Of a stretch of DNA of 64,000 nucleotides, positions 1 to 64,000 are shown piece after piece. The DNA is from Micromonospora tulbaghiae. GTDB lineage: Bacteria; Actinomycetota; Actinomycetes; Mycobacteriales; Micromonosporaceae. Under the pieces are notes generated by a model. The model did no database searches. It saw nothing but the letters and a program-made list of their open reading frames with translations, and was not told the DNA's origin. The translations under genes and the position numbers were made by a program. The DNA is taken from positions 248,001 to 312,000 of the forward strand of contig NZ_FMCQ01000001.1 of NCBI RefSeq assembly GCF_900091605.1, in the 5' to 3' direction. How positions within the stretch are numbered: position 1 is the stretch's first letter; every line of letters starts with the position of its first letter.

Positions 1-420
1 CGGCCGGACCGGATCACCGGCATGGCGTGGTCGTCCCGGTTCCGGATCCACCACCGGATCGCGAGCACGTACCGCTCCGGCCCGGTGCTGCTCGCCGGGG
101 ACGCGGCGCACGTGCACAGCCCGGCCGGCGGGCAGGGGATGAACCTCGGCCTGCGGGACGCGGTCGCCCTCGGCGACGCGCTCGCCGCCGGCCCGCAGGC
201 CCTCGACGGGTACGCCGCCGACCGCCGCCCCCTCGCCGAGGAGGTGCTCGGTTTCGCCGCCGGCCTGACCCGCCTGGCCGCCGCACCACCGCCCCTCCGC
301 CCGCTACGCAACCTGCTGCTCCGAGCGGTCTCCGCGCTGCCGCCGGCCCGCCGGCGCATCGCCACTCGCCTAGCGGGCTTCGAACCCGCGAGCTCCCGCC
401 CTCGTCCTCGACCTCGCTGA
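1..420 (+). CDS. FAD-dependent monooxygenase, C-terminal part
   Basis: The reading frame is open from the first base of the window, so only the last 139 residues are present. The segment GDAAHVHSPAGGQGMNLGLRDA is the second FAD-binding signature (GD motif) of the PHBH/UbiH-type aromatic-ring hydroxylases; its Asp contacts the ribityl chain of FAD. The tail after it is Arg/Pro-rich and carries no further motif. Such enzymes hydroxylate aromatic or polyketide substrates using NAD(P)H and oxygen; the substrate cannot be inferred because the N-terminal half lies outside the window. The stop codon overlaps the left arm of a palindromic element. Family assignment is firm, specific function unknown. 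Confidence 0.85.
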   Translation, partial: RPDRITGMAWSSRFRIHHRIASTYRSGPVLLAGDAAHVHSPAGGQGMNLGLRDAVALGDALAAGPQALDGYAADRRPLAEEVLGFAAGLTRLAAAPPPLRPLRNLLLRAVSALPPARRRIATRLAGFEPASSRPRPRPR

Positions 421-486
421 TCTTGCAGTGGTGGCCCCTTCGCCGTCCCTTGTGTACGGTCTTGCCCGGGCGGAGAGTGCAAGATC
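419..486. repeat. Intergenic palindromic element, GATCTTGCA type, copy 1
   Basis: GATCTTGCA at 419-427 is mirrored exactly by TGCAAGATC at 478-486, with partial pairing further in. The left arm overlaps the TGA of the monooxygenase gene. A second, better preserved copy lies at 17100-17166. The inner left flank (GTGGTGGCCCC) matches the corresponding part of copy 2. It could act as a terminator-like hairpin, but no U-tract follows. Confidence 0.75.
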
Positions 487-575
487 GCGGGGAGTGGGGG
501 CGAGGGTGAAACGGGACGGACACTGTCGGCGCTGACCGGTACGGTGAGCGCCGAAAATCCGAACCGGGAGCGCGA

Positions 576-2369
576 TTGGACCGCACCTTCCAGGTGGACC
601 TCCGTGGCGTGGTCGACCTGCTCAGTCATCACCTCTACGGCAGCCCGCGGGTGTACGTGCGCGAGCTGCTCCAGAACGCCGTCGACGCGATCACCGCACG
701 GCGGTCCGCCGAGCCGAAGGCCCCGGCGCGGGTCCGCATCGAGCCGCCGGAGCTGACCGGCGACGGAACGCTGCGCGTACACGACACCGGCATCGGCCTG
801 ACCGAGGCACAGGTGCACGAGCTGCTCGCCACCATCGGCCGCAGCTCCAAGCGCGACGAGCTGGGCTTCTCCCGGCACGAGTTCCTCGGCCAGTTCGGCA
901 TCGGCCTGCTCTCCTGTTTCCTGGTGGCGGACGAGATCCGGGTGGTCACCCGGCACGCCGACGAGCCCACAGTGCTCTGGACGGGCTGGTCCGACGGGCG
1001 GTACGCGGTGCGGCTCGCCGAGCCGGAGCAGGCCCGGGACGAGCCCGGCACCACAGTCACGCTGGTGCCCCGGCGCGACGCCGACCAGTGGCTCGGCGTA
1101 CCCACGGTCACCGAGCTGGCCCGCCTCTACGGCGGCCTGCTGCCGGTCGACGTCCGGGTCGGTGACACGCCGACCACCTCCGGCCCGCCGCCGTGGCCGA
1201 CCACGCCCGGTGCGCCCGTGGACCGGGCCGCGCTTCAGCGGTACGCGCAGGAGCTGCTCGGGTTCGTCCCGTTCGACGTGGTGCCGCTGTCGGTGCCCGA
1301 GGCCGGCCTGACCGGCGTGGCGTTCATCCTGCCCGCCGCGGTGAACCCGGCCGCCCGGGCCGGGCACCGCGTCTACCTCAAGCGGATGCTGCTCAGCGAG
1401 CACGCCGACGGGCTGCTGCCCGAATGGGCCTTCTTCGCCCACTGCGTGGTCGACGCCAGCGAGCTGCGCCCCACCGCCAGCCGCGAGGCGCTCTACGAGG
1501 ACGTGCTGCTCACCTCCGTCCGGGAGTCGCTCGGCGACCAGATCCGTGGCTGGCTGGTGCGGCTCGCCAAGCACGACCCGCGCCGGCTCGGGGAGTTCCT
1601 CCAGGTGCACCACCTCGGGGTCAAGGCGCTCGCGATGCACGACGACGAGATGCTGCGGCTGGTCGACCAGTGGTGGCCGATGGACACCAACGTCGGCACG
1701 CTCACGCTCGCCGAGTTCCGGCAGCGGCACGGCGTGCTCCGGTACGCCGCCAGCCTGGACGAGTTCCGCCAGCTCGCCGCCGTGGCCGCCGCGCAGGACC
1801 TGGCAGTGGTCAACGGCGGCTACACGTACGACACCGAGCTGATCGAGCGGCTGCCCACGGTGGACCGCTCGGTGCTGATCGAGCGGCTGGAGCCGAGCGA
1901 CCTCACCACCCGGTTCGAGATCCTCGACCCGGCGACCGAGCTGGCCCTGCGGCCGTTCCTCACCGCCGCGCAGCGGGCCCTGGAACGGCTCGGCTGCGAG
2001 GTCGTGATCCGGGCGTACGACCCGGTCTCGCTGCCGGCGCTCTACCTGGTGTCCCGGTCGGCCGCGTTCCACGACCAGCTCGCCGCCAGCCGGGGCAAGG
2101 CCGACGAGCTGTGGGGCGGCGTGCTCGACGCGCTCGCCGCCTCCGCCCCGCCGGACCGCCCGCAACTGGTGCTCAACCACCGCAACCCGCTGGTCCGACG
2201 GGTCACCACGCTCGCCGACCCGGAGCTGGTCGGGCTGGCCGTCGAGGCGCTCTACGGGCAGGCCCTGCTGCTCGGGCACCACCCGATCCGGGCGGCCGAC
2301 GCCGCACTGCTGAACAGTTCCTTCCTCGGCCTGCTCGGCCGGGCCGTACCGGGAGAGATCCGTGACTGA
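576..2369 (+). CDS. Hsp90/HtpG-like GHKL ATPase
   Basis: 597 residues, close to but a little shorter than HtpG. The GHKL ATP site is complete: the E-x3-N helix is RELLQNAVDA (E30, N34, D37), the Mg/adenine loop is DTGIGL (D70) and the glycine lid is GQFGIG (about 105-110). A middle-domain hallmark, TASREALYED, corresponds to the conserved SRE stretch of HtpG. The C-terminal 80 residues resemble the HtpG dimerisation region. Start is TTG at 576 with GGGAG upstream; the nearby GTG at 544 is out of frame. The next gene starts 8 bp before this stop, so the two are translationally coupled. Predicted role is an ATP-driven chaperone in the cytoplasm; divergence from canonical HtpG suggests a specialised subfamily. 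Confidence 0.85.
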   Translation: MDRTFQVDLRGVVDLLSHHLYGSPRVYVRELLQNAVDAITARRSAEPKAPARVRIEPPELTGDGTLRVHDTGIGLTEAQVHELLATIGRSSKRDELGFSRHEFLGQFGIGLLSCFLVADEIRVVTRHADEPTVLWTGWSDGRYAVRLAEPEQARDEPGTTVTLVPRRDADQWLGVPTVTELARLYGGLLPVDVRVGDTPTTSGPPPWPTTPGAPVDRAALQRYAQELLGFVPFDVVPLSVPEAGLTGVAFILPAAVNPAARAGHRVYLKRMLLSEHADGLLPEWAFFAHCVVDASELRPTASREALYEDVLLTSVRESLGDQIRGWLVRLAKHDPRRLGEFLQVHHLGVKALAMHDDEMLRLVDQWWPMDTNVGTLTLAEFRQRHGVLRYAASLDEFRQLAAVAAAQDLAVVNGGYTYDTELIERLPTVDRSVLIERLEPSDLTTRFEILDPATELALRPFLTAAQRALERLGCEVVIRAYDPVSLPALYLVSRSAAFHDQLAASRGKADELWGGVLDALAASAPPDRPQLVLNHRNPLVRRVTTLADPELVGLAVEALYGQALLLGHHPIRAADAALLNSSFLGLLGRAVPGEIRD

Positions 2370-5205
2370 CGACGACCTCTGGCGGATGCACCACGAGATC
2401 GAATCCATGCCGTACGGCCCGGGGCAGATCGCCGTGCTGGAACAGTTGCTGCGCCGCGCCGACGCGGGCGACGACCGGCACCTCGCCTTCGCCGCCCGGG
2501 TCACCGGCACCACCGCGTACGTCTACGGCGGCGAGCCGGCGAAGTCCTTCGTCACGTTCTCCTGGTGCCTGGCCGAGTACGACAAGGACCCGCAGCCCTA
2601 CCACCAGCGCTACACGCACCAGCTGCTCTGGTTCTTCAAGTACATGGTCAACGCCATGGTGAAGTTCCCGGAGCTTCCGCTGGACCGGACGTACGCGGTG
2701 CTCGACGACATGGAACGGCGCTACCGCGACTCGGGACACTCGCTCCAGGCGGTCCACAAGCACCGCTACCTGGTGGCCGCGCACCTGGGCGACGACGAGG
2801 CGGCGGAGCAGTGGTACCGCAAGTGGATGACCACGCCCCGCGACGCGCTGTCCGACTGTGCCGGTTGCGACCCGACCACGCAGGTCGCGCACCTGGTGCG
2901 GCACGGCCGGCACGAGGAGGCGGTGGCGCTGGCCGAGCCGGTGCTCGCCGGGCGGCTGACCTGTAGCGAGCAGCCGCAGGGGATCCTCACCGCGCTGCTC
3001 ACCCCCTACCGGGAGACCGGCCGTGGCGACGCCGCGCGGGACGCGCACCGGGAGGCATACCGGCGGGTGCGCGGCAACCTGGCCGACCTGTGGGACATCG
3101 CCGACCACGTCGAGTTCTGCACCGCGACCGGCAACGAGGCTCGCGCGCTGGAGCTGGTCGAGCGGCACCTGGACTGGCTGGACCGGGCGCCCACCCCGGC
3201 TGCCGCGATGCACTTCGCGGCCGCCGCCTCGGCGGCGTTGCGTCACGTGCCGGCGGAACTGACGGTGCACCGCCGCGCCTCCGGTGAGCGGCCGGCCGCG
3301 GACGTGCCGGCGGTGGCGCTCGCCGACGAGCTGGCCGGTACGGCGACCGCGCTGGCCGAGCGCTTCGACGCCCGCAACGGCACCACGCACCAGTCCGGGT
3401 TGATCGCCCGCAAGCTGGCGGCCGGGCCGGTCGGTGAGCACCTGCCGCTCTCCGCGAGCCTGCGCCGCCCGGCGGTGCCCGCGTCGCGTACCGGCTCGAA
3501 CACTCCGGTGGCCTCCGCGCCGCCGGTCACCGTGCCGGCCGACGCCGGTGCCGACGAGTTGCTCGCGCTGGCCGAGGAGTTCTGGCGCACCAACCGCCGG
3601 GACGGCCTGGTCGCCGCGTTGCGCGCGTACGACGAGCGGTTCGGCGACGCCGCCGTGCCCGCGACCACCCGGGCGTGGCGGCTGGAGCTGCGGGCCGGTG
3701 AGCTGTCCCAGGACGACGACAGCGTGCCGATGGCGGTCGACGTCAACCGGGAGGCGCTGGCCGCGTGGCGGGAGGTGCCGGACCCGCTGCGCGCCCAGGT
3801 GGTGGCCGGGCGGCTCGGTGTGCTGCTCAGCATGGTCGAGGAGAGCGCGGACGAAGGGCTGGCCCTGGCCCGGGAGTCGGCCGACTACCTGACCGAGCAC
3901 GGCGGGCCGCGTGACCGGGCCGCCGGCTGGGATCGCCTCGCCCTGGCCCACGTGCACCGCGAGCAGTGGGCGGAGGCGCTCGACGCGCTCGACCGGGCCG
4001 CCGCGGAGGCGGACGCGGATCCGTGGCTCGCCGGGCGGGTCGCGCTGCACCGCACGCACGTGCTGGAGCAGCTGGAACGGGCCGAGGAGTTCCGGGACGC
4101 GGCGGTCCGGTCCCGCCGGCTGGCGGGCGAGCTGGGCGACGCCGAGATGCTCACCGGCGCCTGCATGGCGTACGCCCGCGCCACCGACGACCCGGCCGAC
4201 GCGGTGGCCGCCTGTGAGGAGGCGCTGTCCGTCGCACCGGCCGGCGCCCACCTGCCGCTGCGGGTGACCCGGGGCCGGGCGCTGATGGCCGCCGACCGGG
4301 CCGGCGAGGCGGTGGAGGATCTCGCCGAGGCGGTCACCCTCTGCGTCGAGCAAGGGCTGGAGGGCGACGCGCTGCTGCGCTGGGAGCTGGCCGAGGCGTA
4401 CCGGGTGGCCGGGCGGCTGGCCGAGGCCGCCGAGGTGGCCGAGGAGGCGGTGCTCGGGCTCGACCGGGCCGGCGCGCAGGCCGAGGCCGACCGGTGCCGG
4501 CACATGCTGTCGGGTATCTACGCGGGTCTCGGCGAGGCGGATCTGGCGCTCACGGTGCTCGACACGCTGGCCGAGAACCTGGACGGGCCCGACAATCTTC
4601 CCCACCGGGCGCAGGTGCTGGAGGAGTCCGGTGGCCTGCTCTACGACGCCGACCGGGACGCCCTGGCCGCGCAGCGGTTCGCGGCGGCGGCGACCGCCTG
4701 GCGGCTCGCCGGCTACCAGGTGGACGAGCTGCGGGCCCGGCGGCGGGAACTGCTCGCCCTGCACTGGTCCGGTGACCTGCCGGCCGCGGTGGCCGCGATC
4801 GAGCGGGTGGACGAGGCGGCGGCCGCGCTCCCGGTCGGGGCCGACGAGCCGCCGGTGGTCACGTACGAGCAGGCGATGGCCGCCGACGCGGTGGCCCGGG
4901 TGCTGATCGGCGAGGACCGGCTCACCGCCGCGCTGGATCGGGTGGACGGCGTGCCGGAGCGCCTGCGGTCGATCGAGGCGTTCGGCGAGGCGGCGCAGGT
5001 CGAGGTGCTGACCGGCGAGCTGCTGCTGCGCGACGGGCGGCCGGAGCAGGCCGAGGGGTTGCTGCGCCCGGTCCTCGGCGGGCTGCCCACCGGTTCCCGC
5101 CCGGCCACGCAGGCCGCCTGGCTGCTGGCCCGCGCGCTCGACGAGCAGGGTCGGGAGGCCGATGCGGCGAAGGTCCGCGCCGAGCACGGCATCGAGGAGG
5201 ACTGA
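2362..5205 (+). CDS. Large TPR-repeat protein coupled to the Hsp90-like ATPase
   Basis: 947 residues, Ala/Leu/Glu-rich and almost wholly helical. Repeated 34-residue-like units (W/L-x2-L/A-x2-Y/A patterns with A and E-rich helices) from about 430 to the end fit tetratricopeptide repeats. No signal peptide, membrane segment or catalytic motif is visible. Around residues 166-175 there is a C-x2-C pair (CAGC). It starts with GTG at 2362, inside the last codons of the Hsp90-like gene, which implies stoichiometric expression. TPR proteins are the classical co-chaperones of eukaryotic Hsp90; that this one serves the neighbouring ATPase is an inference from coupling only. Confidence 0.8.
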   Translation: MTDDDLWRMHHEIESMPYGPGQIAVLEQLLRRADAGDDRHLAFAARVTGTTAYVYGGEPAKSFVTFSWCLAEYDKDPQPYHQRYTHQLLWFFKYMVNAMVKFPELPLDRTYAVLDDMERRYRDSGHSLQAVHKHRYLVAAHLGDDEAAEQWYRKWMTTPRDALSDCAGCDPTTQVAHLVRHGRHEEAVALAEPVLAGRLTCSEQPQGILTALLTPYRETGRGDAARDAHREAYRRVRGNLADLWDIADHVEFCTATGNEARALELVERHLDWLDRAPTPAAAMHFAAAASAALRHVPAELTVHRRASGERPAADVPAVALADELAGTATALAERFDARNGTTHQSGLIARKLAAGPVGEHLPLSASLRRPAVPASRTGSNTPVASAPPVTVPADAGADELLALAEEFWRTNRRDGLVAALRAYDERFGDAAVPATTRAWRLELRAGELSQDDDSVPMAVDVNREALAAWREVPDPLRAQVVAGRLGVLLSMVEESADEGLALARESADYLTEHGGPRDRAAGWDRLALAHVHREQWAEALDALDRAAAEADADPWLAGRVALHRTHVLEQLERAEEFRDAAVRSRRLAGELGDAEMLTGACMAYARATDDPADAVAACEEALSVAPAGAHLPLRVTRGRALMAADRAGEAVEDLAEAVTLCVEQGLEGDALLRWELAEAYRVAGRLAEAAEVAEEAVLGLDRAGAQAEADRCRHMLSGIYAGLGEADLALTVLDTLAENLDGPDNLPHRAQVLEESGGLLYDADRDALAAQRFAAAATAWRLAGYQVDELRARRRELLALHWSGDLPAAVAAIERVDEAAAALPVGADEPPVVTYEQAMAADAVARVLIGEDRLTAALDRVDGVPERLRSIEAFGEAAQVEVLTGELLLRDGRPEQAEGLLRPVLGGLPTGSRPATQAAWLLARALDEQGREADAAKVRAEHGIEED

Positions 5206-5265
5206 CGCGACGGGCTGGGGTGACCGTTGGGTAACCGCGGGCTGCCCCAGCTCGAACGCGAGGTC

Positions 5266-5271
5266 TAGGCT
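5266..5271 (+). promoter_or_regulatory. Candidate -10 element of the TetR gene (leaderless)
   Basis: TAGGCT lies exactly 6 nt before the GTG at 5278, so transcription would start at or next to the first codon. No Shine-Dalgarno is seen. TAGGCT-like -10 boxes are common in actinobacteria. No clear -35. Confidence 0.4.
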
Positions 5272-5277
5272 GGTCCG

Positions 5278-5910
5278 GTGGCGGTGGAACAGCAGGCACG
5301 GAGGGCGGCGGGTACGGCCCGGCGCCGGTCCCGGCGGGACGAGATCCTGGAGATCGCGGTCGGCCTCTTCGCGGCGCGCGGCTACCACGGTGTGTCGATG
5401 GACGACATCGGCGCGGCGGCCGGGGTCACCGGTCCGGCGCTCTACCACCACTTCGCCGGCAAGGAGGCGATGCTCGTCGCCGCGCTGATCCCGGTGAGCG
5501 AGGGGTTGCTCGCGGGCGGGCGGGAACGCGCCGCCGGTCACCCGGGCGACCCGCGTGCGGCGCTGGAGTCGCTGATCGACTTCCACGTCGACTTCGCGCT
5601 GGCCAACCCGGCGGTGATCGCGTTGCACCTGCACGAGCTGGACCGCCTCCCGGACGAGCCGCGCCGCCGGATTCGCCGGCTCCAGCGGATGTACGTCGAG
5701 GAGTGGGTGACAGTGCTGACCGCGCTGCACCCCGGCCTGCCCGACGGCGAGGCCCGGGTGCTCGCCCACGCGGCGTTCGGCCTGATGAACTCGACCCCGT
5801 TCCTCGGCGGCGAGGTGGATCGCCGGCGCCGGGCCGAACTGCTGCGCGCCGCCACCCTGGCGGCACTGCTCGCGCCCACCGACCGACCTGACACGCCGCG
5901 CGTACCTTAA
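5278..5910 (+). CDS. TetR/AcrR-family transcriptional regulator
   Basis: 210 residues. The N-terminal helix-turn-helix is textbook TetR: R-R-DEILEIAVGLFAARGYHGV followed by SMDDIGAAAGVTGPALYHHFAGKEAML, residues about 20-62. The rest is the variable helical ligand domain, with an acyl-CoA-regulator-like look (LIDFHVDFALANP). The gene lies directly before and in the same direction as the acyl-CoA carboxylase/HMG-CoA lyase cluster. A 16-bp near-palindrome overlaps its stop codon in front of that cluster, so it is likely the local repressor responding to an acyl-CoA; the ligand is not known. No Shine-Dalgarno precedes the GTG, consistent with a leaderless message. Confidence 0.9.
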   Translation: MAVEQQARRAAGTARRRSRRDEILEIAVGLFAARGYHGVSMDDIGAAAGVTGPALYHHFAGKEAMLVAALIPVSEGLLAGGRERAAGHPGDPRAALESLIDFHVDFALANPAVIALHLHELDRLPDEPRRRIRRLQRMYVEEWVTVLTALHPGLPDGEARVLAHAAFGLMNSTPFLGGEVDRRRRAELLRAATLAALLAPTDRPDTPRVP

Positions 5911-5921
5911 CGCGTGTTAAG
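5906..5921. promoter_or_regulatory. Candidate TetR operator before the carboxylase cluster
   Basis: CTTAACGCGTGTTAAG is a 14/16 palindrome overlapping the TAA stop of the TetR gene and lying 39 bp before the biotin carboxylase start. The size and symmetry are typical of TetR-family operators. A related AACGATCGTT palindrome occurs at 8417-8426 in the same cluster. Confidence 0.5.
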
Positions 5922-5959
5922 AAGAGACCCCGGCTTTGCGTCGAGAAGGGGTCACGTCC

Positions 5960-7306
<1,347 letters not shown>

Positions 7307-7347
7307 CGCCACCCGGTGTCATGCTCGACTCAAGTGAGGTGAACCTG

Positions 7348-8268
7348 ATGGCGCAACTTCCGGAATCCGTGAGCATCCGTGAGGTCGGTCCCCGCGACGG
7401 CCTCCAGAACGAGGAGCCCATCCCCACCGACGCCAAGGTGCGGCTGCTCGACGCGCTGTCCCGCACCGGGGTACGCCGCGTCGAGGCCGTCTCCTTCGTC
7501 CACCCGAAGGCGATCCCGCAGATGGCCGACGCCGACGAGGTGTGGCAGCGGGCGGAGAAGGTCGACGGCGTGCGCTACTCGGCCCTGGTGCCGAACACTC
7601 GCGGCGCGCAGCGGGCGCTCGCGGCCGGCTTCACCGAGATCGAGGTGGTGGTCTCGGCCAGCGACACGCACAACCGCCGCAACGTCAACCGCTCCACCGA
7701 CGAGTCGCTCGACGACATCGCCGAGCTGATCGACCTGCTGCACGGCGCGGGCGCCACCGCCGAGGTGATCGTGGCGACCAGTTTCGGCTGCCCCTACGAG
7801 GGCGACGTGGACCCCCGCCGGGTCGCCGCGATCGTCGACCGCGTCGCCCGCGACGGCGCGGACCGCGTCGCCTTCGGCGACACCACGGGCATGGGTACGC
7901 CCCGGCGCGTCCGTGAACTGGTCACGGCGGTACGGGACCGCAACGCCCATCTGCCGGTGCTGCTGCACTTCCACAACACCCGGGGGACCGCCCTGGCGAA
8001 CATGCTCACCGCGATGGAACTGGGCGTCACCGAGTTCGACGCCAGCGTCGGCGGTCTCGGCGGCTGCCCGTACGCGCCGGGTGCCAGCGGCAACCTGGCC
8101 ACCGAGGAGGCGGTGCACATGCTGCACGACATGGGCGTCGACACCGGCATCGACCTGGACGCCCTGATCGAGGCCGCCGAACTGGCCGAATCCCTGGTGG
8201 GCAAGAAGTTGCCCTCCGGAGTCCTCCGGGCCGGCCCCCGAACCCGCCTGACCCCCCTCCCCGCCTGA
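7348..8268 (+). CDS. mvaB: Hydroxymethylglutaryl-CoA lyase
   Basis: 306 residues, normal for the family. It splits HMG-CoA into acetyl-CoA and acetoacetate, the last step of leucine breakdown. Visible motifs: REVGPRDGLQNE (residues 11-22, catalytic Arg/Asp), the HxH metal ligands in LLHFHNTRG (about 205-212), FGDTTGMG, and the signature GGCPYAPGASGN with the active-site Cys near 240. ATG at 7348 is preferred over the in-frame ATG at 7321 because AGTGAGGTG lies 7 nt before it. Sits between the biotin carboxylase and carboxyltransferase genes, which argues that those act on 3-methylcrotonyl-CoA or a similar branched substrate. Confidence 0.93.
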   Translation: MAQLPESVSIREVGPRDGLQNEEPIPTDAKVRLLDALSRTGVRRVEAVSFVHPKAIPQMADADEVWQRAEKVDGVRYSALVPNTRGAQRALAAGFTEIEVVVSASDTHNRRNVNRSTDESLDDIAELIDLLHGAGATAEVIVATSFGCPYEGDVDPRRVAAIVDRVARDGADRVAFGDTTGMGTPRRVRELVTAVRDRNAHLPVLLHFHNTRGTALANMLTAMELGVTEFDASVGGLGGCPYAPGASGNLATEEAVHMLHDMGVDTGIDLDALIEAAELAESLVGKKLPSGVLRAGPRTRLTPLPA

Positions 8269-8295
8269 CCCCTGCCCTCCCGCCCCCTCTACTTG

Positions 8296-8360
8296 CCGGT
8301 GATCAAGGAGTTTGTGTCCCGATTCGCCCGCCGACTGGACGCGAACTCCTTGATCACCGG
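8296..8360. repeat. Intergenic palindromic element, GGTGATCAAGGAGTT type
   Basis: The 24-nt arms 8296-8319 and 8337-8360 pair at 22 positions; the two mismatches are G-U compatible. Core of the arm is GGTGATCAAGGAGTT. The 17-nt loop is GC-rich. It lies between HMG-CoA lyase and the carboxyltransferase and could form a strong hairpin, but nothing resembling a U-tract follows. Architecture parallels the elements at 419-486, 17100-17166 and 35483-35547. Confidence 0.85.
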
Positions 8361-8416
8361 GGCGAGGGCGGGGCCGGTGTGGCGGGTCGCCGGGAGGGAC
8401 GCGGGTGGGGTAGCCT

Positions 8417-8426
8417 AACGATCGTT
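8417..8426. promoter_or_regulatory. Candidate operator before the carboxyltransferase gene
   Basis: AACGATCGTT is a perfect 10-bp palindrome within CTAACGATCGTTCAG, 47 bp before the start of the carboxyltransferase gene. It resembles TetR-family half-sites and shares the TTAACG/CTAACG half with the palindrome at 5906-5921. Confidence 0.4.
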
Positions 8427-8473
8427 CAGGTCGGTGGGCGCCCTGTGCGGGGGCCGTGGCAACGGGAGTCGGC

Positions 8474-10006
8474 GTGACGCTCGACGGTGAGGCTCTGGAG
8501 CAGCTACGCAAGCGCGCCCGCGCCGGCGGAGCGGACAAGTACCACGCGGCCAACGCCGCAAAGGGGAAGCTGTTCGCCCGCGAGCGCGTGGCGTACCTGG
8601 TCGACGAGGGCTCCTTCGTCGAGGACGGGCTCTACGCCAACGCGATGGCCGACGGGCTGCCCGCCGACGGCGTGGTCACCGGCACCGCGACGATCGACGG
8701 CCGCCAGGTCTGCCTGATGGCGAACGACTCCACGGTCAAGGCCGGCAGCTGGGGCGCGCGTACCGTCGAGAAGATCATCCGGATCATCGAGCGGGCGTAC
8801 TCGACCGGCGTTCCCATGGTCTACCTGGTCGACTCGGCCGGCGCCCGGATCACCGACCAGGTCGACCTGTTCCCGGGCCGGCGCGGCGCCGGCAAGATCT
8901 TCTGGAACCAGGTCCGCGCCTCCGGCTCGATCCCACAGGTCTGCGCGCTGTTCGGGCCCAGCGCGGCGGGCGGGGCGTACATCCCCGCGTTCTGCGACGT
9001 GGTCGCCATGGTGGACGGCAACGCCAGCATGTACCTCGGCTCCGACCGCATGGTCGAGATGGTCACCGGCGAGAAGACCACGCTGGAGGCGATGGGCGGC
9101 GCGAAGGTGCACTGCGCCGAGTCCGGCGTGGGCCACTTCCTCTGCAAGACCGAGAACGACGCGCTCGACGTGGTGCGGACCTACCTGTCGTACCTGCCGT
9201 CGAACTGGAAGCAGGACCCGCCGGCCGCCGAGGCGGTGGACGCGCCGGAGAAGGCCGACCTGGCCGCGCTGGTCCCGGCCAGCGAGCGGCAGGCGTTCGA
9301 CATGCGCCGGTACGTCAAGGGCCTGCTCGACGAGGGCAGCTTCTTCGAGATCCAGGCGCTGTGGGCCAAGGAGCTGACCATCGGGTTCGGCCGGCTCAAC
9401 GGCGAGGTCGTCGGCGTGGTCGGGAACAACTCGATGTTCAAGGGCGGCGTGCTCTTCGTCGACTCGGCCGACAAGGCGACCCGGTTCGTGCAGCTCTGCG
9501 ACGCGTTCAACGTGCCGCTGCTGTTCCTCAGCGACGTACCCGGGTTCATGGTCGGCAGCGCGGTGGAGAAGCAGGGCATCATCCGGCACGGCGCCAAGAT
9601 GATCACGGCGATCTCCGAGGCGACCGTACCCAAGATCTGTGTGGTGGTCCGCAAGGCGTACGGCGCGGGTCTCTACGCGATGGCCGGTCCCGGGTTCGAG
9701 CCGGAGGCCACCATCGCGCTGCCCACCGCGAAGATCGCGGTGATGGGCGCGGAGGCCGCCGTGAACGCGGTCTACGCCAACAAGATCGCGGCGATCGAGG
9801 ACGAGGCCGAGCGGGCCGCGTTCGTGGCCGCGAAGCGCGAGGAGTACGAGCGCGACATCGACGTCGTCCGCCTCGCCAGCGAGCTGGTGGTGGACGCGAT
9901 CGTCGAGCCGCACGAGCTGCGCGCCGAGCTGGTACGCCGGTTCGCCGCCGCGCGCGGCAAGGAGCGGCACTTCTCCCGGCGCCGGCACGGCGTCACCCCG
10001 GTCTGA
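8474..10006 (+). CDS. Acyl-CoA carboxylase carboxyltransferase (beta) subunit
   Basis: 510 residues, the usual size of methylcrotonyl/propionyl-CoA carboxylase beta chains. It transfers the carboxyl group from biotin to the acyl-CoA. Both crotonase-fold halves are present. The oxyanion-hole glycines are seen in GPSAAGGAYIPAFCD and in RKAYGAGLYAMAGPGFEP. The segment LGSDRMVEMVTGEKTTLEAMGG is typical of the MCC-like branch. GTG at 8474 is chosen because GGGAG lies 5 nt upstream; GTG at 8456 in the same frame would add six residues. Its partner biotin carboxylase is two genes upstream. Substrate specificity (3-methylcrotonyl-CoA favoured by the HMG-CoA lyase neighbour) is inferred. Confidence 0.92.
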   Translation: MTLDGEALEQLRKRARAGGADKYHAANAAKGKLFARERVAYLVDEGSFVEDGLYANAMADGLPADGVVTGTATIDGRQVCLMANDSTVKAGSWGARTVEKIIRIIERAYSTGVPMVYLVDSAGARITDQVDLFPGRRGAGKIFWNQVRASGSIPQVCALFGPSAAGGAYIPAFCDVVAMVDGNASMYLGSDRMVEMVTGEKTTLEAMGGAKVHCAESGVGHFLCKTENDALDVVRTYLSYLPSNWKQDPPAAEAVDAPEKADLAALVPASERQAFDMRRYVKGLLDEGSFFEIQALWAKELTIGFGRLNGEVVGVVGNNSMFKGGVLFVDSADKATRFVQLCDAFNVPLLFLSDVPGFMVGSAVEKQGIIRHGAKMITAISEATVPKICVVVRKAYGAGLYAMAGPGFEPEATIALPTAKIAVMGAEAAVNAVYANKIAAIEDEAERAAFVAAKREEYERDIDVVRLASELVVDAIVEPHELRAELVRRFAAARGKERHFSRRRHGVTPV

Positions 10007-10098
10007 CCGACCCACGCCCACCCCGGGTCCGACCGACCCACGCCCCGGCGTCACGAGCGCCCGGCCCGTCCGTACCGCCGTCCCACCAGGAGGATCAG

Positions 10099-11247
10099 AT
10101 GGACTTCCGGCTCAGCGACGAACAGGAGGCGCTGCGCTCCAGCGTGCGGGAGTTCGCCCGCGAGGTGGTCGCACCCACCATCGCCGAGCACTACGAGCAG
10201 CACACCTTCCCGTACGAGATCGTCCGTCAGATGGGCAAGATGGGCCTGTTCGGGCTGCCCTTCCCGGAGGAGCACGGCGGCATGGGCGGCGACTACTTCG
10301 CGCTCTGCCTGGCGCTGGAGGAGCTGGCCCGGGTCGACTCCAGCGTGGCGATCACGCTGGAGGCGGCGGTGTCGCTCGGCGCGATGCCGATCTACCGGTT
10401 CGGCACCGAGGAGCAGAAGGCGCAGTGGCTGCCGAAGCTGCTCAGCGGTGAGGCGCTGGCCGGGTTCGGGCTCACCGAGCCGGGCACCGGGTCGGACGCG
10501 GGCGGCACCCGGACGCGGGCCGTCCTGGACGGCGACGAGTGGGTGATCAACGGCTCGAAGGCGTTCATCACCAACTCCGGCACCGACATCACCGCGCTGG
10601 TCACCGTCACCGCCGTCACCGGTACGCGGCCGGACGGCGGCAAGGAGCTGTCCACGATCATCGTGCCGTCGGGTACGCCCGGGTTCACCGTCGCGCCCGG
10701 CTACTCCAAGGTCGGCTGGAACGCGTCGGACACGCACGAGCTGACGTTCGACGACTGCCGGGTGCCGGCCGCCAACCTGCTCGGGGAGCGCGGCCGGGGC
10801 TTCGCGCAGTTCCTGCGCATCCTGGACGAGGGCCGGATCGCCATCGCGGCGCTCGCCGTCGGCCTGGCCCAGGGCTGCGTGGACGAGTCGATCAAGTACG
10901 CGAAGGAACGCCAGGCGTTCGGCCAGCCGATCGGCAACTACCAGGCCATCCAGTTCAAGATCGCGGACATGGAGATGAAGGCGCACACGGCCCGGCTGGC
11001 CTACTACGACGCGGCCGCCCGGATGCTCGCCGGTGAGCCGTTCAAGCGCCAGGCGGCCATCGCCAAGCTGCACGCCTCCACTGTCGCCGTGGACAACGCC
11101 CGCGAGGCGACGCAGATCCACGGCGGGTACGGCTTCATGAACGAGTACCCGGTGGCCCGCTTCTGGCGCGACTCCAAGATCCTGGAGATCGGCGAGGGCA
11201 CCAGCGAGGTGCAGCGCATGATCATCGCACGCGACCTCGGCATGTGA
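10099..11247 (+). CDS. Acyl-CoA dehydrogenase, short/branched-chain type
   Basis: 382 residues. FAD-dependent alpha,beta-dehydrogenation of an acyl-CoA, passing electrons to ETF. N-terminal helical domain begins MDFRLSDEQEALRSS; the FAD/substrate segment is GFGLTEPGTGSDAGG; the C-terminal signature is IHGGYGFMNEYPVARFWRD. The catalytic base is Glu366 in GEGTSE, the position used by MCAD, SCAD and 2-methylbutyryl/isobutyryl-CoA dehydrogenases. True isovaleryl-CoA dehydrogenases have a small residue there and use another Glu, so the leucine-pathway role suggested by the neighbours is not certain. CAGGAGG lies 5 nt before the ATG. Electron outlet: see the EtfD-like gene at 39666. Confidence 0.93.
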   Translation: MDFRLSDEQEALRSSVREFAREVVAPTIAEHYEQHTFPYEIVRQMGKMGLFGLPFPEEHGGMGGDYFALCLALEELARVDSSVAITLEAAVSLGAMPIYRFGTEEQKAQWLPKLLSGEALAGFGLTEPGTGSDAGGTRTRAVLDGDEWVINGSKAFITNSGTDITALVTVTAVTGTRPDGGKELSTIIVPSGTPGFTVAPGYSKVGWNASDTHELTFDDCRVPAANLLGERGRGFAQFLRILDEGRIAIAALAVGLAQGCVDESIKYAKERQAFGQPIGNYQAIQFKIADMEMKAHTARLAYYDAAARMLAGEPFKRQAAIAKLHASTVAVDNAREATQIHGGYGFMNEYPVARFWRDSKILEIGEGTSEVQRMIIARDLGM

Positions 11248-11333
11248 GGACACGCGAAATCGCGCCCTGTCGGATATCGGCAGTGGACGGTCGGGTGGTT
11301 GACGATGGGCTGTGGAGCGTCGGAGTCCATCCG

Positions 11334-11339
11334 TAATCT
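11334..11339 (+). promoter_or_regulatory. Candidate -10 element of the XRE/NB-ARC regulator (leaderless)
   Basis: TAATCT ends 8 nt before the ATG at 11348 and no Shine-Dalgarno is present, so the message may be leaderless. A clear -35 is not seen at normal spacing. Confidence 0.35.
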
Positions 11340-11347
11340 TCGTGCCC

Positions 11348-13885
11348 ATGACTCCGGATCATGACCGTGCGCGGGGCCCGGGCGGTCGTACCGGTCTGTC
11401 CGACCTGCTGCGCGGGCACCGGCTCGCCGTCGGCCTGACCCAGGCCGAGCTGGCGGGCCGGGCCGGCGTGGGCGTACGGACGGTCCGCGATCTGGAACGG
11501 GGGCGCGCCACCCGGCCCCAGCGCACCACAGTCGATCTGCTGGCCGACGCGCTCGGTCTGAGCGGTGACGAGCGGCGCGAGTTCGTCGACACCGCCCGGC
11601 CCCCGGCATCCCGCCTTTCCGCCGCCGGTGCCGCCGCCGACGATCCGCCGGTGGCGCTGCCCCAGCCCGTACCGCTGCTCGGCCGCGAACGGGACGTGGC
11701 GGAGGTGTGCGGCCTGCTCGACGCGTACCCGGTGGTGAGCCTCGTGGGGCTCGCCGGGGTGGGCAAGACGGCGCTGGCCGTCACTGTCGCGCACGCGGTG
11801 GCGGCCCGCCACCCGGCGGGCGTGGCCGGGGTGCTCGTGGGCGAGGGCTCGGACACCGCCGACGTGCTCGCCGCGTCGGCGTCGATGTTCGGCGTGAACC
11901 GGCTGGCCGACCTGTCCTGCCGGATCGGCGATCGGCGGGCGCTGCTGCTCGTGGACGCCGTCGACCGGGCACCGGACGCGGTGGCCGAGGCGCTCCGCGT
12001 CCTGACCGCCGCCGTGCCGACGCTGCGGGTGCTGGTGACCGGCCGTCGCCCGGCGGGTCTGCCCGGCGAGCTGGTCCGGCCGGTCGCGCCGCTCGACGTG
12101 CCACCGGCCGGCGTCGAGCCCGCCGACCGGGCCGTCCTGGACCGCTGGCCGGCGGCGGCGCTGTTCGCCGCCCGGCTGGCCCAGGTCCGCCGGGAACCGC
12201 CCACCCCGGCTGAGCTGCCGGCGCTCGCCGCGCTCGTACGCCGGCTCGGCGGACTGCCGCTCGCCATCGAGCTGATGGCGGCACGGGGACGCATCCTCGA
12301 CGTCACCGAGCTGCTCGACCGCTACGGCGACCGCGTCCTGGACCTGACCGGCGTACGCCCCGGCTGGGAGCCCGCCGACCCGTCCACCGGCACGGTGACG
12401 CTGCGCGACGCGGTGGCGACGAGCTATCACCTGCTCACTCCCGCCGACCGGACGGCGTTGCGGCGGCTGTCCGCGTTCCGTAACCGCTGGTCGGTCGAGC
12501 TGGCCGAGGATCTGCTCGCCGACGGCGGCCGGCGGTGGGACGCCGCGCCGATGCTGGACCGGCTGCGCGAGCTGGGCCTGCTCAGCGTCCGGGGCACCGG
12601 TCCGTTCCGGTTCCGTCTGCTGGACGCGGTCCGTGACTTCGCCGCGGAGCAGGCCGACGCCGACGGCGAGACCGCCCGGATCCGGATGCGGCACGCCGCG
12701 GTGATCACTGGTCTGGTTCACCGCACCGCGCCGGGGCTGGTGGGCGCGCAGATGCCCGGCTCGGTGCGCGCGCTCGACGAGGCGACGAGCGACATCACGG
12801 CCGCGCTGGCGTACGCCGCCGAGCACGCGCCGGAGACGGCGCTCCTGCTCGCCGCCTCACTGCCCCGGTGGTGGCGGCTGCGCGGGCGGGACGTCTCCGG
12901 CCGCCGCCGGCTGCGGCGGCTGCTCGCCGATCCGCGTACCGCGGGTGCCCGGCCCACGCTGCGGGCCTGGGCCATGCTGGGCGCGGCACGGCTGGCCGCC
13001 GAACACGGCGCGGGTGCGGAGGAACTGCCGGCCGCCCGGGCCGCCCTGACCGTCTTCGCCGAGGCGGGCGACGTGACCGGCGAACTGTCCGCCCGGTCCG
13101 TGCTCTGCGCGCTGCTGCTCGGGCTCGGCGCGCACGACGAGGCCCGCGAGCAGGCCGACGCCGCGCTGGCCTCGGCCACCCGGCACCACCGGGTACGCGA
13201 GATGGCCGTCGCCCAGGCACATCTGACCTGGCACGACGTACGGGAAGGGCGGCTGGCCGGGGCCCGGCGGCGGCTGGCCGCTGTGGATCGCCTGGCGGCG
13301 CAGTGCGGTGACCAGCGCCTGCGTGTGCTGGCGCGGGCCGATCAGGCCGAACTGACCCGCCTGGAGGGCCGATTCGCCGAGGCGGTCGAGCAGGGGCGCC
13401 GGGTGGCCGCCGCGCTCGCGGAACTGGGCGATCCCGGGCGGCGGCGCCGGACGGTCGGCGCGGTCGGGTTGGCCCTCGCCCACGCCGGCCGCACGGACGA
13501 GGCGCTGGCCACTGTCGCCGAGCTGTGGCCGTCGGGCGCGGTGCCGGGCCGGCGCCGTCCACCGGCCGTGGAGATGCTCGACCCGCCCGGCGCGGGTGGG
13601 GACGCCCGCACCGAGGACGCGTTGCGCGGGTTGATCGAGGGGCACGTGGCGCTGCACCGGGGAGACCGGGAGCTGGCGGCGGAGTGGTTCGCCGCGGCTG
13701 CGGACGCGGCCGAAGGTGTCGCCGACCGGCGGGATCTGGTCGAGGCGCTCGTGGGGCTGGCGGTCAGCACCGCGGACCCGCGTGTGCTGGACCGGCTGGA
13801 CGCGGCGCGGCAGGTCACCGGCGTCAGCCTGCTGCCGCAGGAGGAGGAGTTGCTGTTCTCCCTGGCGGCCCGACGCGGGCGATGA
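11348..13885 (+). CDS. XRE helix-turn-helix / NB-ARC ATPase / TPR regulator
   Basis: 845 residues. Residues about 16-75 form an XRE HTH (LSDLLRGHRLAVGLTQAELA, GVRTVRDLERG). A STAND-type NTPase follows: Walker A GLAGVGKTAL near 137, Walker B RALLLVDAVD near 200, and the winged-helix-like LTPADRTALRRLSAFRNRW near 365. The C-terminal half is Ala/Arg-rich helical repeats of TPR type. This SARP-less architecture is frequent in actinomycetes as ATP-gated transcription regulators, often of secondary metabolism; targets cannot be read here. The gene stands alone: the next gene is convergent. An 18-bp tandem duplication overlaps its stop codon. Confidence 0.87.
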   Translation: MTPDHDRARGPGGRTGLSDLLRGHRLAVGLTQAELAGRAGVGVRTVRDLERGRATRPQRTTVDLLADALGLSGDERREFVDTARPPASRLSAAGAAADDPPVALPQPVPLLGRERDVAEVCGLLDAYPVVSLVGLAGVGKTALAVTVAHAVAARHPAGVAGVLVGEGSDTADVLAASASMFGVNRLADLSCRIGDRRALLLVDAVDRAPDAVAEALRVLTAAVPTLRVLVTGRRPAGLPGELVRPVAPLDVPPAGVEPADRAVLDRWPAAALFAARLAQVRREPPTPAELPALAALVRRLGGLPLAIELMAARGRILDVTELLDRYGDRVLDLTGVRPGWEPADPSTGTVTLRDAVATSYHLLTPADRTALRRLSAFRNRWSVELAEDLLADGGRRWDAAPMLDRLRELGLLSVRGTGPFRFRLLDAVRDFAAEQADADGETARIRMRHAAVITGLVHRTAPGLVGAQMPGSVRALDEATSDITAALAYAAEHAPETALLLAASLPRWWRLRGRDVSGRRRLRRLLADPRTAGARPTLRAWAMLGAARLAAEHGAGAEELPAARAALTVFAEAGDVTGELSARSVLCALLLGLGAHDEAREQADAALASATRHHRVREMAVAQAHLTWHDVREGRLAGARRRLAAVDRLAAQCGDQRLRVLARADQAELTRLEGRFAEAVEQGRRVAAALAELGDPGRRRRTVGAVGLALAHAGRTDEALATVAELWPSGAVPGRRRPPAVEMLDPPGAGGDARTEDALRGLIEGHVALHRGDRELAAEWFAAAADAAEGVADRRDLVEALVGLAVSTADPRVLDRLDAARQVTGVSLLPQEEELLFSLAARRGR

Positions 13886-13916
13886 GCACCAGTGGCCGGA
13901 TGAGCACCAGTGGCCG
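13881..13916. repeat. Perfect 18-bp tandem duplication at the regulator stop codon
   Basis: GATGAGCACCAGTGGCCG occurs twice back to back (13881-13898, 13899-13916). The first copy contains the TGA stop of the XRE/NB-ARC gene. Both copies include an ATG, but neither opens a convincing gene. Confidence 0.9.
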
Positions 13917-13962
13917 GCGGATAGCGTCGGTCAGGGCACTGGGAGGCGGAGGGCGCGGGGGT

Positions 13963-14013
13963 GGCGCGAGCGAAGTAGCCCCCTGGTGCTGCCCCTCGCT
14001 CCACGCTCGCGCC
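13963..14013. terminator. Candidate bidirectional terminator hairpin
   Basis: GGCGCGAGCG (13963-13972) pairs perfectly with CGCTCGCGCC (14004-14013), and G-runs and C-runs outside the stem allow further pairing. It lies between two convergent genes (XRE/NB-ARC and MarR). The 31-nt loop is long, so the call is tentative. Confidence 0.4.
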
Positions 14014-14163
14014 AGCACCCCCCGGTGCCCCCCGCTGCCGGAAGAATACCGAGGTCGGACGACCGATTCGCGAATATACGGACCGGTTTGTCCGTCCGCT
14101 CGGACGGTTCTGCCGGTTGTTCTGCCGGTGACCGGCGGGTAGTGCCCGGCAGGTCGCTGACCG

Positions 14164-14655
14164 TCAGGCGGCGTCCTCGGCCGGCTCGGTGCTGCCGGCG
14201 GTGGCACCCGGATGGACCGCGTCGCGTACCCGGCGCAGCCCGTCCAGCAGCCCGTCGAGCTGTGCCGGGTCGAGCTGGCTGGTGAACCACTGCTCGATGA
14301 TCCGCAGATGGCCGGGAAGGACGTCGTCCAGTCGGCTCAGGCCGGCGGCGGTCACCACCGCGAAGGAACTGCGCCGGTCGGACGGGCAGGCGCGCCGGCA
14401 GATCAGCCCGTCCCGCTCCATCCGGTCCACCACGCGCGTCACGCCGCTGGTGGAGAGCGAGGTCTGCGCGGCCAGATCGGTCATCCGCAGCTGGTTGTTG
14501 GGTGAGCGGGCGAGCCGAGTCAGCACCTCGAACTCGACCGGGGAGAGGCCGTGCTCCTCGAACTGGGCGGCGAACCGGGCGGCGAGCCCGGCATGCGCCT
14601 CGACGAGCAGGCCGACGGCAGTGATCCGGGGGTCGTCGAACACGTTCTGGTCCAC
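14164..14655 (-). CDS. MarR-family transcriptional regulator
   Basis: 163 residues. The winged HTH is clear: LSPVEFEVLTRLARSPNNQLRMTDLA, TSLSTSGVTRVVDRMERDGLI and the wing RRACPSDRRSSFAVVT, residues about 38-105. Long helices at both ends form the dimer interface. It is transcribed divergently from a YceI gene across a 101-bp gap that contains a perfect CAACTATAGTTG palindrome, a typical MarR operator length. It most likely represses itself and the YceI gene. Three Cys or more are present (C83 region), so a redox response is possible but not shown. Confidence 0.9.
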   Translation of the reverse strand: MDQNVFDDPRITAVGLLVEAHAGLAARFAAQFEEHGLSPVEFEVLTRLARSPNNQLRMTDLAAQTSLSTSGVTRVVDRMERDGLICRRACPSDRRSSFAVVTAAGLSRLDDVLPGHLRIIEQWFTSQLDPAQLDGLLDGLRRVRDAVHPGATAGSTEPAEDAA

Positions 14656-14674
14656 GCCACCATCCTAGCAACAC

Positions 14675-14707
14675 TTGACACGGGGAATATTGTCTCAACT
14701 ATAGTTG
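14675..14707 (+). promoter_or_regulatory. YceI promoter with MarR operator palindrome
   Basis: TTGACA at 14675-14680 is a consensus -35; ACTATA at 14698-14703 is 17 bp further and fits a -10. The palindrome CAACTATAGTTG (14696-14707) covers the -10, so binding there would block transcription. AGAGGAG lies 6 nt before the YceI ATG. Confidence 0.55.
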
Positions 14708-14756
14708 CTCAGTCAGTCGTTGGGCTCCTAAACAATCTTCTCCAGAGGAGAGCATC

Positions 14757-15338
14757 ATGACCAGCAGCACCGAGGCGACTACCCGCGACTGGGAGGGTCT
14801 CACCATCCCCACCCCCGGCACCTACGTGCTGGACGCCGCGCACAAGCGTGTCGGCTTCGTCGCGCGGCACATGATGGTCAGCAAGGTACGCGGTGAGTTC
14901 GCGGACGCCACCGCCACCATCACCGTCACCGACGACCCGATGCAGTCCTCGGTCACCGCCAGCATCCAGGCGGCCAGCATCAACACCGCCCAGGCGGACC
15001 GCGACGCGCACCTGCGCAGCCCGGAGTTCCTCGACGCGGAGCAGTTCCCGACGCTGGAGTTCCGCAGCACCGAGGTGAAGTCCCGCGACGGCAACGAGTT
15101 CGTGCTCGCCGGTGAGCTGACCATCAAGGGCGTGACCCGTCAGGTCGAGCTCGAGGTGGAGTTCGAGGGCGTCGGCCGCAGCCCGTTCGGGCAGGACATC
15201 TTCGGCTTCTCCGCCTCCACCGAGATCGACCGGGAGGACTTCGGCCTGACCTGGAACGTGGCGCTGGAGACCGGCGGCGTCCTGGTCGGCCGCAAGATCA
15301 AGATCGAGATCGAGGGTGAGGCCATCCGCCAGGGCTGA
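14757..15338 (+). CDS. YceI-family lipid-binding protein
   Basis: 193 residues, full length for YceI. The beta-barrel family binds polyisoprenoid or other amphiphilic lipids. Diagnostic stretches: GTYVLDAAHKRVGFVARHMM at the N-terminus, SINTAQADRDAHLRSPEFLDAEQFP in the middle, GELTIKGVTRQVELEVEF, and a C-terminal DREDFGLTWN. There is no signal peptide, so unlike E. coli YceI this is a cytoplasmic form, as usual in actinomycetes. Its start is supported by AGAGGAG upstream. Probably controlled by the divergent MarR protein. A strong terminator follows 18 bp after the stop. Confidence 0.92.
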   Translation: MTSSTEATTRDWEGLTIPTPGTYVLDAAHKRVGFVARHMMVSKVRGEFADATATITVTDDPMQSSVTASIQAASINTAQADRDAHLRSPEFLDAEQFPTLEFRSTEVKSRDGNEFVLAGELTIKGVTRQVELEVEFEGVGRSPFGQDIFGFSASTEIDREDFGLTWNVALETGGVLVGRKIKIEIEGEAIRQG

Positions 15339-15355
15339 GCCCGGCACAGGCCAAT

Positions 15356-15389
15356 GGGGCCCGCACCGTCCGCCGACGGTGCGGGCCCC
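15356..15389 (+). terminator. Rho-independent-type terminator after YceI
   Basis: A perfect 15-bp stem (15356-15370 with 15375-15389, GGGGCCCGCACCGTC outward) with a CGCC loop, followed by TCTCGTG. Confidence 0.85.
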
Positions 15390-15481
15390 TCTCGTGTACG
15401 CCCCGGCGGTGCGAATCGTCACGTGAAGTTCTCCGCCCGGACGCGCTGGTGACCGCGGCGACGGGGTACAGGTGCAGACCT

Positions 15482-15503
15482 GCCGCCCGTCCAGCCGGGC
15501 GGC
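15482..15503. other. Small hairpin in the leader of the GCS2 gene
   Basis: GCCGCCCG (15482-15489) pairs with CGGGCGGC (15496-15503) across a 6-nt loop, about 90 nt before the start codon. It could shape the leader RNA; no known riboswitch class is recognised. Confidence 0.3.
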
Positions 15504-15555
15504 GGGGTGGGCGCACTTACGTCCACCACACGAATGGTTCACAATGCGTTGCGGA

Positions 15556-15570
15556 ACGGAACGGTTCCGT
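15556..15570. promoter_or_regulatory. Candidate operator upstream of the GCS2 gene
   Basis: ACGGAAC-G-GTTCCGT is a perfect inverted repeat of 7-bp arms about one base, 22 bp before the ATG at 15593. The binding protein is unknown. Confidence 0.4.
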
Positions 15571-15592
15571 CGCACCGGCGCCGGGAGGGCAC

Positions 15593-17071
15593 ATGGGCAG
15601 AGACGTCGAGCAGGGCGCCTTCTCCCGCGAGGATCGGGTCCGCTACCGGCAGAAGGTCCGGCGATGTCTGGACGTCTTCGCGCTGATGCTCGACGACTTC
15701 GGCTTCGACGCCGACCGCCCGATGACCGGGCTGGAGATCGAGCTGAACCTGATCGACGCCGCCGCCGAACCGGCAATGCGCAACGACCAGATCCTGGCCG
15801 ACATCGCCGACCCGCTGTTCCAGACCGAACTGGGGCAGTTCAACCTCGAACTCAACGCGTCGCCCCGGCTGATCGAGGGCGGCGGCTTCGCCGACTACGA
15901 GCAGGATCTGCGCAGCAGCCTCAGCCGCGCCGACGAGCGGGCCGCCAAGTCCGACGCGACGATCATGATGGTCGGCATCCTGCCCACGCTCACCGAGCGC
16001 CACCTGGTCGCCGACAACCTCTCCACGAACGAGCGGTACCGCGTCCTCAACGACCAGATCGTCGGCGCCCGGGGCGAGGACATCGAGCTGGACATCAACG
16101 GCGTCGAGCGGCTGCGTACGCACACCGACTCGATCGCGCCGGAGGCCGCCTGCACCAGCCTCCAGTTCCACCTCCAGGTCGCGCCGGACAGCTTCGCCGA
16201 CTACTGGAACGCCTCCCAGGCGATCGCCGGCGTGCAGGTCGCAGTCGGCGCCAACTCGCCGTTCCTCTACGGCCGGCAGCTCTGGGCGGAGACCCGGATC
16301 GCGCTGTTCCAGCAGGCCACCGACACCCGTCCGGACGAGCTGAAGGCCCAGGGCGTACGCCCCCGGGTGTGGTTCGGCGAGCGCTGGATCACCTCGATCT
16401 TCGACCTGTTCGAGGAGAACGTCCGCTACTTCCCGCCGCTGCTGCCCATCTGCGAGGAGGAGGACCCGGTCGAGGTGCTGCACGCCGGTGGCGTGCCCAA
16501 ACTCGGTGAGCTGCGGCTGCACAACGGCACCGTCTACCGCTGGAACCGGCCGGTCTACGACATCATGAACGACCGTCCGCACCTGCGGGTGGAGAACCGG
16601 GTGCTGCCCGCCGGCCCGACAGTGGTGGACATGCTCGCCAACGCGGCGTTCTACTTCGGGCTGGCCCGCGGCCTCGCCGAGTCGGACCGTCCGATCTGGA
16701 GCCAGTTGACGTTCAGCTCGGCGGAGGAGAACTTCCACGCCGCCGCCCGGCGCGGCATCGAAGCGGTCCTGCACTGGCCCCGGCTCGGCGACGTGCCGGT
16801 CACCAGGCTCGTGCTCGACACGCTGCTGCCGGTGGCCGCGCAAGGGCTGGACCGGTTCGGTGTCGCCCCGGCCGAGCGGGACCGCCTGCTCGGCGTGATC
16901 GAGGGCCGCTGCCGTACCGGCCGCAACGGCGCGGTCTGGCAGACCGAGACGGTGTGGACGGCCGAGCGAAGCCGGGGCCTGGACCGGGAGGCGGCGCTGC
17001 ACCACATGGTCCAGCGGTACGCCGAGCTGCAACGCGGCAACGAGCCCGTCCACACCTGGCCCGTCGACTGA
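15593..17071 (+). CDS. GCS2-family carboxylate-amine ligase (glutamate--cysteine ligase-like)
   Basis: 492 residues. The ATP/Glu-binding core of the plant/actinobacterial glutamate-cysteine ligase family is seen: MTGLEIELNLID near 42-53, ELGQFNLELNASP near 81-93, TSLQFHLQV near 191-199, and GANSPFLYGRQLWAETR near 218-234. GGGAGGG lies 3-4 nt before the ATG. Such enzymes link the gamma-carboxyl of Glu to an amine, classically Cys. Because actinomycetes make mycothiol rather than glutathione and no gshB lies nearby, the amine partner here is uncertain; ergothioneine-type or other gamma-glutamyl products are possible. Stands alone, with a palindromic element after it. Confidence 0.8.
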   Translation: MGRDVEQGAFSREDRVRYRQKVRRCLDVFALMLDDFGFDADRPMTGLEIELNLIDAAAEPAMRNDQILADIADPLFQTELGQFNLELNASPRLIEGGGFADYEQDLRSSLSRADERAAKSDATIMMVGILPTLTERHLVADNLSTNERYRVLNDQIVGARGEDIELDINGVERLRTHTDSIAPEAACTSLQFHLQVAPDSFADYWNASQAIAGVQVAVGANSPFLYGRQLWAETRIALFQQATDTRPDELKAQGVRPRVWFGERWITSIFDLFEENVRYFPPLLPICEEEDPVEVLHAGGVPKLGELRLHNGTVYRWNRPVYDIMNDRPHLRVENRVLPAGPTVVDMLANAAFYFGLARGLAESDRPIWSQLTFSSAEENFHAAARRGIEAVLHWPRLGDVPVTRLVLDTLLPVAAQGLDRFGVAPAERDRLLGVIEGRCRTGRNGAVWQTETVWTAERSRGLDREAALHHMVQRYAELQRGNEPVHTWPVD

Positions 17072-17099
17072 CTTCCCCCCGCCCGCCCTCCGGCTCGTC

Positions 17100-17166
17100 G
17101 ATCTTGCACTTGTGGCCCTGACAAACCTCCCATTCGGGAGATTCGAGGGGCCACGACTGCAAGATC
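17100..17166. repeat. Intergenic palindromic element, GATCTTGCA type, copy 2
   Basis: Arms 17100-17118 and 17148-17166 match at 17 of 19 positions, starting GATCTTGCACTTGTGGCCC. Inside the loop a second small hairpin, CTCCC-ATTC-GGGAG, can form, giving a cruciform-like fold. It sits between two convergent genes. It is the better preserved relative of the element at 419-486. Confidence 0.85.
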
Positions 17167-17194
17167 GGCGCGGCTGGGTGGGTGTGGGAAGGGC

Positions 17195-18649
17195 TCAGCG
17201 GCCTCGGCGGCGGGTGGTGTCGCTGGTCGGCGGGTCGGTTGGGGAAGGCTTGCCCGGGGACGGGGGGTCGTCATTCGGGTTCGCCTCGTCGGGCGCCTTG
17301 TCGCGTGGCCCTGTGGGGGCAGTCTGCTCGGATGCCTCGGGTTGCCGCTGCGGTGGTATGGCCCGGCCTCGTCGGCCGGTGGCGGACCGGGTGGCACGAC
17401 CCCGCTCGGTCTCCGGCCGGCCGGATGCCGTGCCCGGTCCGTCCTCCACGCCGGTGTTCCGGCTCGGCCCGACCGACGTGTCCGGCGCCTTGACCGGCCC
17501 GGTCGCCTGGTCGGCGAGGCCCGATGCCGACCGGCCAGACGTCGACCGGCCCGACGCGGAGCCATCCGACACGGACCGGCCCGACGCCGAGGTGTCTGAC
17601 AGGCCCGAAGCCGATCCGCTCCCCGTCGACGCGTCCGACCGGCCCGACTTCGACGTGCCCGACGGCGACTGCGGGTCCGCCTCGGTCGGGTCTGCGGGGG
17701 CCGGGTCGGCATCCCCGCTGATCTCGTCCGGCTCGCCGGTGCGCTGCCGTGGCAGTGTCACCCGCTCGGCGCTCCGGCGCTCGGCGCGCTGGGCCAGCGC
17801 GGCCATCACCACCGAGCCGCCGACGCCGGCGATCACCGCGTACGGGGCGATCAGGTGGGCCGACAACTGTTCCGCGGCGATCCCGGCGAGGCGCGGCACG
17901 GCCAGCAGGTACGCCAGCGCGACGAGCAGCGGTCCGGCCGCCCCGGAGGCCGCCACGCCGACCCGGATCTCCGGTGCGCGGGCGGCTCGGCGGGCCGCCA
18001 CCAAGCCGATCACCAGGGCGGAGAGCACCGACAGCAGCGCACCGGGCCAGTAGAAGTAGTCGCGGATCCAGAACGCGCCACGGTCCGCGCTGATCTGCCA
18101 GATGCCGAGCTGGGCGGTGGTCAGGCCACGGCCGGCGACCACCCCGTCGACCACCGACACCACGGCGAGCAGCCAGAGCCAGCCGGTGGTGGCGATCAGG
18201 TTCGTGGCGGCGGCCCGGGTGTGCAGCGCCCAGACGGCGAGCAGCACGCCGAGCAGCAGCCCCGCACCCGCGTACGCGGCGGCGACGGCCTGCGGGGCGG
18301 AGACGTCGGGCACCCGGGCCGCCCGCGCCGGAACCGCCACCAGCAGAACGGTGACGATCGCGCCGACACCCGCGGCGAGCGCCAGGCCGAGCCGGGGCAG
18401 CGTGCCCCGCGGCTCGTCGTCGCTGCCGCGTAGGCGCTGGGCGCAGACCGCACCGACGATGACCGATGTCGCCGCGATCCAGGTCGCCCAAGCGAGGCTC
18501 GCCACCCAGGCCGCCTCGGCCCGTACCGCGCCGGCCGGCGCCCAGTTGATGATGCCCAGCCCGTACCCGAAACCGAGCTGCGCGGCGCCTGCGCCGGCGG
18601 CGACGCCGAGCGCGGCGGCTGTCGATCCTCCCCAGCCCCGTCTGACCAT
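17195..18649 (-). CDS. Multi-pass membrane protein with Ser/Asp-rich repeat tail
   Basis: 484 residues. From the ATG at 18649 the first about 310 residues contain roughly eight hydrophobic segments (for example GVAAGAGAAQLGFGYGLGII, AGVGAIVTVLLVAV and LLVALAYLLAVPRLAG). A highly polar tail of about 170 residues follows, rich in Ser, Gly, Asp and Pro, with repeated SGRS units. The frame is open far upstream, but that extension reads through the divergent PASTA gene and is rejected. No transport or enzyme motif is recognised. The tail looks intrinsically disordered and full of possible Ser phosphorylation sites, which is notable near PASTA proteins and 8 kb from the kinase locus. Function unknown. 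Confidence 0.75.
   Translation of the reverse strand: MVRRGWGGSTAAALGVAAGAGAAQLGFGYGLGIINWAPAGAVRAEAAWVASLAWATWIAATSVIVGAVCAQRLRGSDDEPRGTLPRLGLALAAGVGAIVTVLLVAVPARAARVPDVSAPQAVAAAYAGAGLLLGVLLAVWALHTRAAATNLIATTGWLWLLAVVSVVDGVVAGRGLTTAQLGIWQISADRGAFWIRDYFYWPGALLSVLSALVIGLVAARRAARAPEIRVGVAASGAAGPLLVALAYLLAVPRLAGIAAEQLSAHLIAPYAVIAGVGGSVVMAALAQRAERRSAERVTLPRQRTGEPDEISGDADPAPADPTEADPQSPSGTSKSGRSDASTGSGSASGLSDTSASGRSVSDGSASGRSTSGRSASGLADQATGPVKAPDTSVGPSRNTGVEDGPGTASGRPETERGRATRSATGRRGRAIPPQRQPEASEQTAPTGPRDKAPDEANPNDDPPSPGKPSPTDPPTSDTTRRRGR
17518..17665. repeat. Degenerate coding repeat, Ser-Gly-Arg-Ser tail
   Basis: Short units built on GACCGGCCCGAC recur several times at irregular spacing and encode, on the minus strand, the SGRS-type repeats of the membrane protein tail. 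Likely arose by slippage. Confidence 0.65.
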
Positions 18650-18752
18650 GCCGGGGAGCGTAACGTCCCGAGGTCGGCGCGGCGAGTCGTGACGACGGGC
18701 CGTGACCGTTCCGCAGCAACGGATACGGTCGTCGATGATCGGGGCGGGGAGC

Positions 18753-19427
18753 ATGACGGACGAGCGGGAACCGGTAGGCGACGGCAGTGGACCGAGGCGG
18801 GGCAGGATGCTCCTCGGCGGTGGCGTGGCCGTGATCCTGCTGGCGGTGATCGGCGCCAGCGTCGGGTGGATCCTTGCCGGCGAGCCGGAGCGCCCGGCCG
18901 AACGCGGCGACACCGCACCGGTCGGTGCCGCGTCCACATCGGCCTCCGCGACCACAGCGCCGCCGACCACCACCACCGCCCGGCCGTCCGGTACGCGCAG
19001 CAGCGCCCCGGCCGGGCTCACGGTGCCCGAGGTGGTGGGCGTCGACTTCGAGCAGGCCCGCCGGGATCTGCGCGAGCGCCGGCTCGGCTGGCGACTGGTG
19101 TTCGGTACGGGCACCGGACGCACCGTGGAGCGCACCTCACCGGCTCCCGGCACCCCGGTGAAGCGCGGCACCACTGTCACCGTGTGGGTCGCCGGGCCCG
19201 CGCCGACCGTGACAGTGCCCGACGTGGGCACGCTGTCCTGCTCCGACGCGGCCGACGATCTGGTGGAGGCGGGGCTCTATCCCCGGTACGCCACCGGACG
19301 CCAGGGTCCGGTCACGGCGCAGCAGCCGGTGGCCGGCGGCACCGCCCGGTGGAACGACCAGGTGACGCTCACCTGCGGCGACAAGGCGTCCACGCCGCCG
19401 ACTGTCTCCCCGTCGCCGACTCCCTGA
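18753..19427 (+). CDS. Membrane-anchored protein with two PASTA domains
   Basis: 224 residues. A short cytoplasmic N-terminus is followed by one membrane helix (LLGGGVAVILLAVIGASVGW, about 20-40), a Thr/Ala/Pro-rich linker, then two extracellular PASTA domains: LTVPEVVGVDFEQARRDL (about 90-150) and VTVPDVGTLSCSDAADDL (about 151-212). The second holds two Cys that could pair. There is no kinase or transpeptidase domain, so it would sense or bind muropeptide/peptidoglycan without direct enzymatic output. ATG at 18753 has GGGGAGC upstream; ATG at 18735 is an in-frame alternative. Divergent from the membrane protein at 17195. Confidence 0.85.
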   Translation: MTDEREPVGDGSGPRRGRMLLGGGVAVILLAVIGASVGWILAGEPERPAERGDTAPVGAASTSASATTAPPTTTTARPSGTRSSAPAGLTVPEVVGVDFEQARRDLRERRLGWRLVFGTGTGRTVERTSPAPGTPVKRGTTVTVWVAGPAPTVTVPDVGTLSCSDAADDLVEAGLYPRYATGRQGPVTAQQPVAGGTARWNDQVTLTCGDKASTPPTVSPSPTP

Positions 19428-19524
19428 CGGACGCGGCGCGCTGATCCCAGCCGGTGTCGCCGGGGACCGCTACGGTGGACGATCGAGGGCCGTGCGCCCC
19501 GTCCCGGTGGGGAAAGGACGTGCC

Positions 19525-20388
19525 ATGAGCGACGACCGTCAGGAACCACCCGCCGGTGACGCGGACGCGACCCGGGCGCTGCCCCCGGATCCGGACGCCG
19601 ACGCCACCCGTGCCATGCCGCGCGACACGGCCGGGGAAGACGCGGAGGCGACCCGTGCGATGCCGCGGAACGCGGCCGGGGAGGACGTGGAGGCGACCCG
19701 CGCCATACCACGGGACGCGGGCGACGCCACCCGCCCGTTGCCCGGCGGACCGGCAGGACAGGGCGGCTCACGCCGTCCGCTCGACGCGACCGCCCCGCAG
19801 GAGCCGGTGGGCGCCTGGTCTGGTCGGGCCGGTGTGCCGCCACCACGGCCGGCGGGCTATCCCGAGCCCGGCGGCGAGTGGTACGGCGACGAGCAGGCCG
19901 GGCGCCGCTGGTGGATGCCGATCCTGCTCGGCATCCTGGCGCTGCTCCTGCTCGGGTTGATCGGGGCGGGGGTGTGGCTGGCGCTGCGGGCCGCCGACCG
20001 GGGCTCCGATCCGGGTCCGCCGGTGCCGAGCATCTCGGCACAGACGAGCGCCGCCCCGACGACCGCCGCGCCGACCAGCGCCGCGCCGAGTAGTTCACCG
20101 CCGAGTACGCCGCCGGCCACGACCGCACCGGTCGAGGTGCCGATGCCGCCGCTGGTGGGGCTGCCGGAGGCGGCCGCCCGGGCGGCGCTCGACCGGCTGG
20201 ACCTGGACTACCGGGTGCAGCGGCGGGCGTCGGACCGCCCGGCCGGCACGGTGATCTCCACCGATCCCGAGGCCGGTTACCCGGTGGGCGAGGACGACCG
20301 GGTCACCATCGTGGTGGCCGTGCCCGCGCCGCCGACGAACGGCCCGAGCACCCCCGGATCGGCCCCGGCGACGACCACCACACCCTGA
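19525..20388 (+). CDS. Membrane-anchored PASTA protein with repeated ATRAMP motifs
   Basis: 287 residues. The cytoplasmic N-terminus (about 1-75) carries five acidic-ATRA/P-(L/M/I)-P repeats, e.g. DADATRALP, DADATRAMP, EDAEATRAMP, EDVEATRAIP and GDATRPLP. One membrane helix follows (WWMPILLGILALLLLGLIGAG, about 130-152), then a Thr/Ala-rich linker and one PASTA domain (about 205-270). GGAAAGGA lies 6 nt before the ATG. The regularly spaced Thr in an acidic setting looks like a multi-site target for a PASTA kinase and an FHA docking tail; both protein types are encoded 6-16 kb away. Phosphorylation is inference only. Confidence 0.83.
   Translation: MSDDRQEPPAGDADATRALPPDPDADATRAMPRDTAGEDAEATRAMPRNAAGEDVEATRAIPRDAGDATRPLPGGPAGQGGSRRPLDATAPQEPVGAWSGRAGVPPPRPAGYPEPGGEWYGDEQAGRRWWMPILLGILALLLLGLIGAGVWLALRAADRGSDPGPPVPSISAQTSAAPTTAAPTSAAPSSSPPSTPPATTAPVEVPMPPLVGLPEAAARAALDRLDLDYRVQRRASDRPAGTVISTDPEAGYPVGEDDRVTIVVAVPAPPTNGPSTPGSAPATTTTP
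19555..19743. repeat. 45-bp-type coding repeats (ATRAMP units)
   Basis: Five imperfect units in the PASTA protein gene; the two best matched are adjacent 45-bp copies starting near 19610 and 19655, both containing GCGGCCGGGGA/ACGGCCGGGGA and ending GAGGCGACCCG. They encode the repeated acidic-ATRAMP peptide. Confidence 0.7.
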
Positions 20389-20408
20389 CGCTCCCACCAC
20401 GCACCGAC

Positions 20409-20876
20409 TCACCACTGGCGTCTGCGGGTGCCGACCAGGCCCAGCCCGGCCAGCGAGATGGCGAGCCCGAGCAGCCCGGAGTAGAACAGTGACCGGCTGA
20501 GGTCGTCGTTCGTGTCGGTCGGCCGTTCGGCGAGCGCGCCCTCGCCGCCCCCGGCACCTGCAGCCCGGCCGTCCTCGTCCTCCGGCGGATCGGCGCCGGC
20601 CCAGCCGTCCTCGTCGTCCGACTCGTCGGAGTCGGCGGCATCGGAGTCGGCCGTGTCGGACCCGGCCGTGTCGGATCCCGTCCGGCCTTCCTCGCCGGCC
20701 ACGGTGATCTCCGGGGCCGGCACGGGCTCGGCGAGCTGCTGGGTGGCGGAGAAGGCGGGATGACGTACCGCGAGCGCAAGCGCGGTCGCGGTGACGAGGA
20801 AGAGGAAGAGCCCGAGGGCATAGCCGATACGGGACCGGTGGTGCCGCCGCGCGGCGGGCAAGTTGACCATGACCAT
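20409..20876 (-). CDS. Membrane protein with Ser-Asp-rich spacer
   Basis: 155 residues. An N-terminal basic stretch and hydrophobic helix (GYALGLFLFLVTATALALAV, about 18-38) are followed by an extracellular acidic SD-rich spacer (SDTAGSDTADSDAADSDESD, about 68-90). A C-terminal helix (LFYSGLLGLAISLAGLGLVG) then ends in RRRQW. The topology resembles sortase-anchored wall proteins, but no LPxTG-like motif precedes the last helix. Faces the PASTA gene with only 20 bp between stops. Function unknown; a small cell-surface protein is likely. ATG at 20870 is an alternative start. Confidence 0.65.
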   Translation of the reverse strand: MVMVNLPAARRHHRSRIGYALGLFLFLVTATALALAVRHPAFSATQQLAEPVPAPEITVAGEEGRTGSDTAGSDTADSDAADSDESDDEDGWAGADPPEDEDGRAAGAGGGEGALAERPTDTNDDLSRSLFYSGLLGLAISLAGLGLVGTRRRQW

Positions 20877-20975
20877 CCCAGGTTCAGGGGTCCATGGCGC
20901 GCGGGGTGGAACGTGCCGGGGTGGGCGTACCGATTCTATGGCGACGGCACGCCCTCCCGACCGGAAATCGTGAGG

Positions 20976-21263
20976 TCAGCCGACCCGGACCGGGGTCCGG
21001 ACCACCGGGCGGCGGGGCGTCCGCACGGTGTGCTGACGCGGAGCCGGCGCGGCCTGGAGCTGTCGCAACCCCTCCTGGAGTACGAAGATCGACCTCCGGT
21101 TGACCGCGTCCCCCGCCGCGTTCAACTCGTAGCCGTCGAGCCAGAGCCAACCGTCGTAGGTCGGCCAGTCGAGCACCCGGATCACCCGGAACATGATCGG
21201 TCGGAGGAACTGGACACTCGCCGCGCGAGTCACGTGCAGTACGTCACCGGAGCGGGGAAGCAC
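20976..21263 (-). CDS. Small conserved hypothetical protein (DWPTYDGWLWLDGYELN)
   Basis: 95 residues from a GTG at 21263 that has AGGAG 5 nt before it. The core MFRVIRVLDWPTYDGWLWLDG is Trp/Tyr-rich and not of the low-complexity type that antisense shadows produce, and the C-terminus is basic with Pro/Arg repeats. I recognise this as a short protein type seen in actinomycetes without known role. No membrane helix, no signal peptide. In-frame starts at 21233 (GTG) and 21194 (ATG) are possible. A long plus-strand frame across it is rejected. Confidence 0.65.
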   Translation of the reverse strand: MLPRSGDVLHVTRAASVQFLRPIMFRVIRVLDWPTYDGWLWLDGYELNAAGDAVNRRSIFVLQEGLRQLQAAPAPRQHTVRTPRRPVVRTPVRVG

Positions 21264-21866
21264 ATGGGCTCCTGGGAAGGTCGGCCGGTGGGACCGGCGA
21301 GGCTGAACGGGGGTCGGTGCGGTCCGATGACGGGGGGTCTGCCTCGTGGACCGGCGGTCGGTGGGTCGGTGCTGGTCGGGCCGTACCCACGGTGGCGGAC
21401 CGCCACCCGACCATCACCCGGCTGCTCCCGGTTACCGCTCCCGCCGCCGCAGCCAAGCCGGCGTGCAGCGACGGGGTCTTCATTCCGGAGCAGGTCGCAC
21501 GGCGCGGGACGGCTCCCCTCCGGCCGTCCCACGGAGCGTGGTGTCACCACTCCCGGAGATCAAGCGAAGACGGTGAGTAACCCGTGCCATACGGACAGAC
21601 TGCATCAGGGACGTGCGACATGCAAGTTGCACGTCGACTTTTGCTGATAGGTGAGTCGGACACGCAAACGCCGAAACTTGAAGCGTCAGGTATCGGAGCG
21701 GCACACTGGACGCCGGTTTCGCCCGTCGCGGCCGGTCGACGACCGGCACCACCCCTGCCGCGAACGAACACCCGCCGCCCGCCGGTCGCGCCAGCGGTGG
21801 GAGCCGAACCGGGGCGCGACCGACCGGAGGTAGCCGGGTGACTGTGAAGCGTGGTCCCGCAAGCCG
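21264..21866. other. 603-bp intergenic stretch without a recognisable gene
   Basis: Reading frames here are short or of shadow composition. The region includes a TGCAAGTTGCA palindrome (21621-21631). GC content falls slightly toward 21600-21700, which would fit a promoter region for the XRE gene. Nothing else is supported. Confidence 0.5.
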
Positions 21867-22760
21867 ATGGACGGCACCGTGAGCGAACGGCGCAGCCCCA
21901 CCATCCGGCGACGCCGGCTGGGGGCGGAACTCCGCCGGCAGCGGGAGGCGGCGGGCATCACCATCGAAGTCGTCGCCGAGCAGCTGGAGTGCTCGGCGTC
22001 CAAGATCTCCCGGATCGAGACCGGCCACACCACGGCGACCCCGCGCGACGTACGCGACATGCTCCGTATCTACGGGGTGGTCGGCGCGGAGAGCGACGAG
22101 CTGGTGCAGATCGCCCGGGAGGCCCGGCAGAAGGGCTGGTGGCATCCGTACAGCACGGTGCTCGTCGGCGCGTACGTCGGCCTGGAGGCGGCGGCCAGCT
22201 CCATCCGCGCGTACGAGCAGCAGGTGGTGCCGGGTCTGCTGGAGACCGAGGAGTACGCCGGTGCGATGATCCGGGCGGCCCGGCCGGACTTCACCGACGA
22301 ACAGGTCGACACTCGGGTGCGTGTCCGTCTGGGCCGTCAGTCGTTGTTGACGCAGGACGATCCGGTCGATCTGTGGGTGGTGCTCGATGAGGCGGTGCTG
22401 AGCCGGCCGGTTGGCGGCGACGTGGTGATGCGTGGCCAGCTCAAGCGGTTGGTGGAGGTGGCCGAACTGCCGAACGTGACAGTGCAGGTCCTGCCCTTCG
22501 AGGTGGGAGCGCACGCCGGCATGGACGGGACCTTCACGATTCTCAGCTTCCCGGAGCCGAGTGATCCCGATGTCGTGTACGCGGAGAACGCCACGGGTGG
22601 GCTCTTCCTGGAGAAGAGTGACGAACTGCAGAAGTACAGCTTCATCTTCGATCACATTCGAGCAGCGGCCATGCGCCCGGAGGAGTCCATCGCACATATC
22701 GCGAAACTGGCAGAGGAGCCACTGTGGAAATGGCGACCAAGGAGTTCCCCGTGGACCTGA
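21867..22760 (+). CDS. XRE-family regulator with DUF5753 domain
   Basis: 297 residues. N-terminal HTH: LGAELRRQREAAGITIEVVAEQL with CSASKISRIETGHTTATPRDV, residues about 18-65. The remainder is the DUF5753 domain: IRAYEQQVVPGLLETEEYA near 110-130, VVLDEAVLSRPVGG near 170 and VQVLPFEVGAHAGMDGTFTIL near 205-227. In actinomycetes this architecture is almost always followed by a DUF397 gene, as here, with an overlap of 37 bp. Characterised relatives (WhiJ-type) repress development, and the small partner relieves or modifies repression. Start may also be GTG at 21879. Confidence 0.9.
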   Translation: MDGTVSERRSPTIRRRRLGAELRRQREAAGITIEVVAEQLECSASKISRIETGHTTATPRDVRDMLRIYGVVGAESDELVQIAREARQKGWWHPYSTVLVGAYVGLEAAASSIRAYEQQVVPGLLETEEYAGAMIRAARPDFTDEQVDTRVRVRLGRQSLLTQDDPVDLWVVLDEAVLSRPVGGDVVMRGQLKRLVEVAELPNVTVQVLPFEVGAHAGMDGTFTILSFPEPSDPDVVYAENATGGLFLEKSDELQKYSFIFDHIRAAAMRPEESIAHIAKLAEEPLWKWRPRSSPWT

Positions 22761-22951
22761 CGCAGGCGACGTGGTTCAAGAGCTCGAAGAGCGGGCCGAA
22801 CTGCGACAACTGCGTCGAGGTCGCGTACGTGACCGGGGCGGTCGGAGTGCGGGACTCGAAGGACAAGACCGGCCCGGCTCTGGTCTTCGCTCCGGGCGAC
22901 TGGCACGCCTTCGTCGCCCGCGCCCGGAACGGCGTGTTCGGCCGGAGCTGA
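22724..22951 (+). CDS. DUF397 small partner protein
   Basis: 75 residues. Full DUF397 pattern: ATWFKSSKSGPNCDNCVEVA, then GVRDSKDKTGPALVF and WHAFVARAR. GTG start at 22724 lies inside the XRE gene in another frame, so translation is coupled. DUF397 proteins are small cytoplasmic modulators of the adjacent DUF5753 regulator. The two Cys of NCDNC could bind metal or respond to redox, which is speculation. Confidence 0.92.
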   Translation: MEMATKEFPVDLTQATWFKSSKSGPNCDNCVEVAYVTGAVGVRDSKDKTGPALVFAPGDWHAFVARARNGVFGRS

Positions 22952-23100
22952 CCGGCACCGAGATGTGGTCCCGCCCGGCAGCGCCGCCGGGCGGGACCAT
23001 TCGCGTCCGCGTGCCCGCGCGGCGCCGGGCACCCGTCGCCAGTTCCGATCCGCCTCGTTGAACCGCACGGATCGGCAACCGAACAAGGCAGGCGAGACGG

Positions 23101-23499
23101 ATGACGACGATCGGTTCAGAGAACCTCACCAGCGGCCCGGGCAAGCCCGAGCGGTTCGGTGGCAAGTACCGGGGTGCCCGCCGGGACACCGTCCTCACCG
23201 AGGTGGTCTCCGGTGACGGCGAGGACACCCGCGAGGGTGGCGTCCCCGAGCAGGCCGCGGCGCCGCTGTCGCTGCCGTCGCTGGACCCCAACCCGCTGAC
23301 CGAGCCGTCCTTCCCGCCGAGCGGCTGGCCGGTCGAGCAGCAGGAGTCCCTGGTGGACCATCCGCTGCTGCGTGGCCTGCTGATGGAGCTGCCCCCGAAG
23401 GGCAGCGTGCCTCCGCCCGGCTGGCTGGACCGCTGGTTCGAGGCGACCCGCGCGATCCTGGAGCTGCTATACGTGCAGGGCGCGAGCCGGTCGCGCTGA
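23101..23499 (+). CDS. Hypothetical protein, 132 residues
   Basis: Not recognised. A soluble, Pro/Gly-rich N-terminal half (SGPGKPERFGGKYRGARRD) leads into an ordered-looking C-terminus (VDHPLLRGLLMELPPKGS, PGWLDRWFEATRAILELLY) with an amphipathic helix at the end. GGCGAGACGG precedes the ATG. Codon third positions are biased as in real genes. It overlaps the 3' end of the convergent membrane protein gene by 33 bp. No motif gives a function. Confidence 0.65.
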   Translation: MTTIGSENLTSGPGKPERFGGKYRGARRDTVLTEVVSGDGEDTREGGVPEQAAAPLSLPSLDPNPLTEPSFPPSGWPVEQQESLVDHPLLRGLLMELPPKGSVPPPGWLDRWFEATRAILELLYVQGASRSR

Positions 23500-24069
23500 C
23501 ACCGCCTCGGCGGCCGGCATCGCCCGCTCGGCGAGCCGGTTGTGCCGCAGCGCGTGGCGTACTCCGATCGCGCACACGCCGAGCACCCCGACGGTGATCA
23601 CCGGTCCGGCGACGCCCGGCGCGGCGAACAGGTCGACGCCGACCGCCGGCAGCACCGCCACCAGCACCGCGATCGCCGTCGCCTGGAGCGGCAGCGCGAT
23701 CAGCGGGTGCGCCGCCGCCGCGCGCAGCCCGTGCGGGGCGGGCGTTCCCGGCGCCGCCGCGAACGCGCCCGCGCCGGACCGCAGCCGCCGGACCCGCCGT
23801 ACCGTGCAGACCGCCACCGCGGCGGCCGGCACCGCCGCGACGCCGAGCGCGGCGGCGGCGCGGTCCACTGTGGTGTCGCCGGCGCTCTGCAGGCCCGCGG
23901 CGAGGACCGCCGCGGTGAGCGCGAGGCCGGTCAGGACCAGGGCGGACAACCATCCGGTACGCCGGCGCAGCGCCCGGGCGCGGTCGATCCCGGGCAGGGC
24001 CTCCGCGACCAGTCCGGCAGCGAGCCAGACGGCGGCGACGGGAAGCAGCAGGGCGAGACGGTCATCCAT
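23467..24069 (-). CDS. Integral membrane protein, unknown function
   Basis: 200 residues from the ATG at 24069 (AGGGGG just upstream; a longer frame to 24117 adds an Arg-rich stretch and is less likely). Five hydrophobic segments: LLLPVAAVWLAAGLVAEAL, GWLSALVLTGLALTAAVLAA, ALGVAAVPAAAVAVCTV, LIALPLQATAIAVLVAVLPA and VAGPVITVGVLGVCAIGV, separated by Arg-rich loops. No transporter or enzyme signature. It lies downstream of the glycosyltransferase pair on the same strand with an 87-bp gap, but no functional link is evident. Confidence 0.65.
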   Translation of the reverse strand: MDDRLALLLPVAAVWLAAGLVAEALPGIDRARALRRRTGWLSALVLTGLALTAAVLAAGLQSAGDTTVDRAAAALGVAAVPAAAVAVCTVRRVRRLRSGAGAFAAAPGTPAPHGLRAAAAHPLIALPLQATAIAVLVAVLPAVGVDLFAAPGVAGPVITVGVLGVCAIGVRHALRHNRLAERAMPAAEAVSARPARALHV

Positions 24070-24156
24070 GCCCCCTAGCCTTGCCCGTTTCGGCGTCCGC
24101 CGAATCCGGGACGGCACCCCGGTTCGTCCCGTACCCCTGCCCGTAGGGGGTGGGGG

Positions 24157-24963
24157 TCAGACGTCGAACGTGGCGGGACGCCCGGTGGCCGGCGCGGGCG
24201 GCGTGGCCTTCCACAGGCCGGTCTTCTGGGCCGCGAGCCGGGCCAGGTAGGCCGGGTTGAGGATGACGTACCGGCGCCACAGGCGCTTGGGCTCCAGACC
24301 GAGCCGCCAGAACCACTCCAGTCCGGCGCGCTGCATCCACGGTGGCGGGTTGCGCAGCAGGCCGGCGTGGTAGTCGAAGGCCGCGCCGACAGCCATCAGC
24401 GGCATGTCCAGCAGCGGGCGCATGGCGTACGCGAAGACCTCCTGGCGCGGGCAGCCCAGCCCGACCAGGACGAGGCGGGCGCCGCTGGCCCGGATCCGGT
24501 CGGCGATCTCGGCGTCCTCGCCCGGCGCGACGGCACGGAACTTGGACGGCTCGACTCCGGCGATCTTCAGCGCGGGGAACTTGCGCTCCAGCGCCGGGAC
24601 GAGCCGGGACAGCGTCTCCTCGGTGGAGCCGTAGAGGTAGACGGGCAGCCCTTCCTCGGCGAACCGGGCGAGTACCCGCAGGGTCAGCTCCGGCCCGTAG
24701 ACACGGTCGGTGAGCCCGGCGCCGTGCAGCAGGTTGAGCGCCCAGCGCACCGGCTGCCCGTCCGGGGTGACCACGTCGAACGAGTTGAGCCGGGCGTTGT
24801 GCGCCGGGTCGAGCACGCCGGTCATCACGCCGTGCACGGCGAGCGCGGTGAGCGCCAGCGGGCGGCGCTCGTGCGCGGCCGCCACCACGGCCTCGGTGGC
24901 CCGGGTGTAGTCGGTGGCGTCGACCCCGACGCCGAGCACGTTGCGCTTGGTCCCGGTGGTCAT
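24157..24963 (-). CDS. WecG/TagA/CpsF-family glycosyltransferase
   Basis: 268 residues. GT26 family, which transfers N-acetylmannosaminyl-type sugars onto lipid-linked intermediates of wall teichoic acid or exopolysaccharide. Visible: [17 protein letters not shown] (about 62-78, acceptor/base region), [25 protein letters not shown] (about 158-172, the highly conserved C/GxPxQE motif) and [19 protein letters not shown] (about 192-210). The Arg-rich C-terminus ([10 protein letters not shown]) matches the membrane-targeting tail of TagA. Its ATG overlaps the upstream epimerase stop (ATGA), so the two act in one pathway, probably making a cell-surface glycan. Confidence 0.9.
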
Positions 24964-26033
24964 GCCTTCGGCACCCACTTGTCGACGTTGGCCTCGTAGA
25001 TCTCGCGCAGGATCATCGGCACGTCGTACGTGATCTTCCAGGAGGGGTAGTGCTCCTCGAACCGGGCCATGCTGCTGACGTACCACTGGTGGTCGCCGGT
25101 GCGGGCCTGCTCGACGTAGTTGATCCGGGCCTCACGGCCGGTGATCTCCTGGGCGATCCGGAACGCCTCGATGTGCGAGGTGTTCGAGTGCCGGCCGCCG
25201 CCGAGGTTGTAGACCTGGGCGGAGCGCGGCTCGCGGAAGAACGCCTCGAACGCGGTCAGCACGTCGTGCGAGTGGATCGCGTCCCGGACCATCTTCCCCT
25301 TGTAGCCGAAGAGGTTGTACGTCCGGCCCTCCATCACGCACCGCATCAGGTACGCCAGGAAGCCGTGCAGCTCGGCGGCGGAGTGCGCCGGGCCGGTGAG
25401 CGTGCCGCCCCGGAAGCAGGCGGTCCTCATGTCGAAGTAGCGGCCGTACTCCTGGACCATCACGTCGGAGGCGACCTTCGAGGCGCCGAAGATCGAGTGC
25501 AGCGACTCGTCGATCGACATGTCCTCGGTGATGCCGTCGTACCAGCGGTGGTCCTCGGGCAGCTCGTAGCGGGTCTCCAGCTCGATCAGCGGGAGCGAGT
25601 TCGGCCGGTCGCCGTACACCTTGTTGGTGGAACAGTGGATGAACGGCGCGTCGATCGCGTGCCGACGGGTGTTCTCCAGCACGTTGAGCGTGCCGCCGGC
25701 GTTCACGTCGAAGTCGGTGAACGGCTCCTTGGCGGCCCAGTCGTGGCTCGGCTGCGCGGCGCTGTGGATCACCACGGCGATGTCCTTGCCGTACCGCTTG
25801 AAGACCTGCTCCAGCCCGTCGCGGTCGCGGATGTCGACGGCGTGGTGGGTGTACGCGGAGCCGAGGTCGGCGGCGAGCCGGTCCAGGCTCCAGGCTGTGG
25901 AGCCGTCCTCGCCGAAGAAGTACCGCCGCATGTCGTTGTCGATGCCGACCACGTCGAGACCGAGTCCGGCGAAGTGCCGGGCCGCCTCGGAGCCGATCAG
26001 ACCGCCGGAACCGGTCACCAACGCGACAGTCAC
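24960..26033 (-). CDS. NAD-dependent epimerase/dehydratase (extended SDR)
   Basis: 357 residues from a GTG at 26033 with AGGAGTGG 6 nt upstream. Rossmann motif [16 protein letters not shown] (about 5-20); NAD-ribose Asp in [22 protein letters not shown]; Ser/Thr pair in [10 protein letters not shown]. At the usual YxxxK site the sequence is [11 protein letters not shown]: the Lys is present but Phe stands where the catalytic Tyr is expected. Conserved downstream blocks [20 protein letters not shown] and [14 protein letters not shown] resemble CDP-paratose/UDP-sugar epimerase relatives. It probably makes the nucleotide sugar used by the coupled WecG-type transferase; the substrate is not known. 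Confidence 0.87.
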
Positions 26034-26108
26034 ACGCCACTCCTGGTCCGTGGGAGGCAGGGAAACCATCGGAGCATAGCGTGACGTCCGGAACGCCCCG
26101 ATACGAAG

Positions 26109-26136
26109 CAAGGGCCCCGCGATGTGCGGAGCCCTT
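26109..26136 (-). terminator. Terminator hairpin after tRNA-Leu
   Basis: AAGGGCCCCGC (26110-26120) and GCGGAGCCCTT (26126-26136) form a stem with one mismatch, directly downstream of the minus-strand tRNA gene. Confidence 0.65.
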
Positions 26137-26140
26137 GTTC

Positions 26141-26226
26141 TGGTGGGGATGGGGGGAGTTGAACCCCCACGTCCTTTCGGACACACGGACCTGAACCGTG
26201 CGCGTCTGCCATTCCGCCACATCCCC
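26141..26226 (-). tRNA. tRNA-Leu (CAG)
   Basis: 86 nt on the minus strand including an encoded CCA. Acceptor GGGGATG pairs with CATCCCC; D-arm GCGGAATGGCAGACGC; anticodon stem CACGG with loop TTCAGGT (anticodon CAG); long class II variable arm GTCCGAAAGGAC; T-loop GGTTCAACTCC. A TATGGT -10-like box lies about 20 bp upstream. Confidence 0.96.
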
Positions 26227-26462
26227 GTGGCACGACCCGGAACACCATATCGCATCCCGCGCCCGCCATCTGCGGCGGGTGCCGGGACATATTACGCTGT
26301 CCACTGGCCACGCCACGAACGATCACCGCTCGTGGCGGGCGAAACTTTAGCACGTCCGCGGGCCTGGTCACGAACGGGCCGACGGCAGCCGGCCGAGCGG
26401 CGTGTGAGCTGCGGAGGCGGTGTCCGGATACCATCATTGCCTCGGGACCCGAGGAGGAGCCG

Positions 26463-27224
26463 GTGAGCGTGCTGCAACGCTTCGAGAAGCGTCTGGAAGG
26501 CCTGGTCGAGGGGGCCTTCGCCAAGGTCTTCAAAGGGGTGGTCCACCCCGTGGAGATCCTCAACGCCATGCAGCGGGAGGCCGAGGCGCACAAGGCGATC
26601 CTGGCCGGTGGGCGCACCCTTGTGCCCAACCGCTACGTGATCGATCTCTCGCCATACGACCACAGTCGGCTGGCGCCGTACGCTGCGGCGCTGGCCCAGG
26701 AGCTGGCCCAGTCGCAGGCCGAGTTCATCGGCGAGCAGGCGTGGACGGTCTACGGCGACGTGATCGTCGAGGTCGAACGCGGTGAGGGCCTGGACACCGG
26801 CATGTTCCGGGTCACCGCCGAGGTCTACACCGGTGGGGACGTCGCCCCGGTCTCCGCGCCCGGCGGCTACGACGCCGGCCCGGCGTACCCGGCGTACGAC
26901 CAGGGTGGCGGCTACGGCCCTCCGCCCGGTCACGGTGGCGGCCGCAACGTCCGCCTGGTCTCCGGCGACGGCCGCACCTACCCGCTCCAGATGGGCTCGA
27001 CGGTGATCGGCCGCGGCGACCAGGCCAACCTGCGCCTGCCCGACGTCGGCATCTCCCGGCGCCACGCCCGGCTGGACTTCGACGGCGGCCAGGTGGTGCT
27101 GACCGACCTGGGCTCCACCAACGGCACGATGGTCAACGGCCAGCGGGTCTCGGCGGTCGCCCTCAACCCCGGCGACATGATCCAGCTCGGCACCACGACG
27201 CTGACCTTCCGCGTGGACGGCTGA
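26463..27224 (+). CDS. fhaA: FHA-domain protein FhaA
   Basis: 253 residues. N-terminal DUF3662 domain (VLQRFEKRLEGLVEGAFAKVFKG ... PVEILNAMQREAE, about 1-125), a Gly/Tyr/Pro linker, then a C-terminal FHA domain with the phosphothreonine-binding residues in STVIGRGDQANLRLPD, ISRRHARL and DLGSTNGTMVNG (about 178-245). FhaA binds phosphorylated PknB targets such as MviN and restrains peptidoglycan synthesis in mycobacteria. GAGGAGGAG precedes the GTG. The linker is shorter than in M. tuberculosis FhaA. First gene of a co-directional seven-gene operon ending at pknB. Confidence 0.95.
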   Translation: MSVLQRFEKRLEGLVEGAFAKVFKGVVHPVEILNAMQREAEAHKAILAGGRTLVPNRYVIDLSPYDHSRLAPYAAALAQELAQSQAEFIGEQAWTVYGDVIVEVERGEGLDTGMFRVTAEVYTGGDVAPVSAPGGYDAGPAYPAYDQGGGYGPPPGHGGGRNVRLVSGDGRTYPLQMGSTVIGRGDQANLRLPDVGISRRHARLDFDGGQVVLTDLGSTNGTMVNGQRVSAVALNPGDMIQLGTTTLTFRVDG

Positions 27225-27230
27225 CCCGCG

Positions 27231-27716
27231 TTGCCGGAACTCGTCATCACCGTCGCCCGGTTCGGGTTCCTGATCCTGCTGTGGATCTTCGTGTTCACGG
27301 TGGTCGGCGTGATCCGCCGGGACCTCTTCGCCGGCGCCAGGTCGGGCCGGCTCGTGGCCGCGCCGCGGGGGATCGGCGCGTCGACCGGGCAGCCGGGGAA
27401 GCCGGCGAAGGCCAAGCGCGGCCGGGCCGCCCACCAGCTCGTGGTCACCGCCGGTCAGCTCGCCGGTACCCGGATCACGCTCGGGGAGGCCCAGATCACC
27501 ATCGGCCGCGCCGAGGACTCGACCCTGGTGATCACCGACGACTACGCCTCGGCGCGACACGCCCGGCTGTTGCCCCGCGACGGGCAGTGGTACGTCGAGG
27601 ACCTCGGATCGACTAACGGCACCTATCTCGATCGCGCTAAGGTCACCGGACCAACCCCCGTCCCCCTCGGCGTGCCGATCCGGATCGGCCGCACTTCCCT
27701 CGAATTACGGCCATGA
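27231..27716 (+). CDS. fhaB: FHA-domain membrane protein FhaB (FipA)
   Basis: 161 residues from a TTG 6 bp after fhaA. One N-terminal membrane helix (VARFGFLILLWIFVFTVVGVI, about 8-28), a basic linker rich in Lys/Arg, and a C-terminal FHA domain: QITIGRAEDSTLVITDD, ASARHARL and DLGSTNGTYLDR. In mycobacteria this protein is phosphorylated by the neighbouring kinases and links FtsZ with FtsQ under stress. No other start gives the complete helix. Its TGA overlaps the ATG of pstP. Confidence 0.93.
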   Translation: MPELVITVARFGFLILLWIFVFTVVGVIRRDLFAGARSGRLVAAPRGIGASTGQPGKPAKAKRGRAAHQLVVTAGQLAGTRITLGEAQITIGRAEDSTLVITDDYASARHARLLPRDGQWYVEDLGSTNGTYLDRAKVTGPTPVPLGVPIRIGRTSLELRP

Positions 27717-29155
27717 CTCTGACCCTGCGCTACGCGGCCCACAGCGACCGCGGTCTGATCCGAGACGGCAATCAAGATTCCGTCTACGCCGGACCGCGGC
27801 TGCTCGCCGTGGCCGACGGCATGGGCGGCATGGCCGCCGGTGACGTCGCCAGCAACATCGTCATCGGTGCCATGGCGCCACTCGACGAGGACGTCCCCGG
27901 TGACGCCCTGGTCGACGCGCTCCGCTCCGCCGTGGGCACCGCCAACCAGCAGCTCCGCGACACCGTGGACGCCAACCCGCAGCTGGAGGGGATGGGCACG
28001 ACGCTCACCGCGACCCTCTTCTCCGGCAGCAAGCTCGGCATGGTCCACATCGGTGACTCGCGGGCCTATCTCCTGCGCAACGGCGAGTTCGCGCAGATCA
28101 CCAAGGACGACACATACGTCCAGATGCTCGTCGACGAGGGCCGGATCAGCGCGGAGGAGGCGAGCAGCCACCCCCAGCGCTCGCTGCTCACCCGGGCGCT
28201 CGACGGCCGCGACATCGACCCGGAGTACAGCGTCCGCCAGGTGCTGCCCGGCGACCGCTACCTGATCTGCTCCGACGGGCTCTCCGGCGTGGTCAGCGCG
28301 GAGACCATCGCGGACACCATGCGGGAGTACCCCGACCCGCAGCGGTGCGTGGAACGCCTGGTGCAGCTCGCGCTGCGCGGCGGCGGCCCGGACAACATCA
28401 CCGTGATCATCGCCGACGCCACCGACCAGGACATCGTCGAGGCGTCCCCGATCGTCGGCGGCGCCGCCGCCCGCGACCGGGGCATGGCGACCTCCGCCGA
28501 CGACTCCACCCCGGCGGCGCGCGCCTCGGCGCTGTCCGCCCCCCGGCCGCCCGCGCCCGAGGAACCGGTGGACAACCGCGACGACGAGCCCGAGCGGCGT
28601 CGCCGCCGGCCGCTGCGTACCGCCGCCATGGTGCTGGCGCTCGCGGTGATCGTCGGCGGTGGCGCGTTCGGCGGGTGGACGTACACCCAGCGGCAGTACT
28701 ACGTCGGTGCCACCGACGACGGCCAGCTCGCGGTCTTCCGCGGGGTGCCCGGCCAGGTCGCCGGGCTGGACCTGTCGAACGTGCACGAGCGCAGTGAGGC
28801 CCGGCTCGACGACCTCACACTCGCCGCCCAGGAGCGGGTGAAGCAGGGCATCCAGGCCCGCAACGAGCCGGACGCGGAGCGCCGGCTCGCGGAGCTGACC
28901 AGCGAGGACCCGGCGAACCCGAACCTCAAGCCGCTCTGCCCGCCCGACCCGTCGCCCGGTGTGACCAGCCCGACCCCGGTGACGACGACGGGCGCGCTGA
29001 ACCCGCAGGCCAGCGGCAGCCCCACACCGTCCGCGCCGCCCGCCGGCTCGCCGACCCCCGGCGCGCCGTCGCCGACGTCGACCATCACGCCCGACGCCGT
29101 ACCCTCCGACACCGTTCCGCCGGCCGACCCGGCGGGTTGCCGGTCGCCGGAGTGA
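27713..29155 (+). CDS. pstP: PP2C-type Ser/Thr phosphatase PstP
   Basis: 480 residues. Cytoplasmic PP2C domain (about 1-240) with all metal-binding motifs: IRDGNQDSVYAG, VADGMGGMAAGD, GMGTTLT, HIGDSRAYLLRNG, CSDGLSG and GGPDNITVII. A membrane helix follows (AAMVLALAVIVGGGAFGGW, about 303-322), then a 150-residue extracellular part ending in a Pro/Thr/Ser-rich tail. It removes phosphates from PknA/PknB and their targets. ATGA overlap with fhaB. The extracellular segment matches the PstP layout of other actinobacteria. Its catalytic domain is the closest visible relative of the phosphatase half of the MerR-PP2C protein at 59291. Confidence 0.96.
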   Translation: MTLTLRYAAHSDRGLIRDGNQDSVYAGPRLLAVADGMGGMAAGDVASNIVIGAMAPLDEDVPGDALVDALRSAVGTANQQLRDTVDANPQLEGMGTTLTATLFSGSKLGMVHIGDSRAYLLRNGEFAQITKDDTYVQMLVDEGRISAEEASSHPQRSLLTRALDGRDIDPEYSVRQVLPGDRYLICSDGLSGVVSAETIADTMREYPDPQRCVERLVQLALRGGGPDNITVIIADATDQDIVEASPIVGGAAARDRGMATSADDSTPAARASALSAPRPPAPEEPVDNRDDEPERRRRRPLRTAAMVLALAVIVGGGAFGGWTYTQRQYYVGATDDGQLAVFRGVPGQVAGLDLSNVHERSEARLDDLTLAAQERVKQGIQARNEPDAERRLAELTSEDPANPNLKPLCPPDPSPGVTSPTPVTTTGALNPQASGSPTPSAPPAGSPTPGAPSPTSTITPDAVPSDTVPPADPAGCRSPE

Positions 29156-29183
29156 GTGCCGGCTCGATCCCGAGGACGTATCC

Positions 29184-30677
29184 GTGACCGCAGCCGCCGT
29201 ACCGGCCGCCTCGCCCGCTTCGACGGGCGAGCAGTCCGGCGTACGCCTGGCCCGGTCCCGGCGTAACGCCGAGCTGTCCCTGCTCCTGCTCGCCATGGTG
29301 CTCGTGGCGGCGTACGCGGCGATGGTCGAGGCGAAGGCGCTGGACACGATCACGCCCGACTTCTGGATCCCGGCCGCCGCGCTGGGGCTGGTCTTCCTCG
29401 GCCTGCACCTGGTGATCCGCTGGCTGGCGCCGTACGCCGATCCGGCGCTGCTGCCCGCGGTGGCGCTGCTCAACGGCATCGGTGTCGGCTTCCTGCGGCG
29501 GTACGACCTGGCCAAGGCCACGCCCGCCGAGCGGGAGGACCTGGCCGTCTTCGCCGGTACGGGCGGCCGGCAGCTCGCCTGGACGCTGCTCGCGGTGATG
29601 CTGGCAGCCGCGCTACTGGCGATCCTGCGCGACCACCGCTCGCTGTCCCGGTACGCGTACACGCTGGGCCTGGCCGGCATCGTGCTGGTGATGATCCCGG
29701 CGGTGCTGCCGAGCCGGTTCTCCGAGATCAACGGCGCCAAGCTGTGGATCAAGTTCGGCTCGTTCTTCTCCATCCAGCCGGGTGAGTTCGCCAAGCTGGC
29801 CCTGCTCACGTTCTTCGCCTACTACCTGGTGCGCAAGCGGGAGGTGCTCTCGCTCGCCAGCCGGCGGGTGCTCGGCATCGACTTCCCGCGCGGGCGTGAC
29901 CTCGGCCCGGTCCTCGTGGTCTGGCTGATCAGCCTCCTGGTCCTGATCTTCGAGAAGGACCTGGGCACCTCGCTGCTCTACTTCGGCATGTTCGTGGTGA
30001 CGCTCTACATCGCCACCGAGCGGGTGAGCTGGCTGCTCATCGGCCTGATCCTGTTCTTCGGCGGCGCCTACCTGGCGTACCTGCTGGGCAGCACCGTCGG
30101 CGGCCCGTTCGCGAACTTCTACGACCGGGCGCAGATCTGGCTGGACCCGTTCGCCGAGCCGTACGACAGGGGTTACCAGCTGGTGCAGGGCCTGCTCACG
30201 CTCGGCACGGGCGGCCTGTTCGGTGCCGGGCCGGGCGGCGGGCAGCCGGCGCTGCTGCCCGAGGTGCAGACCGACTTCATCTTCGCCGGCATCGGTGAGG
30301 AGATCGGCCTGTTCGGTCTCTCCGCGCTGCTGGTGATCTACCTGCTGATCGTGGAGCGGGGCCTGCGCGCCGCGCTGGCGGTACGGGACTCGTTCGGCAA
30401 GCTGCTCGCCGGTGGTCTGGCGTTCACGCTGGGCCTTCAGGTCTTCGTCATCGTCGGCGGCATCAGCAAGCTCATCCCGCTGACCGGTCAGACCACCCCG
30501 TTCCTGTCCGCCGGTGGCTCCTCGCTGATGGCGAACTGGCTGCTGATCGCGCTGCTGCTGCGGGTCTCCGACGGCGCCCGCCGCCCGGTGACCGGCGCCG
30601 GTGGCCCGGCCGCCCGGCCGGCCGGTGGCCCGCCCGAGCAGTTGCACGGCGCCCCGACGGAGGTGATCCGGCCGTGA
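29184..30677 (+). CDS. rodA: SEDS peptidoglycan glycosyltransferase RodA/FtsW type
   Basis: 497 residues with about 12 membrane helices. Polymerises lipid II in partnership with a class B PBP. Conserved stretches: GAKLWIKFGSFFSIQPGEFAK (about 182-202), EKDLGTSLLYFGMF (about 260-273, contains the catalytic Asp region), GRGYQLVQG-like YDRGYQLVQGLLTLGTGGLFG, and the C-terminal LPLTGQTTPFLSAGGSS-type LIPLTGQTTPFLSAGGSSL. The GTG start at 29184 follows pstP by 28 bp. Its stop overlaps the GTG of pbpA, its likely partner. Confidence 0.96.
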   Translation: MTAAAVPAASPASTGEQSGVRLARSRRNAELSLLLLAMVLVAAYAAMVEAKALDTITPDFWIPAAALGLVFLGLHLVIRWLAPYADPALLPAVALLNGIGVGFLRRYDLAKATPAEREDLAVFAGTGGRQLAWTLLAVMLAAALLAILRDHRSLSRYAYTLGLAGIVLVMIPAVLPSRFSEINGAKLWIKFGSFFSIQPGEFAKLALLTFFAYYLVRKREVLSLASRRVLGIDFPRGRDLGPVLVVWLISLLVLIFEKDLGTSLLYFGMFVVTLYIATERVSWLLIGLILFFGGAYLAYLLGSTVGGPFANFYDRAQIWLDPFAEPYDRGYQLVQGLLTLGTGGLFGAGPGGGQPALLPEVQTDFIFAGIGEEIGLFGLSALLVIYLLIVERGLRAALAVRDSFGKLLAGGLAFTLGLQVFVIVGGISKLIPLTGQTTPFLSAGGSSLMANWLLIALLLRVSDGARRPVTGAGGPAARPAGGPPEQLHGAPTEVIRP

Positions 30678-32182
30678 ACGCCCCCCTGCGCCGCGTCGGC
30701 GTGGTCGTGATGGTCCTGTTCGGGCTGCTTTTCGCGAACCTGAACTGGATCCAGGCCTACAAGGCCGACGAGTACCGCAACAGCGACTACAACGGCCGGG
30801 TCCAGGTCGCCGAGTACGACCGCAAGCGCGGCAACATCGAGGTCGGCGGCACCGCGTACGCGCTGAGCAAGGAGACCGGCGGTGAGCTGAAGTACCAGCG
30901 CACCTACCCGGGCGGCGAGATGTACGCGCACGTGCTCGGCTGGAAGCCGGTCAACGGCAGCGCGAGCGGCATCGAGCGGGTGGAGAACGACTTCCTGGCC
31001 GGCACCAGCGACGCGCTCATCGCCAGCCGGATCAAGGACATGTTCACCGGTGACGAGACCGGTGGCGGCAACGTGCTGCTGACGCTCTCCAAGCGGGCCC
31101 AGGAGACGGCGTACAAGCAGCTCAACGACAACCAGGTCGGCGCGACCAAGGGCGCGGCCATCGCGATCGACCCGCGTACCGGCGCGGTGCAGGCGCTCGT
31201 CTCCATGCCGAGCTTCGACCCGAACCCGCTGGCGAGTCACAACAGCACCGAGGCGGACCGGGCGTACAACACGCTGGAGAAGGACAAGGGCCGGCCGCTG
31301 GCGAACCGGGCGCTGTCCGAGACGCTGCCGCCGGGCTCCACCTTCAAGGTCATCATGGCGGCGGCGGCGCTGGAGAACGGCGTCGGGCAGCAGACCCGCA
31401 TCCCGGCCGGTTCCAGCTACACCGCGCCCGGCGCCGGCCAGCCCATCCGCAACGCCGCGCCGTCGATCTGCCCCGAGTCGCAGGTGACGCTGCGGGAGGC
31501 GGTGACCGAGTCCTGCAACACCGGCTTCGCCCAGCTCGGCGTGCGCCTCGGCTCGGACAAGGTCAAGGAGAAGGCGAAGCAGTTCGGCTTCGAGCAGGAG
31601 GACCTCAACGTCGGCCAGCTCGGCGAGGGCGGCCTGCCGGTGGCGGCCAGCCGCACCGGCGACATGCAGAACCCGGACGGCAGCACCGACCAGGCTGCGC
31701 TGGCGCAGTCGTCGATCGGCCAGAACAACGTGCGGATGACCCCGTTGCAGGGCGCGCTGATCGCCGCCGCCGTGGCCAACAAGGACGGCAAGCAGATGCG
31801 TCCGTACCTGGTCAAGCAGCTGCTCGGGCCGGACCGCACCACCGTCTACGACGCCGCCCAGCCGCGCGAGCTGCGGCGTCCGATCAGCGGCCAGGTCGCC
31901 GCCGACCTGCGCGACATGATGCAGAACGTGGTGAAGGAGGGCACCGGCCGCCGGGCTGCCATCGACGGCTTCGTGGTCGGCGGCAAGACCGGTACCGCCG
32001 AGTCCGGCCCGAACACCCCGGACCACGGCTGGTTCATCGGCTTCGCCCTGGACAAGGACGGCACGCCGCTCTCCGCGGTCTGCGTCGAGCTGGAGCAGGC
32101 GGGCAGCGGCGGCAGCGCCGAGGCGGCCCGCATCGCCGGCCGGATCATGGCGGCGGCCATCGCGGACTCCGGGAGGCGCTGA
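30674..32182 (+). CDS. pbpA: Class B penicillin-binding protein PbpA
   Basis: 502 residues. N-terminal signal anchor (VGVVVMVLFGLLFANLNWIQ), a dimerisation domain, then the transpeptidase domain with all three motifs: GSTFK (SxxK, Ser near 221), SCN near 280 and KTGTAES near 437. It crosslinks peptidoglycan and should pair with the RodA encoded just upstream (GTGA overlap). PbpA of mycobacteria is a substrate of PknB and required for septation. No PASTA domain, as expected for this class. Confidence 0.96.
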   Translation: MNAPLRRVGVVVMVLFGLLFANLNWIQAYKADEYRNSDYNGRVQVAEYDRKRGNIEVGGTAYALSKETGGELKYQRTYPGGEMYAHVLGWKPVNGSASGIERVENDFLAGTSDALIASRIKDMFTGDETGGGNVLLTLSKRAQETAYKQLNDNQVGATKGAAIAIDPRTGAVQALVSMPSFDPNPLASHNSTEADRAYNTLEKDKGRPLANRALSETLPPGSTFKVIMAAAALENGVGQQTRIPAGSSYTAPGAGQPIRNAAPSICPESQVTLREAVTESCNTGFAQLGVRLGSDKVKEKAKQFGFEQEDLNVGQLGEGGLPVAASRTGDMQNPDGSTDQAALAQSSIGQNNVRMTPLQGALIAAAVANKDGKQMRPYLVKQLLGPDRTTVYDAAQPRELRRPISGQVAADLRDMMQNVVKEGTGRRAAIDGFVVGGKTGTAESGPNTPDHGWFIGFALDKDGTPLSAVCVELEQAGSGGSAEAARIAGRIMAAAIADSGRR

Positions 32183-32183
32183 C

Positions 32184-33569
32184 GTGCTCGGCCCGGGAGT
32201 GAAGCTCGGCAACCGCTACCGCCTCGACGAGCGGATCGCCAGCGGTGGCATGGGCGACGTGTGGCGCGGCACCGACCAGGTGCTGGGCCGTACTGTCGCG
32301 GTCAAGAGCCTGCTCCCGGCGCTGCTGGACGAACCGGGCTTCGCCGAGCGGTTCCGCGGCGAGGCCCGGACCATGGCCACCATCAACCACCCCGGCGTGG
32401 TCGACGTCTACGACTTCGGCAGCGACCAGCACATCGCGTTCCTGGTGATGGAGTACGTCGAGGGCGACGCGCTCTCCGCCACGCTCAGCCGCGTGGGCCG
32501 GCTGACCCCGGCCCGTACGATGGCGTTGCTGGCGCAGGCCGCGGACGCGTTGCACGCGGCGCACGAGAAGGGCATCGTGCACCGGGACGTGAAGCCCGGC
32601 AACCTGCTGGTCCGGCCGAACGGCACGCTCGTGCTCACCGACTTCGGCATCGCCCGCTCCGACCTGGTCGGCCAGCTCACCGCCGCCGGCTCGGTGCTCG
32701 GCACCGCCTCGTACATCTCGCCGGAGCAGGCCACCGGCGCGGTCGCCACCCCCGCCTCGGACGTCTACGCGCTGGGCGTAGTCGCGTACCAGTGCCTGGC
32801 CGGCCGCCGCCCGTTCGAGGGTGACAACCCCCTCGAAATCGCCATGAAGCACGTGCGGGACGCTCCGCGGGCGCTTCCGCCCGACATCCCACCGCAGGTC
32901 CGCGCGATCGTGGAGCGGGCCATGGCGAAGGACCCGGCCGCGCGCTGGCCGAGCGCCGCCGCGCTGGCGAGCATCGCCCGGCAGGCCAAGCTCGCGCTCT
33001 CCCAGGCGGCACGCGCCGGGCACCCGATCTCCGGCGTACCCGCCTCGCCGGCCGCGCCGGTCGCGCGGGCGCAGGTGCCGACCGCCGTGCCGCGTCCGCA
33101 GCCGCCGGCCGCCGCCCCGCGTCCGCAGCCCCGGCCGCCCGTGTCCCCGGCCCACCCGCCGTTCGCCGCGCCGCGCCCGGCAGTGGTCGCGCACCCCGCC
33201 CCGCAGCCCCGCCCGCCGGTGGCGCCGCGCGGCGCGGCCCCCGTCCCGCAGCCACGCCCCGTGCCCCAGCACAACCCCCTGGGGTACGCACGACCGCCCG
33301 CCGCCGCACCGCCCCGGCGCTCCCGGTCCGGGCTGTGGACGACCGCGATCGTGGTGGCCGTACTGGTCATCCTCTGCTCGGGCGTGATTTCGTTCCTGTA
33401 CCGGAAATACGGTGCTACCGCATCCGCTCCGGCGAGTGTGAGCGTGACCTCCGGCGCGGTGCAGCCGTACGGAGGCGACTATCCGGTCCGCACGTCGTAC
33501 CGTCGTGAGGTACGCCTCCTGCCGGCCGGCGGCGGTACGACGACGAGCGAAGGACGAGAGACGCGATGA
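32184..33569 (+). CDS. pknA: Ser/Thr protein kinase PknA
   Basis: 461 residues. Hanks-type kinase domain about 8-270: glycine loop ASGGMGDVWRG, VAVKSLLP (catalytic Lys near 40), catalytic loop HRDVKPGNLL (Asp near 134), DFGIARSD and APE-equivalent SPEQATG. A Pro/Ala/Arg-rich linker (about 285-375) leads to one membrane helix (TAIVVAVLVILCSGVISFLY) and a short extracellular tail without PASTA domains, as in M. tuberculosis PknA. Starts 1 bp after the pbpA stop; its end overlaps pknB by 4 bp. Regulates growth and septum placement together with PknB. Confidence 0.95.
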   Translation: MLGPGVKLGNRYRLDERIASGGMGDVWRGTDQVLGRTVAVKSLLPALLDEPGFAERFRGEARTMATINHPGVVDVYDFGSDQHIAFLVMEYVEGDALSATLSRVGRLTPARTMALLAQAADALHAAHEKGIVHRDVKPGNLLVRPNGTLVLTDFGIARSDLVGQLTAAGSVLGTASYISPEQATGAVATPASDVYALGVVAYQCLAGRRPFEGDNPLEIAMKHVRDAPRALPPDIPPQVRAIVERAMAKDPAARWPSAAALASIARQAKLALSQAARAGHPISGVPASPAAPVARAQVPTAVPRPQPPAAAPRPQPRPPVSPAHPPFAAPRPAVVAHPAPQPRPPVAPRGAAPVPQPRPVPQHNPLGYARPPAAAPPRRSRSGLWTTAIVVAVLVILCSGVISFLYRKYGATASAPASVSVTSGAVQPYGGDYPVRTSYRREVRLLPAGGGTTTSEGRETR

Positions 33570-35404
33570 CAGCGCAGGCCCGCCTGCTCGGTGGCAGGTA
33601 TCAGGTCGGCGAGCTGCTGGGCTACGGCGGCATGGCCGAGGTGCACCGCGGCCGTGACCTCCGGCTCGGGCGGGATGTCGCGATCAAGATGCTCCGTACC
33701 GATCTGGCCCGGGATGCCACCTTCCAGATGCGGTTCCGCCGCGAAGCGCAGAACGCCGCCTCGCTCAACCACCCGGCCATCGTCGCCGTCTACGACACCG
33801 GCGAGGAGACCGCGCCCACGGGCGAGACCCTGCCGTTCATCGTGATGGAGTTCGTCAACGGCCGGACCCTCAAGGAGGTTCTCGGCGTCGAGGGGCGGCT
33901 CCAGCCGCGCCGGGCGCTGGAGATCTGCGCCGACATGTGCGCCGCGCTGGAGTTCAGCCACCGGCACGGGATCATCCACCGGGACATCAAGCCCGGGAAC
34001 GTGATGCTCACCCAGACCGGCCAGGTCAAGGTGATGGACTTCGGCATCGCCCGGGCGCTGGCCAGCGGCGCCACCACGATGACGCAGACCAGCGCGGTCA
34101 TCGGCACCGCGCAGTACCTCTCCCCCGAGCAGGCGCGCGGCGAGGCGGTCGACGCCCGCTCCGACGTCTACGCCGCCGGCTGCGTGCTGTTCGAGCTGCT
34201 CTGTGGCCACCCGCCGTTCGTCGGGGACAGCCCGGTCAGCGTCGCGTACCAGCACGTACGGGAGCAGCCGCCGACACCGAGCACGATCAACCCGGACGTC
34301 AACCCCGCTGTCGACGCCATCGTGCTCAAGGCGCTGTCGAAGAACCCGCTCAACCGCTACCAGAGCGCCGGCGAGATGCGGGCGGACCTGCTCCGCGCCG
34401 CCGCCGGCCGGCCGGTGCTCGCCACCCCGGTGATGCCGGCCGACGAGACCATGCCGATGGGCGCCGCCGCGGGTGGCGGCTACCACCAGGCGCAGCAGAC
34501 CCAGATGATGGGCCCGCAGACCCGCCAGCAGCCGGTGGCGCGGGTCGGCGATCCGGGCAAGCGCAAGAGCTCGTCCTGGGTGATCGCCGCGTTCGCCGCG
34601 CTCGGCGTGCTCGCGGTGATCGCGCTCGGCACCGCGCTCTGGCTCAACCAGGCCGGCAACGAGAAGGTGTCGGTGCCGCAGCTGGTGGGCCGTTCGCAGG
34701 CCGAGGCGCAGGCGGCGCTCACCCAGGCCGGGCTGCGGTTCACCGCCGGCGATCCGGTGCAGAACACCACGTGCGAGAAGGGCTCGGTGGTCGACCAGAG
34801 CCCGTCGTTCGGCCAGCGGGTGGAGAAGGACACCGAGGTCACCGTCAACGTCTGCACCGGCCCGGGCCAGGTCACCATCCCCACCGGCCTGAAGGGCAGC
34901 ACCAGGGACGCTGCGGAGACGCGTCTGCGCGAGCAGAAACTCGTTCCCGTGGTGGAGCTGGTGAACGACAGCGCGCCGAAGGACCAGGTCGTCTCCGTGT
35001 CGCCCAACGAGGGCAGCCCGGTCGCCGAGGGCAGCAAGGTGACACTCAAGGTCTCCCGGGGCAACGTCAGCGAGGTGCCGAACGTCCGCGGCTACACCGA
35101 GGACCAGGCGACGCAGCGGCTCAAGGAGGCCGGCTACGAGGTCCGGGTCCAGGAGGGCGACGAGGTCGACCCGGCCGAGGCGGGCAAGGTCAGCAGCCAG
35201 TCGCCCCGCGCCGGGACCAGCCTGGCCAAGGGCGAGCGGGTGACCATCCGGGTCGACGTGCCGCGCGAGGAGGAGCCCACGAGCCCGACGCCGAGCGTCA
35301 CCCCCAGCACGACGCCGAGCACGCCGGGCAACGGTGGTGGCGGCAACGGCGGCGGTAGCGGCTTCCCGTTCCCGACCATCGCGCCGACACGTACCGACCG
35401 CTGA
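33566..35404 (+). CDS. pknB: Ser/Thr protein kinase PknB with three PASTA domains
   Basis: 612 residues. Kinase domain about 10-275: GYGGMAEVHRG, VAIKML (Lys near 41), HRDIKPGNVML (Asp near 138), DFGIARAL, and an activation loop with several Thr (SGATTMTQTSAVIGTAQYLS). Juxtamembrane linker, one helix (WVIAAFAALGVLAVIALGTALW), then three PASTA domains beginning VSVPQLVGRS, VTIPTGLKGS and SEVPNVRGYT, and a Thr/Pro/Gly-rich end. Mycobacterial PknB has four PASTA domains, so one is missing here. It senses muropeptides/lipid II and controls cell-wall synthesis. A palindromic element lies between it and the convergent amidotransferase gene. Confidence 0.97.
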   Translation: MTAQARLLGGRYQVGELLGYGGMAEVHRGRDLRLGRDVAIKMLRTDLARDATFQMRFRREAQNAASLNHPAIVAVYDTGEETAPTGETLPFIVMEFVNGRTLKEVLGVEGRLQPRRALEICADMCAALEFSHRHGIIHRDIKPGNVMLTQTGQVKVMDFGIARALASGATTMTQTSAVIGTAQYLSPEQARGEAVDARSDVYAAGCVLFELLCGHPPFVGDSPVSVAYQHVREQPPTPSTINPDVNPAVDAIVLKALSKNPLNRYQSAGEMRADLLRAAAGRPVLATPVMPADETMPMGAAAGGGYHQAQQTQMMGPQTRQQPVARVGDPGKRKSSSWVIAAFAALGVLAVIALGTALWLNQAGNEKVSVPQLVGRSQAEAQAALTQAGLRFTAGDPVQNTTCEKGSVVDQSPSFGQRVEKDTEVTVNVCTGPGQVTIPTGLKGSTRDAAETRLREQKLVPVVELVNDSAPKDQVVSVSPNEGSPVAEGSKVTLKVSRGNVSEVPNVRGYTEDQATQRLKEAGYEVRVQEGDEVDPAEAGKVSSQSPRAGTSLAKGERVTIRVDVPREEEPTSPTPSVTPSTTPSTPGNGGGGNGGGSGFPFPTIAPTRTDR

Positions 35405-35482
35405 CCTTCACCTGACCGACCGACGCGGCGGCGTCCCCGATCCCGGGGCCGCCGCCGCGCTCGCATCTCCGCCCCGCTTCTC

Positions 35483-35547
35483 CCGTTGACCATGAAGTTA
35501 GCGGCACCGAGCGTCCGATTTGTCCCCGCCAACTTCATGATCGACGG
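35483..35547. repeat. Intergenic palindromic element, GATCATGAAGTT type
   Basis: Arms 35483-35504 and 35526-35547 pair at 19 of 22 positions, all three mismatches being G-U compatible; arm core GACCATGAAGTTAGCGG. Lies between convergent pknB and the amidotransferase gene, where it may help end transcription in both directions. Same layout as the elements at 419, 8296 and 17100. Confidence 0.85.
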
Positions 35548-35594
35548 AAGAAGGGGTGGGCGGGGCCGCGGGGAGGGGGGAGGCGCGGGGTGGG

Positions 35595-36245
35595 TCAGGC
35601 TGGGGAGAAGGCGGCCTGGCGGCGGGCGTCGACCTCGGCGGCCAGCTCCGGGGCGCGCTCCAGCGCCGCCGGGAAGCCGCAGGCGGCAAGCCAGTTCGCC
35701 AGCATCAGGTGACCGCCCTCGGTCAGCACCGACTCCGGGTGGAACTGCACGCCCTCGATCGGCAGCGTGCGGTGCCGCATCGCCATCACCACGCCGGAGG
35801 CGGTCCGGCCGGTGACCTCCAACTCGTCGGGAAGCGTCTCGGGCAGTACGGCCAGCGAGTGGTACCGGGTGGCGGTGAACGGGTCGGGCAGCCCGGCGAG
35901 CACGCCCACGCCGTCGTGGCGTACCTCCGAGGTCTTGCCGTGCAGCAGTTCCGGCGCGCGGGCGACAGTCGCGCCGAACGCCTCGCCGATCGCCTGGTGA
36001 CCCAGGCAGACGCCGAAGATCGGGACCTTGCCGGCGTACTCGCGGATCACGTCCAGGCAGATGCCGGCCCGGTCCGGGCTGCCCGGACCGGGCGACAGCA
36101 GGACACCGGCGGCGCCGACGCGGCCCACCTCGGCGACGTCGATCTCGTCGTTGCGCCGCACTTCGCAGTCGGCGCCGAGCTGGCCGAGGTACTGCACGAG
36201 GTTGAAGACGAACGAGTCGTAGTTGTCGATCACCAGTACGCGCAT
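35595..36245 (-). CDS. Anthranilate/aminodeoxychorismate synthase glutamine amidotransferase subunit
   Basis: 216 residues. Class I glutamine amidotransferase that supplies ammonia to a TrpE or PabB partner. N-terminus RVLVIDNYDSFVFNLVQYLG, oxyanion loop LSPGPGSPDRAG, nucleophile elbow GVCLGHQAIGE (Cys near 83) and the His-Glu pair in GVQFHPESVLTEGG (about 173-186). ATG at 36245 has AGGTGA 5 nt upstream; GTG at 36254 is an alternative. The same gene (called trpG or pabA) sits beside pknB in mycobacteria and streptomycetes, so this is conserved synteny; which pathway it serves cannot be told here. Confidence 0.92.
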   Translation of the reverse strand: MRVLVIDNYDSFVFNLVQYLGQLGADCEVRRNDEIDVAEVGRVGAAGVLLSPGPGSPDRAGICLDVIREYAGKVPIFGVCLGHQAIGEAFGATVARAPELLHGKTSEVRHDGVGVLAGLPDPFTATRYHSLAVLPETLPDELEVTGRTASGVVMAMRHRTLPIEGVQFHPESVLTEGGHLMLANWLAACGFPAALERAPELAAEVDARRQAAFSPA

Positions 36246-36250
36246 CGCTG

Positions 36251-36523
36251 TCACCTGTTCGGGGTGGAGGGTGGGGCGTTGTTCGTCTCGGTGCTGTACG
36301 GCAGCTCCTCCTCGCCGGGCAGCCCGGTGGGTTCGGTGATCCCACCGTCACCCGGTACGCCGGAGTCCTGGGTGACCTGCACGTCGTCGAAGGGCAGCAG
36401 CGGTTCGGCCCACGGGAAGACCACGAACCAGAGCAGCGCGACGGTGGCGGTGGCCAGCACCAGCGAGCCGATCAGCTTGCCGGGCAGCCCGAACGGCAGT
36501 TTGCGCCAGATCCACGAGTACAC
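36251..36523 (-). CDS. Small membrane protein between sortase and amidotransferase genes
   Basis: 90 residues from a GTG at 36523. One central helix (LIGSLVLATATVALLWFVVFPW, about 18-39), followed by an acidic Pro/Gly-rich extracellular part (about 40-90). The start lies 3 bp after the sortase stop and the stop 5 bp before the amidotransferase start, so it belongs to the same operon. Not recognised beyond this; position suggests a role at the cell envelope. Confidence 0.75.
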   Translation of the reverse strand: MYSWIWRKLPFGLPGKLIGSLVLATATVALLWFVVFPWAEPLLPFDDVQVTQDSGVPGDGGITEPTGLPGEEELPYSTETNNAPPSTPNR

Positions 36524-36526
36524 GGC

Positions 36527-38188
36527 TCACGCCTCCAACTCGGCCGGGCGGCCCGCCGACTTGGCCTGCGTGTGGTCCAGCCGGGCGTGGATGATCAGCC
36601 GCTGGTAGTTGTCGAACTTCGGGTTGCAGGTGGTGAGCGTCAGCAGCTTCTCGGTGGCCTTCTGGCCCGCCTTGCCGGGCACCGGCGCGACCACCTCCAC
36701 CTGGGACGGCTTGACGATCCGCTGGTCATAGACCCGGTAGACGAGCCAGTCGGTCCTGGTCTCGACCACTATCGCGTCGCCGGTTTTCAACTCGTCCAGC
36801 CGCCAGAAAGTGGAGCGGATGCGGTGACCGGCGACGGAGAAGTTGCCCACCTCGCCGGGCATGGCGCTGTCCGGGTAGTGGCCCGGGGCGTACCGGATGT
36901 CCTCCGGGCTGACCCCCTCGACCACCACCCAGTGCTTCTCGAACTTGGGGATGTAGAGACCGGCGACCGGCTTCCCCTTGGCCGGCGGCTTCGGCTTCAC
37001 CGTCGGACCGGTGGTCGGGCCGACGGTCGGATCCGCGGTCGCGCCCCACTCCTGGGCGAGCTGGCTGTTCAGGTCGTTCTGGTGGGCCTCGACGATGACC
37101 GCCTTGCCCCAGATCTCGTACCCGGCGAACAGGAGCACCACCAGGCCGAAGGTGATCAGCAGCTCGCCGGTGCCCCGCACGACGGTGCGCAGCCGGGAGC
37201 CGACGGTGGGGCGGGTCAGCTCGGAGTAGACGCTGCGGTACCCCTCGCCGGTCTGCTCGGGCCGCAGCTGCACCACCCGCTCGCCGCGCCGGGGGCGGGG
37301 CGGCTCGGCGGGCGGCTCGCCGCCGCCGCCGTCGCCGGTGTCCGGCGCCGGGGGCACCGCGCCCATCAGCCCGGTGGCGTCCAGGTGGGGGTTCGCGGGT
37401 GGGCGGGTGACGGCGGGCAGCACCGTCGTCGCCCCGGGGTCGGCCGGAGGATTGCGGTCCGCGCCGGTCGGCCCGCCGAGAGGGGGTACGCCGGGCGGCC
37501 GTTCACCACCCCCCGCCGGTCGCCGACCGTCCTCCGGCGGGCGTCCGCCGGCCTCCCACGGGCGGGCGCCGGTCTGCGGTGGCTGTCCACCGCGACCACC
37601 GCGCTCGGGCGGGATCGCCTCACCGGTGGGATGGCGGACGGGGTTCTGCTGTGTCGGCCCGTACGGCCCCGGTCGAGGGGGACGCTCACCCGGCGTGGGT
37701 GGGACGTCGCCGGGCGCGGCGGGGCGCATCCCGGCGGCGGAACCGCCCCGGGGCGCCGGTCCTCGGGCCGGCGGTCCTTGGTGCGCGGGTCCGTACTGCG
37801 CAGAGCCGTGGTGCGCGGGGCCGGCCGGGTGGGGCGTACCCCTGGGGGGAAGCTCGCCGGCCTGCGGCCGGAACCGGGGGTCGGACTCGGCGGGGGAGGC
37901 GCTCGGTGGCTGGTGGGCCTGGCTGCCCGGCCATGGCGGCGGCGGGGCGGTCCGGGGCGAACCGGAAGGCGGCGGGGCCGTCCGGGGCGGGGCGGGAGGC
38001 GGCGGTACGGGCGGCCGGGCGTCCGGACCGCGCCGGGCCGGAGCGGTGTGGGTCGGGCCGGCGTCGGGCCAGGGCAGGTCGAGCGGGGGCGGCGACGCCG
38101 GGGCCGGACGCTCGACCCGGGGGAGGAACGCTGTCGGCTCCTCCCGGCGGTCGTGGCCGGCGCGTTCCCGGGGGTCGCCGCCGGTCAC
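36527..38188 (-). CDS. Class E sortase with long Pro-rich N-terminal region
   Basis: 553 residues. The first about 320 are extremely rich in Pro, Gly and Arg and should be disordered in the cytoplasm. A membrane helix ([20 protein letters not shown], about 342-361) precedes the sortase fold: His in [11 protein letters not shown] (about 454), Cys521 in [21 protein letters not shown] and the essential Arg ten residues later. Class E sortases of actinomycetes attach LAxTG-type proteins to the wall. GTG start overlaps the stop of the DUF881 gene (GTGA). No sorting-signal substrate was recognised in the window. Confidence 0.92.
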
Positions 38189-38991
38189 CGGGGCACCGTC
38201 GCCGACTGCAACGCGGTGGAGTCCTCGAACGCCGGCACGGTGACTGTGGAGACGCGCTCGACGTACCCGAGTTGGTAGTGGTCGGCCACTTCCTTGAACA
38301 CCCGCACTCCCTCAGAGGCGGCGAGCGCCCGCTGGAGTTCCGCGGGATCGCCGATTGCCACGATCTTGAAAGGAGGGGAGTACACCCGGCCGTGCAGCAG
38401 CAGGGTGTTACCGACGCAGCGTACCGCGCTGGTGCTGAGCACGCGGACGTTCATGATTGACATGGCTTCCGCGCCGCCGGCCCAGAGCGCGTTGACGACC
38501 GCCTGGACGTCGCCCTGGTGCACCACCAGGTCGTCGTTGCTGGCGCCCTTGGGCAGCGGCTGGTCGGGCCGGCGGTCGGCGTCGTTCAGTTCGACCGTCA
38601 CGCCGCTGCCGGTGAGCGCGGTGAATCCGGCGGCCTGGCGGCTGGCGGCGGCCCGGTCCCGCTCGGTCTTGATCGGCCCGTCGGCGCCCGCGAGCGCGGC
38701 GGTCTGGTCCTCCACCTCGGCGCGGAGCCGGGCGGCCTTCGCCTCGCTGGCGGCGACCTCCTCGCGGCGGTCCTCGATCAGCTGGGTGAGCTGGGGCCGG
38801 CGGTCCTCGCGCAGGGACGTGCCGCCCGCGGTGGTGGCGGTGGTGGTGAAGAGCAGGCCGGCCGCGGCGGCGATCAGGGGTACGCCGATGGACCAGCCGG
38901 GGCGGCGCTGGCGGGCGCGCCGGGGCAGCAGGGCGGCTGCCGCGCGGCGGAGGACCTTCTGCCAGGAGGCGGCGCCGGACGTGTACTCCAC
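38185..38991 (-). CDS. DUF881-family membrane protein
   Basis: 268 residues from a GTG. An Arg-rich N-terminus, one membrane helix ([21 protein letters not shown], about 33-53), an extracellular coiled coil ([20 protein letters not shown], about 73-120), then the DUF881 domain with [28 protein letters not shown] and [18 protein letters not shown]. The same family (Rv0012) adjoins crgA and trpG in M. tuberculosis and is linked to cell division. Heads the minus-strand operon with the sortase gene. GGGAAAGGG lies upstream of the start. Confidence 0.9.
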
Positions 38992-39053
38992 CGGGCGTTC
39001 CCTTTCCCGTCGTTTCGTTCCGGCCCGCGCCGGTGCGAGCCGACCTGCTCGAC

Positions 39054-39075
39054 CCGGAAAGTCCGCTCTTTCCGG
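39054..39075. promoter_or_regulatory. Inverted repeat between DUF881 and crgA
   Basis: CCGGAAAG-(6 nt)-CTTTCCGG is a perfect 8-bp inverted repeat in the 230-bp gap between these divergent division genes; a candidate shared operator. Confidence 0.4.
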
Positions 39076-39221
39076 TTACTGAGTGCACCGGCCTGGCCCC
39101 ATTCGTGGCCTGGACGGTCCGTCGGGACTACGCTAGCTGTCGAACATTATTGGCCATGGACCGTCGCCCTCGCGCCCGGTTGTCAGGCCGGACGAGGTCG
39201 TACCCCCCTCTGGAGAGCGTC

Positions 39222-39485
39222 GTGCCCAAGTCTCAGGTCCGCAAGAAGAAGGTGTACACCCCGCCGACGGACGTGCGTCCGACGGCGACGGCGTCGACGC
39301 GCAAGCCTAGCCCCATCTGGCTGCCGGTCACGGCGGTCACGCTGATCGTGGTGGGCATCGGCTGGCTGGTCCTCTACTACCTGTCCGAGCAGGCGTACCC
39401 GGTCGCCAGCTGGGGCTACTGGAACCTCGCCGTCGGCTTCGGCGCGATGGTCTCGTCGCTGATCCTGCTCTCCCGCTGGCGCTGA
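39222..39485 (+). CDS. crgA: Cell division protein CrgA
   Basis: 87 residues. Basic N-terminus (MPKSQVRKKKVYTPP), then two membrane helices (IWLPVTAVTLIVVGIGWLVLYY and WNLAVGFGAMVSSLILLS) around the conserved linker YLSEQAYPVASWGYWN. CrgA is a small divisome membrane protein of actinobacteria that interacts with FtsZ, FtsQ, FtsI and PBPs. GTG at 39222 has GGAGAG 4 nt upstream. Next to the kinase/PBP locus as in mycobacteria and streptomycetes, and divergent from the DUF881 gene. Confidence 0.96.
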   Translation: MPKSQVRKKKVYTPPTDVRPTATASTRKPSPIWLPVTAVTLIVVGIGWLVLYYLSEQAYPVASWGYWNLAVGFGAMVSSLILLSRWR

Positions 39486-39665
39486 TCCGGCACTGCCCCA
39501 CCCCGGCGTAGCTCACGCCACGCCGCCCCTGCCCGGCGCTTCGACGCCGCTCCACCTAAGGTGTGCGCAGGGCGGCGTGGCCTGGTGCGAGAAGACTCAC
39601 GTTACTGCTGGGTAACCTTGCGCGTAGGCTGCACGGACAAGGCAGCAGACCGGGAGGCCAACTCG

Positions 39666-41864
39666 ATGGGCAGCGTCCAGATCGTCACCACGATCCTCGC
39701 GGCCGCCATCACCGCCGTGGCGGTGTGGCTTGCGGTACGCGCGGTCATGAAGATGACAGCCGTCATCCGGCTCGGCCAGCCCGCGCCGGAGCGGTTCGGC
39801 GACAAGGGCGCGCGCACCAAGAAGATGCTGGTGGAGACCGCCGGTCACACCCGCATGCTGAAGTGGAGCGTGGTCGGCGCCGCCCACTGGTTCGTGATGG
39901 TCGGCTTCATCGTGCTGTCGCTGCTGGTGCTGGAGGCCTACTTCGAGGTGGTCTCGACCGGCGGCGGGCTGCCGATCATCGGGCACTGGACGATCTTCGG
40001 TCTGGTCACCGAGTGGATCGGCATCCTCGGCCTGGTCGGCATCCTGGTGCTGATGGCCATCCGGCTGCGCAACCGGCCCGGCCGCGCGGAGAACCGTTCC
40101 CGGTTCACCGGCTCGACCATGTGGCAGGGCTACTTCGTCGAGTGGGTCGTCCTGCTGGTCCTGATCTTCGGGTTCGTGATCCGGGGCTTCAAGGTCGCCA
40201 CCGACCACTTCGAGTACCCGGTCTGGGCCGCCCCGCTCAGCCACGCGGTCGGCTCGGTGCTCCCGAACTGGGAGGCCGGCGTCAGCGTGGCCGCCCTCAT
40301 CAAGATCTGCATCTCGATGACCTGGCTCATCGTGATCTCGCTGAACGTCACCATGGGCGTGGCCTGGCACCGCTTCCTGGCCTTCCCGAACATCTTCTTC
40401 AAGCGCGACCCGGAGAAGCCGGCCGGCTCCGGCCTGGGCCCGCTGCGCCCGATGACCAGCGAGGGCAAGCCGCTGGACTTCGAGGAGGCCGACCCGGAGA
40501 AGGACCAGTTCGGTGTCGCCCAGGTCGAGCAGTTCACCTGGAAGGGCCTGCTCGACTTCAGCACCTGCACCGAGTGCGGTCGGTGCCAGTCGCAGTGCCC
40601 CGCCTGGAACACCGGCAAGCCGCTGTCGCCGAAGCTGCTGGTGCTGAGCCTGCGCGACCACGCGTACGCCAAGGCGCCATACCTGCTGGCCGGTGGCGGC
40701 AAGGACCTGACCGGCGAGGAGAAGGCCACCGAGGCGCAGCTCGCCCACATGGACGTGCTGGCCCTCGCCGAGGCCGACCGGCCGCTGATCGGCACCGCCG
40801 AAGAGGGCGGCGTCATCGACCCGGACGTGCTCTGGTCCTGCACCACCTGCGGCGCCTGCGTCGAGCAGTGCCCGGTGGACATCGAGCACGTGGACCACAT
40901 CGTCGACATGCGCCGCTACCAGGTGCTGATCGAGTCGAGCTTCCCCTCCGAGGCCGGCGTCATGCTGCGCAACCTGGAGAACAAGGGCAACCCGTGGGGC
41001 GCCCCGCAGAACACCCGCGAGGACTGGACCAAGGGCCTCGGGTTCGAGGTGCCGCGCGTCGGCGAGGTCGACGACTTCGAGTACCTGTTCTGGGTCGGCT
41101 GCGCCGGCGCGTTCGAGGACCGGGCCAAGAAGACCACCCGCGCTGTGGCCACGCTGCTCAACGAGGCGGGCGTCAAGTTCGCCATCCTGGGCGAGGGCGA
41201 GACCTGCTCCGGTGACCCGGCCCGCCGCATCGGCAACGAGTTCGTCTTCCAGATGCTGGCCCAGCAGAACGTCGAGACGCTGAACGAGGCGTTCGAGGGC
41301 CGGGAGAAGAGCAAGCGCAAGATCGTCGCCACCTGCCCGCACTGCTTCAACACCCTGGGCAACGAGTACGGCCAGCTCGGCGGCGAGTTCGAGGTGGTGC
41401 ACCACACCCAGCTGCTGGCCCACCTGGTCAGTGCCGGCAAGCTCACCCCGGTGCAGCCGGTCGACGGCGGCGTGACCTACCACGACCCGTGCTACCTCGG
41501 CCGCCACAACCGGATCTTCGCCGCGCCGCGTGAGGTGCTCGGCGATTCGATCCAGGGCGAGCTGACCGAGATGCCGCGCAACAGCGAGCGCTCCTTCTGC
41601 TGCGGCGCCGGCGGCGCCCGGATGTGGATGGAGGAGAAGATCGGCAAGCGGATCAACGTGGACCGCGTCGAGGAGGCCATGTCCACCGGCGCGAAGACCA
41701 TCGCGGTCGGCTGCCCGTTCTGCTCGACGATGCTCAACGACGGCGTGAACGGCAAGGGCGCGGGCGAGGACGTCGAGGTGGTCGACGTGGCGAGCGTGCT
41801 GCTGCGCTCGGTCAAGCCGGAGGCCCCGGCCGGTGAGCCGGAGGTCGCGCCGGCCGCGAGCTGA
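39666..41864 (+). CDS. etfD: Membrane Fe-S oxidoreductase, EtfD-like (ETF:quinone electron transfer)
   Basis: 732 residues. Five or six N-terminal membrane helices (about 5-260) form a NarI-like b-type region with several His. Two [4Fe-4S] motifs follow, CTECGRCQSQCP (about 301-312) and CTTCGACVEQCP (about 392-403), then two CCG domains (CPHCFNTLGNEY; DPCYLGRHNRI, FCCGAGGARMWMEE) and GCPFCSTML. This is the layout of M. tuberculosis Rv0338c (EtfD), which passes electrons from ETF to menaquinone and is needed for acyl-CoA dehydrogenases. ATG 39666 has GGAGG 9 nt upstream. Heterodisulfide-reductase-like naming is common for the family. Confidence 0.88.
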   Translation: MGSVQIVTTILAAAITAVAVWLAVRAVMKMTAVIRLGQPAPERFGDKGARTKKMLVETAGHTRMLKWSVVGAAHWFVMVGFIVLSLLVLEAYFEVVSTGGGLPIIGHWTIFGLVTEWIGILGLVGILVLMAIRLRNRPGRAENRSRFTGSTMWQGYFVEWVVLLVLIFGFVIRGFKVATDHFEYPVWAAPLSHAVGSVLPNWEAGVSVAALIKICISMTWLIVISLNVTMGVAWHRFLAFPNIFFKRDPEKPAGSGLGPLRPMTSEGKPLDFEEADPEKDQFGVAQVEQFTWKGLLDFSTCTECGRCQSQCPAWNTGKPLSPKLLVLSLRDHAYAKAPYLLAGGGKDLTGEEKATEAQLAHMDVLALAEADRPLIGTAEEGGVIDPDVLWSCTTCGACVEQCPVDIEHVDHIVDMRRYQVLIESSFPSEAGVMLRNLENKGNPWGAPQNTREDWTKGLGFEVPRVGEVDDFEYLFWVGCAGAFEDRAKKTTRAVATLLNEAGVKFAILGEGETCSGDPARRIGNEFVFQMLAQQNVETLNEAFEGREKSKRKIVATCPHCFNTLGNEYGQLGGEFEVVHHTQLLAHLVSAGKLTPVQPVDGGVTYHDPCYLGRHNRIFAAPREVLGDSIQGELTEMPRNSERSFCCGAGGARMWMEEKIGKRINVDRVEEAMSTGAKTIAVGCPFCSTMLNDGVNGKGAGEDVEVVDVASVLLRSVKPEAPAGEPEVAPAAS

Positions 41865-41892
41865 GGCGTACACCCGGCAGGAGCCGGACCAC

Positions 41893-41927
41893 GACGGCGG
41901 CGGCACCCATGCGGTGCCGCCGCCGTC
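41893..41927 (+). terminator. Terminator after etfD
   Basis: Perfect 15-bp stem GACGGCGGCGGCACC (41893-41907) with its complement at 41913-41927 and a CATGC loop, 28 bp after the stop. No strong U-tract. Confidence 0.8.
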
Positions 41928-42003
41928 GCGCGCCACGGGGGTCCGCCGTCGGCGCGCGCGTGCCACAATCACGCGCATCGACGGCCTTCTGCTTCTGACG
42001 CTG

Positions 42004-43311
42004 TTGCCCCTGGTCGGCTTCGTGCTGCTGACCGCCGGCAACGCGTTCTTCGTGGCGGCCGAGTTCGCCCTGGTCACGGTCGACCGGGCGGAGATCGACA
42101 GGCGGGCCGACGAGGGGGACGGCCGGGCCGTCACGGTACGCCGCGCGCTGCGAGAGCTGTCCTTCCAGCTCTCCGGCGCGCAGCTCGGCATCACGCTCAC
42201 CGCGTTGCTCACCGGCTACCTGGCCGAGCCCGCCCTGGCCCGGATCTTCACGCCGCTGCTGCATCCGTTCGGCGGCGCGGAACGCTTCTCCGGCCTGCTC
42301 GCGCTGGCCCTGGCCACGCTCATCTCGATGCTGTTCGGCGAGCTGGTGCCGAAGAACCTCGCGCTGGCCCGCCCGATGCCGGCCGCGCTCGCCACCGCGG
42401 CGCCGATGCGGGCCTTCTCCCGTACCTTCGGCTGGCTGATCCGACTGCTGAACGAGTCCGCGAACCGGCTGGTGCGCCGCCTCGGCGTGGAGCCGCAGGA
42501 GGAACTGGCGAGCGCGCGCTCCCCGGAGGAGCTGGGTCTGCTCGCCGCCATCTCGGCGCGAGCCGGTGCGCTGCCGCCGGACACCGCGATGCTGCTGCGC
42601 CGCACCATCCGCTTCGGCGACAAGCGGGCCGCCGAGGCGATGACGCCCCGGGTGGACGTGACCGCGTTGCGCGCCACCACGACTGTGGCCGAGTTGCTGG
42701 AGGCGTCCCGGCGGACCGGCCGGACCCGGTTCCCGGTGTACGAGGAGACGCTCGACCTGGTCACCGGCGTCGCCGGGGTGCCCGACGCGCTGGGTGTGCC
42801 GCTCGCCCGCCGGGCCGCCACCACAGTCGCCGCCGTCGCCCGGGAACCGGTGTACGTCCCGGAGAGCCTGAACCTGAACGGGGTGCTGGCCGCGCTCAAG
42901 GCCGCCGGGGCGGACCTGGCGATCGTGGTGGACGAGTACGGCGGCACCGACGGCGTGGTGACCGTGGAGGATCTGGTCGAGGAACTGGTCGGAGAGATCG
43001 CCGACGAGTTCGACCCGGACGCGGTGGACGGCTTCGGCCCGGTGGAGCTGACAGTGCCCGGCGGCGAGCGGACCGTCCTGACCGACGGTGTGCTGCGCGC
43101 CGACGAGCTGGTCGAGCAGACCGGGTTCCGGCTGCCCGACGGGCCGTACGAGACGCTCGGCGGCTTCCTCATGGCGCGGCTCGGCCACATCCCGGTGCCG
43201 GGCGAGACGGTCGACGAGGCCGGGTACGAGTTCACGGTGGTGGAGGTCGACCGGCACCGGATCGAGCAGGTGCGGGTGGTGCGCCCCGAGGAGCCCGACG
43301 ACGGTGCCTGA
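42004..43311 (+). CDS. CNNM/HlyC-CorC family membrane protein with CBS domains (1)
   Basis: About 435 residues. DUF21/CNNM membrane domain: GNAFFVAAEFALVTVDRAEIDRR, SGAQLGITLTALLTGYLAEPAL and LFGELVPKNLALARP. Two CBS domains follow (MTPRVDVTALRATTTVAELLEA; YVPESLNLNGVLAALK ending VVDEYGGTDGVVTVEDLVEELVGEI) and then a CorC_HlyC domain. The family handles Mg or Co transport or resistance. The start is uncertain: TTG 42004 is the nearest standard codon, but it trims the first helix; GTG 41914 falls inside the terminator stem; a rare ATC at 41977 would give a natural N-terminus. It overlaps the next gene by 8 bp. Confidence 0.85.
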   Translation: MPLVGFVLLTAGNAFFVAAEFALVTVDRAEIDRRADEGDGRAVTVRRALRELSFQLSGAQLGITLTALLTGYLAEPALARIFTPLLHPFGGAERFSGLLALALATLISMLFGELVPKNLALARPMPAALATAAPMRAFSRTFGWLIRLLNESANRLVRRLGVEPQEELASARSPEELGLLAAISARAGALPPDTAMLLRRTIRFGDKRAAEAMTPRVDVTALRATTTVAELLEASRRTGRTRFPVYEETLDLVTGVAGVPDALGVPLARRAATTVAAVAREPVYVPESLNLNGVLAALKAAGADLAIVVDEYGGTDGVVTVEDLVEELVGEIADEFDPDAVDGFGPVELTVPGGERTVLTDGVLRADELVEQTGFRLPDGPYETLGGFLMARLGHIPVPGETVDEAGYEFTVVEVDRHRIEQVRVVRPEEPDDGA

Positions 43312-44308
43312 ACTACTCGTGGCGGTGGTGTTGCTGCTCGGCAACGCGTTCTTCGTGGGCAGCGAGTTCGCGCTGATCGCGTCCCGCCGTACGGTGATCG
43401 AACCGCTGGCGGCGACGTCGAAGCGGGCGCGGTTGGCGCTGGCGGCGATGAACCAGATCCCGTTGATGATCGCCGGGGCGCAGCTCGGCATCACCGTCTG
43501 CTCGCTCGGCCTCGGCGCGATCGCCGAGCCGGCGCTCGCCCACCTGCTGGAGTCGCCGTTCGCCGCGCTGGGGCTGCCCGCCTCGGCGGTGCACCCGGTG
43601 TCGTTCGTCATCGCGCTGGCAGTGGTGGTGTTCCTGCACACGGTGGTCGGCGAGATGGTGCCGAAGAACATCACGCTGGCCGGGCCGGAGCCGTCGGCGC
43701 TCTGGCTCGGCCCGGCGATGCTGGCGTTCTGCCTGGCCACCAAGCCGCTGCTGCTGGCGATGAAGTGGGCGTCCCGGCAGGTGCTGCGGTGGTGGCGGGT
43801 GGAGGCGACCGACGCGGTGAAGACCGTGTTCACGGCCGAGGAACTGGCCGGGCTGGTCTCCCAGGCGCGTACCGAGGGATTGCTGGACGCCGAGGAGCAC
43901 GCCCGGATCACCGGCGCGCTGGCCCTGCACAGCCGTACCGCGGCGGACGCGCTGCAACCCTGGTCGACGGTGACGACGGTGGCCGAGGACGTCTCACCGG
44001 CGTCGCTGGAGGTGCTGGCGACCCGTACCGGCCGGTCCCGCTTCCCGGTGGTGCAGCGGTCCACCCGCCGGGTGCTCGGTTTCGTGCACGTCAAGGACGT
44101 GCTCGGGTACGCCGGGGCGAGCCGCCGGGCGCCGGTGCCGGCCGCTGTCTACCGGCCGCTGGCTGTGGTGCCGCCGGACCGTACGCTCGCCGATCTGCTG
44201 CTCGCGATGCGCCGCGAACGCCGCCACATGGTGCTGGTCAGCGACGGACGCCGGCCGATGGGTGTGGTGACGCTCGACGACGTATTGACAGCCATCGTCG
44301 GGAGGTGA
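43304..44308 (+). CDS. CNNM/HlyC-CorC family membrane protein with CBS domains (2)
   Basis: 334 residues, a shorter paralogue of the preceding protein. CNNM domain: GNAFFVGSEFALIASRRTVIEPL, IAGAQLGITVCSLGLGAIAEP and VVGEMVPKNITLAGPEP, then two CBS units (DALQPWSTVTTVAEDVSPASLEV; LVSDGRRPMGVVTLDDVLTAIVG). It stops after the CBS pair and lacks the C-terminal CorC_HlyC domain. GTG at 43304 overlaps the upstream stop, so the two are co-translated and may form a heteromeric complex, an arrangement common in actinobacteria. Confidence 0.9.
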   Translation: MPELLVAVVLLLGNAFFVGSEFALIASRRTVIEPLAATSKRARLALAAMNQIPLMIAGAQLGITVCSLGLGAIAEPALAHLLESPFAALGLPASAVHPVSFVIALAVVVFLHTVVGEMVPKNITLAGPEPSALWLGPAMLAFCLATKPLLLAMKWASRQVLRWWRVEATDAVKTVFTAEELAGLVSQARTEGLLDAEEHARITGALALHSRTAADALQPWSTVTTVAEDVSPASLEVLATRTGRSRFPVVQRSTRRVLGFVHVKDVLGYAGASRRAPVPAAVYRPLAVVPPDRTLADLLLAMRRERRHMVLVSDGRRPMGVVTLDDVLTAIVGR

Positions 44309-44326
44309 AATGAATACCCTTGGTGT

Positions 44327-44338
44327 GCAATCGATTGC
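44327..44338. promoter_or_regulatory. Perfect 12-bp palindrome upstream of NlpC/P60 gene 1
   Basis: GCAATCGATTGC, 141 bp before the start of the hydrolase gene. Candidate operator; no ydaO-like RNA is found in this leader. Confidence 0.4.
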
Positions 44339-44478
44339 GGATACGTGATTGAACAAACGGTCGCCTTGATTCCATCGGACGCCTTCCCTAATGTGAGGCA
44401 CCGACCGCTGTGGGTCGTCTGCCTCGAACTTCCCTCTCGCGAGGCGCCCGGCGGTCGGTTGCAAAGGAGTCCGTGCCG

Positions 44479-45489
44479 GTGGCAACCACGCCCCCTCAAC
44501 GTCACGCCCCGAGCGCTCCACCCGGTCGGCGGGCCGGGTTCCAACGGGTGGTACGCCGTCTGGTCACCCTGGTCGCGGCCGCCGCGGTCGGCGCCGGAAT
44601 GCTGACCGCCCCGGCGCACGCGGCGCCGTCGGTGGACGAGATCGACGCGCAGATCGACAAGCAGTGGGAGCAGCTCGAACCCACCATCGAGCAGTTCAAC
44701 AAGGTTCGCTCGCAGCTCCGCACCAACCAGAAGAAGTCCAAGGCGCTGAAGGACAAGATGGTGCCGCTGGAGCTGGCCTCCACGCTCGCCATGAACAAGG
44801 TCGGCGACATCGCGGCCCGGTACTACATCCAGGGCCCGTCGCAGGAGCTGGGCGCGCTGCTGGTGAACACCAAGCCGGGCACGCTGGCCGAGCAGCTGGT
44901 CATGCTGGACCGGATCGCCGACGACCAGCGCCGCCAGATCGCCGGTGTGCTCAAGGTGCGCGACGAGTACAACAAGCAGAAGGAGAAGCTCGACGCGCTG
45001 ATCGCGCTGGAGATCAAGCAGCAGAACGATCTCGCGGCGAAGAAGAAGCAGATCGACTCGGAGATCAAGCGGCTGACCGCCATGCTCCCGGTGACCTCGA
45101 TCCGCCCGGCGGGCTGCCCCAAGATCGACGGCGTGGTGAGCAGCGCCGCGCGGACCGCGATCAAGACGGCGTGCGCCCAGGTCGGTGACCCGTACGTGTG
45201 GGGCGCCACCGGCCCGAACTCGTTCGACTGCTCCGGCCTCACCCAGTACGCGTACAAGGCGGCGGGCATCTCGCTGACCCACTTCACCGGCGCCCAGTGG
45301 AACGAGGGCCGTAGGGTCTCCCGTTCCGAGGCGCGCCCCGGTGACCTGGTGTTCTTCGGCTCGGACCTGCACCACGTCGGGCTCTACCTCGGCAACGGGG
45401 TGATGGTGCACGCGCCACGTACCGGTAAACCGGTCCAGGTGTCGAGCATCAACACCCAGCCGCTCGCCGGCTTCGTCCGGGTCAGCTGA
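44479..45489 (+). CDS. Secreted NlpC/P60 peptidoglycan hydrolase (1), coiled-coil type
   Basis: 336 residues. Signal peptide VVRRLVTLVAAAAVGAGMLTAPAHA-type ends near 50, followed by a helical coiled-coil domain (about 55-205, IDAQIDKQWEQLEPTIEQFN and many Lys/Glu/Gln). The C-terminal NlpC/P60 domain has the catalytic Cys in FDCSGLTQYAY (about 250), His in DLHHVGLYLG (about 298) and the polar third residue near VMVHAPR. It cleaves the D-Glu-DAP bond, as RipA/RipC do. GTG 44479 is chosen over 44473 because AAAGGAG is then 9 nt away and the N-terminus aligns with the paralogue at 47980. Strong terminator downstream. Confidence 0.9.
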   Translation: MATTPPQRHAPSAPPGRRAGFQRVVRRLVTLVAAAAVGAGMLTAPAHAAPSVDEIDAQIDKQWEQLEPTIEQFNKVRSQLRTNQKKSKALKDKMVPLELASTLAMNKVGDIAARYYIQGPSQELGALLVNTKPGTLAEQLVMLDRIADDQRRQIAGVLKVRDEYNKQKEKLDALIALEIKQQNDLAAKKKQIDSEIKRLTAMLPVTSIRPAGCPKIDGVVSSAARTAIKTACAQVGDPYVWGATGPNSFDCSGLTQYAYKAAGISLTHFTGAQWNEGRRVSRSEARPGDLVFFGSDLHHVGLYLGNGVMVHAPRTGKPVQVSSINTQPLAGFVRVS

Positions 45490-45510
45490 CCCGCACCTCC
45501 TGGCAACGAG

Positions 45511-45543
45511 AAGGCCCCCGGTCCGTCACGGACCGGGGGCCTT
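45511..45543. terminator. Bidirectional terminator between NlpC/P60 gene 1 and amidase
   Basis: Perfect 15-bp stem AAGGCCCCCGGTCCG (45511-45525) with 45529-45543, loop TCA. A- and T-ends suit both convergent genes. Confidence 0.88.
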
Positions 45544-45560
45544 CCCGTGTGCGGTGACGG

Positions 45561-47594
45561 TCAGCGCGGCGCGCCGACCGGGGACGGCAGGATCAGCACG
45601 TCGTCCAGGTTCACGAACATGATCCGGTGGCCGAACTGGACCTGCACGTAGCGGTTCTCGCCGCGCACCACGGTCCGGTCACCCGGTGCCGAACCGTCGA
45701 ACGAGACCGCCCGGTAGTACTCGCCCGGCAGCACCCCGCCGACCGCGTACCGCTGGCCGGCGGCGAACGTGTACTGCAGCGGCGAGATGGCCTGGTACGG
45801 GATGGTGTCCGGGTAGGCGGCCTGCTCCGGGTAGGCCCGCCCGTACACCGGGATGGTGGCCTTGCCGGGCCGGGGGGTCACCACGAAGCCGGTGGCCCAC
45901 TTCGCCGTCGGCGCGGAGGCCGGGTTGAGGAACCACGCCTTCTGGCCGAGGTACCAGATCGCCGTCCAGTCACCCTGCCGGCCGGCGAGCGCGTACGTCT
46001 GGCCGGCGGAGGCGCGGGCGCCGTGGTCGGAGATGTACATCGTGTCCGGCGTACCGTCCGGGCGCAGCCCGAGGTCGTTGACGAGCGGGGCGTCCGGGCT
46101 CGGCGCGGTCCGCAGGATCACCGACGAGGAGCCGCGCGACGGGCACGGCTGCGCCGGCGGGGTGGGGCTGGGGACGCCGGGCGGCTGCTGGTTGCAGCCG
46201 AAGAACGCCGGCCGGTTGGTGGCGAAGTCCGGGTCGATGGTGACCAGGCCGGTACGGGACGTGCCGGTGCTGCGGAACGGCGCCTTCATCAGGTCGAAGT
46301 AGTGCGACCAGTCCCAGTAGGGTCCCGGGTCCCAGTGCATGCCGCCCACGTTGGCGGCGGTGATGCCGGGCACGTTGTCGTGGCCGATGATGTGCTGCCG
46401 GTCCATCGGGATGCCGAGCTTCAGCGCCAGGTGGCGCACCAGCTTGGCGGAGGTGCGGTACATCGCCTCGGTGTACCAGGTGCCCTGACCGGCGAAGCCC
46501 TCGTGCTCCAGGCCGATGGACTTCGCGTTGACATACCAGTTGCCGGCGTGCCAGCCCACGTCCTTGGTCTTGATGTGCTGGGCGATGTAGCCGTCCACCG
46601 AGCGCAGCGTGTAGTGCCAGCCCAGGTAGTCGGCCCGCTTCACCAGGTTGACGCTCGGGCCGAAGTAGCCCTCGGTGTCGTGGATGACGATGTACTCGAT
46701 CTTCTGCTGCTTCGGCCGGTCGCCCAGGTCGTGGTTGCCGTAGTCGCCCGGGTCGTCGCTGAGCTGCTCGTAGGGCGCGGGAATCCACTCGCAGGCCAGC
46801 CGGACCGGGCACTCCAGCCCGTCCGGCCGCTCGGCGTTGCGCAGGCCGAGCCGGGCCAGGCGGGACCGGTCCGGCTGCGCGGCGGTGGCGGCGAGCGTGA
46901 CCCGCTGGCCGTCGTCGGTGGTCCGGCTGGCGCCCTGGCCGAGCTGGTCGTACACCTCGTCGGCGAAAGCCGCTGCCGCGTCCGAGGTGTCCGCGCCGGA
47001 GTACCGGGCCACCGCGGCGTACCAGGCCGCCGGATCGGTGCCGGCACCGACCGGCCCACCCAGAGCCTTCTGGTACGACGCCAGCAGCGCCGCGCCACCG
47101 CGGATGTTCGCGGCCGGGTCGGTCCGCAGCGTCCCCGCGTCGAGCCCGGTCAGCGCGGCGGCCGCGTCGAGCGTCTGGAGCGAGGCGGGCGGCAGCGGCG
47201 TCTCCCGCTGCGGCGCGGCGGCCGTGGCCGGGTCGAGCTTGAGCGGGCGGGCGTCGTCGCCGCGCGGGTCCTCGTCCTCGTCGACGTGGGCGCTGCCCGG
47301 CACGGCGAGGATGTGCGCTGCGTCGGTCAGGTGCATCGGGCCGTAGCCGCCGCTGGTGCTGGGCTGCCCGGTGTGCGTGTCCCAGCGGGACTCCAGATAG
47401 GAGACGCCGAGCAGCACGTTCTGCGGCACGCCGTACTCGGCCGCGGCGGCGGCGTATTGTTGTTGCCGGTCGCTCGCGGGCGCGGACGTGTCCGGCGCGG
47501 CGGTCACCGGGCCGGTCGTCGCCAGCGCGGTGGCCGTGGCCACGGCGGCGGCGAGCAGTATCCGTCTGCCCGACGGCAGGGCGGAGAGGTGCAT
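45561..47594 (-). CDS. Secreted N-acetylmuramoyl-L-alanine amidase (Amidase_2)
   Basis: 677 residues. Signal peptide ([21 protein letters not shown], cleavage near 33), an N-terminal lysozyme-like segment ([22 protein letters not shown], about 48-200), then the Amidase_2/PGRP domain with zinc-site blocks [11 protein letters not shown] (about 302-312), [18 protein letters not shown] and [13 protein letters not shown] (about 412-424), and C-terminal SH3-like repeats (about 470-670). It cleaves between MurNAc and the stem peptide. CAGGAGG precedes the ATG. The lysozyme-like part keeps an ES pair, so a second activity is possible but unproven. Confidence 0.9.
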
Positions 47595-47632
47595 CGAACC
47601 TCCTGGACAGGGATGGGGGTCACTGCGTTTCC

Positions 47633-47659
47633 ACCCTCACTCCGCACACCCGTGAGGGT
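47633..47659. promoter_or_regulatory. Inverted repeat upstream of the amidase gene
   Basis: ACCCTCAC (47633-47640) and GTGAGGGT (47652-47659) are perfect 8-bp arms 39 bp before the amidase start; on the minus strand TATTGACC lies just outside. Candidate operator or leader hairpin. Confidence 0.4.
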
Positions 47660-47833
47660 CAATACCTTTCCAGTGGGTAATCGGCCCTGAAAGAAAATTT
47701 CACCTCCGCACGGGTACGGCACCTCATCGCGTACGGAGTGTCACGGCGCTGGAAGTTGCGGATCGATAACGGTGGTCCCTACTCTGGTGAATCGTCGGCC
47801 GCACGTCTCACCGTCCAACCCGGTCGGTGACGG

Positions 47834-47959
47834 TCCGACACCGCCGAGTCGCCTCCGGGCGAGCCGGGGAACCAGGTACCTGGGGTGAATCCGCAGCGAT
47901 GCGGTAGGGCGGCTCCCTTCCCGCCCGAATCCGTCAGCTAACCAGGTAGGCGGTACGGA
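47834..47959 (+). ncRNA. ydaO/yuaA-type c-di-AMP riboswitch
   Basis: The leader of NlpC/P60 gene 2 contains the ydaO core blocks in order: CCGGGGAACC (47864-47873), GGGGTGAATC (47882-47891), a short variable hairpin, TAGGGCGGCTCCCTTCCCGC, CCGAATCCGTCAGCTAACC and GGTAGGCGG. A terminal stem can form between TCCG..ACCGCC (47834-47845) and GGCGGT.CGGA (47949-47959). The same RNA class precedes rpfA and nlpC-like hydrolase genes in actinomycetes, where c-di-AMP binding turns expression off. GAAGGAG follows directly at 47961, so the switch may act on translation or termination. Confidence 0.9.
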
Positions 47960-47979
47960 AGAAGGAGTACGGACGCCCG

Positions 47980-49014
47980 GTGGCACTCCATGCCCAGCGG
48001 CCGTCGTCGAACCGGTCGGTCGACCGGTCCACGGCTGTGCCGCGTACCCGCTGGTCCCGCTTCACCACCGCCCTCGCCGCCCTGGTCGGCACCGCCGTCG
48101 TCCTGACCGGCGGCGCCACGGCGGCACACGCCGAACCCTCGGTCGCCGAGATCGAGGCCCAGATCGACCGCGACTGGAACAAGCTCGAACCGGTCATCGA
48201 ACAGGTCAACGCCGTACGCGGGCAGCTCGCCGCGCGGCGCAAGCAGGCCGACGCGCTCGGCCGGCAGATCGCACCCCTCCAGGCCCGCGTGGACGCCGCG
48301 CTCGGCCAGGTCGGCGGGCTCGCCGCCGACGCCTACAAGGGCGACAACCTCTCCACAGTCAACGCGCTGCTCGGCAGCCGCTCACCCGGCGATCTGGTCA
48401 ACGGCCTGGAACTGCTCGACCGCTTCGCGCACCGCCAGCACGAGCAGGTGCGCTCCGTCGCGGCGCTGCGCGACGAGTTGGCGGCGAAGAAGAAGCCGCT
48501 GGACGAGATGATCGCCGGTCTGGCGCGTACCGAGGCCCAGCTCGCGGCGAAGAAGAAGCAGATCGACGCCGAGATCGCCAAGCTGGAGAAGCTGCGGCTC
48601 AAGGTGTACGGCAAGGGTGGCGGCGGCCCGCTGCGCCCGGCGCCGTGCCCGGCCGGCTACCCCGGCGGCCCGGCCGGGGCGGCGGTCAAGTTCGCCTGCG
48701 CCCAGATCGGCAAGATCTACGTCTGGGGCGCGGCCGGACCGGACCACTTCGACTGCTCGGGCCTCACCATGGCCGCGTGGGCCAAGGGTGGCGTCTCGCT
48801 GCCGCACAGCGCACGCCAGCAGCACGGCGTGACGAAGCGGGTCAGCCGCGCCGAGCTGCGCGCCGGTGACCTGGTCTTCTACTACAGCGACCTGCACCAC
48901 GTGGCGATGTACGTGGGCGACGGCTGGGTGGTGCACGCCTCCCAGTCCGGCAAGCCCATCACCATGAAGCGGGTCGATGACGGCGACATCAACAGCTACG
49001 GCCGCCCTGGCTGA
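47980..49014 (+). CDS. Secreted NlpC/P60 peptidoglycan hydrolase (2), riboswitch-controlled
   Basis: 344 residues, a paralogue of the gene at 44479. Signal peptide (FTTALAALVGTAVVLTGGATAAHA, cleavage near 49), a helical coiled-coil domain (VAEIEAQIDRDWNKLEPVIE and following, about 52-215) and a C-terminal NlpC/P60 domain with Cys in FDCSGLTMAAW (about 258), His in DLHHVAMYVG (about 307) and VVHASQSG. An endopeptidase for cell separation or growth. GTG 47980 is used; GAAGGAG is 12 nt upstream, the only suitable site. The c-di-AMP riboswitch leader links its expression to wall turgor signalling. Confidence 0.92.
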   Translation: MALHAQRPSSNRSVDRSTAVPRTRWSRFTTALAALVGTAVVLTGGATAAHAEPSVAEIEAQIDRDWNKLEPVIEQVNAVRGQLAARRKQADALGRQIAPLQARVDAALGQVGGLAADAYKGDNLSTVNALLGSRSPGDLVNGLELLDRFAHRQHEQVRSVAALRDELAAKKKPLDEMIAGLARTEAQLAAKKKQIDAEIAKLEKLRLKVYGKGGGGPLRPAPCPAGYPGGPAGAAVKFACAQIGKIYVWGAAGPDHFDCSGLTMAAWAKGGVSLPHSARQQHGVTKRVSRAELRAGDLVFYYSDLHHVAMYVGDGWVVHASQSGKPITMKRVDDGDINSYGRPG

Positions 49015-49025
49015 GGTCGTGGTCC

Positions 49026-49053
49026 GGGGCTCCGCCGGTGACGGCGGTGCCCC
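49026..49053 (+). terminator. Terminator hairpin after NlpC/P60 gene 2
   Basis: GGGGC-T-CCGCC pairs with GGCGG-T-GCCCC across GGTGAC; one internal T-T mismatch. A second CCCGGG stem follows to 49071. It lies between convergent genes. Confidence 0.6.
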
Positions 49054-49077
49054 GGGCGTGATGCCCCGGGTGCGGCG

Positions 49078-49656
49078 TCAGCGGGTCGGCCAGGTGCGCC
49101 AGCTCTGCCAGGACCGGCTCGGCGTCGGGCCGCGCTGCCCCTGGTAACGGGAGCCGTAGACGGCCGAGCCGTACGGGTGCTCGGCCGGCGAGGAGAGCCG
49201 GAAGATGCAGAGCTGGCCGATCTTCATGCCCGGCCAGAGCGTGATCGGCAGGTTCGCCACGTTCGACAGCTCCAGCGTGACGTGGCCGGAGAAGCCCGGG
49301 TCGATGAAGCCGGCCGTCGAGTGGGTCAGCAGACCCAGCCGCCCCAGGCTCGACTTGCCCTCCAGCCTGCCGGCGAGCTGGTCACCCAGCGAGATCACCT
49401 CAAGCGTGGAGGCGAGCACGAACTCGCCCGGATGCAGTACGAACGGCTGCCCCTCCGGCACCTCCACCATCGAGGTCAGGTCGTCCTGCTGGATCGACGG
49501 GTCGATGTGCGTGTAGAGGTGGTTGTTGAAGACCCGGAACAGCCGGTCCAGGCGTACGTCGATGCTCGACGGCTGCACCAGCGTGGGCTCGAAGGGCTCC
49601 AGCGCGAGCGTGCCGGCCTTGATCTCGGAGACCAGGTCGCGGTCGGAGAGCAGCAT
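49078..49656 (-). CDS. dcd: dCTP deaminase
   Basis: 192 residues. Converts dCTP to dUTP, or in actinobacterial bifunctional forms directly to dUMP. Signature blocks: [11 protein letters not shown] at the start, [10 protein letters not shown] (about 28-37), [15 protein letters not shown] (about 96-110, substrate loop), [19 protein letters not shown] (about 112-130, catalytic Glu) and [11 protein letters not shown]. The C-terminal [11 protein letters not shown] is the flexible lid. Its upstream region, shared with a divergent gene, holds a near-consensus SOS box. Mono- versus bifunctional type cannot be decided by eye. Confidence 0.95.
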
Positions 49657-49706
49657 CGGAACACCATAGCGACCGGTACGGGTGACCTGCGTGTCGCACT
49701 ACATCT

Positions 49707-49722
49707 TCGTACACGTGTTCGA
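49707..49722. promoter_or_regulatory. Candidate LexA (SOS) box between dcd and an FMN-binding gene
   Basis: TCGTAC-ACGT-GTTCGA differs at one position from the actinobacterial SOS consensus TCGAAC-N4-GTTCGA. It lies 51 bp before the dcd start and overlaps the promoter of the divergent gene at 49735. Confidence 0.45.
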
Positions 49723-49728
49723 TAGAGT
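49723..49728 (+). promoter_or_regulatory. Candidate -10 of the 49735 gene (leaderless)
   Basis: TAGAGT ends 6 nt before the ATG, without any Shine-Dalgarno, directly next to the putative SOS box. Confidence 0.35.
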
Positions 49729-49734
49729 GTCCAC

Positions 49735-50280
49735 ATGGCTTCCTGGTCCGAATTCGCCGCCGACGAGCCCCGCCTCGCCGACGAGATCCGCCTCCTGATG
49801 CAGCAGTACGGGCCGGGCTTCGGCTACCTCGCCACGGTCCGCGCCGACGGCGGCCCCCGGGTCCACCCGGTCTCCCCGGTGTTCACCGCCGACGGCCTCT
49901 GGTGCTTCGTCATCGACTCGCCGAAACGCCGCGACCTCGAACGCGACGGTCGCTACGCGCTGCACTCGTTCCCGCCGGAGGAGAGCGACGACGAGGCGTA
50001 CGTCGCGGGTCGCGCCCGGCCGGTGACCGACCCGGCCACCGTGGCCCGGCTGGCCCGGATCGGCCGCGCGTCGCCGCAGGGCGACTGGCGGCTGTTCGAG
50101 TTCACGGTCGAGGCGGCGATGCTGACGCGGCGCGACCCGGTGGCCCAGCCCGGCGCCGCCCCGCCGCAGGTGCGGGTCTGGCTCGACCCGCGCGGGGCCG
50201 AACCGGCCCGGCGGGAGCCGGTGGCCGCGGAGGGCCGGCGCGGCCGGCACGGCTTCGACACCCGCCGCCCGGCCGCCTGA
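49735..50280 (+). CDS. Pyridoxamine 5'-phosphate oxidase-like FMN/F420-binding protein
   Basis: 181 residues. Split-barrel flavin-binding fold: FGYLATVRADGGPRVHPVSPVF (about 25-46) and LWCFVIDSPKRRDLERDGRYALHS (about 52-75) are the typical FMN/F420-contact strands. The C-terminus from about 140 is Arg/Pro/Ala-rich and probably disordered. Many such proteins in actinomycetes reduce or degrade small molecules or use F420; the substrate is unknown. Message probably leaderless. A strong terminator follows. Confidence 0.85.
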   Translation: MASWSEFAADEPRLADEIRLLMQQYGPGFGYLATVRADGGPRVHPVSPVFTADGLWCFVIDSPKRRDLERDGRYALHSFPPEESDDEAYVAGRARPVTDPATVARLARIGRASPQGDWRLFEFTVEAAMLTRRDPVAQPGAAPPQVRVWLDPRGAEPARREPVAAEGRRGRHGFDTRRPAA

Positions 50281-50298
50281 AACCGGCCCGGAACGAAA

Positions 50299-50334
50299 CG
50301 GTGCCGGCCCCGTCCGAGGACAGGGCCGGCACCG
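50299..50334 (+). terminator. Bidirectional terminator before the M43 protease
   Basis: A 17-bp stem (50299-50315 with 50318-50334) with one mismatch and a very short loop, CGGTGCCGGCC at its base, between two convergent genes. Confidence 0.8.
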
Positions 50335-50350
50335 GTACGTGGTGCGAGGG

Positions 50351-51343
50351 TCAGGCCGCGCGGTAGGCGTTCCACGCGGTGAGCATGCGGCTCGCCTGGC
50401 CGGCGGTGAACTGGTACATGCAGGAGTCGTACGTGTAGTCCATGAAGTTGGTGATCGGGTCCTTGCCCGTGGTCGAGCAGGTGTCCCGCCCGGTCGGGCA
50501 CTGGTACGCCGGGGACGCCTCGGCCGGGGTGTCGGAGACGCTGTCGCCCGAGCCGGAGCAGCCGCCCTGGAAGGTGTGGTAGAGGTTCAGCCAGTGGCCG
50601 ACCTCGTGGGTGCCGGTGTCACCCTGGTTGTAGTTGGTCGCGGTGCCGCCGGGCAGCGACTCGCTGAGCACGACCACGCCGTCCATCTTGTCCAGCGTCC
50701 GCTTCGGGAACGTGGCCCAGCCCAGCAGGCTGTCGCTCAGCTCGCCGAGGTAGATGTTCAGCGTGTTCTTGCCGCCCTCACGCAGCGAGGTCTTCATCGA
50801 GCGCTCGGCGGAGGAGCCCTGCACGATCGGGTACCACGACGGGTTGGTCACCCGGTTGATCTTCGTGAGCTGGAACCCGAACGCGGTGGCGGCGCCGCCG
50901 GTCGAGCCCGCGTACGACTGGTTCAGCACGGTGATCTGCTGGTTGATCATCGAGTCGGTGATGTTGCCACCGGCCCGGGTGCTGTTCTCCTGGATGACGT
51001 GCACGACGACCGGGATCGTCACGGTGGCCAGCGGGGTGACGGCGCCGGTCCGGAAGTTGGCCCGCTCGCGCTGCGCGGCGGCGAGGTCGGCCTCACGGTC
51101 GCGGACCTGCTTGGCGGTCAGGTGGTTCGGGTCCAGCTTGGCGTTGCCGCCCTTCGCGACGCGAGCGTTCGCGTGCTCGTCGGCGTGGGCGTCGGCCGGC
51201 TCGGCGCAGACACCGGCCGGGGCGGCCGAGAAGGCCGAAGCAGCGGGGACGACGCCGACGGCGGCGGTGCTGAGCAGTAGCGCGAGGGTCGACGTCGCGA
51301 CACCGGCGGTACGCCGGGTCAGCAGGTTGGGACGGAGTCCCAT
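50351..51343 (-). CDS. Secreted M43 (pappalysin-like) zinc metalloprotease
   Basis: 330 residues from an ATG at 51343 with AGAGGTGGG upstream; the longer frame to 51460 lacks a ribosome site. Signal peptide (AGVATSTLALLLSTAAVGVVPAASA, cleavage near 37), a propeptide region rich in Ala/Lys/Asn, then the catalytic domain (about 110-330). The zinc helix is HEVGHWLNLYH (about 246-256), followed by the Met-turn NFMDYT (near 305) and four or more Cys. The Gly usual at the eighth position of HExxHxxGxxH is Asn here, a variant also found in bacterial M43 members. Extracellular protein degradation is the likely role. Confidence 0.92.
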   Translation of the reverse strand: MGLRPNLLTRRTAGVATSTLALLLSTAAVGVVPAASAFSAAPAGVCAEPADAHADEHANARVAKGGNAKLDPNHLTAKQVRDREADLAAAQRERANFRTGAVTPLATVTIPVVVHVIQENSTRAGGNITDSMINQQITVLNQSYAGSTGGAATAFGFQLTKINRVTNPSWYPIVQGSSAERSMKTSLREGGKNTLNIYLGELSDSLLGWATFPKRTLDKMDGVVVLSESLPGGTATNYNQGDTGTHEVGHWLNLYHTFQGGCSGSGDSVSDTPAEASPAYQCPTGRDTCSTTGKDPITNFMDYTYDSCMYQFTAGQASRMLTAWNAYRAA

Positions 51344-51522
51344 GGGCCCACCTCTTTCTGACGGCGTGGCAGGGGGTGTGTCACGCCGGTGCGGAAACGT
51401 GGGGCAGACGTTACATCTCATCGACAGATTTGAGAACGCCCATATGTTGCCGACGTGCAACTTCGTGCGCGGGGGTACCTGGGTGCACGGGTGTGGTGAC
51501 GTCAGGTAGAGTGATGCCGCCT

Positions 51523-51596
51523 GCGGGTGTAGTTCAATGGCAGAACATCAGCTTCCCAAGCTGACAGTGCGGGTTCGATTCCCGTCACCCGCTCCA
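51523..51596 (+). tRNA. tRNA-Gly (CCC)
   Basis: 74 nt including an encoded CCA. Acceptor GCGGGTG/CACCCGC, D-arm TAGTTCAATGGCAGAA, anticodon stem CAGC with loop TTCCCAA (anticodon CCC), T-arm GCGGGTTCGATTCCCGT. Its 3' half is repeated exactly at 52884-52923. Confidence 0.96.
51553..51592 (+). repeat. att-like direct repeat, left copy (3' half of tRNA-Gly)
   Basis: 40 bp from the anticodon loop to the last acceptor base (begins TTCCCAAGCTGACAG, ends TCACCCGC), identical to 52884-52923. tRNA 3' ends are the classic target of tyrosine-recombinase elements; the tRNA side regenerates a full gene. Confidence 0.85.
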
Positions 51597-51600
51597 CGCA

Positions 51601-51641
51601 CGGAAGCCCTGGTCAGGACCGATGTCCTGCCAGGGCTTCCG
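51601..51641 (+). terminator. Terminator after tRNA-Gly
   Basis: CGGAAGCCCTGG pairs perfectly with CCAGGGCTTCCG, then a bulged T and CAGGA/TCCTG close a 6-nt loop. TTCTAG follows. Confidence 0.8.
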
Positions 51642-51675
51642 TGGTTCTAGGTCATGCTGAAACAGGGACGGGCCA

Positions 51676-51795
51676 TCAGCTCCCCTCGGCGGCCGGTCCG
51701 TCGCCCTCGGCAACCCGCTTGCGCTTGCTCGGCTTGCGCCGGGCAGCCCTGACTGCCTTCTCGTCACCCGATCTGCGTCGGCTGTCGTTGCTCAT
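51676..51795 (-). CDS. Small basic peptide coupled to the 315-residue protein
   Basis: 39 residues, MSNDSRRRSGDEKAVRAARR at the start and then KPSKRKRVAEGDGPAAEGS. Strongly basic middle, acidic end; no known motif. Its ATG overlaps the TGA of the upstream gene as ATGA, the arrangement of genuine coupled genes, which is the main evidence that it is translated. Lies inside the segment bounded by the tRNA-Gly repeats. Confidence 0.5.
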   Translation of the reverse strand: MSNDSRRRSGDEKAVRAARRKPSKRKRVAEGDGPAAEGS

Positions 51796-52739
51796 AAGCC
51801 GCGAACTGTAGTGAGATCATCCAACGCCAGGCGGTACCACGTGCCTCCACCGAAGGCGTGTAGATCGGGACCCCGGCATGTGTAGCGCAGGCGCTGTGCC
51901 TCCGTCCCGTCCGGGAGGACGATCCGGCCCTGCCAACCTGCTGACTCGACGCCTTGGTGGCTGAGGCGAAGCGGCGTCACGAGGTCGTACTCCGGACCCC
52001 ATCCGCCGATCAGCGCGCCCTCTGCGCCGTCCACCAGGATGCAACCCGCTGACCGGTAGGGCGCGGGACCCAGGTCTCTCGGAACGTCGCCCGCGACAGA
52101 GATCAGGTGGAAGTCGGTGTACGGGCAGCAGTACGCGTTCTCCCCATGGACGTTGAGCGTGTAGCAGTCGAATATGGCGGGGAGGCCAGCGTCGACCGGG
52201 TAGAGCCAGTCGGGGACGAGTTCGCCCGTGAAGCGGGCGAGGCCGTGAGTCTGGGGGCCACTCCCGCTCATTGCTTCATCGAAGTAGCCGACCCACATGT
52301 CGCCCGAGGGCGTCGTCAGGAGCTCTTCGATGGCGTCACCGAGGTGGCCGGCACGAACGAGGTGGCCCTCGCTGGTCCATATCTGCGCGTTGGGTGGGGC
52401 GTCCGGTCGGCTTCGGGCGGCTGCGAGTAGGAGTTGCCCGCCGGGCAGCGGCTGAACGAAGGACACCTTCAGGGGCGTCTCGACGGTCGCCGAGGTGACG
52501 ATGGCGGTGCCACCTGCGTGGGACGTCACCTGCTTCCGCTCGGCGACTTCGCGGTGTGGCCAGACAGCGAAGGCCGTTCCATCCGATCCCACGCCGACCG
52601 CCTCGGGCTCGGACTGCCACTCGTAGAGATCCGTTGGCTTGAGATATCCATGGTGCTTGAGCGCCAGGACAGGGAGTTTCAGGACCTCCAACCGTCGCCT
52701 GAGGCTGTCTTGATCGCGCTCTGCTTTGGTTTTCCTCAT
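51792..52739 (-). CDS. Unknown protein in the tRNA-Gly insertion, possible beta-propeller
   Basis: 315 residues, not recognised. The start is basic (MRKTKAERDQDSLRRRLEVLK); the rest has repeating beta-type stretches such as AFAVWPHREVAERKQV, QLLLAAARSRPDAPPNAQIW, DMWVGYFDEAM, LIGGWGPEYDLVTPLRL and GRIVLPDGTEAQRLRY. The alternation of short strands with WVG/GGW turns suggests a beta-propeller or WD-like fold. No signal peptide. Base composition is visibly less GC-rich than the neighbours, in line with acquisition. Coupled to a 39-residue ORF downstream. No function is proposed. Confidence 0.7.
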   Translation of the reverse strand: MRKTKAERDQDSLRRRLEVLKLPVLALKHHGYLKPTDLYEWQSEPEAVGVGSDGTAFAVWPHREVAERKQVTSHAGGTAIVTSATVETPLKVSFVQPLPGGQLLLAAARSRPDAPPNAQIWTSEGHLVRAGHLGDAIEELLTTPSGDMWVGYFDEAMSGSGPQTHGLARFTGELVPDWLYPVDAGLPAIFDCYTLNVHGENAYCCPYTDFHLISVAGDVPRDLGPAPYRSAGCILVDGAEGALIGGWGPEYDLVTPLRLSHQGVESAGWQGRIVLPDGTEAQRLRYTCRGPDLHAFGGGTWYRLALDDLTTVRGL

Positions 52740-52883
52740 CGCTGAGCATCATCCGATACGAGGCAAGCCGTTTGAGGAAGGTCGATTAGTGGGCCATTAT
52801 CCGAGGCGACGGCAGGCCGCTCCAGGTCACTCGACACCGCCGCAGACAGGCGCTGGGACACCATGATCCGGGATCTTGCACGG

Positions 52884-52923
52884 TTCCCAAGCTGACAGTG
52901 CGGGTTCGATTCCCGTCACCCGC
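52884..52923 (+). repeat. att-like direct repeat, right copy (tRNA-Gly 3' fragment)
   Basis: Exact 40-bp copy of 51553-51592, followed by GCCA where the tRNA has TCCA. There is no 5' half, so it is not a tRNA gene. It marks the other end of a 1.33-kb insertion. Confidence 0.85.
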
Positions 52924-52964
52924 GCCAGCGCCCGGCAGGCACACTGGCGGGCACCGATGCGCAG

Positions 52965-53084
52965 GTGCGCCACGAGTACCGGACGTTGCTCGCGGACCTG
53001 ATGCGGCGGCTCGCCGCCTGGGCCGCTCACGCGCCCCGGGACGCCGCCGAGGCCAAGGCGGACCTCCGGAGGCGGCCGAGGTGA
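52965..53084 (+). pseudogene. Short ORF or gene remnant next to the right att repeat
   Basis: 39 residues if GTG at 52965 is used (VRHEYRTLLADLMRRLAAWA, then AHAPRDAAEAKADLRRRPR). The frame stays open upstream to the tRNA fragment, so it may be the 3' stub of a gene cut by an insertion. Composition is gene-like and helical. No Shine-Dalgarno and no known family. Confidence 0.35.
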
Positions 53085-53088
53085 GACG

Positions 53089-53094
53089 TACCAT
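53089..53094 (+). promoter_or_regulatory. Candidate -10 of the AraC gene (leaderless)
   Basis: TACCAT ends 6 nt before the GTG at 53101; no Shine-Dalgarno is present. Confidence 0.3.
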
Positions 53095-53100
53095 CGTGAT

Positions 53101-53946
53101 GTGCGACCTACCGCGCCGGTGCCCTCCGGTTCGCCCGCTTGGGACATCGCGGTCCCGGCACGACCGGGCCGGTTGGCGGGGGTCACCATGGCGGGTTTCA
53201 GCGATCGGGCTGACGCCCTGGTCGAGGTCGAGGTCGTGCCGCACCCCGCTCTCATGGTGATCTTCGACCTCGGCGATCAGCCGCTCGTCGTCGACGACGG
53301 TGCCGGACGGCAACAGCGAGGCTGCGTCACCGCCGGGCTCGCGCCACCCCACGGTGCTCGGGGACGAGGCCGGGCCGGAAGCTTCGCGTGCCTTCAGGTG
53401 CGGCTGTCGCCTGTGATCGCGTACGCGGTCCTGGGTGCCGCATCGGAGCTGAGCGGGGCCGTGACAGCCCTCGACGACCTCTGGGGGCGAGACACCGTGC
53501 GCATCCAGGAGCGGCTGCGCGCCGCGCGATCCTGGGACGACCGGTTCGCGATCGCCGAGGTGGAGCTGGCCCGACGTCAGGAGGCGGCCCGCGCGGTCGA
53601 TGCGGAGGTCGCCTTCTGCTGGAGGCGGATGGTGGCCGGCGGGGGACAAGGGCGGGTCGAGCGGCTGGCGGCCGAGGTCGGATGGAGCCGCAAACGGCTG
53701 TGGACGCGGTTCCGGTCCCAGGTCGGACTCACCCCCAAGCGCGCCGCCCAGCTCATCCGGTTCGATCGTGCGGCCCATCGCCTCGCCGCGGGTCACAGCG
53801 CCGCAGCGGCGGCGGCGGACAGCGGTTACGCCGACCAGTCGCACCTCCACCGCGACGTCATGACCTTCACCGGAGCGACGCCCGCGACCGTGGCACGCGC
53901 ACCGTTCCTCGCCGTCGACGATGTCGCCTGGCCCGTCGGGCCCTGA
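53101..53946 (+). CDS. AraC-family transcriptional regulator
   Basis: 281 residues. N-terminal DUF6597-like sensing half (VEVEVVPHPALMVIFDLGDQPLVV, about 40-65). The C-terminal HTH pair is at about 185-275: GRVERLAAEVGWSRKRLWTRF for the first helix-turn-helix and FDRAAHRLAAGHSAAAAAADSGYADQSHLHRDVMTFTGATP for the second, the AraC signature. It precedes an alpha/beta hydrolase gene in the same direction with a 99-bp gap. That gap contains two CACCGGC direct repeats near 53979-53991 and may be its target. The effector is unknown. Confidence 0.88.
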   Translation: MRPTAPVPSGSPAWDIAVPARPGRLAGVTMAGFSDRADALVEVEVVPHPALMVIFDLGDQPLVVDDGAGRQQRGCVTAGLAPPHGARGRGRAGSFACLQVRLSPVIAYAVLGAASELSGAVTALDDLWGRDTVRIQERLRAARSWDDRFAIAEVELARRQEAARAVDAEVAFCWRRMVAGGGQGRVERLAAEVGWSRKRLWTRFRSQVGLTPKRAAQLIRFDRAAHRLAAGHSAAAAAADSGYADQSHLHRDVMTFTGATPATVARAPFLAVDDVAWPVGP

Positions 53947-54045
53947 CGCCCAGGCCGTGTGCGGCCCGTCGTGACATTCGTTCAATCCACCGGCATGCAC
54001 CGGCTGTGACAGTGAGTCCACAGCTTCTGCACCCCGGAGGACACC

Positions 54046-55008
54046 ATGAGAGGCAAGGCCCCACTGGGCACCCGGCTCCTGAGGGACACCCTGGACTGGG
54101 AGGCTCTGACCGACGAGCAGGTGATCGCCGCGCGCGAGAAGGCCAACCGCGTGGCATCGTCTCGTGCCGCACGGATCATCACCGGCCTTCCGGACCGCCG
54201 CGCACGCATCGAGGACACCTCGGTCGATCTTCCGGGTCGCCGCCTGACGCTGCGGGTACACCGACCGAAGGGAACCGGCCGGAAGCTGCCCCTGGTCGTC
54301 TCGTTCCACGGGGGAGGTTTCTTCGCGGGTACCGCTGCTCAGAACGACTGGCTCAACAGCCACGTCGCGGCCCGGTGCCCGGCGGTGGTCGTCTCGGTGG
54401 AATACCGCCTTGCCCCGGAGCACCCGCTGCCCCAGCCGATCGACGACGGCTACGACACCGTCGTCCGGCTCGTCGAAGATGCCGCCCGGTGGGGTGTCGA
54501 TCCCGCGGCCGTCGCGGTCATGGGCGAGAGCGCCGGTGGCACGATCGCCGGACTCATCGCCCTGCGCGCCCGCAAGGACGGCCCACCACTACGTGCACAG
54601 GCGCTGATCTACCCGGGCACGGACTGGACGGAGAGCATGACCGAGTACCCCTCCGTCACGGAAAACGCCGACAATCCCACTCTGTCGGTGTCCCGGCTAC
54701 GCGCGGCCCGCAAGGTGAGCGTGCCACCCACCCTCGACCCGCGCGGTGTGTCACCACTCAAGTTCGACAACCTCGCCGGACTGCCACCGACACTGGTCGT
54801 CACAGCCGCACTGGACCCGCTGGCCGATCAGGGAAGCCGCTACGTCGAACGACTTCGCGGGGACGGCACCGACGCTCGCCTGACCTGCTACCCGAGGGCC
54901 ACCCACACCTTCCTGAGCATTCCTGGTCTGGTGCCGGCCGCCCGGCCGGCGCGCCGCGAGCTAGTCGCCTTCCTGCGCAGCCATCTTCATCCGGTGCCGG
55001 GGAGCTGA
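54046..55008 (+). CDS. Alpha/beta hydrolase, hormone-sensitive-lipase-like esterase
   Basis: 320 residues. Oxyanion-hole motif HGGGFFAGT (about 87-95), nucleophile elbow GESAGGTIAG (Ser near 163), catalytic Asp in AALDPLADQG (about 250) and His in RATHTFLS (about 287). This is the HSL/esterase-lipase family acting on short acyl esters. GGAGGACACC precedes the ATG at a normal distance. No signal peptide, so intracellular. Probably under the upstream AraC protein. A terminator hairpin follows. Confidence 0.92.
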   Translation: MRGKAPLGTRLLRDTLDWEALTDEQVIAAREKANRVASSRAARIITGLPDRRARIEDTSVDLPGRRLTLRVHRPKGTGRKLPLVVSFHGGGFFAGTAAQNDWLNSHVAARCPAVVVSVEYRLAPEHPLPQPIDDGYDTVVRLVEDAARWGVDPAAVAVMGESAGGTIAGLIALRARKDGPPLRAQALIYPGTDWTESMTEYPSVTENADNPTLSVSRLRAARKVSVPPTLDPRGVSPLKFDNLAGLPPTLVVTAALDPLADQGSRYVERLRGDGTDARLTCYPRATHTFLSIPGLVPAARPARRELVAFLRSHLHPVPGS

Positions 55009-55027
55009 GACCGAGGACAGACATGAG

Positions 55028-55054
55028 AGGGCCCTGGTCAGGAACCAGGGCCTC
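55028..55054 (+). terminator. Terminator after the esterase gene
   Basis: GCCCTGGT (55031-55038) pairs with ACCAGGGC (55044-55051) across CAGGA; one or two more pairs extend the base. Shares the CCCTGGTCAGGA string with the tRNA-Gly terminator. Confidence 0.7.
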
Positions 55055-55085
55055 GACGTCACTCGGACCACGGCTCCAACGTGAA

Positions 55086-55118
55086 GCCCCAGCTCAGGAC
55101 AGGTTTCCTGGCTGGGGC
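55086..55118 (-). terminator. Terminator hairpin near the 3' end of the 55227 gene
   Basis: GCCCCAGC/GCTGGGGC (8 bp) plus an inner CAGGA/TCCTG stem with a bulged T, the same fold as the tRNA-Gly terminator. Orientation cannot be fixed; it may serve either convergent gene. Confidence 0.65.
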
Positions 55119-55226
55119 CTCAGTCGTCGTTACCGCTTCTTGCGCCGGCCGTGCCCGGAACATCGGATGACGCAATGCGCCGTGCGCGTTCAGGCCGAGT
55201 GTCCGACGCGTCACCGCGAAGGGCTG

Positions 55227-55961
55227 TCAGGCCCACCGCTCGGGATCGGACAGGCCGAGCCGGCGGACGTCGTCGAGCAGTTCGACCGATGCGTTGTGCT
55301 CCCGCAGTGCGCCGGGCGCGTGTCGGACGACAAACAGTTGCAGGGCGGGAACCCACGTGTCGACGTCGTGCCAACTCGGCCACGGGAGCGCGTTGCCCCG
55401 CAGGTCGTACATCCACTCATCCACAGCCTCGACCAGCCGCCGGCGGGTCACCTCGTCGACCAGAGCCTCTGTCCAGGCTGCCAGCCACGGGTTGAACTTG
55501 ATGGTCGCCTCGGCGAGGAAGGAGAGGCCGTCATGGGCGGACACCTTCGCGTCGGGCTCGACCAGTACATGCAGCCACCAGGCGTTCAGAAACTCCCGCA
55601 GGGCGTCCTGCTGTCCGGCGGGCCACTCCTGCCAGCGGGCGGTGGCGAAGAAGTATCCAAGGCCAGGCGCTCCGGTCCGGGAAATTGCATCGCCCGCCAC
55701 GAGGTGCTGGGTCAGCTGCGGCAGGATCCGGCGCAGCAGCGGGCCGGGATAGTGCCAGTCCGCGGTGCCGTATGTCCGGCCGAGCAGGTCATCGTCGAGC
55801 GGCACGTCCGGCGTCTTCAGCAGTGCCAGCTCCTCCGCGCTGCCCCAGTGGCACTCGCAGTTGGACTCCTGCTCGTGGGCCGTCATGCCCTGGAACGCGA
55901 CGGCCACACCGGCCAGCGCCTCGTCGAGGAGGCCGCGTATCTCAGTCCGATCGGGGATCAC
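55227..55961 (-). CDS. Hypothetical protein, 244 residues
   Basis: Not recognised as a named family. Soluble, acidic, Trp-rich: CECHWGSAEELALLKTPD (about 35-52), YGTADWHYPGPLLRRILPQL, FFATARWQEWPAGQQDALREFL and WWLHVLVEP. The two Cys and His near the N-terminus (CECH) could be a metal site. Helical throughout, no membrane segment or signal. GC is a little lower than the core genes. Neighbours give no pathway; terminators bound it on the downstream side. Confidence 0.7.
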   Translation of the reverse strand: MIPDRTEIRGLLDEALAGVAVAFQGMTAHEQESNCECHWGSAEELALLKTPDVPLDDDLLGRTYGTADWHYPGPLLRRILPQLTQHLVAGDAISRTGAPGLGYFFATARWQEWPAGQQDALREFLNAWWLHVLVEPDAKVSAHDGLSFLAEATIKFNPWLAAWTEALVDEVTRRRLVEAVDEWMYDLRGNALPWPSWHDVDTWVPALQLFVVRHAPGALREHNASVELLDDVRRLGLSDPERWA

Positions 55962-56116
55962 GGCGAATCCGCCTTCGAGGACTCCGGAGGTGTACGCCTG
56001 CCGAAGAGAATGATCTTACGGGCAGTCTCAGGTCGCTGGTTCCTCGGAGTCGGCGATGAGTTGCGGATCGTTGACGGGTCTGACGGGGGACAAGCGGAAA
56101 CCGGAGGAGCAGACCC

Positions 56117-56728
56117 ATGGGCAAGTTGATCGTTACCGAGTTCCTGACCCTCGACGGGGTGGCGCAGGCTCCCGGCGAACCCGACGAGGACCGCGAGGGC
56201 GGCTTCAGCCACGGCGGCTGGCAGATGCCGCTGCTCGACGAGGAGTCCGGCGCGGTGATGTTCCAGCAGGCGAGCAGCATGGACGCGCTGCTGCTGGGCC
56301 GCAAGACGTACGACATCTTCGCCGGCTACTGGCCGAAGGCGCCCGCGGACATCCCCTTCACCGGGCTGCTCAACGGCGTGCCCAAGTACGTGGCCAGCCG
56401 GACGCTCGCCGAACCGCTGGACTGGGCGAACTCGTCGCTGGTAAACGGTGACCTGGCCGAGCGCGTCACCGAGATGAAGGCCCGCCACGACGAGGTCCAC
56501 GTGATCGGCAGCCTGGACCTGGCGCAGTCGCTGCTGCGCCTCGGCCTGGTCGACCGGCTCCACCTCTGGCTGTATCCGGTCGTGCTCGGCACCGGCAAGC
56601 GCCTGTTCGGCGAGGGGACGGTGCCGAGTGCGCTGCGGCTCACCGAGTCGGTCACCCACGCGCACGGCACGCTGCAACTGACGTACGAGCCGGCCGGCGC
56701 GCCCGCCTACGGGGACGCGGCCGCGTAG
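56117..56728 (+). CDS. Dihydrofolate reductase-like (RibD C-terminal) family protein
   Basis: 203 residues. RibD_C/DHFR-like fold: KLIVTEFLTLDGVAQAPG at the start, MDALLLGRKTYDIFAGYWP (about 55-73, NADPH site), DEVHVIGSLDLAQSLLRLGL (about 117-136) and LWLYPVVLGTGKRLFGEG (about 142-160). The DHFR catalytic carboxylate set is not complete, so it is likely a general NADPH-dependent reductase of the YwjB/YyaP group rather than a true folate enzyme. GGAGGAGC precedes the ATG. Its end overlaps the convergent acetyltransferase gene by 22 bp. Confidence 0.9.
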   Translation: MGKLIVTEFLTLDGVAQAPGEPDEDREGGFSHGGWQMPLLDEESGAVMFQQASSMDALLLGRKTYDIFAGYWPKAPADIPFTGLLNGVPKYVASRTLAEPLDWANSSLVNGDLAERVTEMKARHDEVHVIGSLDLAQSLLRLGLVDRLHLWLYPVVLGTGKRLFGEGTVPSALRLTESVTHAHGTLQLTYEPAGAPAYGDAAA

Positions 56729-57228
56729 GGCGCCCGGAGGTCGAGCGCGTGCCGCAGGCCGGGCTCCCCGTCCAGATCCACCTCGCAGTCGGACACCCCG
56801 CCGTCGAGCACGAAACCGGCACGCCGGAGCACCGCCAGTGAGGCCGGGTTCGCCAGCGCCGCCGAGGCGACCAGCCGGCGCAGCCCGTACTCGGTGCGGG
56901 CCAGTTCGCACACGCGCCGTACGCCTTCACCGGCGAGCCCGCGCCCGGCGGCGCGCTCGGCCACCCGGTAGCCCAGCTCGGCGCTGCCGCCTGCGACGTC
57001 GACCAGGTTGAACCGCCCGAGCACGGTGCCGTGGTCGCCGACCAGCACGTGGAAGTGGCAGGTGCCGCGTTCCTGCTCGTCCAGCAGGGCCGCGTGCCGG
57101 GCGGCGTACCCGGTGAAGTAGTCGTCGCCCCGGTCGGGGACGTACCGGGCGAAGTACGCCCGGTTCTCCCGCTCGAACCGCAGCACGGCGGGTGCGTGGT
57201 GGGCGGCGAGTCGTTCCAGCTCCGGCAT
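56707..57228 (-). CDS. GNAT-family N-acetyltransferase (RimJ/RimL-like)
   Basis: 173 residues. Acetyl-CoA-binding motif in ELGYRVAERAAGRGLAGEGVRR (about 84-105, R/Q-x2-G-x-G/A type) and the C-terminal NPASLAVLRRAGFVLDGG (about 126-143). The N-terminal FERENRAYFARYVPDRGDDYF resembles ribosomal-protein-alanine acetyltransferase relatives. Substrate unknown. ATG at 57228 lies 9 bp after the stop of the VOC gene on the same strand, so they are probably one transcript. Confidence 0.88.
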   Translation of the reverse strand: MPELERLAAHHAPAVLRFERENRAYFARYVPDRGDDYFTGYAARHAALLDEQERGTCHFHVLVGDHGTVLGRFNLVDVAGGSAELGYRVAERAAGRGLAGEGVRRVCELARTEYGLRRLVASAALANPASLAVLRRAGFVLDGGVSDCEVDLDGEPGLRHALDLRAPYAAASP

Positions 57229-57237
57229 CGGGCCAGG

Positions 57238-57633
57238 TTAGGCGCCGGCCGGGTAGGAGCGCAGTTCGATTGTGTTGCCGTCCGGGTCGCTGACGTAGAT
57301 CGAGGTGCCGGTGCCGCGCGCGCCGAAGCGCGGTACCGGGCCGGTCAGCACGGTGAAGACCCCGGAGTCGACCACCCGCTGCCAGTCGACCGGCTCGACC
57401 ACCAGGCAGAAGTGGTCCACGTTGGACCCGTCCGGCTCGCCCCGTACCAGGTCGATGATGGTGCCGGCGTCGACGCGTACGGACGGGAAGGGCACCTCGC
57501 CGGCCCGCCACCTGTCGACCCGCACCGGGGCCAGGCCGAGCGTGCCGCAGTAGAAGTCGAGCGAGCGTTCGACGTCGCTCACCGCGAGCACGAGGTGGTC
57601 GAAACCGGTCACCGTCACGAGATCGTTGTGCAT
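57238..57633 (-). CDS. VOC-family (glyoxalase/bleomycin resistance-type) protein
   Basis: 131 residues. Two beta-alpha-beta3 modules: TGFDHLVLAVSDVERSLDFYCGTLGL (metal-ligand His near 12) and NVDHFCLVVEPVDWQRVVDSG (second His near 70), ending YVSDPDGNTIELRSY with the Glu ligand near 123. This matches the metal-binding H-H-E set of VOC dioxygenases and lyases. ATG 57633 is preferred over the longer frame. It is divergent from a LysR gene with a T-N9-A-type repeat between them, so LysR control is likely. Confidence 0.9.
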   Translation of the reverse strand: MHNDLVTVTGFDHLVLAVSDVERSLDFYCGTLGLAPVRVDRWRAGEVPFPSVRVDAGTIIDLVRGEPDGSNVDHFCLVVEPVDWQRVVDSGVFTVLTGPVPRFGARGTGTSIYVSDPDGNTIELRSYPAGA

Positions 57634-57687
57634 GCCGTCAACCCTGGTCCGCCGCGACGCCGGGACCAAGCCCGATCCGGACTACGA

Positions 57688-57708
57688 TCGTTGACCCGCA
57701 GGCAACGA
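57688..57708. promoter_or_regulatory. LysR-type operator candidate
   Basis: TCGTTG and CAACGA are perfect 6-bp arms around 9 bp in the 88-bp gap between the VOC gene and the LysR gene, matching the LysR box layout. A TACGAT -10-like box abuts it. Confidence 0.45.
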
Positions 57709-57721
57709 CGGAGGTGCTCCG

Positions 57722-58615
57722 GTGCTGGAGCGGTACGAGATCGAGACGTTCCTGACCCTGGCCGAGGAACTGCACTTCGGGCGGACCGCCGAGCGGCTGC
57801 GGGTGAGCACCGGCCGGGTCAGCCACGTGGTGCGCAAGCTGGAACGCCGCATCGGCGCGCCGCTGTTCGAGCGCACCAGCCGGGTCGTCCGGCTCACCCC
57901 GATCGGCGCCCGCCTGGCCGAGGAGATGCGCCCGCTGGTGGCCGGCGTCGAGGCGGCGGTGCAGCGGGCCGTGGACGCCGGGCGCGGGCTCACCGGCGAG
58001 CTGCGGGTGGCGTACGTCGGTGAGTCGACAGCGCCGGTGCTGCTGCGCGCGGTGGCCCGGTTCACCGAGCGCCACCCGGACCGCGAGGTGCACGTGCACG
58101 AGGCGCCGCTGGCCAGCACCCGGTCGAGTCTGCTGGACGGCACGATCGACGTGCTGATCGCCTCGTACCCCTTCGACGGCATGGCGAACGGCCCGGTGCT
58201 GATGCGCGAACGCCGGGTGCTCGCGGTCGCCGCCGGCCATCCGCTCGCGGCCGAGGAGTCGGTGTCGCTGGAGGTGCTCGGCGACCATCCGGTGGTGCAG
58301 TACCCGGCGATGACCTCTGCCGCGTTCAAGCAGGACCGCACGCCGGACCGCACCCCGGCGGGCCGCCCGGTGCCGAGAGGGCCGGTGGGCGCCAGCTTCT
58401 CCGAGATGCTCGCGCTCGTCGCGCTGGGGCGCGGGGTGCTGCCGGTGGGCGAGCAGACCCGCCAGTTCTACGCCCGTCCCGACCTCGCCTACGTGCCGAT
58501 CCACGACGCGCCGCCGATCTGTCGCGGTCCGGTGTGGCCGGCCGGGAACACCACTTCCCGGGTACGCGAGTTCGTCCGCGCGGCGGCCGACGCCAACCCG
58601 CTGCCGCCGGACTGA
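57722..58615 (+). CDS. LysR-family transcriptional regulator
   Basis: 297 residues. N-terminal winged HTH: YEIETFLTLAEELHFGRTAERLRVSTGRVSHVVRKLE, residues about 4-40, with the usual LFERTSRVVRLT wing. The effector domain (about 88-290) is of the PBP type: LTGELRVAYVGESTAPVLL and RERRVLAVAAGHPLA. GGAGG lies before the GTG start. It is divergent from the VOC/GNAT pair, the usual arrangement for a LysR target. Effector unknown. Confidence 0.92.
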   Translation: MLERYEIETFLTLAEELHFGRTAERLRVSTGRVSHVVRKLERRIGAPLFERTSRVVRLTPIGARLAEEMRPLVAGVEAAVQRAVDAGRGLTGELRVAYVGESTAPVLLRAVARFTERHPDREVHVHEAPLASTRSSLLDGTIDVLIASYPFDGMANGPVLMRERRVLAVAAGHPLAAEESVSLEVLGDHPVVQYPAMTSAAFKQDRTPDRTPAGRPVPRGPVGASFSEMLALVALGRGVLPVGEQTRQFYARPDLAYVPIHDAPPICRGPVWPAGNTTSRVREFVRAAADANPLPPD

Positions 58616-58647
58616 CCGTGTCGTACCCGGGTGGCAGCATCGGCGGG

Positions 58648-59214
58648 ATGCGGGACGAGATCCGGGCACTGGTCGACGAGCTGACACCCGGTGACGAGCA
58701 GGAGGCGCGGCACCGGGAGGCGGCGCTGGCCTGGCTCGCCGCCACGGAGGACATCTTCCGCCGGGCCAAGCCGCGTACGCCGTCGCCGCATCTGGTCGCG
58801 TACTTCCTGCTCCGCGACCCGGCCGACGGCGCGGTGCTGCTGGTCGACCACCGTCTCGCGGGCATGTGGCTGCCGAGCGGCGGTCACGTCGAGCCCGGCG
58901 AGCACCCGGCCGACACGGTGCGCCGCGAGCTGCGGGAGGAGCTGGGCGTGGCGGCGGTCTTCGCGCCGCCGTTCGGCGAGCGCCCGGCGTTCCTCACCGT
59001 CACCGAGACGGTCGGCCCGCCGGAGCAGCGGCACACCGACGTCAGCCTCTGGTACGTGCTGTCCGCCCACCGTGACCAGCGGTTCACGCCCGATCCGGTG
59101 GAGTTCGCCGGCATCCGCTGGTGGACGACGGCCGAGGTGGCCGAGGCGCCGGCCGGCACGATCGAGCCGCACCTGGGCCGGATGCTGACCAAACTGGCGG
59201 CAGCGACGCCTTGA
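58648..59214 (+). CDS. NUDIX hydrolase
   Basis: 188 residues from ATG 58648 (GTG 58618 in frame would add ten). The Nudix box is complete: GGHVEPGEHPADTVRRELRE followed by ELGV (about 78-100), giving the G-x5-E-x7-R-E-x2-E-E-x-G pattern with all metal-binding Glu. The N-terminal helical extension (RDEIRALVDELTPGDEQEAR) is typical of a actinomycete subgroup. It hydrolyses a nucleoside-diphosphate-linked substrate, not identified. Close to the LysR gene but separated by 32 bp and no clear joint role. Confidence 0.9.
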   Translation: MRDEIRALVDELTPGDEQEARHREAALAWLAATEDIFRRAKPRTPSPHLVAYFLLRDPADGAVLLVDHRLAGMWLPSGGHVEPGEHPADTVRRELREELGVAAVFAPPFGERPAFLTVTETVGPPEQRHTDVSLWYVLSAHRDQRFTPDPVEFAGIRWWTTAEVAEAPAGTIEPHLGRMLTKLAAATP

Positions 59215-59247
59215 CCCGTCCCCTGCGGCAAGGCCCAGCGTGATCAG

Positions 59248-59268
59248 TGCCGGTCGCGGTGACCGGCA
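59248..59268. promoter_or_regulatory. MerR-type operator candidate
   Basis: TGCCGGTC (59248-59255) and GACCGGCA (59261-59268) are perfect 8-bp arms around 5 bp, 22 bp before the MerR-PP2C start. The length suits autoregulation by a MerR protein. Confidence 0.45.
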
Positions 59269-59290
59269 CGAGGAGCGCGAGGGAGGCACG

Positions 59291-60343
59291 GTGCGACTGC
59301 TGACCATCGGCGCGTTCGCCCGGGCGGCCGGCCTGAGCGCCAAGGCGTTGCGCATCTACGACGACTGCGGGCTGCTGCCCCCGGCCGCGGTGGACCCGCA
59401 CTCGGGTTACCGCTACTACGCGCCGGAGCAGCTGGACCGGGCACGGCTGATCGCCGGGCTGCGCCGGGCCGGGATGCCGCTGGCCGAGATCCGTACCGTC
59501 TGCGGCCTGCCGCCCGCTGCCGCCGCCGAGGCGCTCGACGCCTGGTGGCGGCGGGTCAGCGCGGACACCGCGGCGCGCGGCCGGGCCGTCGCGCTCCTCG
59601 TCGACAGGCTCAGCGAGAGGGGCACCACCATGTCCGAGACCACCTTCCGGTACGCGGCGCGCTGCGAGACCGGCACGGTCCGCGACTCCAACGAGGACAC
59701 CGCGTACGCGAGCGCGTCGCTGCTCGCGGTCGCCGACGGCGTACGCGGTCCGGCCGGGTCCACCGCCAGCGCGGAGGCGGTGGACGCGCTGCGGCCGTTG
59801 GAGCAGGCGGACACGCCGCAGGCCGATCTGCTCGCCGCGCTGGCGGACGCGGTGACCGGGGCCGACCGGGCGGTACGCGCGCACGCCACCGACACCGACC
59901 AGCCCGCCACCACGCTCACCGCGCTCGTGCGGCGCGGCACCCGGCTCGCGCTGGTGCACGTCGGGGACAGCCGGGCGTACCTGCTGCGCGGCGGTGAGCT
60001 GTCCCGGCTGACCCAGGACCACACGTACGTGCAGACGCTCGTCGACCAGGGGCGGCTCACGCCGGCCGAGGCCGGGGCGCATCCGCAGCGGGCGCTGCTG
60101 GCCCGGGCGCTCGGCGCGGGCGCGGACGTGGAGGCGGACCTGGCGCTGCGTACGGCGCTGCCCGGAGACCGCTACCTGCTCTGCTCCGACGGCCTTTCGG
60201 CAGTGGTGGAGCCGGGCGCGCTGCACGCCGCGCTGGCGGAGGCGGACGACCCGGAGGCCGCCGTCGAGCGCCTGGTCGAGCTGGCGTACGCGGCCGGCGC
60301 GCCGGACAACATCGCCTGCGTGGTCGCCGATCTGGCGGCGTGA
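59291..60343 (+). CDS. MerR regulator fused to a PP2C protein phosphatase domain
   Basis: 350 residues from GTG 59291, GGGAGG 4-5 nt upstream. Residues 1-110: MerR HTH (IGAFARAAGLSAKALRIYDDCGLLPP and SGYRYYAPEQLDRARLIAGLRRAGMPLAEI). Residues about 118-350: PP2C domain resembling PstP, with VRDSNEDTAYA, VADGVRGPAG, TTLTALV, HVGDSRAYLLRGG, LCSDGLSAVV and GAPDNIACVV. The metal-binding Asp residues (VADG, CSDG, PDN) are kept, so activity is plausible, but the GMGG loop is GVRG. No membrane segment. It may be a DNA-binding phosphatase whose activity depends on a ligand or a kinase state; no precedent is claimed. A hairpin follows. Confidence 0.88.
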   Translation: MRLLTIGAFARAAGLSAKALRIYDDCGLLPPAAVDPHSGYRYYAPEQLDRARLIAGLRRAGMPLAEIRTVCGLPPAAAAEALDAWWRRVSADTAARGRAVALLVDRLSERGTTMSETTFRYAARCETGTVRDSNEDTAYASASLLAVADGVRGPAGSTASAEAVDALRPLEQADTPQADLLAALADAVTGADRAVRAHATDTDQPATTLTALVRRGTRLALVHVGDSRAYLLRGGELSRLTQDHTYVQTLVDQGRLTPAEAGAHPQRALLARALGAGADVEADLALRTALPGDRYLLCSDGLSAVVEPGALHAALAEADDPEAAVERLVELAYAAGAPDNIACVVADLAA

Positions 60344-60350
60344 TCCACCG

Positions 60351-60381
60351 CGACCCGGGTCGGGATGTCCGACCCGGGTCG
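60351..60381 (+). terminator. Terminator after the MerR-PP2C gene
   Basis: A perfect 13-bp stem, CGACCCGGGTCGG (60351-60363) with its complement at 60369-60381, loop of 5 nt. Each arm is itself palindromic (GACCCGGGTC), so it might also be a tandem operator for the next gene. Confidence 0.65.
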
Positions 60382-60387
60382 TACCCT
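60382..60387 (+). promoter_or_regulatory. Candidate -10 of the LLM oxidoreductase gene (leaderless)
   Basis: TACCCT ends 7 nt before the ATG at 60395, with no Shine-Dalgarno. Confidence 0.3.
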
Positions 60388-60394
60388 GGTGATC

Positions 60395-61276
60395 ATGCGA
60401 ATCGGCATCGTGATCCTGCCCGACCAGCGCTGGTCGGAAGCACGCCGGCGGTGGGCACAGGTGGACGAGTGGGGCTTCGACCACGCCTGGACCTACGACC
60501 ACCTGGGCTGGCGTGACCTGGTCGACGGGCCGTGGTTCGACTCGTGGACGACGCTCACCGCGGCGGCCGGCGTGACGTCCCGCGTCAAGCTGGGGACGCT
60601 CGTCGCCTCGCCGAACTTCCGGCACCCGGCGGCGTTCGCCCGGCAGGTGACGGCGCTCGACGACGTGTCCGACGGCCGGGTGCTGCTCGGCCTCGGCGCG
60701 GGCGGCATCGGCTTCGACTCGGCCGTGCTGGGCGGCGAGACGCTGCCGCCCCGGCAGCGCGTGGACCGGTTCGCCGAGTTCACCGAGCTGCTCGATGCGA
60801 TCCTGCGGGAGGACGGCACGACCTGGCGCGGGGAGTGGTTCACCGCTGTGGACGCGCGCAACAACCCGGGGTGCGTCCAGCAGCCCCGGGTGCCGTTCGT
60901 GATGGCCGCGAACGGTCCCCGCTCGATGCGGCTGGTCGCCCGGTTCGGGCAGGGCTGGGTCACCACCGGGCTCGGCGGCGACGACATCGAGGCGTGGTGG
61001 GGCACTGTGGCGGAGCTGTCCGAGCGGATGGACCGCACGCTGGAGCAGGCCGGCCGTGACCCGGCGACGCTCGACCGCTACCTGTCGCTCGACTCGGCGC
61101 CGGTGTTCTCGCTGACCAGCGCCGACTTCCTCGCCGAGCAGGTGTCCCGGGCGGCCCGGCTGGGCTTCACCGACGTGGTGACGCACTGGCCCCGGGCCAG
61201 CAGCTGGTACGCCGGTGACGAGGCGGTGCTGGTGGAGGCGGCGGCGCTGCTGCCGGAGCTGCGCCGCGCCGGCTAG
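60395..61276 (+). CDS. LLM-class flavin-dependent (FMN or F420) oxidoreductase
   Basis: 293 residues. Luciferase-like TIM barrel: RIGIVILPDQRWSEARRRW at the start, EWGFDHAWTYDHLGW (about 31-45), GTLVASPNFRHPAAFARQVTALDDVSDGRVLLGLGAGG (about 68-105) and VPFVMAANGPRSMRLVARFGQGW (about 167-190). The cofactor, FMN or F420, cannot be settled by eye, though Micromonosporaceae use F420. Substrate unknown. Message may be leaderless from the TACCCT box. Its stop overlaps the convergent ASCH gene by 4 bp. Confidence 0.9.
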   Translation: MRIGIVILPDQRWSEARRRWAQVDEWGFDHAWTYDHLGWRDLVDGPWFDSWTTLTAAAGVTSRVKLGTLVASPNFRHPAAFARQVTALDDVSDGRVLLGLGAGGIGFDSAVLGGETLPPRQRVDRFAEFTELLDAILREDGTTWRGEWFTAVDARNNPGCVQQPRVPFVMAANGPRSMRLVARFGQGWVTTGLGGDDIEAWWGTVAELSERMDRTLEQAGRDPATLDRYLSLDSAPVFSLTSADFLAEQVSRAARLGFTDVVTHWPRASSWYAGDEAVLVEAAALLPELRRAG

Positions 61277-61686
61277 GTGCCGACGCTGCCCTCGGTGGAG
61301 ACCAGCCGGAACCGGAGGCAGACGATCCGGGTGTCGTCGGTGACCGGGGTGCCCTGCCGGGCCCAGTAGGCGCCGTGGCCCTCGCGCCACTCCTCGATCG
61401 ACCGGTCGCCCTCGCCCTCGGCGCGGGCGAAGTCCCACGGCACGTCGGCGAAGCGCACCACCTCGACGCCGGTGACCTCCACGACGCCGACGAGCGCGTC
61501 GTCGTCGTCGACCAGAACCAGTCGCTCGCCGACGTACTCCAGTTCCTCGTTCTCGTCGTCGTACTCCTGGACCAGCCCGGCGGTGGCGGTCTTCACGCCG
61601 GAGAGCACGAGGGTGTTGAGTCGGGTGCGCAGCTCACCGGGCGTGCCGAGGGCGAGCGCGCGCAGTCCACCGATGCGAGGCCACAT
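61273..61686 (-). CDS. ASCH-domain protein
   Basis: 137 residues. ASCH fold (PUA-like, probable RNA/nucleotide binding): LNTLVLSGVKTATAGLVQEY (about 23-42, with the conserved G-K-K/R-T/A pattern), RLVLVDDDDALVGVVEVTGV (about 54-73), PWDFARAEGEGDRSIEEWREGHGAYW (about 81-106) and IVCLRFRLV. Some ASCH proteins hydrolyse N4-acetylcytidine or act on RNA; this one is not characterised. Minus strand; the phosphoribosyltransferase gene lies 53 bp upstream in the same direction. Confidence 0.88.
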   Translation of the reverse strand: MWPRIGGLRALALGTPGELRTRLNTLVLSGVKTATAGLVQEYDDENEELEYVGERLVLVDDDDALVGVVEVTGVEVVRFADVPWDFARAEGEGDRSIEEWREGHGAYWARQGTPVTDDTRIVCLRFRLVSTEGSVGT

Positions 61687-61739
61687 GCCGCCGACGCTAC
61701 GGCACCGTACCGCCGTCGCTCACCCGGTTCACCGACGTC

Positions 61740-62288
61740 TCACGGCAGTTGGTCGCCGGTGAGCAGGGCGCGCAGACCCAGCCGCTCGGCGACCTCGGGC
61801 GGGCAGGTCGTGACCAGTGCGGCGGCACCGATCAGGTCGGCCCCGGCGTCGCGGACGACGCGGCCCAGCGCGTCCAGTTGCGCGCCGGTGTCGACCCAGT
61901 CGTCGACCAGCAGCACCCGGTCGCCGGGATTCAGCCGCCGGCCGTCCACGCCGACCCGCAGCTGCCGTCCCCGGTAGTCCGGGGGTGTCTGCGCCCAGCG
62001 CGTCGGTCCGATCCGACGCCGCTCGCCACCGTCCTTGTACGCGGGCAGGAAACCGGCTCCGGCGGCGACCGCGACGAGGGGGCCGAGGAGCAGCCCGGTC
62101 ACCTCGGGGGCGATCACGACGGTCGGGCGACCCTCGGGGAACAGCCCGGCCAGCGCCGGACCGACCTGGGCGAGCACGTCGGGGTCGCGCCACCAGCCGG
62201 AGATGTCGCTGACCATGTGGGTGCTGCCCGGCCCGGGGTCGATCCACCGGAACAGCTCGACCAGGCGACGACTCAGCACGGTTTCCAT
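61740..62288 (-). CDS. Phosphoribosyltransferase-family protein
   Basis: 182 residues. The PRPP-binding signature is [14 protein letters not shown] (about 124-137). The N-terminus has [21 protein letters not shown] (about 57-77), typical of type I PRTases such as adenine or orotate transferases. Residues from about 80 ([10 protein letters not shown]) form the flexible loop. No catalytic partner gene nearby; nucleobase specificity unknown. RBS-like signal before ATG 62288 is weak. Confidence 0.87.
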
Positions 62289-62448
62289 CCTGGCGGATCG
62301 GTGGGCCGTTCGGCCGATCGACGGTGGCGTGATCGGCTACACGTACCAGGGTAAATGCGGGCATAGCACCATGATCACGTTGACTTCGGAAGTGCTTCTC
62401 TCGTTACGGTCCGGGCCGGTTTGTTCAGTTGACGAAAGGACCGGGCCG

Positions 62449-63081
62449 GTGGCTGCTAGGCACCTTCGTACCCGCAAGTTCTCCTCGCCCGCCGCCATCG
62501 CCGCGACCGCGGCGGTCGGCGTGGCGCTCGCGGTCGGCGGCACCGTCGGCGCCGTGCGCCTCACCTCCGCCGAACCGCCCGCCGCACCGGTCGCGGTCGA
62601 GACGCTGCCCAGCACACCCGCCCCCACGTCGGCCGCCCCCTCGCCGAGCGCGTCGGCCTCGCCGAGCGCGAGCCTCAGCCCGTCGCCGAAGGCCACAGCG
62701 AGCCCGAAGGCGAGCCGCACCCAGGCGGCCTCCCGGAGCAAGGCGCGGACCACCGCCCCGTCGCCGACAGCGAAGAAGACGAGCAGCCCGAAGGTCGTGG
62801 ACAGCGGCTCCTGCGGCGCCTCCTTCTACGCCGAGGGTCAGATGACGGCGAACGGCGAGACGTTCAACCCGAACGCGCTCACCGCGGCGCACAAGACGCT
62901 GCCGTTCAACACCAAGGTCCGGGTCACCAACCCGGACAACGGCAAGTCCGTGGTGGTGCGGATCAACGACCGTGGCCCGTTCATCGAGGGCCGGTGCCTG
63001 GACCTGTCCCGCGCCGCGTTCGCGACCATCGCCGCCACCGGTCTCGGCCACGTGAACGTCCGGTACGAGGTGCTCGGCTGA
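62449..63081 (+). CDS. Secreted RlpA-like double-psi beta-barrel protein
   Basis: 210 residues from GTG 62449 with GAAAGGA 8 nt upstream. Signal/anchor segment ([20 protein letters not shown], about 15-38), a Ser/Ala/Pro/Thr-rich low-complexity linker (about 40-115), then a C-terminal DPBB domain with [22 protein letters not shown] (about 119-140) and the conserved [11 protein letters not shown] and [10 protein letters not shown] blocks (catalytic-type Asp). The RlpA family cleaves or binds naked peptidoglycan glycans; the DPBB catalytic Asp is present. Role in wall remodelling inferred. Confidence 0.9.
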
Positions 63082-63149
63082 CCGGCCACTCGGGCAGAAC
63101 TTCCACGACCGACGGGCCAGGTTCATTCTCCCGTTCACGTCCATCAGGC

Positions 63150-64000
63150 ATGCTGTCCGATGTACGCACGCAACCCTTTCAGCCGGGCCGAGGCCCGCTG
63201 AGCCCCGGATCCCGCGCCGGTCTCGGCGCGGCCCTCGCGCTGCTCGCGATCGTGGTCGCAGTGGAGCTCGCCGACGGCCGGCCGGCGCACTACCTCGCGC
63301 TGATGGTCGTCGCGCCGTTCCTCGCGGCGGCACTGGCCTCCTGGCGGGTGGTGCTCGCGGTCGGCGGCCTGGCCACCGCCATCGGCATCGGCTTCGCCGT
63401 CGCCGAACGGGGTAGCCCGCTGGTGACAGTGGTCAACGTGACGGCTGTCGGGGCGGCCACCGCGATCGCGGCCGCCACGGCGGCGATACGCCAGCGCCAG
63501 GCCGACCGGATCACGGAGCTGTCCCGGCTCGCGTCGGTCGCCCAGCAGGCGGTGCTGCGACCACTCGGACCGCAGGTCGGGACGCTCGCGGTGGCGGCGC
63601 GGTACATCTCCTCCACAGCGACGGCCGAGATCGGCGGCGACCTGTACGAGGTGATGGACACCCCGTACGGCGTCCGCATGATCATCGGCGACGTACGGGG
63701 CAAAGGGCTGGACGCGGTCCGTCTGGCCAGCATCGTGCTCGGCTCCTACCGGCACGTCGCGTACGAGCGGGCCGACCTGCGCGCGGTGGTGACCGACCTG
63801 GACCGCGCGGTGGCCCGCAATGTCGGTGACGAGGACTTCGTCACGGCGGCCCTGGTCGAGGAGCGGGGCGGCACGCTCACCATCGTCAACTGCGGGCACC
63901 CGCCGCCGTTGCTGCTGCGCCGGGGCGCGGTGATCCCGCTGGAGCCGCCCGCGCCCGCGCCGCCGCTGGGTTTCATGCCCGTCGTCCGGCCCCGGGTGGA
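63150..64000 (+). CDS. SpoIIE-type PP2C serine phosphatase, 5' part
   Basis: Open to the right edge of the window, at least 283 residues. Starts at ATG 63150 (MLSDVRTQPFQPGRGPLSPG). Three or four N-terminal membrane helices (AALALLAIVVAVELADG; LALMVVAPFLAAALASW; VVLAVGGLATAIGIGF; VVNVTAVGAATAIAAATAAI, about 25-115) precede the phosphatase domain: AARYISSTATAEIGGDLYEV (about 150-170), GDVRGKGLDAVRLAS and CGHPPPLLLRRG. This is the RsbU/SpoIIE architecture that dephosphorylates anti-anti-sigma factors. The C-terminus is missing, so the partner cannot be identified. Confidence 0.88.
   Translation, partial: MLSDVRTQPFQPGRGPLSPGSRAGLGAALALLAIVVAVELADGRPAHYLALMVVAPFLAAALASWRVVLAVGGLATAIGIGFAVAERGSPLVTVVNVTAVGAATAIAAATAAIRQRQADRITELSRLASVAQQAVLRPLGPQVGTLAVAARYISSTATAEIGGDLYEVMDTPYGVRMIIGDVRGKGLDAVRLASIVLGSYRHVAYERADLRAVVTDLDRAVARNVGDEDFVTAALVEERGGTLTIVNCGHPPPLLLRRGAVIPLEPPAPAPPLGFMPVVRPRV

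Follow-up and report, generated by a model that had tools for sequence, protein, structure and literature searches.

A MerR–PP2C fusion gene of Micromonospora tulbaghiae with a conserved internal start codon, probably a self-regulated gene of TipA-like build

Promoters under the control of MerR-family regulators typically have an over-long spacer of 19-20 bp that carries a dyad. In the MerR-GyrI regulators of the BmrR type, the MerR module is joined to a small-molecule-binding domain. TipA of Streptomyces lividans is known to give two products, TipAL and TipAS: this MerR gene is autoregulated, and its two start codons yield a long regulator and a free effector domain (PMC7762955). The pairing of MerR with PP2C has already been catalogued in a 2025 survey of 3,573 bacterial PP2C sequences, where MerR is among the accessory domains drawn; the legend concerned (Fig 5) gives only the domain arrangement, without promoter, internal start or mechanism (PMC12088040). 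In the open-licence literature searched, no study of a MerR-PP2C protein was found beyond this survey, no report of internal starts in MerR fusions besides tipA, and no account of a two-product, self-regulated layout with an enzyme as effector.

The gene described here lies in a stretch of 64,000 nucleotides of Micromonospora tulbaghiae DNA, referred to as the window. Its features, with the evidence for each in brackets, are the following:

59211-59241, + strand: predicted MerR-type promoter/operator (-35 TTGACC at 59211-59216, 19-bp spacer at 59217-59235, -10 CAGCGT at 59236-59241)
59247-59269, + strand: perfect 9-bp inverted repeat with a 5-nt loop in the predicted 5' leader (sequence, pairing in relatives, RNA fold)
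59279-59286, + strand: Shine-Dalgarno-like GAGGGAGG for the full-length start (sequence; duplex energy -11.6 kcal/mol)
59291-60343, + strand: full-length MerR-PP2C ORF of 350 aa (GTG start at 59291, stop at 60341-60343)
59303-59503, + strand: MerR_1 winged helix-turn-helix, residues 5-71 (Pfam PF13411, E 9.3e-16; AlphaFold2 model)
59513-59611, + strand: long helix, residues 75-107, at the place of the MerR dimerisation helix (AlphaFold2 model)
59615-59622, + strand: internal Shine-Dalgarno-like GAGAGGGG, with the rare Arg codon AGG (duplex energy, codon comparison)
59630-59632, + strand: internal ATG start codon (M114), within the linker of low model confidence (ATG/GTG in 114 distinct sequences)
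59630-60343, + strand: predicted short product, a free PP2C of 237 aa, residues 114-350 (conserved internal start)
59642-60337, + strand: PP2C phosphatase domain, residues 118-349 (alignment and structure match to PstP)

The ORF is organised as the earlier note had described it, with a MerR helix-turn-helix and a PP2C domain on a single chain: a Pfam scan of the 350-aa protein finds both MerR_1 and PP2C_2 (residues 140-315, E 2.1e-10), each scoring above its curated cut-off. The span originally assigned to the gene, 59248-60381, does contain the ORF but runs beyond the stop at 60343. In the AlphaFold2 model, a monomer built from 26 aligned sequences with a mean pLDDT of 89, the winged helix is followed by the long helix of residues 75-107, a low-confidence linker and the PP2C fold. 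The lowest-confidence stretch, with pLDDT below 50, comprises linker residues 111-114, directly before the first PP2C strand. The protein thus has the N-terminal winged helix-turn-helix of the MerR family (PF13411) and, in the monomer model, the long helix that follows it, which by analogy with the family would serve in dimerisation.

The fusion is genuine and not a sequencing artefact. MerR and PP2C are continuous in one ORF in 131 of 133 loci examined (114 distinct sequences), the criterion being a frame that stays open from the beginning of MerR through residue 150 or beyond; these loci, which include the window, were picked for a match to the full-length query over both parts, with the broken locus added, and so do not measure prevalence. 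Two loci (L052, L200) end at contig ends, and two (L054, L201) lose the PP2C frame further on. Both exceptions (L051, L202) have the same sequence, from Micromonospora sp. KC723, in which the two halves lie in different frames, as would be expected if two separate genes had been joined elsewhere by error. However, KC723 lacks the DNA for about residues 42-118, so that the gene is split and the internal start is gone, and the gap reads as a deletion. With reading through both parts in 131 of 133 loci, drawn from many assemblies, a sequencing error or frameshift joining two genes is ruled out, its probability being negligible. The KC723 locus (L051:2400-3500, L202) still has the promoter and the hairpin.

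The hosts of the fusion span Micromonospora, Actinoplanes, Streptosporangiaceae, Pseudonocardiaceae and Streptomyces. A scan of GTDB species genomes returned 149 relatives; among the best 80 of these, 42 (L009-L050) match both parts, from Micromonospora, Actinoplanes, Haloechinothrix, Amycolatopsis, Sphaerisporangium, Planotetraspora, Nonomuraea and Streptomyces, and the nearest named relative is M. chalcea, with 95% identity. Within the genus, where 13 candidates were scored per genome, 84 of 151 genomes have a match at E<=1e-110, one that takes in the MerR part in 83 of them. Across the phylum the gene is patchy, since a match to both parts is found in at least 5 of 396 genomes, its own included, with at most five candidates scored in each.

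In a tree with 33 other PP2Cs, the fused PP2Cs (34 rows) all fall on one side of a branch with support of 96/98, and a single fusion event is therefore likely. The Pseudonocardiaceae copies (L022, L023) sit within the clade of Micromonospora copies, and the Actinoplanes copies (L034-L036) group with those of Streptosporangiaceae, which suggests horizontal transfer of the cassette. The survey of the fusion and its neighbours that had been proposed earlier was also carried through: in 41 loci, in 37 of which gene calling recovered the fusion itself, no neighbour gene or operon partner holds a constant place across genera. The next neighbour clusters cover at most 14 of 41 loci and are mostly confined to one genus. 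Those found in more than one genus, a LysR-type family (11 of 41) and a few small ones, occupy varying positions.

The C-terminal part is closely related to PstP. Residues 108-348 match M. tuberculosis PstP (1TXO/2CM1) with E 1.1e-58 (phmmer), the PP2C domains are about half-identical, and the modelled PP2C fold superposes on 1TXO with a TM-score of 0.92 over the PstP chain. Residues R131, N134, D136, D149, G150, D226, D300, D339 and N340 align with PstP, among whose residues we take these to include the catalytic Arg and the metal-binding Asp residues. R131, N134, D136, D149 and G150 are kept in all 114 distinct sequences, D226 in 112 of the 112 that reach it, D300 in 111 of 112 and D339 in 110 of 111; the exceptions are locus L199 at D300 and the C-terminally scrambled locus L201. 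By alignment of the 114 sequences, the domain thus retains the catalytic Arg and metal-binding Asp residues of PP2C (PPM) phosphatases. The NCBIfam equivalog model of the PstP/Stp1 group, NF033484, scores 175.4 bits, which is below its cut-off of 230. PstP differs from the present protein in having no MerR part and in its DGMGGH-type loop, which here reads DGVRGP and is shortened in the Streptomyces rows; furthermore, the fused PP2Cs form a clade of their own. The window also encodes a PstP-like PP2C, from about 27713 onward. Of the motifs that had been noted as shared with it, GDSRAYLLR and HPQR are exact, while the counterpart of GDRYLLCSDGL there is GDRYLICSDGL.

Upstream of the gene, the predicted promoter at 59211-59241 overlaps the stop codon of a NUDIX gene. 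The consensus of the relatives at this place is TTGACC, 19 bp and a CAGC(A/G)T-like -10, and its spacer carries the dyad CTTnnCC...GGnnAAG. The best TTGACC/CAGCAT-like pair has a 19-bp spacer in 102 of the 114 distinct sequences, in a search that tried spacers of 15-22 bp without a shuffle control and on a pattern that had also been spotted by eye. In these 102 sequences, the geometry is that of the over-long-spacer promoters of the MerR family. An operator pattern derived from this site and its relatives matches the 6.49-Mb genome once, at the gene's own site, with up to 3 mismatches allowed; no further operator-like site is present in the genome within that limit, beyond which more divergent operators would be missed. 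The single match lends no support to a wide set of directly controlled promoters. Because a MerR-type promoter stands before the gene itself and matches once in the genome, the gene is probably self-regulating via its own 19-bp-spacer promoter, without another strong target; to judge from the promoter geometry, the protein would bind there.

Downstream of this promoter lies the inverted repeat, with arms GTGCCGGTC (59247-59255) and GACCGGCAC (59261-59269) around the loop GCGGT. The earlier note had reported it as a perfect 8-bp repeat; it is present and perfect, with a length of 9 bp. Counting the window, 79 of 114 leaders contain an inverted repeat with a score of at least 7, where mononucleotide shuffles would predict 3.1. 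A common register, in which 6 or more of the 10 pairs are preserved, is shared by 78 of 112 leaders; among their 37 distinct stems there are both-sided substitutions, for example T-A to C-G in pair two. These rows were selected by pairing, which favours covariation. The RNA fold of 59247-59300 has an energy of -27 kcal/mol (z -2.8). Since the repeat begins 5 bp past the -10, the mRNA would have it as its first hairpin, and it is read here as a covarying leader hairpin, which may act as RNA or as a second DNA site. The repeat had also been put forward as the element that controls the gene, a role that passes to the promoter: the 19-bp-spacer element at 59211-59241 is more widely conserved, and the repeat is downstream of the -10. 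Among L037-L050 and L091-L094, the repeat occurs in the tested register in only one Streptomyces locus (L040) and in L091. The repeat as the main MerR operator was set aside.

At the seam between the two domains, a start codon with its own Shine-Dalgarno sequence is conserved. The seam codon is ATG in 103 of the 114 distinct sequences, GTG in 11 and never another codon, while GTG makes up 42% of Val codons elsewhere in these ORFs. On a quick tree, the ATG/GTG state changes at least 7 times, and well-supported branches force 6 of these changes. Where two candidate starts were present, the one with the stronger Shine-Dalgarno was taken, by which GTG was preferred over a nearby ATG in three Streptosporangiaceae rows. 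When in-frame positions are ranked by predicted pairing with the 16S tail, the seam Shine-Dalgarno falls within the best 5% for 97 of 114 sequences and within the best 10% for 112 of 114, with a median rank of 0.6%. Of 294 other in-frame ATGs, 1.7% attain the best 5%. The 114 sequences are related, and these counts are not independent events. In locus L052 the seam Shine-Dalgarno was not found (rank 0.29). An in-frame ATG or GTG in the linker is not rare on its own, and the weight lies in the joint occurrence of start codon, position and Shine-Dalgarno.

The codon usage at the seam points in the same direction. Arg codons at -6 to -3 are AGG or AGA in 59 of 64 cases, compared with 94 of 3581 elsewhere in the same ORFs; for Gly the bias toward GGG or GGA is weaker (69 of 136, compared with 1075 of 3109). 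After thinning to below 85% nucleotide identity (41 sequences), AGG/AGA accounts for 24 of 27 Arg codons at the seam and for 39 of 1323 elsewhere, with 30 of 41 seams still in the best 5%; below 80% identity (24 sequences), the corresponding values are 15 of 18 and 23 of 783, with 18 of 24 seams in the best 5%. The Shine-Dalgarno is spelt with different codons in different clades (AGAGGGGC, GAAGGGGGC, AGGAAGGAC, AGCAAGGAG). A synonymous-codon null gave p<0.05 in 21 of 44 sequences, with a median p of 0.09, three rows having used a wrong downstream ATG, and the key Arg codon shows little synonymous change (12.5th percentile), though not exceptionally little. The start lies within about one residue of the beginning of the window's PstP. 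Between 110 and 129 residues precede it in the relatives, and selection seems to act on the long form as well, since the linker frame stays open despite this varying length.

An internal ATG at 59631, opening a separate phosphatase, had been named earlier as what would overturn the fusion. Such a start does exist, at 59630-59632, and relatives keep it; it accompanies the fusion and does not speak against it. Since the seam ATG/GTG and its Shine-Dalgarno are conserved in relatives, the gene probably makes both MerR-PP2C and a free phosphatase.

The same layout of a MerR winged helix with a C-terminal effector is shared with TipA, while the effector is a PP2C phosphatase domain here and the drug-binding TipAS domain there. 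The gene is not a TipA, because the TipAS domain PF07739 is absent from the Pfam scan of the 350-aa protein, though it may work like one. In a control set of TipA-type genes, the seam start is in the best 5% for 10 of 16 parsed genes (of 30 loci), and in 8 of the 10 it is an ATG that falls within residues 104-109 of the stretch read; this control is looser, as it takes the best of several ATG/GTG candidates per gene within residues 80-150. The seam start of the TipA-type gene of the same genome (L236) lies outside the best 5%.

The sequence itself shows that the two domains are fused, that the catalytic residues are present, what geometry the promoter has, and that the internal start and its Shine-Dalgarno are conserved. 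Dimer formation, autoregulation, synthesis of the short form, enzymatic activity, the signal and the substrates are added by inference. On this footing, we consider it quite probable that this is a stand-alone, self-regulated two-product gene of tipA-like build, in which an enzyme has taken the place of the drug-binding domain. A dimer of full-length MerR-PP2C would bind the stretched 19-bp-spacer promoter of its own gene and so control expression, and ribosomes would also initiate at the seam ATG/GTG to give a free, soluble, PstP-like Ser/Thr phosphatase. Sensing and self-regulation would then fall to the long form, and phosphatase work to the short one. In the long form, occupancy of the PP2C domain by a metal, a phosphoprotein or a ligand would alter the MerR dimer, which would let the cell tune the amount of free phosphatase; Mn, a phosphoprotein or another ligand as the signal is a guess. 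PstP is membrane-bound, unlike the short form, which would act on soluble substrates.

Several other explanations bear on the same observations. The gene might have full-length MerR-PP2C as its single product, with the internal ATG and Shine-Dalgarno being either a relic of the captured phosphatase gene or a pause signal for domain folding. A relic would fit the closeness of the internal Met to the beginning of PstP, and could have been inherited throughout the single clade of fused PP2Cs; the unexceptional synonymous conservation at the site and the mixed outcome of the synonymous-codon null are likewise in its favour. Yet a relic should decay, whereas the Shine-Dalgarno has been rewritten in different codons beside a codon that is only ever ATG or GTG, in a linker whose length and residues vary across genera at about 55% protein identity, and a pausing signal has no need of a start codon. 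We therefore regard a single product as unlikely, although it is the strongest of these alternatives.

It is less likely again that the PP2C domain is no longer an enzyme and serves the MerR part as a ligand or metal sensor. The change of the DGMGGH-type loop to DGVRGP, and its shortening in Streptomyces, could be taken as signs of such a loss, but the near-invariance of the aligned catalytic residues and the conserved start for a free PP2C speak for an enzyme. Equally improbable in our estimate is the earlier reading, in which the phosphatase sits on DNA at target promoters and removes phosphate from transcription partners there. This reading is compatible with the two-product explanation and agrees with the presence of both parts on one chain in nearly all loci. 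The only operator-like genome site within 3 mismatches is, however, the gene's own promoter, and a free form would not need DNA.

MerR modules of this kind also occur with other effectors. In the same genome, a MerR module is fused to a domain resembling DnaN, the DNA polymerase III beta subunit (L005:1480-2688; G000:C13:516432-517637). This effector matches PF02767 and resembles the replication clamp; the gene thus has the same MerR module and a similar seam-start layout, with a clamp-like effector instead of PP2C. Within the genus, 58 of 61 genomes have a match to it; across the phylum, only 2 of 119 do so at E<=1e-40, its own genome included. At its seam, an ATG (17) or GTG (6) stands six bases past GAGGAG in 23 of 24 parsed genes (of 30 loci), and of these 23 starts 13 are in the best 5% and all are in the best 10%. 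Because GAG is also the usual Glu codon, this case leans more on the ATG/GTG interchange. BmrR-type regulators share the same MerR module, as in L069 and L083, which have GyrI-like effectors; unlike the PP2C fusion, their effector is no enzyme. GyrI-like MerR proteins were set aside as a further case: the seam start is strong in L069 and L078 and not in L083-L088. A Humibacillus MAG (L066:5001-6050) has the same MerR module with Clp_N repeats and a seam ATG with a weak Shine-Dalgarno (rank 0.22), and in Hamadaea tsunoensis (L067:5001-5807) MerR is followed by a C-terminal part without a Pfam match at E<=0.001.

A wider reading, which we put forward tentatively and at slightly less than even chances, is that TipA is no special case and that actinobacterial MerR modules are a general device: placed before a complete effector gene whose start is kept, the module would let one self-regulated gene give a DNA-binding sensor form and a free working form. 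Enzymes such as the PP2C phosphatase and a replication-clamp-like DnaN-like protein would be controlled in this way. If the proposal for the PP2C fusion is true, a Ser/Thr phosphatase sets its own supply through a DNA-binding form of itself, and dephosphorylation and transcription are linked directly within one gene. The two-product trick of TipA would then be a more general design with a simple sequence signature, and annotation of the long ORF only would miss a set of free effector proteins.
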